From the IMG/VR virus record IMGVR_UViG_3300043313_000192, positions 1 through 20,084 of that record: a stretch of DNA of 20,084 nucleotides; one strand, given 5' to 3'. Below, piece by piece: positions 1 to 20,084 of this stretch (positions are counted from its first letter, which is position 1; each line of letters begins with the position of its first letter). The translations under genes were made by a program, and so were the position numbers. The notes under the pieces are model-generated. The model was given only the letters and a program-made list of their open reading frames with translations, was not told the origin of the DNA and ran no database searches. The DNA comes from a virus.

Positions 1-3
1 TGG

Positions 4-9
4 CTCCCC
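4..9 (-). promoter_or_regulatory. Possible ribosome binding site of a gene beyond the left edge
   Basis: Read on the minus strand, GGGGAG ends three bases before the window edge. Positions 1-95 hold no minus-strand ORF with a usual start, so this purine run most likely serves a gene that begins just outside the window and continues the late operon. Apart from this site I see nothing in 1-95. The call is inference from position only. Confidence 0.3.
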
Positions 10-95
10 GATGCGGCGGTCGCCTGGGCTCAGACGCTCAGGCAGCGGGCGAGGTGGTCAACGGTCCCCCAGACCAGAGTGCCTCGCCCGTACTT

Positions 96-254
96 CTATC
101 GCTTCTGGCAGGATTCGATCAGTTGCAGCAGCACCCGCTCGCGCGATGCGCCCAGGCGATCCTCCAGGAACAGCACGCCGCCGACCAGGATGATGTTGAT
201 TGTCAGCACAGCCAGGAATCCCGGCGGCAGGCTGCCGATGAGCTTCTCAATCAC
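96..254 (-). CDS. Small single-span membrane protein (52 aa), possible lysis-region gene
   Basis: A 52-codon ORF starting with GTG directly after the ejection-protein gene and ending in TAG. It encodes a short amphipathic start (IEKLIGSLPPG), one hydrophobic span at about residues 11-30 (FLAVLTINIILVGGVLF), then a charged tail ending in SCQKR. Third-position GC is about 83% by hand count, as expected for a real gene here. Small proteins of this shape are common near the end of structural modules in proteobacterial phages, often beside lysis genes; a holin or spanin-accessory role is only a guess. No good ribosome site precedes the GTG. The same frame stays open upstream to position 351 with no ATG, GTG or TTG, so the true start is uncertain. 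Confidence 0.6.
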   Translation of the reverse strand: MIEKLIGSLPPGFLAVLTINIILVGGVLFLEDRLGASRERVLLQLIESCQKR

Positions 255-266
255 AGGACGCAGACA

Positions 267-341
267 ATGTTTGAACTCGTTATTACCGGCCTCGCCGTGT
301 GGATCGTCATTGCGGTCTTCCTGGCGCTCGTCAGCCGCTAG
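267..341 (+). CDS. Candidate 24-aa hydrophobic peptide on the opposite strand
   Basis: A plus-strand ATG at 267 has AGGA nine bases upstream and opens a 24-codon frame that is one long hydrophobic helix (FELVITGLAVWIVIAVFL) ending in VSR and TAG. The TAG overlaps the TAG of the convergent 765-aa gene. By hand count, GC at codon positions 1/2/3 is about 62/33/79%, the pattern of a coding frame in GC-rich DNA. The antisense reading of the same codons puts 79% at position 1 and 62% at position 3. The sample is only 24 codons, and antisense readings of polar codons tend to look hydrophobic, so it may be chance. It could be a small membrane peptide filling the 83-nt gap. Confidence 0.3.
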   Translation: MFELVITGLAVWIVIAVFLALVSR

Positions 342-2635
342 CGCTCGACCTCATTCATGCCGAGGAGACCGCCGCCGCGATACACCGGCATGCCGAGGTT
401 CCACGCTCGGTTCTGCCAGCGGAATGTCGGGTTGTTGGGATCGTCCAGCGCCCGCAATCGGGCGTTGGGCTCACGCGGCAGGCGGATGCCAAGGTCGCCC
501 GGCGTGTTGGCGCCGCGCATCGCTGAATCGACGATCTCGCCACCGCGCTGGGTCGCGCGCCGCGCCACTGCCGAACTGCGCGCCTTGTCGAGCACGCCAC
601 CCAGGCCAAACGGCAAGTCGCCCAGGATCATGCCGGCGGTGTAGCCCGACCCTGACGGGTTCAGCCGCGGCGCCTGCGCGGTGTTGGACGCACTCAGCGT
701 GCGCAGCGCCCCGGCGTAGTCGTGCAGCGTGTCATGCATCTCGGGCGTGAACACCAGCTTGCCGGTGTCGCTGCGCGCGTTCGCTAGCGTGCGATCAGCC
801 GTACTGGTGAAGTCGAATGTCGCCCTGCCAGCAGGCCCTTCGCCAACCTCGGAGGTGCCCTTGTTGCCGAACATCGAACGCGTCGCCAGCGCGCCCCTGA
901 CCGGCTTGTTTGCGTTGTCGCCGAGATGCGTCTGGAGGTGGGTGATCACCGCGTTGGTCCCACCACCCGGCGACACGACACCGCCAGAGCCACCGAACAG
1001 GTCGCCCACCGCCTGCTGTCCGCCATACCCCGGTTCGCTTAGTACGCGACCCAGATAGGCCTCTGCCGCCGGGTTGTCCGCCGGCTCGGTGAACCCGTAA
1101 TGCGCACGTGTCGCCTTGTTGGCGTCGCGGAAGTCGATCAGCGCCTGCCGCTCGCCGCTCATACGCCCCGGCACCTTCTCGGCGGTCTCGATCGCCTTAT
1201 CCAGCGCCCGCTTCATCTGGATCGCCGCCACCGACGCAGACGTGCCCTTGTTGTCGTTGATGACGTTTTGCAGCTGCTGGCGCATGTCCTGGAGCGTGCC
1301 CAGGTTGAACGGCTTCGCCCGTCTCGTCTCGTCCATCATGCCGTAGCGCAGCTGCTTCAGGGCATCGACCGCTGCCTGCCCCTCCTTGCCAAGCTGTGCC
1401 GCGGTATACGTCCCGCCCGGCCCCTGCGGGGCGCCGTAGACCTTGCGGATGGTGTCCGCGCTCTGCCCCAGCACATCGGTGGATACCGCGTCTGAGAAGC
1501 TCACAGACCGCCCTGCAGCGGTGCTCGGAGACAGGTCGCCCATCTTCTTCCAAGCGTCGTCCTTGGCCTTCCGCAGCGCCGCCTCGTGCGCCCTCACCTC
1601 GTCGTTGAGCCGGCTGCCGAACGTCGCCTCGGATGGGATGTAATCGTCCGCCACCTTCTGCCCCGGCGCCACGTCACCGGAGAGCTCGCCAATGATCTGT
1701 CGCTTGTTGGCCTGGTTGCGCCCGGCGTTGAAGGTGTGGAAGTCGGTCAGGTGTTCCTGTGCCGCCGGGGCGCCGGCATTGGCCGCACGATCCTCGATCC
1801 CCAGCTGCGCCGGGTTGCGCGTGAGGTCGCCCTCCTTCGCCCCGAAGCCCCAGCGATACAGCTGCCGCGCCCGCTCGGCGATCGCCGACGCACCCTCGCC
1901 GGGCACGCTGTTGAGCCGCTCAAACGCCTTGACCGCACCGAGACCAGCTACGCCCAGGCCAGCTGGCATCAGTGCCGCAAGCGCAGTGCCGGGCAGGTCA
2001 ATTGGGCTTTCGGCGCCGCCCAGGCTGTAGGAGCCGGCTTGTGATGCCGCCTGCTGTCCCGCACCACGCGCCGCCAAACCGAGGATCGAGCGCCCGCCGC
2101 TGGCGATCGCCGCACCCGTCTGCCCGCCATAGTAAAGCGCCTTCTGCGGGCTGAACCCTGGCCGGTCCAGATACATCTTCTGCCCGCCGGGCACCTGCAC
2201 GGTCATCTGACCCTTGGAATCAGTCTCGAACTGCGCCTCGGGGATGCGTTCCTTGATCACCCGCTGCAAGGCTGCCGGATCGCGCGACATCGCCGTGTGA
2301 CCGACAATGGCCAGCGCGCGCGGGTCGACCGGTGACAGGCCGAGGCCCTCCATCGACAGCCACGGCAGGCTCTTGTCGGCCACCTCGGTGTTGCCAGTGA
2401 CGCTATCAAGCGCCGTCTTGGCCAGACCGACCGGATTGAGCGACGCGCCCTCGGCGGTGGCCCCGGTGCCGATCGCGTCCCACATCGAGGGGCTGCCGCC
2501 GTTCGCCGTGGTGGGCAGTTGCCGGAAGCTTTGCTTGGTGATGTCCTTACGCGGCGCTTCCGGGTCGTAGCCCCGCCCGGTGCTGGTGTTGTCCAGCACT
2601 ATTGGCTCGCGATACTGCTCGGGGTCGTAAGCCAT
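338..2635 (-). CDS. Large internal virion / DNA-ejection protein (765 aa)
   Basis: A 765-residue protein at the end of the structural operon, where short-tailed phages encode their largest ejection proteins (the T7 gp15/gp16 or P22 gp16/gp20 position). The sequence has Gly/Ala-rich stretches around residues 165-235 that could be membrane-interacting, a charged helical middle (about residues 340-500, with segments such as RAHEAALRKAKDDAWKK and DMRQQLQNVIND), and a Gly/Pro-rich C-terminal part. I see no catalytic motif. The start at 2635 directly abuts the TAG of the preceding gene (TAGATG), with AAGGA about nine bases upstream. The role is inferred from position, size and composition; an unrecognised enzymatic domain is possible. 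Confidence 0.65.
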   Translation of the reverse strand: MAYDPEQYREPIVLDNTSTGRGYDPEAPRKDITKQSFRQLPTTANGGSPSMWDAIGTGATAEGASLNPVGLAKTALDSVTGNTEVADKSLPWLSMEGLGLSPVDPRALAIVGHTAMSRDPAALQRVIKERIPEAQFETDSKGQMTVQVPGGQKMYLDRPGFSPQKALYYGGQTGAAIASGGRSILGLAARGAGQQAASQAGSYSLGGAESPIDLPGTALAALMPAGLGVAGLGAVKAFERLNSVPGEGASAIAERARQLYRWGFGAKEGDLTRNPAQLGIEDRAANAGAPAAQEHLTDFHTFNAGRNQANKRQIIGELSGDVAPGQKVADDYIPSEATFGSRLNDEVRAHEAALRKAKDDAWKKMGDLSPSTAAGRSVSFSDAVSTDVLGQSADTIRKVYGAPQGPGGTYTAAQLGKEGQAAVDALKQLRYGMMDETRRAKPFNLGTLQDMRQQLQNVINDNKGTSASVAAIQMKRALDKAIETAEKVPGRMSGERQALIDFRDANKATRAHYGFTEPADNPAAEAYLGRVLSEPGYGGQQAVGDLFGGSGGVVSPGGGTNAVITHLQTHLGDNANKPVRGALATRSMFGNKGTSEVGEGPAGRATFDFTSTADRTLANARSDTGKLVFTPEMHDTLHDYAGALRTLSASNTAQAPRLNPSGSGYTAGMILGDLPFGLGGVLDKARSSAVARRATQRGGEIVDSAMRGANTPGDLGIRLPREPNARLRALDDPNNPTFRWQNRAWNLGMPVYRGGGLLGMNEVER

Positions 2636-4744
2636 CTATTTGAATCCTTGCCACCATGCGGGTGCGGTATCGCCGTCGAAGTAGACGTCCACCTTGCCGT
2701 CGCGGTGGCGGAAGGCATGACCAGCCGGAACGTGGTCTTTCATCCACTCAATCCGCTTCGCCGGGGTGTCCCTGTCCTGCGGCACCTGCGGAAATAGCGA
2801 CGGTTGCTCCTTCTGCGCCCTGGCCGTGGCTTCGGTGCTGTTCATGCCGCCCTGCATGTAGCCCCGGATTTTCACGTTCATGTCGCGCGCCCGTTCCTGC
2901 GCGGAGACCAACAGGCTGATGCCGAGCTCGCGCATCTCGGGAGATGCTGACAGCCTGGGGATCATGTTCTGAATAAACGTGAGATCACGGTCGGACATGC
3001 CGCCCATGGCCATGCCTTCCCTCATCTCCCTTACCGCAAGATTGGCGGCGGTGTTGTAGGCCTGCAGCAAGGACATCTTGCTGAGTTGCTCCTTGGAGCC
3101 CCAGCCGGTGGAGGTCATTATGTCGAGCGCGGTCAGGTCGGTGCCGGGGATCTTGATGTTGCCCAGCAGCGCGGTCGATCCGGCGCTGCCAACCTGCCGG
3201 TGCAGGTCGCGCAACCCTTCCAGCGCGTTGATGCGATTGCCGGCAGCCGTGGTCTGCTCGGTCAGTTTTTGATACGTGTGCTTCTTGTCCTCGTTGTCGA
3301 CGGCCTCCCGGTTGGTCAGCAGGGTCGCGTTGCTCTTGACCAACTCGCCGTAGAGATTCTCCACGCGTTTCCGTTCGCCCTCGAACCACTTAGCCTTGCG
3401 GTCATCCCCGACCTTCAGCGCCTCACGTTGGCGCTGCGCCAGGAGGTTTTCCTGGTCGGTGTAGGCCTTCTGTGCCGTCTGGTAGGTGCCTTCCCCCTCT
3501 TTCGAGCCGGGAGCATTGAACGAAGCCCGCGCCGCATCGACCGACGACTGCAGGCGCTTCAATCCATCGCGCAGGTTCTTCTCTTCCTCCGGTGCCAACG
3601 GTGTGCGCCACAACGCCTCTTCCTCGGGCGTCGGCTTGGCCAGGTTCTGCTTCGAGAAGTCGTCAAACGTCGGCAGCCCGGCCAACGGCCCGGTGGCAGG
3701 TGGTGCCGCTGCTGTGGCGGGTGTCAGCGTAGTAGCGGCTGGCGCTGTCGTGGGTGCTGTCGTGGCGTCGGTGGCTGTCGTGGGTGTGGCAGTCGCCACC
3801 TGGGTCCCACGCGCCCCTGGAGGCCCCGCAGGTGGCGGCGTAGACGTGCCGCCAGTGCCGGTCTTGACCAGATCGTAGCCGCCCGCGGCATTCTTGACCC
3901 AGTTCTGGCCCCATTTGGACGGGTCCCACGGTGCAGTGCCGCGCTTGTCGTAGACTGCACTGAAGACCTGCCGCTGCACCGCCTCGGGCGCCGAGGCCGC
4001 GGTGGGATACTTCGCCGGGTCCCCGCCGATCATCTGGAGACCTTCTTTCCACGTGCTGTCGACGAAGCCGTGGAGACCACTCGCGGTGGCGCCCCTGGCG
4101 CGCGCGGTCGGGTCCGCCTGGGCGACGTAGTTCAGCGCGGTCGGGTCGCCCTTGCTCTCCCGCTGGATGATGAGCGCCTCATCCTTGGCCTTGTCGCCAG
4201 TGAACTGCAGCGCACCAGGAGCCGCACCACCACCCGCCCCACCACCACCCGTTGCGCCCGCTGTGCTGACACTGCCATCGGCATTGATCACCGGCCTGTT
4301 CTGCATCTGCAGCAACGGGATCATCGCCTTGAGCCGCTCTAGCTTGTCGCGGTTCTGCTCGACGCCGAGCTTCGCCAGATCCATCCGCTGCGCGTAGTCC
4401 TGCTGCGCCACCGCAGCCGCACGCCGCTGGTCCAAATCCATCGACTGCTGCGCACCCTGCAGCCCCGTCGCCGCGGCTGAGAGCAGATCCGGCCTCACAC
4501 GCGCCGGTCCCGAGGCCTGCAGCATGTTCAGGCCGAAGTTGAGCAGCGCCCGGCTGCCCGCCGCGTCCTCCTCCCGGCCTCGCAAGCGGTAGGTCGGCGA
4601 CTGCCCGCCCGCCAGCACCGAACCGATCCGCCCCAGCAAGCCGGGCCGTGTGCCGTCATCCGGCGAACCGCGCGGCAGTGTCGGCAACACGGGAGCCTGC
4701 TGCGACGTCAGCAGTTCCTGGATCTGCTCTTCAAGCGTCGGCAT
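2636..4744 (-). CDS. Internal virion protein with transglycosylase-like domain (702 aa)
   Basis: Residues about 185-285 look like a lytic transglycosylase (lysozyme-fold) segment. An IIQRESKGDPTALN motif puts the probable catalytic glutamate at E196, followed by ASGLHGFVDSTW (residues 221-232), which resembles the family's G-x-x-Q/H-F-x-x-S/T-W block. A Thr/Pro/Ala linker follows (about 296-350), then a long charged, coiled-coil-like region (about 370-480) and a helical C-terminus. Such enzymes in phage ejection proteins (e.g. T7 gp16) open a local hole in peptidoglycan during DNA entry. The N-terminal 150 residues are Gln/Arg-rich and helical. Start at 4744 follows GGGGACC. It sits between an alanine-rich protein and the 765-aa ejection protein, which supports the role. 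Confidence 0.72.
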   Translation of the reverse strand: MPTLEEQIQELLTSQQAPVLPTLPRGSPDDGTRPGLLGRIGSVLAGGQSPTYRLRGREEDAAGSRALLNFGLNMLQASGPARVRPDLLSAAATGLQGAQQSMDLDQRRAAAVAQQDYAQRMDLAKLGVEQNRDKLERLKAMIPLLQMQNRPVINADGSVSTAGATGGGGAGGGAAPGALQFTGDKAKDEALIIQRESKGDPTALNYVAQADPTARARGATASGLHGFVDSTWKEGLQMIGGDPAKYPTAASAPEAVQRQVFSAVYDKRGTAPWDPSKWGQNWVKNAAGGYDLVKTGTGGTSTPPPAGPPGARGTQVATATPTTATDATTAPTTAPAATTLTPATAAAPPATGPLAGLPTFDDFSKQNLAKPTPEEEALWRTPLAPEEEKNLRDGLKRLQSSVDAARASFNAPGSKEGEGTYQTAQKAYTDQENLLAQRQREALKVGDDRKAKWFEGERKRVENLYGELVKSNATLLTNREAVDNEDKKHTYQKLTEQTTAAGNRINALEGLRDLHRQVGSAGSTALLGNIKIPGTDLTALDIMTSTGWGSKEQLSKMSLLQAYNTAANLAVREMREGMAMGGMSDRDLTFIQNMIPRLSASPEMRELGISLLVSAQERARDMNVKIRGYMQGGMNSTEATARAQKEQPSLFPQVPQDRDTPAKRIEWMKDHVPAGHAFRHRDGKVDVYFDGDTAPAWWQGFK

Positions 4745-4764
4745 GGCGGTCCCCTTTGCTTACC

Positions 4765-4780
4765 GCGCCTTATGAGGCGC
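4765..4780 (-). other. Perfect 6-bp hairpin between two structural genes
   Basis: GCGCCT and AGGCGC flank a 4-nt loop, in the 44-nt gap between the TGA of the alanine-rich gene (4789) and the ATG of the transglycosylase-like gene (4744). On the transcript the stem is followed by GGTAAGCAAAGGGG rather than a U-run, so it is not an intrinsic terminator. It lies about 20 nt upstream of the start codon. RNA processing, mRNA stabilisation or tuning of translation are possible; none is shown. This is the longest gap between the coupled structural genes outside the endonuclease insertions and the left end. Confidence 0.45.
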
Positions 4781-4788
4781 CGCCTTAT

Positions 4789-5568
4789 TCACCCCAGCAA
4801 CCCGCGTGGCCGATACGCGACCGGCGTGCCGTATTGCGCCCCGGTGTAGGCGTCCCGGCGTTTCAACAATGACTCGACCACCTGCGCCAGCGTCTGCTCG
4901 CCGCCCATCGGCTTGCCGGTGGTGCCCGGCCTGATCGTGGTCTTGGGACCGCTGGAGGGCGTCGAGGGCGTCACTGCCTTGGCCGCGGTGCTGACGCCCG
5001 ACGCCAGCGTGCCGCCCGCCTTCAGCTTCTCGCCCAGCGTCGCCTTGTCCCACCACGCAGCCGCCTTATCGAGCAGGCCTTTCGATCCCGCCTCAGACCA
5101 CGTGCCGGTATCGATCGCGCCTGGGGCCGACACATCTGACACCTGCAGCGTTGCCGGTCCCTCCCAGGTGCCGGCGGCACCCGTATCACCCAGCAATCCG
5201 GTGGTGGGAGCAGTGCTGTCCCACACGCCACCCTCGATGACACCGGAGCCCAGCAACGGCTCTGACGTGGTGCCGCCCAGGAAGATCGGCTCTGCCGCCG
5301 TGGGGGCAAGCGATGCCGCCGCCTCCGCCGCCGTGGGGACGGTCGCCGCCGCTACTTCCGGCGCCGCCAGTGCCAGCGTGGGCGCCGCGATCGCCGCCTC
5401 GACAGCCGGGGCCGCAGCCGCCGCCGCGCCAGCCGCACCCGCACCGGTAGCCGCCGCCGCCGCTGCTGCCTCAGCCGCCGCCACAGCCGCTGCCGTGCCC
5501 CCTGCCGCCGCCGCACTCTCTGCCGCCGCAGCAAGCAGGGCAGCCTCGCCAATGCCAGCGTCGGCCAT
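4789..5568 (-). CDS. Alanine-rich virion protein, probable ejection protein (259 aa)
   Basis: The first ~95 residues are extremely alanine-rich (runs such as AAAAAAATGAGAAGAAAAAA), with few charged residues, so they could form a hydrophobic helix bundle or a membrane-active segment. The rest is Gly/Thr/Ser/Pro-rich, with a short amphipathic piece WWDKATLGEKLKAGGTLASG and a basic C-terminus (SLLKRRDAYTGAQYG...YRPRGLLG). Its start at 5568 abuts the TAG of the preceding gene (TAGATG). It lies between a Gln-rich protein and the transglycosylase-like protein, so a place in the DNA-ejection apparatus is likely. I recognise no family from motifs. The low complexity would mislead simple homology searches. 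Confidence 0.55.
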   Translation of the reverse strand: MADAGIGEAALLAAAAESAAAAGGTAAAVAAAEAAAAAAATGAGAAGAAAAAAPAVEAAIAAPTLALAAPEVAAATVPTAAEAAASLAPTAAEPIFLGGTTSEPLLGSGVIEGGVWDSTAPTTGLLGDTGAAGTWEGPATLQVSDVSAPGAIDTGTWSEAGSKGLLDKAAAWWDKATLGEKLKAGGTLASGVSTAAKAVTPSTPSSGPKTTIRPGTTGKPMGGEQTLAQVVESLLKRRDAYTGAQYGTPVAYRPRGLLG

Positions 5569-6714
5569 CTACGCGTTCCCCGCAGCGTTGTTGTCGATAA
5601 TGTTGCCAACACCGCCGGCCAGCCCGCCCAGCGCCGCAACGCCGCCGATGCCTTGTCCCCACGGATTTGAATAGTACGGATTCATCTCCTGCGCGTAGCC
5701 GCTGTTGCTGGTGCTGTAGGGAATGCCCGACACGGCACCGAGCAACGTCTGCAACTGCTGATACGGGAATGCCTGCTGCTGGGCGAAGGCGCCTTGCTGC
5801 GCGTTCAGCAACTGCTGCTGATACTGCTGCTGCAGCGTGCCCGCCTGGTTCAGCGCGTTGCTCTGACCCAGCATCATGTTCTGCAGCGAGGTCAGCGACT
5901 GCGGCAGGTTCTGCGCCGCCCCGAGGCCCTGCTGGAGGTTGGAGTTCATGATATCCGCGCCGAGCTTCTGGTTGGCCCCGTAGCCACCCTGCAGCAGGTT
6001 GGCCAACGCGGTATTGGAGGCGAGGCCCTGCTGTCCCGCCTGCAGCGCCACATCGCGGCTGATGCCGGTGGCCTGGTTCCATTGGTTGTTCAGCAGGTCA
6101 CCCAGATACTTCTCGGACCCCAGCGCCGCCTGACTCTGCGCAATGCCCTCTTGGACGCCCTGCCGGCTGCCACCGAACGCACCCGCCTGATTCGCCCCGG
6201 CGCCGATCGTGTTGAGGTTGCTGCGCAGCTGCTGCTGCATCAGCTGGTTCGCCGGGTCGACGACCGACTGGGTGTAGGGGCTCATCAACTGCTGCGCGCC
6301 AGCCGCGACACCCTGAGCCGTCGCCGGGCCCTGGCTCGTGTAGTTCCCCAGCAAGCCCTGCGACGGCCCGTAGACCTGCTGCTGGAAGCCTTGCTGCAAC
6401 TGGTCGGTGTTGGCCTGGATGCCGCCAGCGGTGAGCGGTGTGACCTGCCCGGCGAGGTTAGCCTGAGCATTGATGCCTGTTGATGCTGCGCCAGTCCCCA
6501 GGCCCTGCATGGCAGCCACTTGGTTGTACGCCTGCTGCTGCGCCGGATCGATGCCCGCAACGGTCTGGCCGCCGTACGGAACATATCCTTGGTTGCTCAG
6601 ATCGGTGGCGCGTTGCACCGCTCCCGCACTGGCCTGTTCCAGCCACGGCGGGATGTACGCGTTTGAGTTCATTGTGGACGTAGTATTTTGTCCGCCGCCG
6701 CCGCCGCTACTCAT
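5569..6714 (-). CDS. Gln/Gly-rich DNA-transfer / internal virion protein (381 aa)
   Basis: A glutamine-, glycine- and alanine-rich protein with a poly-Gly start (MSSGGGGGQN). The block MSPYTQSVVDPANQLMQQQ followed by GAFGGSRQG (residues about 144-186) recurs in podoviral proteins annotated as DNA-transfer or internal virion proteins. Residues 230-330 are Gln-rich heptad-like sequence (LQQQYQQQLLNAQQGAFAQQQ), and the C-terminus is a Gly-rich hydrophobic stretch (GGVAALGGLAGGVGN) that could touch membrane. The ATG at 6714 lies 8 nt inside the end of the upstream gene. Position at the head of the ejection-protein block supports the role; exact function is inferred. Confidence 0.62.
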   Translation of the reverse strand: MSSGGGGGQNTTSTMNSNAYIPPWLEQASAGAVQRATDLSNQGYVPYGGQTVAGIDPAQQQAYNQVAAMQGLGTGAASTGINAQANLAGQVTPLTAGGIQANTDQLQQGFQQQVYGPSQGLLGNYTSQGPATAQGVAAGAQQLMSPYTQSVVDPANQLMQQQLRSNLNTIGAGANQAGAFGGSRQGVQEGIAQSQAALGSEKYLGDLLNNQWNQATGISRDVALQAGQQGLASNTALANLLQGGYGANQKLGADIMNSNLQQGLGAAQNLPQSLTSLQNMMLGQSNALNQAGTLQQQYQQQLLNAQQGAFAQQQAFPYQQLQTLLGAVSGIPYSTSNSGYAQEMNPYYSNPWGQGIGGVAALGGLAGGVGNIIDNNAAGNA

Positions 6715-7078
6715 GGCGCAGGTCCTTCACATATTTTATGCCGGCTGGGCGCCACTCGTCGCCGAGCGGTGTCTTGATCACGCGCAACCAGCCCATGCGC
6801 CCCGTGGCCGTGGCAACCGTGCAGCCCTCGGTGCGGGCCCACGCGTCGATATCCGGCTGCAGCGCAGCACACTCCTCCAGCCGCCCACTACCTAGCCAGT
6901 AGTTCACCGCACGGAGTCTGGGGTACACCAGCACCTCAGTGACCACGACCGAATCGCCGTTGGTCCAGCAACAGGCGCGGTTCTGCTCGATCCGCTGCAT
7001 GACGTCGGAGATCGAGTGCGTGTTGCCGGCTTGCGCCAGCGCCTTCTCGAACCGCCGGACCTTCTGTTCGTTGGTCAT
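6707..7078 (-). CDS. Small virion-operon protein, possibly acetyltransferase-like fold (123 aa)
   Basis: Start chosen at 7078 (MTNEQKVRRFEKALAQ), where ATG overlaps the upstream TGA as ATGA; a longer frame to 7129 would overlap the upstream gene. After an N-terminal helix, the protein has a beta-rich stretch SVVVTEVLVYPRLRAVNYW, a Gly/Arg turn, a helix with DIDAWARTEGC, then GRMGWLRV. That order (strands, 'DAWARTEGC' helix, 'GRxGWxRV') resembles GNAT-like small proteins of podoviruses at the T7 gp13 position, just before the internal virion proteins. This is a fold-level impression; no acetyl-CoA site is claimed. Two adjacent cysteines (ACCW) lie near residue 35. Confidence 0.5.
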   Translation of the reverse strand: MTNEQKVRRFEKALAQAGNTHSISDVMQRIEQNRACCWTNGDSVVVTEVLVYPRLRAVNYWLGSGRLEECAALQPDIDAWARTEGCTVATATGRMGWLRVIKTPLGDEWRPAGIKYVKDLRHE

Positions 7079-7299
7079 GGGGCCGCCTCTGTGACAATCG
7101 TCCCGGCATCGGTGATCGACACGCGCCACGACGTGCCGTCAGGCGACCGTAATCCCAAGAATGAGTATGAAGGACCCGCCAGCCCGGCGTTGGCCTTGCG
7201 GTTGATCTCCTGCGCCATGATGGCCAGCCGCTCGTCGATGCTGCCGGCAGTCGGCGCCTGAAACGGTGCGGGTGGACGGCTGACCGGGCGGACTGTCAT
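7075..7299 (-). CDS. Small protein of unknown function (74 aa)
   Basis: Seventy-four codons starting MTVRPVSRPPAPFQAP and ending ITDAGTIVTEAAP. A proline-rich N-terminus precedes a helix (SIDERLAIMAQEINRKANAG) and a short beta-like tail. A strong ribosome site, GCAGGGGG, lies seven bases upstream of the ATG at 7299. Its TGA overlaps the next ATG, so it is coupled to the following gene. The plus-strand endonuclease element begins immediately upstream, separating this gene from the nozzle gene to which it was probably once adjacent. I do not recognise the family; a small tail-assembly protein fits the position. Confidence 0.6.
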   Translation of the reverse strand: MTVRPVSRPPAPFQAPTAGSIDERLAIMAQEINRKANAGLAGPSYSFLGLRSPDGTSWRVSITDAGTIVTEAAP

Positions 7300-7322
7300 C
7301 AGTATGCCCCCTGCGGCAGAGC

Positions 7323-7377
7323 GTGATATAAGCGGGACGACGTCGGTGTTTCAGCACCAGCGCCGCCCCTGACCACA
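7323..7377 (+). promoter_or_regulatory. Conserved leader (promoter box, hairpin, CCACA box) of endonuclease gene 1
   Basis: TGATATAAG at 7324-7332 fits an extended -10 promoter (TGn plus TATAAg); no convincing -35 is seen. A long hairpin follows (about 7334-7369): the inner stem GGTG/CACC (7345-7348 with 7355-7358) closes a 6-nt loop, and nine mostly G-C pairs continue outward with bulges and two A-C mismatches. CCACA is at 7373-7377, exactly 20 nt before the ATG at 7398. The block aligns with 10693-10747 at about 43 of 54 positions by hand count. Confidence 0.6.
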
Positions 7378-7397
7378 GTTCTGGAGAAGCAGAGCCG

Positions 7398-7889
7398 ATG
7401 GCTGATACCGATGATAGCAGAGCGAAGCTGCGAGCGTATAAGCGGGCATGGAAGCGCGCATGGCTTGCCGATCCAGCGAACCGCGAAAAAAAGAATGCGG
7501 AACTGCGCATATGGCGCAAGGCAAACCGCGATAAGGTGCGCAGCAACCGCGCCAAATGGAATGCCGATAACCCGGAACGGGCCGGCTACATCATCCACAA
7601 GAGCGGCGCCAAGAGGCGCGACATCCCATTCCTGTTCACCTTTGAAGAATGGCTGGCTATCTGGACCGATAGTGGCAAATGGTCGCAACGAGGGAACCGT
7701 GCGGGTCGATATGTGATGGCACGGTATGGTGACGTTGGGCCGTATGCGATCGGCAATGTGCGCATCTGCACTGTCGAGGAAAACATCTCTGAGGGACACC
7801 GCGGAAAGCAAGTAAGCCAGACCACACGCGACCGTATGTCCGAATCCGCTAAGGCCAGACATCATCGGCGCCCACCTTTGCGAATCTGA
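7398..7889 (+). CDS. Putative free-standing homing endonuclease, HNH-like (163 aa)
   Basis: A plus-strand gene against the late operon, between the nozzle gene (7862-9397) and a 74-aa gene; its last 28 nt overlap the 3' end of the nozzle gene. The protein begins with a highly basic helical region (RAYKRAWKRAW..., about residues 8-60), then IPFLFTFEEWLAIW (about 77-90) and a core YVMARYGDVGPYAIGNVRI (about 105-123). It ends with a NUMOD3-like tail, GKQVSQTTRDRMSESAKAR. Such cores occur in phage proteins annotated as HNH or NUMOD endonucleases, but the usual D-H pair is replaced here by M-A-R, so catalytic activity is uncertain. It has its own promoter-like leader, and GGAG lies about 12 nt before ATG. 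It is more AT-rich than its neighbours. Confidence 0.6.
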   Translation: MADTDDSRAKLRAYKRAWKRAWLADPANREKKNAELRIWRKANRDKVRSNRAKWNADNPERAGYIIHKSGAKRRDIPFLFTFEEWLAIWTDSGKWSQRGNRAGRYVMARYGDVGPYAIGNVRICTVEENISEGHRGKQVSQTTRDRMSESAKARHHRRPPLRI

Positions 7890-9397
7890 AGATGAGGCCG
7901 ACCGATGGCGAACGGTTCATCAGCGTTGGCTTCCATTCGCATTCTAATATGGCGACCGCTAAACCTGACATCCATCAATCCGTCATGGACCTCTGAGTAC
8001 AGGCCAGTGTCGTGCTCAGTGCCTTGTGGTTGCTCTCTGGTTAGGAAACGGTACGAAACGCCGCTAGGTGCTGCCGCATCCAATATCACCTGCCTAACGT
8101 GATATCTGTTGTCACCAGGACCCAGCACGATGTTGCCAGACTCGGCATAGACCGAACCGACCGATGCGCGCGGCGCGCTGTCCTCAAGCCAGCCGTATTC
8201 ATGGAGGTATAAGCACGCCCCGCTCGCCGCCGGACCACCGAGGATCGGGTTGTCCATCGTTCCGGTGCCGTCAGCCGCCGTGCGTTCCCTTACCCCGATC
8301 GTCCAGGGCCGGCTTGCGTCGGCATAGTTGACCGCGATGTAGCGGTTGCACTCGTTGGCACCCTCATCCGGCCAATCCCACCAGAGTTCTGAGAATGCCG
8401 GGTTGGGACTGCCAAATACGCGGCCCACCATCTGCCGGTTCACGAGGCTGAAAAACCAATCATCGACGTCGCACTTCAAAGGCTGCACGGCGCCGGAATA
8501 GGCCCAGAACGTCTGCAGGCCGGGCCACGCGACATTGCTGCCGATCCGCACCACAGCGCGCGGCGAGATCGGCCCGCACCCCGAGGCGATCTCGACAATG
8601 CCGTAGGCGTACGGCGGTCCCACGTAGGTCATCTTGTGCAGGTCGTTGCCGGTGAACAGCAGGATGCTGTCGGCGATCTTGATCGCGGTCATGGCGTAGG
8701 ACTGCGTTTGCAGTTGCTTGTCGCCCGCCATGTTGACCGCGGTTGGCGTCCAGACCGTGTAGTCCTCCTGGTCGCTCCAGGCGATGGCGCGCGGGTCGCC
8801 GCCGGCCCCGTAGAGCACCACGTGCCGCTGGTCGGTGACGATCACGCCCCGGTTCATCAGCGGCGCCGCTGTGACGATGGCGGGCAGTGTCGTGGGGGTG
8901 TTGGGGTCCCACTCGAACAGGTGGCCGTCCTGGGTTGGCACGATCAGCAGACGCTCGCCGAACGTATCCATGCTCCACCGGTCGCCCATCGTCGCGCTGA
9001 TGTCCTGCGGACCGATGTCGTCTGAATCGCGCGCGGTGCCGTAGGCGTCCTCGCCGTAATCGCCGAGACCATAGCCGTTCAGCGCGCCGGGCGGATCGAG
9101 CGGCCCGACACCCGCCGGGGTGATGTCGTGCAGCGTGTCGGTGTCGAACCTGTAGGCGTAAAGCCCGGTGTCAGTGCCGAACGCGGCCCAGCGTATCCGG
9201 GCGTTGTCGTGCCATGTCAGCAGATCCCGCACTGGAGCGGACACGTTGGTGCCGGGGATTGCCACGTTGCCGCCGATCGGTTGGATCTGCCCGCCGCGGA
9301 ACCGGATATTGTTCGTGTCCCACCATCTTCCGATGGTTGCCTCTGGCGTCGCGTTACGCACCACGCCTGGCGGCGGGGCTTGGGTGAGACGCGGCAT
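7862..9397 (-). CDS. Probable tail nozzle / DNA-stabilisation protein (511 aa)
   Basis: A 511-aa protein with many short aromatic-rich beta-strand motifs (GLYAYRFDTDTLHDI, GHLFEWDPN, RHVVLYGAGGDPRAIAWSD, SILLFTGNDLHKMTYVG), giving the repeated-blade look of beta-propeller nozzle proteins (P22 gp10 or T7 gp12 type). These sit below the adaptor ring and close the short tail around the packaged DNA. The N-terminus (MPRLTQAPPPGVVRNATPE...NIRFRGGQIQPIGG) resembles other podoviral nozzle proteins. ATG at 9397 follows the upstream TGA after one base. The TGA at its 3' end lies inside the opposing endonuclease gene. The family call rests on pattern and position, not on a search. Confidence 0.62.
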   Translation of the reverse strand: MPRLTQAPPPGVVRNATPEATIGRWWDTNNIRFRGGQIQPIGGNVAIPGTNVSAPVRDLLTWHDNARIRWAAFGTDTGLYAYRFDTDTLHDITPAGVGPLDPPGALNGYGLGDYGEDAYGTARDSDDIGPQDISATMGDRWSMDTFGERLLIVPTQDGHLFEWDPNTPTTLPAIVTAAPLMNRGVIVTDQRHVVLYGAGGDPRAIAWSDQEDYTVWTPTAVNMAGDKQLQTQSYAMTAIKIADSILLFTGNDLHKMTYVGPPYAYGIVEIASGCGPISPRAVVRIGSNVAWPGLQTFWAYSGAVQPLKCDVDDWFFSLVNRQMVGRVFGSPNPAFSELWWDWPDEGANECNRYIAVNYADASRPWTIGVRERTAADGTGTMDNPILGGPAASGACLYLHEYGWLEDSAPRASVGSVYAESGNIVLGPGDNRYHVRQVILDAAAPSGVSYRFLTREQPQGTEHDTGLYSEVHDGLMDVRFSGRHIRMRMEANADEPFAIGRPHLQIRKGGRR

Positions 9398-9398
9398 G

Positions 9399-10394
9399 TC
9401 AGTGCGTCCCGCGCATGGGTGCCGCCATCAGGCGACGCACCAGCGGCACCGCAGCGGTCGCTGCGGCCGGTGCTGCCTGTGCTCCGGCATAGATAATCTT
9501 CGACACCACCATGACCGGCTGCACCATGTCAAAGGGCGTATTGGAACCGCCGGACCACGCATAGTGACCATGCGAACCATCGGCGTAGATGGCGTGCGCG
9601 TGGTCGCCGACCGCATAGACGTTATGCGCGTGGTTGCCATCGCCGACAATGACGTGGGCGTGGGGGCCAGAGTTGTATGTCTGGATGTTGTGCGTATGCA
9701 CGCCCTGCGCGTCGGTGGGATACCAACTGCTGCCGAACACATCCGACAGCACGCCCAATCCACCAGCAGCCGCGCCCGTGCCGAGATTTGGCAGCCATGT
9801 ATTGTGCGCGTGCGCGCCGTCGCCGCTCGTATAGCCGGTATGAAAATGGTCGCCCCCATTGGCCGTGCTGCCAGCATGCGAGTGAGTGCCCTGTGCATCG
9901 GTGGTATGGGCATGCGAGCCAGCCCCGACCGTAGCGCCGCCATGACTGTGGGCCGCGACGGTGTCGGTGTAGATCGTATAGTTTGGCACGTTGGCTTGCA
10001 GCAGCGTGTAGGACACCCTGCCGACGCGTTGGGCGAAGCTATAGGTCCGCACTGTGCCGTTCGCATCAGTGACGCTGCCAGCGCCGATCGCAGCGCGACC
10101 GTTGGCCGGCGGCAGGTTAAACGTGGTGGAACCGTCCCCGGCACCCCACGCAGTGCCGATGGCGGCGAAGAGCTGTGAGTATGTTGTCCTGGACACGGAT
10201 CGCCCGTCGCACGCGAGCCAGCCGGGCGGCGGGTTTGGCCCTGCGAAATCAGCAACAACGCCAACCGGCATCGCCATAGAGACGAACTCGTCCAACACAC
10301 TGAAATTGCTGGACAATTTAGCGCCCCACGAGTCGCGCGAGGCCCCGACCTCTGGCAAGACCAATTGCAGGTTGTCGGTATAGGTATCAGGCAT
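9399..10394 (-). CDS. Tail-collar fibre with ten HxH metal-binding pairs (331 aa)
   Basis: An N-terminal anchor (LQLVLPEVGASRDSWGAKLSSN...LDEF, residues 9-37) is followed by a phage tail-collar domain at about 43-110, with PVGVVADFAGPNPPPGWLAC and DGSTTFNLPPANGRAAIG. Residues 149-277 carry ten His-x-His pairs (149/151, 161/163, 171/173, 183/185, 195/197, 233/235, 245/247, 255/257, 265/267, 275/277). The C-terminus ends with the collar-type PFDMVQPVMVVSKIIYAG plus an Ala-rich tail. In T4 long and short tail fibres, HxH pairs from three chains bind iron along a needle tip; the same is likely here, making this a receptor-contacting trimer. Its ATG lies two bases after the TAA of the split small gene. 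Confidence 0.82.
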   Translation of the reverse strand: MPDTYTDNLQLVLPEVGASRDSWGAKLSSNFSVLDEFVSMAMPVGVVADFAGPNPPPGWLACDGRSVSRTTYSQLFAAIGTAWGAGDGSTTFNLPPANGRAAIGAGSVTDANGTVRTYSFAQRVGRVSYTLLQANVPNYTIYTDTVAAHSHGGATVGAGSHAHTTDAQGTHSHAGSTANGGDHFHTGYTSGDGAHAHNTWLPNLGTGAAAGGLGVLSDVFGSSWYPTDAQGVHTHNIQTYNSGPHAHVIVGDGNHAHNVYAVGDHAHAIYADGSHGHYAWSGGSNTPFDMVQPVMVVSKIIYAGAQAAPAAATAAVPLVRRLMAAPMRGTH

Positions 10395-10396
10395 AA

Positions 10397-10681
10397 TTAG
10401 GTGTCCGCTGTGTCATCGTTGGTTTTGACGTAGTTGCCGTCTTTCGCGACAGGCAGGCGGAATCGAAAGCCATTGGGGCCGAGGCCGGTCCAGCCATACC
10501 GGGTGCCGACGCGGCGCCGCCAGTCGCGGTGATCGCCGTAGCCTGGCGCTGGTGCGGCGCGCGGCAGCACTTGGATGCCGCCGAGCTTATTATCGGCGAC
10601 GTAGACCGTGCCGCCGTCGCACGCGCGCCAGTCCGGGTTACCCGAAGAACTAGCTCTGATCGTCCCAGCAAGTACTGTGAT
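10397..10681 (-). CDS. Main part of a split small tail protein, start codon ATC (94 codons)
   Basis: A 94-codon frame encodes ITVLAGTIRASSSGNPDWRA..., with aromatic/Gly-rich text (GWTGLGPNGFRFRLPVAKDG) and ends TAA two bases before the collar-fibre gene. It has no ATG, GTG or TTG between the in-frame TAG upstream and codon 38. Its first 17 codons match a second copy at 11313-11363 that does start with ATG. A perfect AGGAGG (10687-10692) lies five bases before ATC, so either translation starts at ATC, or a former ATG has mutated, or the gene is dead. I infer a short fibre-associated virion protein; the family is unknown to me. This frame is clearly coding, unlike the overlapping TTG frame ending at 10387. 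Confidence 0.65.
   Translation of the reverse strand: MTVLAGTIRASSSGNPDWRACDGGTVYVADNKLGGIQVLPRAAPAPGYGDHRDWRRRVGTRYGWTGLGPNGFRFRLPVAKDGNYVKTNDDTADT
10631..10681 (-). repeat. Recoded copy of the first 17 codons of the split gene
   Basis: The pair of 11313-11363. The protein text is the same at 15 of 17 residues (differences M1I and T13S), while 13 of 17 codons differ, 11 of them synonymously (for example CGC/AGA, TCG/AGT, GTT/GTA). The two copies are in the same orientation on either side of the endonuclease gene, 682 nt apart. Confidence 0.85.
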
Positions 10682-10686
10682 TTTCG

Positions 10687-10692
10687 CCTCCT
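10687..10692 (-). promoter_or_regulatory. Perfect AGGAGG ribosome binding site before an ATC codon
   Basis: AGGAGG with a five-base spacer (CGAAA) before ATC at 10681-10679. It sits directly beside the plus-strand promoter box of the HNH gene, so the element appears to carry its own initiation region for the downstream structural gene. Placement argues that translation is meant to restart here. Confidence 0.6.
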
Positions 10693-10747
10693 GTGCTACA
10701 AGCGAAGCGACGCGGTGTTGGAAGCACCGGCGTCGCCTCTAACCACA
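10693..10747 (+). promoter_or_regulatory. Conserved leader (promoter box, hairpin, CCACA box) of endonuclease gene 2
   Basis: TGCTACAAG at 10694-10702 is an extended -10-like box. A strong hairpin follows: GCGACGC-GGTG (10707-10717) pairs with CACC-G-GCGTCGC (10725-10736) around a TTGGAAG loop, with one bulged G. CCACA is at 10743-10747, exactly 20 nt before the ATG. Total length of 55 nt equals that of the homologous block at 7323-7377. GGAGGA at 10757-10762 is the ribosome site of the HNH gene. Confidence 0.65.
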
Positions 10748-10767
10748 CGACCCACCGGAGGATCGTC

Positions 10768-11301
10768 ATGGCTGTCAAGAAACTGCCCGAAGTCGGGTTC
10801 ATTCGCGAGTGCGTGGATTACAACCCGGACACCGGTATTTTCACGTGGCGTGCAAGGCCTAGCCATCACTTTCCGGACGGCTATCAAACAAGAATCAATA
10901 CGCGTCAGGCAGGCAAGCCTGCCGGGTCGCTTCTGAAAGGCTGCTATTGGCAGATCAAGCTTGGACGTTCCGTATATAAGGCCCACCGCTTGGCGTGGCT
11001 CTTGATGTATGGCGAACCAGTGCCGGATACGATTGACCACATTGACGGCAACGGACTGAACAACCGGATTGATAATCTCCGAGCGGCAACGAAGGCAGAG
11101 AGCAGTCAGAACAGAGGAAATGCCACAGGAATGATAGGCATAACCTACCACACTGATTCCCCCATAAGGCCATTTGAGGTTCGTGTTGCTGCGTTTGGCA
11201 AAAGACACCGGATTGGATGTTTTGCCACCATTAACGAAGCCAAAGCAGCACGCCGTGAGGCTGCCGAGCGACTGCATGGGCAGTTTGCCCGCCACGACTA
11301 G
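10768..11301 (+). CDS. HNH homing endonuclease with AP2-like C-terminal domain (177 aa)
   Basis: A canonical HNH core: HRLAWLLMYGE (residues 73-83) followed by DHIDGNGLNNRIDNLR (90-105), which supplies D90-H91, the central Asn residues and N103-L-R. The N-terminal 60 residues (VGFIRECVDYNPDTGIFTW) are the usual front of this family, and residues about 118-170 form an AP2-like DNA-binding segment (GMIGITYHTD...FEVRVAAFGKRHRIGCFATINEAKAARR). Start at 10768 follows GGAGGA with a five-base spacer; a longer frame to 10693 would run through the leader hairpin. Length is usual for free-standing phage HNH enzymes. It interrupts a small structural gene in the opposite orientation, and its TAG overlaps the TAG of the displaced fragment. 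It probably cuts the uninterrupted allele of that gene. Confidence 0.9.
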   Translation: MAVKKLPEVGFIRECVDYNPDTGIFTWRARPSHHFPDGYQTRINTRQAGKPAGSLLKGCYWQIKLGRSVYKAHRLAWLLMYGEPVPDTIDHIDGNGLNNRIDNLRAATKAESSQNRGNATGMIGITYHTDSPIRPFEVRVAAFGKRHRIGCFATINEAKAARREAAERLHGQFARHD

Positions 11302-11363
11302 ATGCGCCCCATATCCGGGTTGCCGGTGGACGATGCGCGGATGGTGCCTGCGAGAACTGTCAT
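11298..11363 (-). pseudogene. Displaced 5' fragment of the split small tail protein gene (21 codons)
   Basis: ATG at 11363 with AAGGGGG upstream, directly after the tailspike gene, opens MTVLAGTIRASSTGNPD and then diverges to MGRI and TAG. The first 17 residues are those of the gene continuing at 10681, so this is the original, ATG-containing start cut off by the HNH insertion after codon 17. A 21-aa peptide could still be made, since the ribosome site is good. A 6-codon frame at 11380 (ATGA overlap with the tailspike stop) leads into the same ATG, so the translational coupling survives. Confidence 0.75.
11313..11363 (-). repeat. Original copy of the first 17 codons of the split gene
   Basis: The upstream pair of 10631-10681. 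It uses GC-rich codons like the neighbouring structural genes (GGC, ACC, CGC, TCG), whereas the other copy uses GGG, AGA, AGT and TCT. That suggests the copy at 10631-10681 is the foreign one. Confidence 0.85.
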
Positions 11364-11376
11364 TGTGCGTCCCCCT

Positions 11377-13122
11377 TCATGTCAGTAACCCGCCCCACCA
11401 CTCGCCGGCCTTGTAGCAATACAGCTGCGCCGTCTTGCCCGGCGGCAGGGGGATGCCGGTGGCGGATGCAATGCCGTTGATGGTGTGCGGCGAGGTGCCG
11501 TAGATCTGCACCAGCAGCGCACTGGCGTTGGTCACCACCTGCCAGTAGCCGGCGACGGCCGGCGGCAACTTCACGCCGTTCCCGGTATTGCCGTTGACCG
11601 CCACCCAGGCGATCTGCGGGATGATCTGCACCGCTGCCGCTTGCCCGCCAGGCAGCGCAGTGATGCCGCCGGTAGTCGCGATGAGGTATGGCGTGTCCCA
11701 GACCGTGTGCGGCTTGCTGGTATCCCCCGGCATCAGGTGAATGAAGTCATTTGTCGAGCCGCTCGGCTCGATCACCCGGATGGGGTTGTTATCAACCGGA
11801 CTCAATACCTGAAACGGACTACCGACGTTCGTGATGTTATGCGCCGTGATGGTCACCGGGCCGGTCGCGCTGTAGTTCAAGGTCGAATACGAATTGCCGG
11901 ACACCGCGAACCTGCCGGTGAATAGCCCGGTGATCCTGATGGTGTTGGCCGAGTTGCCGATGAAGCAGCCGCCGGACATGGCGTCGATCTCTACGATGGA
12001 CCCGCCATACCAGTTGTTGCCGATGACCACCGCGCCGATGCCGGTCAGCTTGAAGCTGGCCGGGGTGACGGGGCCGAACTCGCAGCCGATGACCTTCAGG
12101 CCGTTCGACTTAGAACCTGGGTCCAGCCAGAACGTCTCGCCAGAGGAAAGCGGCTGGAACGTGCAGCCCTGGAACAGGATGCTTTGAGCAAGGGTGCAAC
12201 TCGGATCGATGTAGCAGAATGCGGTTTTGGCGCCGCCGGAATAGCAGCCGATGAACTTGAACGGCCCCTGATAGGCGACCTTGATGAACTGCACGCTGTA
12301 GAAGTATCGACCGTTGGCGTTGAACTGGCACCGCAGGAATGTGACGGTGTTGGTGCCGCCAGCCGTGGCGTTGTTGTCGCCATCGATGGTGACGATCGCC
12401 GTGCTGTCCTCTAAGGTTCCCGAACCGTTGACGCCGAAGCGCATGTCGTAACACGTCGTCTCGGGCGCGTTCACCAGATACAGGTAATGCTCGTAGCACT
12501 GCCATATCATGCAGTGATCGAATGACCCTGTGATGAATACATACTGCCCGCTGATCGGCGTTGCTTGCGGTGCGCCGCACCTGATGCCAATACCGTGGTT
12601 CCAGCTGAACACCCGCGAGTAGTATTGGTTGCCGCCGATGCACTGCAGCCCGACCGTGCCAGCGGCAGGCGTTCCGTTGCGGGTGACCTGAACATTGGTC
12701 AAGCCGCCATTCGGGTTGCTGGCAGACCACACCAGAACCACGGGCGACAGGTAAGATGGGCCGATGATGGCGCAGGTGGGCAGCCATGTAGCGCCGTCGT
12801 TTGGCACCGGTCTGACTAGTGTGCCGGGCGGCATTTCCAGGCGCCTGCCCTGCTGCACCAGAATCGTCTGCGTGGTGTAGATCGAGCCGGGAATGTAGAG
12901 CGTCGCGCCGATAGGGATCGCGGCCAGTGCGGCGTTGAGCTGCGCGCCCTGGTCAGTCACGCCATCGCAGATGATGCCGAAATCCGTGGCGCTGAGGCGC
13001 TCGCTCACGCGCGAGTCGAGCTTGTCGGCGTTGGCGTTCAGGTGATCGCCCCAGAGGTCGTCGTCCGCGTCGATCGTCGGCTTGTAGAGGCCGAGCCTCG
13101 GGGTCAGCGCATACTCGCTCAT
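11377..13122 (-). CDS. Tailspike with pectate-lyase-like beta-helix (581 aa)
   Basis: Start chosen at 13122 (MSEYALTPRLGLYKP), an ATGA overlap with the upstream gene; the longer frame to 13254 would overlap that gene in another frame. Residues 5-38 are a fibre anchor (TPRLGLYKPTIDADDDLWGDHLNANADKLD) similar to that of the collar fibre. From about residue 46 (TDFGIICDGVTDQGAQLNAAL...GATLYIPG) a pectate-lyase-superfamily beta-helix begins, with Asn/Gly/Thr-rich rungs to about residue 450. A C-terminal beta domain ends in AQLYCYKAGEWWGGLLT. Such spikes bind or cleave capsule or O-antigen; I cannot point to catalytic acids. It is very likely a trimeric receptor-binding protein. Confidence 0.78.
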   Translation of the reverse strand: MSEYALTPRLGLYKPTIDADDDLWGDHLNANADKLDSRVSERLSATDFGIICDGVTDQGAQLNAALAAIPIGATLYIPGSIYTTQTILVQQGRRLEMPPGTLVRPVPNDGATWLPTCAIIGPSYLSPVVLVWSASNPNGGLTNVQVTRNGTPAAGTVGLQCIGGNQYYSRVFSWNHGIGIRCGAPQATPISGQYVFITGSFDHCMIWQCYEHYLYLVNAPETTCYDMRFGVNGSGTLEDSTAIVTIDGDNNATAGGTNTVTFLRCQFNANGRYFYSVQFIKVAYQGPFKFIGCYSGGAKTAFCYIDPSCTLAQSILFQGCTFQPLSSGETFWLDPGSKSNGLKVIGCEFGPVTPASFKLTGIGAVVIGNNWYGGSIVEIDAMSGGCFIGNSANTIRITGLFTGRFAVSGNSYSTLNYSATGPVTITAHNITNVGSPFQVLSPVDNNPIRVIEPSGSTNDFIHLMPGDTSKPHTVWDTPYLIATTGGITALPGGQAAAVQIIPQIAWVAVNGNTGNGVKLPPAVAGYWQVVTNASALLVQIYGTSPHTINGIASATGIPLPPGKTAQLYCYKAGEWWGGLLT

Positions 13123-13379
13123 GCCGGTTCCAGTTCTGGCAGGCGGGTGACGGTCCATGCCCCCGTCCCGCAGCCGTCCACAGGCGCCCAGGCGCCCGCC
13201 GCGCAGTCCTGCTGCAGCCATGCCCCGGCGTTGCAGCCAGCCGCCTGGCGCCACGCCAGGGACAGCACAGCGTGGGCATCGAACGACACGACGCAGACGC
13301 CGGCCACCTCGATGATGGTCAGGCCGGGGCCGTAGGGGCCATTGCCGTAGGGGCCGCGACCATAAGGGCGGGATGCCAT
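13119..13379 (-). CDS. Small protein with PYG and CxxGAW repeats (86 aa)
   Basis: Start chosen at 13379 (MASRPYGRGPYGNGPYGPG), where TGATG couples it to the fibre gene; a start at 13403 would lie within that gene. The N-terminus has three PYG units, the middle is a beta-like stretch (LTIIEVAGVCVVSFDA), and the C-terminus has three CxxGAW units (CNAGAW, CAAGAW, CGTGAW). It lies between the two pectate-lyase-like fibres with overlaps on both sides, so it is probably a virion protein attached to them. I know similar PYG-start short proteins beside fibres in proteobacterial phages but no assigned function. The six or so cysteines could form disulfides or a metal site. Confidence 0.6.
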   Translation of the reverse strand: MASRPYGRGPYGNGPYGPGLTIIEVAGVCVVSFDAHAVLSLAWRQAAGCNAGAWLQQDCAAGAWAPVDGCGTGAWTVTRLPELEPA

Positions 13380-15880
13380 CAGACGCCCGCCACAGGGGTC
13401 CACGTTCCGCCGCCCTGGCTCACATAAAGCCGGCTACCCACGGCGCCATCGCTGCGCATCCACAGCGAGCCGGACGGGTGCGTGCCGGATGGTGCGCCCG
13501 TGCCGGCGCGGATGGTCGCGCTATTCACCGCGAGCGTCGCTGACACGTTATGCGTCGCGGTGTTCACCGTGCCGAGGAATGTCCAGGCCGGCGTGACCGT
13601 GTCCAGCCCCTGCGCGTAGAACGTAGTCCCGCCCCACCCGCCCAGGCGGAACGTGTGCGAGACAGACGGCGCGCTGGTGTCGATCGCGTTGTTGGAACCG
13701 ATCAGGATATTGCCCTGCCCAGTGCCTAGGTTTGGCCCTGAGCCAACCTGATGGCCGATCACCGTATTGAAATTGCCGGATGTGATGCCCGCGCCAGCCT
13801 GCCGCCCGATGACGGTATTACTGACCCCCGTGCTGTTCTGCATCGCGGAGAACCCGACTGCCGTGTTGGCGTTCCCCGTGGTTATGCCTGACAGCGCCAG
13901 CCGTCCGATTGCCGTGTTGAGCGTGCCGGTCGTTATCGACTGACCCGCGCCGCGCCCGAACAGGTCGTTGCTGGTGCCCGTCGTAATCGCCGCGCCCGCG
14001 TTGTCGCCAAACGCGGTATTGCTTGCTGATCCCACGATACCAGCGGCGAGAGCCAGGGCGCCGTGCGCCGTGTTGAACGCGCTGCCGGATGTCAGCAGGC
14101 CACGCAGCGGATACTGATACCGCGCCATCGCCGGCCCGTTGGCCTTCACCTCGGCCGGCACGTTGAGGGTCAGCGGGCCGTAGCTGAAGTTCGACACGGC
14201 GTGCTGCGGGTTATCGTTGGCGAAGTTGAACGCCTCACCGCTGGTGCAGCCGCCAGCATAGGTTGAGTTGACGACTTGCAAGATGCCGGTTCCGGTCTGC
14301 GTGAACAGCGCATTGCCCAGCGCGCCCGTCGCACCGTCAACACAGGTCATGCCATCCACGCGCAGCCGGCCGCCGGACACGGTGGCCATACCGTTCTTGT
14401 TGGCGCCCTTTCGCACGCTGCCGTTGTCCAGATACAATTCACCGCCGGTCACCTGGATCGGCGCGGCGATGGTGCCGTGATTGATCTCAAACTGGGTGAC
14501 GCGCACCACGCCACCATTGACCAGAAACGTTGGCGGACTGAGCGGATCGCCGCTGCCGGTCTTGTAGAAGTTGGTGATGTGCAGCCAGTTGGCGGCGTCC
14601 ACCTGCACGGTGGCGAACCCACCGTCCATGCTCATGTTGGTGATCTCATACCAACCAGGAGTGCCGGCACCACCGGGGTTGTTGAACAGCACCTTGCCGG
14701 TGAACGAGACGAAGTTGGTTATGGAACAACTGTCTATTTTGCCGAACTCGGCAGCAGTCGAGTTGCCATCCGAGAACACGGGGCCAAGCGTGCCGATGGC
14801 GAACGGCCAGAAGTGATAGTTGTCGATATGCACGCCGTCGAGCGAGCCGTCCCAGCGCATGCCGTAGTTGAACGCGCCCACCTCGAACCGGTCGATATAG
14901 CTGCCGCCGCAATTGCCGCGCGCATCCAGCCCGGTCATCGCGTTGGTAATCATCACGTTATAGATGCGGAACCGGCCGGCGCCCTGCGCGTAGATGGCGG
15001 GCGGATACTGGTTCAGCGTGGCACGGCTGGTGGCGTTCGTCTGGTTGAACTCGATGCTCAGATCGTGGATCTCGCCGGCAGGCTCGCCGCCTGTCTGCAA
15101 CTGAATGACACCGAGCGCAGACATATTGAAGGTTGCTGAATAGACCAGAATACGGGTCAATCCACGACCGTCCCCGTAGATCGTCTGGCGCAAGTTCAGC
15201 GTCAGGATGTCGGTGATCCGGTAGACGCCTGCCGGCACAAACACGGTCTTGCCGGTGGCGATGGCCGCACGGAAAGCAGTGGTGCTGTCGAAGCCCGTGT
15301 CGGCGACCGCACCGAAATCCAGCACGTTGGCCCGTTCTGCGGCGCGGTCCTGTGCCGGGCGCAGCGCGATGCCGCCGGTTGCCGCGTAGAGCAGCGGCCC
15401 GGTCATGGTGCCGCCGGCTGTCGGCAGGAACGGCCCGGCGTCCTCGATCACCACCGGGTCCATGTCGGTCGCCTGCACCACCAGCGTGCCGGGCGAGAAC
15501 CGCAGCACGTTGCCGGCAGTCACCTCGATCTCGATCGGCACACTGTCCGCCGGGTCCACCAACTGGCCCCAGTAGAGCCGCGTGCCGCCTGTCGCCTGGG
15601 TCCATATCTCGAAATGGGTCACGGTGCCCCAGTCGCCCGTGGCCGGCGCGAAATCGACTGCGGTGGCGTTGGCTGCGGCGTTAGCTGGAACGGCCAGCAG
15701 GGTGAACGTAGCGGCTGGGCGGGCGTAGCCGGCGCCGGTCACTTCCTCGCCGCCTGCGGCCTCTGTGGGCGCCGTCTGGCAAAGTGCCACGTAGACCCGC
15801 GACAGCGTCGCCATCGGCGCGATGGCCAGCGTATGGCTGAGCAACTGGCGCTCTAGGTCGAGGGTCGCAGAGCCGCTCAT
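13379..15880 (-). CDS. Large modular tail fibre, pectate-lyase-like with NTxxG repeats (833 aa)
   Basis: Start chosen at 15880 (MSGSATLDLERQLLSHTL), an ATGA overlap with the spike gene. Modules: residues 20-137 are a Gp80-like fibre domain (VYVALCQTAPTE...GYARPAATFTL...WGTVTHFEIWTQATGG); 152-163 is the common fibre hinge LPTAGGTMTGPL; from 185 (NVLDFGAVADTGFDSTTAF) a pectate-lyase-superfamily beta-helix; 600-728 about eight NTxxG-type units (NTAFG, NTAIG, NTAVG, NTVIG) as in trimeric adhesin head repeats; 793-833 a short tip (SGSLWMRSDGAVGSRLYVSQ). The mixture suggests a trimeric fibre with carbohydrate-binding or degrading activity. No auto-cleaving chaperone domain is evident. Confidence 0.8.
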   Translation of the reverse strand: MSGSATLDLERQLLSHTLAIAPMATLSRVYVALCQTAPTEAAGGEEVTGAGYARPAATFTLLAVPANAAANATAVDFAPATGDWGTVTHFEIWTQATGGTRLYWGQLVDPADSVPIEIEVTAGNVLRFSPGTLVVQATDMDPVVIEDAGPFLPTAGGTMTGPLLYAATGGIALRPAQDRAAERANVLDFGAVADTGFDSTTAFRAAIATGKTVFVPAGVYRITDILTLNLRQTIYGDGRGLTRILVYSATFNMSALGVIQLQTGGEPAGEIHDLSIEFNQTNATSRATLNQYPPAIYAQGAGRFRIYNVMITNAMTGLDARGNCGGSYIDRFEVGAFNYGMRWDGSLDGVHIDNYHFWPFAIGTLGPVFSDGNSTAAEFGKIDSCSITNFVSFTGKVLFNNPGGAGTPGWYEITNMSMDGGFATVQVDAANWLHITNFYKTGSGDPLSPPTFLVNGGVVRVTQFEINHGTIAAPIQVTGGELYLDNGSVRKGANKNGMATVSGGRLRVDGMTCVDGATGALGNALFTQTGTGILQVVNSTYAGGCTSGEAFNFANDNPQHAVSNFSYGPLTLNVPAEVKANGPAMARYQYPLRGLLTSGSAFNTAHGALALAAGIVGSASNTAFGDNAGAAITTGTSNDLFGRGAGQSITTGTLNTAIGRLALSGITTGNANTAVGFSAMQNSTGVSNTVIGRQAGAGITSGNFNTVIGHQVGSGPNLGTGQGNILIGSNNAIDTSAPSVSHTFRLGGWGGTTFYAQGLDTVTPAWTFLGTVNTATHNVSATLAVNSATIRAGTGAPSGTHPSGSLWMRSDGAVGSRLYVSQGGGTWTPVAGV

Positions 15881-17340
15881 GGCGCTGTCATCGCCTGCAT
15901 CTGCGCGTCGGTCAGGACAGTCGGCCAGTAGCGCACGTTGCGTAGGTGACCGCTGGTGTTGTCTGTGGTGTTCGCGGTCGTAACCGCCATAAACCGGACG
16001 CCCAGCGTCGTGAGGGCGGCATACCCGCTGGACAGGGCCGCGGATGATGCGACCGTCCCGCCATTCGTGCAGACCTTCGCCTGCCCCGCCGTCCACGTCG
16101 TGACGATCTTGGTGCTGGCGTTAGCCGCTGGCACATTGGTGGTGGCGAGAGCGACCGCGCCGTCGTATTGCGCCCCACTGATCGGCGGGCCGGTGGCGAG
16201 CATGACCGGTGTAATCCCGCCCGATACATTCGACCGGCCGATCACGCGCGAGTTTGTCGGCGTTGCATCGAAGTAGTCGAACTCAACGAACCAGCTGCCG
16301 CCCGGTGTGCCGGTAAACCAGCCCATATTGGCCGGCAGGATCAGGCAGCTGTCGATGCTGCGCGTGACGGCGACGGTGGTGGTGGGGATGTAGCTCGTGG
16401 CGAAGTCGCCCAGTTCGATCTGCGGCGCACCGATGCGGAATGTGGCCTCGATGGCGGCGCTCGTGGTGGTGTTCCATTGCACGCGGGTATAGACGGCCCC
16501 GACTGTGCCACCACCGGACAATGTCGCCGTCATGCTCGATCGTTGCGACGCAAGCGGCGCCGATGTTGCCGTTATCGTGGGGCCGAAATTGGACCTGATC
16601 GTCGCCCCGGCTGTCGTGGCCTCGGTGATCAGCAACTGGATGTTCGTGATGCCGTTGAGTGTTCCGGCGATCTGCCGAATATAGACCGAGCCAGTCCATA
16701 CCTGCCCGTTGAGGGCCGCCACCATGCCGACGCCGCCATCTTGCGTCACCTGAAACTGCGCACTTGCGGCCGTGCCGGACAGCCTGATGTCGATGTAGGG
16801 GATGCCGTTCTCGGTGCCCGTCGCGACCACCTGTGGCACCACAGCAGGCGAGCCGCCGACGACCCAGTTGGTGGGCAGCGTTCCAGGCGATCCCGGCACC
16901 GCGCCGACCATGGTGCTGTTGCGGGTGCCGTTGGTGCGCTGGTCCTCGAGCAGCAGCCCGCGCAGCTGCAGCGTGGCCGGGTCGTAGTCCCACCGTGGCG
17001 CATTCACCGCGGCGGTCTGCATCACGCCGGCCGCGTCGAAATACGTCGCCGTGCTGGCGCGGGTGAAGGTGATCGCCGGATTGAGCGTGCCGGGGGTCAT
17101 GAAGTCGAGCGAGAGGGCGGGCACCGGGCCACCGCCGCCGGCAACGAACGGTACATCGGCGATCAGCGCACGAATCTCGCGACTGAACAGCTTGCACCAG
17201 CCCATCGGCGAGATGTCGCCCAGCACCCGCGCACAGCGCCCGCCACGGCGTGGGGAAAAGTGACGGCAAAGGCTACAGTGTTCCTTGCCGCCTGCCCCGG
17301 TGTAGCGCGCCGCCGCCTTGCTGATCATGGGGGGCGACAT
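15877..17340 (-). CDS. HiPIP-like domain fused to head-spike fibre protein (487 aa)
   Basis: Start chosen at 17340 (MSPPMISKAAARYTG), where TGATG overlaps the adaptor stop; a start at 17448 would read through the adaptor gene. Residues 19-54 have cysteines at 22, 25, 36 and 49, with GKEHCSLCRHF and GDISPMGWCKLF. This fits the high-potential iron-sulfur protein signature C-x6-[LIVM]-x3-G-W-C-x2-F. From about residue 77 (LDFMTPGTLNPAITFTRAST...) it matches the head-spike-fibre domain seen in many phage proteins, with GLLLEDQRTN near residue 131, followed by beta-rich lectin-like sequence. It follows the adaptor and precedes the fibres, so it is likely a virion surface spike. Iron binding is inferred from the cysteines only. 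Confidence 0.7.
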   Translation of the reverse strand: MSPPMISKAAARYTGAGGKEHCSLCRHFSPRRGGRCARVLGDISPMGWCKLFSREIRALIADVPFVAGGGGPVPALSLDFMTPGTLNPAITFTRASTATYFDAAGVMQTAAVNAPRWDYDPATLQLRGLLLEDQRTNGTRNSTMVGAVPGSPGTLPTNWVVGGSPAVVPQVVATGTENGIPYIDIRLSGTAASAQFQVTQDGGVGMVAALNGQVWTGSVYIRQIAGTLNGITNIQLLITEATTAGATIRSNFGPTITATSAPLASQRSSMTATLSGGGTVGAVYTRVQWNTTTSAAIEATFRIGAPQIELGDFATSYIPTTTVAVTRSIDSCLILPANMGWFTGTPGGSWFVEFDYFDATPTNSRVIGRSNVSGGITPVMLATGPPISGAQYDGAVALATTNVPAANASTKIVTTWTAGQAKVCTNGGTVASSAALSSGYAALTTLGVRFMAVTTANTTDNTSGHLRNVRYWPTVLTDAQMQAMTAP

Positions 17341-18017
17341 CAGCCGAAGACCCCGGACATCTCCTCGGTGTATGGGGCCCCGCTCATGGTAGATTGTTGC
17401 GTGTTCAGGTTGGCCCGCGTGACCGCCTGTTGATATTTTGCGTCCCATTGCGGCGCCATGGGCTCGTCCTGCTCTGCCAGCGTCGCATGCGCCAGGATGC
17501 CGTAGAGGTAGACCGAGTAGAGTTGCTCAAGGACGGGGTTGGTATCGGACGGCAGGATCAGCGCCTTGGGCTTGGCATACCAGTTCATCAGGACGGTCTG
17601 CGGCACCCAGTAAGGGTCAGGCGGGTCGGGTATCCACGGCCACGGCAGGAACTCGATGCAGTCGCCCACGAGCCGATAGGCCCACGCCCGCCGGGTGCCA
17701 GCGTAGGTGCCAGGATACGGATAGTAATCCGGCGCAGGGCCAGAGACGTCGGTCCGACTGCCGCTCCACTCGTCCTTCAGCACGAGGTTGTTGCCGGTGG
17801 ACGCATCGCGGATGCTCGCCATGGTGCAGAAGTCAGGTGGCAGGGTGATGAAGGCCGAATCAACCGGCTGGGTTGCCGACACCTCCATGCACCGGGCGCG
17901 CAGGGTCTGCTGGATCTCCGTCTCTACCAACTGCACCCAGGACGGAATGCGTGCTGCGGCATCCCGGCGATCGAGATACCACAGCACGTCGTCCTGGAGT
18001 TGCTGGTAGGACGCCAA
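17340..18017 (-). CDS. Head-tail adaptor protein (225 aa)
   Basis: The N-terminus ASYQQLQDDVLWYLDRRDAAARIPSWVQLVETEI is typical of podoviral adaptor proteins that ring the portal base. It is followed by a Cys/Pro region (ITLPPDFCTMASIRD), a beta hairpin segment (RRAWAYRLVGDCIEFLPWPW), and a C-terminal helix pair (VLEQLYSVYLYGILAHATLAEQDEPMAPQWDAKYQQAVTR), the usual end of the SU10/P22-type adaptor family. The start is TTG at 18017, three bases after the preceding gene's TGA, with only a weak GGGAC upstream. Translation probably relies on coupling. The downstream stop overlaps the spike start (TGATG). Confidence 0.8.
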   Translation of the reverse strand: MASYQQLQDDVLWYLDRRDAAARIPSWVQLVETEIQQTLRARCMEVSATQPVDSAFITLPPDFCTMASIRDASTGNNLVLKDEWSGSRTDVSGPAPDYYPYPGTYAGTRRAWAYRLVGDCIEFLPWPWIPDPPDPYWVPQTVLMNWYAKPKALILPSDTNPVLEQLYSVYLYGILAHATLAEQDEPMAPQWDAKYQQAVTRANLNTQQSTMSGAPYTEEMSGVFG

Positions 18018-18020
18018 GGG

Positions 18021-18764
18021 TCAGTCCCGCTTCTGCTCGCGCTCCCGGCGCTCACGGTCTTCCCGCTCGCGGTTCTCACGCTCCTGGCGTTCCCGACGCT
18101 CCCGCTCTTCGCGCTGCTCGCGCTGGTCGCGCTCCTCACGCTCGCGGCGCTCGCGGTCCTGATCCTGGCTCGCCTCACGGCCCGGCTCGATGCGCTGCTC
18201 GCCCGGCGGCGGCTGTGGCGGCTGCCCGGGCTGCTGTGCGGGCTGCTGGTTGGGCTGGTTGGGTGGCGGGCGCGGCGGCGGGTTGGCTGGCATCGGCTGG
18301 CCTGGATTGGGCTGACCGGGCTGCTGCGTCACCGCCCGCTCCACGCTCAGATCATGCGGATCTGGCTGGCCGGCGATCTCGGCCTGCTGGCGGGTCGACT
18401 CGCGTGCCATCGCCAGCACCTCGCGCCCGTGCTCGTAGGCCGTCTCGCGCAATTCGGCGAAAGACTCTGCCTCGGGGTAGCAGCGCATCACCAGCACCTT
18501 ATCGAAGTCGGGCGGCAGGTATGGCTCGTCCACGTTGGTGGTACCCGCCCATCCCGGAGGCGGGATCATATCACCCTGGTGATACTGGCCGGGGTATTCC
18601 TGCCGCGGCGGCACTGGGTTGCGCCCGTGCTCGTCGGAGCCGGGGAAGCGCGGCGTCTGCATGGTCTGCACCCCTTGCGCGCGCTGTGCCGCTGTCGCCG
18701 TGGGCGATGGCGCCATCTGGGCGTTGCGGTTGGGCTCGTCTGTGGTTGGCATCGGCATGGTCAT
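18021..18764 (-). CDS. Pro/Gln-rich virion protein with Arg/Glu single-helix tail (247 aa)
   Basis: Three parts are visible: a disordered Met/Pro/Thr-rich N-terminus; a middle piece about residues 70-125 with DEPYLPPDFDKVLVMRCYPEAESFAELRETAYEHGREV (helical); and a Pro/Gln linker (about 150-190). The last 45 residues are almost entirely R and E with D/Q/N (such as RERREREERDQREQREERER), the mark of a stable single alpha-helix. GGGGAGG lies two bases before the first ATG and eight before the third codon's ATG (18758), so the latter may be the real start. The place between capsid and adaptor suggests a head-associated protein; scaffold genes usually precede the capsid gene, so scaffold is less likely. 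Family unknown to me. Confidence 0.6.
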   Translation of the reverse strand: MTMPMPTTDEPNRNAQMAPSPTATAAQRAQGVQTMQTPRFPGSDEHGRNPVPPRQEYPGQYHQGDMIPPPGWAGTTNVDEPYLPPDFDKVLVMRCYPEAESFAELRETAYEHGREVLAMARESTRQQAEIAGQPDPHDLSVERAVTQQPGQPNPGQPMPANPPPRPPPNQPNQQPAQQPGQPPQPPPGEQRIEPGREASQDQDRERREREERDQREQREERERRERQERENREREDRERREREQKRD

Positions 18765-18779
18765 GGCCTCCCCGAGGGG

Positions 18780-19091
18780 TTAAAGGCGGCGTGCGTCGTC
18801 TGTCCGAAACACCCGATTGTCACGCTGGTTGAGCCACACGTTCATCGCCTGCTCGTCGTACCAGATGCCGGTCTGCATCAGCCGCTGCACCACCACGTTT
18901 GGGATGGATGCCACCCTCGTCCAGCCGGTCTTGCTAGTACCGGTGAAGTTGGATGCGGCCCGCTTGTTGGCCTCGATGATCGGTTTGACGTCCTGCGTAT
19001 AGGTGATGAGCGGCAGCCCGGTCTCCGAGTCAGTGGTGATCTCGGTGTAACGCGTGGTGACCGGGTCATAGCGTTCATAGAGCGTGGGCAT
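18780..19091 (-). CDS. Small conserved virion protein downstream of the capsid gene (103 aa)
   Basis: The sequence has DVKPIIEANKRAASN (residues about 34-48), then a conserved-looking core GWTRVASIPNVVVQRLMQTGIW and the tail WLNQRDNRVFRTDDARRL. The order 'VASIP..VV..L...GI.......LN...NR.FRT...R' recurs in short proteins encoded next to capsid genes of podoviruses, usually annotated as hypothetical. The start lies four bases after the capsid TAA, without a clear ribosome site, consistent with coupled translation. It may be a minor head or connector protein; no enzymatic motif is visible. Confidence 0.6.
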   Translation of the reverse strand: MPTLYERYDPVTTRYTEITTDSETGLPLITYTQDVKPIIEANKRAASNFTGTSKTGWTRVASIPNVVVQRLMQTGIWYDEQAMNVWLNQRDNRVFRTDDARRL

Positions 19092-19095
19092 AGTA

Positions 19096-20082
19096 TTACT
19101 GGTTCAGCCCGAAAATAGCAGCATGTGCCTTTGGCGCTGTTACTCGGATTGTTCCTTCGAAGATTATGCCACCTTGAGTATTGTCGCCCGTTTTGGCGTA
19201 CTGTTGTTCCACCATATTACGCTCTGGCAGTGGGGCAAGCTCGACGTAATCCCGCGTGATCAGCAGCATCATGTTGGGTGGCATGAACCGATCTGGTGCC
19301 AGATCGAGCGTGCCGAAGTTGGTCCGGTAAACATCGACCGCACCCATGATGGTAACTTCCTGGGATGCAGTCGTGGACTGGATGTTCTGCGAGACGATCG
19401 GGTTGCCGGTGCCGCCCTGCGACAGGGTGCTGAAGTAGTTTTTGATGTTGCCAGACATGAGCCCGATGGTCGGCTTGCCGCCCTGGTTCCACGCCTGCTG
19501 CATGGCGTCGTTGACGATCGTGAGCGTCAGATCGCGCGCCGTGCCGGGCACCGCCGCGGTGCTACCGTCGCCGACCGGCATGGTGCCGCCAGCGCCGACG
19601 CTGCCGTTGGTGCAGAACGTCGGCATCCCGGCCATGTGCCGCGGGTCGGTGGCTGCTTTTGGAATGTTGCTCGTGGCCACCAGTTCCAGGTCGCGCTTGA
19701 GCTCGATGCCCCGCATCACAAGCTGCCGGTTGTACTCGTCCTCGCCGCCGATGCTGTCGACGACCCGCAGGGTGCCCGACACGCCCACGGTCCTGGCGAA
19801 GATCTGGCAGACATTCGACATGCGGACTGGTTTCACGCTCGGACTGATCACCGCCGTGAACCCCTCGGGCTGGGGCACGTCTGCTGCGCTGTTCAGGGTC
19901 TGGGTGAGCCACTCGGTCAAAATCTGTTTTGAGCCGACCTGCGGCAGCGCGGAGACAAAGGGCGTCTCTTCCGGGTCGATGCGGTAGATGACGTCCGAGA
20001 CGTCCTCATGCACCGTGCCGGAAGCGAGTTGCTGGGTGTAGGTATTGGTCGGCGCAGACGCCATCGTTGGCGGTGAGGCCAT
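19096..20082 (-). CDS. Major capsid protein, SU10-like (DUF5309-type), 328 aa
   Basis: The N-terminus has TYTQQLASGTVHEDVSDVIYRIDPEETPFVSALP, the usual arm of this HK97-fold family. It continues with ILTEWLTQTLNSAADVPQPEGF, then NVCQIFARTVGVSGTLRVVDSIGGEDEYNRQLVMRGIELKRDLELVAT (the E-loop to spine region) and a central NQGGKPTIGLMSGNIKNYFS. The C-terminus ends VEQQYAKTGDNTQGGIIFEGTIRVTAPKAHAAIFGLNQ. Length (328) is normal. The ATG at 20082 is two bases from the window edge, so its ribosome site is not visible and a longer start cannot be excluded; the second Met (codon 7) is the alternative. It forms the icosahedral shell, and all genes downstream follow the usual head-to-tail order. Confidence 0.88.
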   Translation of the reverse strand: MASPPTMASAPTNTYTQQLASGTVHEDVSDVIYRIDPEETPFVSALPQVGSKQILTEWLTQTLNSAADVPQPEGFTAVISPSVKPVRMSNVCQIFARTVGVSGTLRVVDSIGGEDEYNRQLVMRGIELKRDLELVATSNIPKAATDPRHMAGMPTFCTNGSVGAGGTMPVGDGSTAAVPGTARDLTLTIVNDAMQQAWNQGGKPTIGLMSGNIKNYFSTLSQGGTGNPIVSQNIQSTTASQEVTIMGAVDVYRTNFGTLDLAPDRFMPPNMMLLITRDYVELAPLPERNMVEQQYAKTGDNTQGGIIFEGTIRVTAPKAHAAIFGLNQ

Positions 20083-20084
20083 GA

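Follow-up and report, generated by a model that had tools for sequence, protein, structure and literature searches.

A homing-type nuclease cassette in a small phage gene that probably brings its own substitute gene start

In the parts of the published accounts drawn on here, mobile open reading frames (ORFs) that carry a substitute for part of the gene they enter are described from fungal mitochondria, where those in atp6 of Allomyces macrogynus and in atp6, atp9, cox2 and nad3 of Glomus replace the end of the gene and leave the native end behind as a relic, the Glomus atp6 copies sharing 63.5% identity in DNA and 91% in protein (PMC3630166). N-terminal duplications that adjoin introns have been reported in Tremella (PMC7315562). 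In phages, HNH families have been described in lactococcal phages (PMC12724721), and homing endonuclease genes have been located at gene-exchange boundaries (Barth, Dunham and Seed, 2023; PMC10448857). No phage study describing a substitute gene start was found in the open-access literature text.

The window analyzed here, a stretch of 20,084 nt of viral DNA (IMG/VR record IMGVR_UViG_3300043313_000192), comes from a phage that encodes an SU10-type capsid protein, and it carries an HNH gene in a small gene whose start is present twice. As in Glomus and Allomyces, a nuclease ORF is accompanied by a diverged substitute, and the displaced native relic is the copy closer to relatives; the fungal elements, however, act at the gene end, whereas the window and a second case at rusA involve the gene start, with its own Shine-Dalgarno sequence, in phages, and the nucleases of the window's family are HNH or endonuclease VII rather than the LAGLIDADG or GIY-YIG enzymes of the fungal mobile ORFs (PMC3630166). 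The window shares with Tremella a duplicated, diverged N-terminal segment beside an inserted element, but the Tremella cases, as published, are introns or intron-like insertions in mitochondria, and the window lacks an intron signature (PMC7315562). Among phage systems it resembles mobE, the seg genes and I-HmuI-like HNH genes, in which a nuclease lies in or beside a phage gene, with leader hairpins in several (PMC2988022, PMC12724721). According to the account cited, mobE/mobA split the host gene into two polypeptides, whereas the window gene would be restored whole from a substitute start (PMC2988022); a split of that type was considered for the window and rejected, as the downstream ORF is the whole gene and the stub duplicates its start. 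Like the exchange-boundary nucleases, the window insertion lies where a variable spike module meets conserved genes, and its two sides have different relatives, though the account of those nucleases, so far as it is drawn on here, describes no substitute gene start (PMC10448857). The hidden ShiLan HNH in a phage methylase likewise shows that insertion into a coding gene can be tolerated without splicing domains, but it is read through in frame, and the text cited describes no duplicated gene part (PMC11855218).

The small gene (10681..10397, minus strand), of 94 codons counted from an AUC start, is flanked on the same strand by a spike-like gene (13254..11377) and a tail-collar gene (10394..9399). 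It has no relative in annotated phage records, in a genome contig scan, in PHROG or in PDB, and a DNA search against annotated phages yielded at best a single 66-nt match. The first-pass annotation had reported an HNH gene in antisense within it, which is borne out by a 177-aa ORF (10768..11301, plus strand) that matches HNH_3 (PF13392, E=5e-16) and phrog_99 (E=3e-58), retains the invariant residues H73, R74, D90, H91, N98 and N103 in alignment A2, and is preceded by a Shine-Dalgarno GGAGG at 10757..10761 (plus strand). An antisense ORF spanning the HNH gene was rejected by reasoning as a real gene and put down to GC-rich codon use. Among the viral contigs searched, the HNH type of the window occurred a single time. 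In three relatives (L176, L177, L178) a second antisense HNH gene, 49% identical to that of the window, separates the major capsid gene from the gene downstream of it, which keeps a normal ATG.

On the far side of the HNH gene the small gene begins a first time. Copy 1 comprises codons 1-17 from the original ATG (11363..11313, minus strand; ATGACAGTT..GAT, MTVLAGTIRASSTGNPD), followed by MGRI and a stop that ends at 11298, so that sequence and comparison with an HNH-free relative mark 11298..11363 as the stub of the recipient gene. Copy 2 (10681..10631, minus strand; ATCACAGTA..GAC, ITVLAGTIRASSSGNPD), rich in rare codons, is the substitute start and continues as the 94-codon ORF to 10397. The two copies are offset by exactly 682 nt, and over their 17 codons four are identical, 11 differ silently and two change the residue (M1I, T13S), which reproduces the paired start with 15/17 residues kept that the first-pass annotation had described. 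The peptide match scores 76, against a 99th percentile of 55 and a maximum of 68 in 300 mismatched flank pairs from other HNH loci; the score exceeds the control maximum, and 32 relatives conserve the segment, each in single copy, so that the duplication is not a chance resemblance. The frame of copy 2 holds no ATG, GTG or TTG, and an ATC with AGGAGG 5 nt upstream is its sole plausible start, a feature that had earlier been overlooked.

The order of events is indicated by an HNH-free relative of the kind that the first-pass annotation had proposed to align with both copies. Contig L003 (5762 bases, without an HNH match) is 99.7% identical to the window over the 1419 nt upstream of the gene start, begins the small gene with ATG, and over codons 2-17 differs from copy 1 by 2 nt and from copy 2 by 15. 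As L003 lacks the HNH gene and has the same flank, the arrangement in the window is an insertion and copy 1 a stub left from the gene that it interrupted. An old tandem duplication of the gene start, into which an HNH gene was later inserted, would also give two copies in direct orientation, but it is made extremely improbable by the single start in 32/32 relatives and by the match of copy 1 to the empty allele; neither HNH-free relatives with both copies nor tandem full genes, either of which the first-pass annotation had named as evidence against its reading, were encountered.

Identity to L003 falls to about 87% on the downstream side of the small gene, against 99.7% on the left, and the window is therefore recombinant at the cassette. 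This raises an alternative in which an L003-like phage was fused illegitimately, at codon 17, to a diverged relative with an HNH gene, beginning at the start codon of the latter; the repeated segment would then consist of the starts of two parents, the silent differences would be allelic divergence, and the element would have carried nothing but flanking DNA. The unequal flanks agree with such a joint, as does the left junction, where the stub ends in ..GGAT and is followed by ATGGGGCGCATCTAG, resembling the ATGGGAATCCTA found at the left edge of other insertions. Written in full the junction reads GGAT-ATGGGGCGCAT-CTAG, its ATGGG..CTA part being like the ATGGGAATCCTA on the left side of the insertions in L009 and L016, and it may well be an illegitimate joint. 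Most other insertions have their left junction after about 3 codons of the gene, the 17-codon stub being specific to the window. At L015:1088 the left junction has a different edge and enters another start, MSDYTTMPNLGLM, absent from the other loci compared. The ribosome-binding region of the stub in L002 is ~8 nt shorter than that of L022, which has the same flank and no insertion, as if it were decaying.

What a bare joint leaves unexplained is the uniformity of the insertions themselves. The small gene is encoded in 33 viral contigs, one of them a fragment without the gene start; these relatives are contig fragments, and the searches favor close relatives by design. Twelve begin with ATC or ATT after AGGAGGCGAA(A/G), as the window does, and 20 with ATG after varied sequence. 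Counted as distinct alleles, after removal of duplicates and two distant members and ignoring kinship, all nine that bear the insertion start with ATC/ATT and all 14 without it start with ATG, "without" referring to the gene start, as the ATG alleles of L006, L008, L023 and L026 carry endonuclease VII-like genes just downstream. Occupied and empty alleles of one site are thus both represented, the latter by L003, with the same flank, and by the 14 distinct alleles. An HNH_3 gene, 54-56% identical to that of the window over most of its length, lies directly upstream in L002, L004, L005, L009, L015, L016 and L019, and L010 belongs to the ATC/ATT group with its upstream HNH region cut by the contig end. 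In three further contigs (L014:164-643, L017:4446-4925, L018:4446-4925) the position of the HNH gene is filled by an Endonuclease_7 gene, and L013, of the same group, is cut short with the same leader; two kinds of nuclease, HNH_3 and Endonuclease_7, hence occupy one site behind an identical leader end. In the endonuclease VII type the ATC is preceded, five and four codons upstream, by in-frame TAA TAG, so that a conventional start is lacking. From the constant leader end and the ATC/ATT start of the insertion-bearing alleles it follows that the cassette supplies a new ribosome-binding site and start, and a recombination joint alone accounts for neither feature.

The cassette-supplied Shine-Dalgarno sequence of the restored gene, AGGAGG (10687..10692, minus strand), belongs to the element AGGAGGCGAA(A/G)-AT(C/T) common to the window and 12 relatives, and a scan of viral contigs for AGGAGGCGAARATYAC placed this leader end at the small gene only, the remaining matches looking like chance. 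In the divergent leader, which separates the HNH gene from the restored gene, folding predicts a stem-loop at 10707..10736; an equivalent hairpin whose stem letters differ precedes the endonuclease VII gene in L014 and L017. The leader has no sigma-70 promoter match. An ATG in copy 1 and a non-ATG start in copy 2 superficially suggest an intron- or intein-like element removed at the RNA or protein level, but window positions 9000-12000 have no Rfam match at E<=1 and show no group I intron core, only about 86 nt separate the nuclease gene from copy 2, the Shine-Dalgarno sequence stands directly before the ATC, and the nuclease is antisense, so that splicing hardly comes into consideration. Comparison of window positions 10681-10880 with L009, L004 and L015 shows the HNH gene to be a mosaic, in which the leader and the first ~37 codons share 95-97% DNA identity with the other HNH type and the remainder diverges.

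The lack of a conventional start codon in copy 2 might instead mean that the insertion is a knock-out and that the 94-codon gene is not made. This is quite improbable, as the ORF is intact in the window and in 12 insertion-bearing relatives, with pN/pS of about 0.2, and is preceded by a strong Shine-Dalgarno sequence at good spacing. The ratio is 0.19 in insertion-bearing alleles versus 0.18 in the others, which shows purifying selection on the restored gene, and the small gene thus probably survives the insertion. Silent diversity is very low in codons 18-30 (window 10592-10630 and relatives), at 0.08 per codon compared with 0.39 for codons 2-17, and the TGCGACGGC.GCACGGTCTACGTC within them hardly varies. 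Immediately after the small gene, relatives carry endonuclease VII-like genes with 37-42% identity to the L017 gene, at L023:5285-5719, L026:1466-1900, L008:1297-1725, L006:5495-5857, L004:4815-5177 and L005:5290-5652, so that both ends of the small gene are nuclease-occupied in this phage group.

Whether the re-spelled codons of copy 2 traveled as cargo or as donor flank is a separate matter. Their codon choice falls in the lowest 0.3% of 16-codon stretches in the phage's own genes, and that of the start in L014, an endonuclease VII allele, in the lowest 0.02%, although the test is mild for some alleles because starts of the small gene are generally somewhat poor in preferred codons. Over codons 10-17, copy 2 averages 66% identity to the ATG alleles, which are 84-90% identical to one another except for L007. 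This HNH-free allele is 58% identical to the remaining ATG alleles over the same codons and already holds most of the re-spelled codons of copy 2, and it could have lost a nuclease by recombination. Copy 2 matches HNH-free L024 over codons 2-8 and L007 over codons 5-14, both with ATG starts; that all of its codons 2-14 occur in one or the other favors the recombination joint, as does the presence, among 91 pairs of ATG alleles, of five with at least 11 silent codon differences. The cassettes in L002, L004 and L005 carry copy-1-like, native-like codons behind the same leader, and across the insertions of the window family only the leader and the ATC/ATT start are constant. The right end of the divergent segment can be placed only approximately, since the DNA of codons 18-30 is conserved throughout the alleles. 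The first-pass annotation had proposed that the element carries a recoded replacement of the gene start; insertion with a substitute start and its own ribosome-binding site agrees with L003 and the leader, while L007, L024 and the three native-like cassettes tell against the 17 re-spelled codons as cargo. The segment would have come from a diverged allele by either route.

A substitute start can be seen more clearly at a second gene. A peptide-repeat scan around other HNH genes yielded at least one second case, in rusA (PF05866) of an unrelated viral group, which answers the suggestion that other phages be searched for HNH genes with a recoded gene start. Six insertions (L124, L127, L128, L129, L132, L133) leave an 83-nt (28-codon) stub, directly after which the HNH gene begins; its stop codon overlaps the ATG of the complete rusA gene that follows and that has its own AGGAG. 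The pieces are joined by ATGA overlaps in separate frames, a further point against splicing. Two other loci, L125 and L126, have the HNH gene without a stub, and among the 80 rusA matches listed, 73 have no match to the rusA-type HNH within the stretch examined. As in the window, the displaced segment matches relatives and the substitute is diverged. In five of six insertions the stub is 90-100% identical to HNH-free alleles (that of L128, which belongs to a more distant gene, only 70%), and the substitute is 73-76% identical to these alleles over codons 1-14 and 56-60% over codons 15-28, where the HNH-free alleles are mutually 91% and 89% identical, respectively. Identity returns abruptly from codon 29, to 82-87% and then mostly 84-94%, with one low bin in L185 and L244. 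Among themselves the insertions are 94% and 91% identical over codons 1-28 (seven insertions), which indicates that the element carries the substitute segment and that the insertions have it in common; the length of this segment, 28 codons, equals that of the stub. HNH-free L184, L186 and L202 have native codons up to ~18 and insertion-like sequence beyond, as expected after recombination inside the substitute segment.

The equal lengths of stub and substitute and the sharp boundary at rusA are difficult to reconcile with a joint that carries only flanking DNA, and we consider that account unlikely though not negligible. The first-pass annotation had named recombination with a diverged relative as its alternative; such recombination contributes to the window, as its unequal flanks show, but it leaves the constant leader and start and the rusA case unexplained. 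A wider scan of 78 HNH loci, partly overlapping the first set, revealed no further family well above control, and as rusA was the single further case in the flanking-repeat scan, this layout is rare for the HNH genes of the loci listed.

We therefore favor, with reasonable though not full confidence, a homing-type nuclease cassette inserted at the start of the small gene, of which the substitute start would be translated and the original start would remain upstream as a dead stub. The cassette would consist of the antisense HNH gene, a divergent hairpin leader, a strong Shine-Dalgarno sequence and a substitute start with AUC or AUU, from which translation is predicted. The junction in the window would have formed in an L003-like recipient, leaving the 17-codon stub, and a diverged allele would have donated the substitute segment, as cargo or as donor flank. 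The cassette presumably moves by double-strand-break repair, and its changed start may shield it from its own nuclease. A nuclease target wholly within native codons 1-17 would still be cut, because copy 1 retains them, and the target would thus need to bridge the junction or extend beyond the stub.

The two unrelated genes and two nuclease families may, at about even chances, define a class of phage nuclease cassettes that bring a re-spelled replacement start with its own ribosome-binding site, beginning with AUC/AUU in one family, and thereby keep the gene product, render the occupied allele uncuttable and prevent recombining back. This suggests that a strategy known from fungal mitochondria is also used in phages. 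The arrangement bears on how homing nucleases of phages can enter conserved protein genes that have neither intron nor intein, and a replacement start together with empty alleles at two sites offers a direct way to test one route of entry. Regular use of AUC/AUU behind a strong Shine-Dalgarno sequence would, if true, add a naturally occurring and unusual example of rare start codons, linked to nuclease occupancy.
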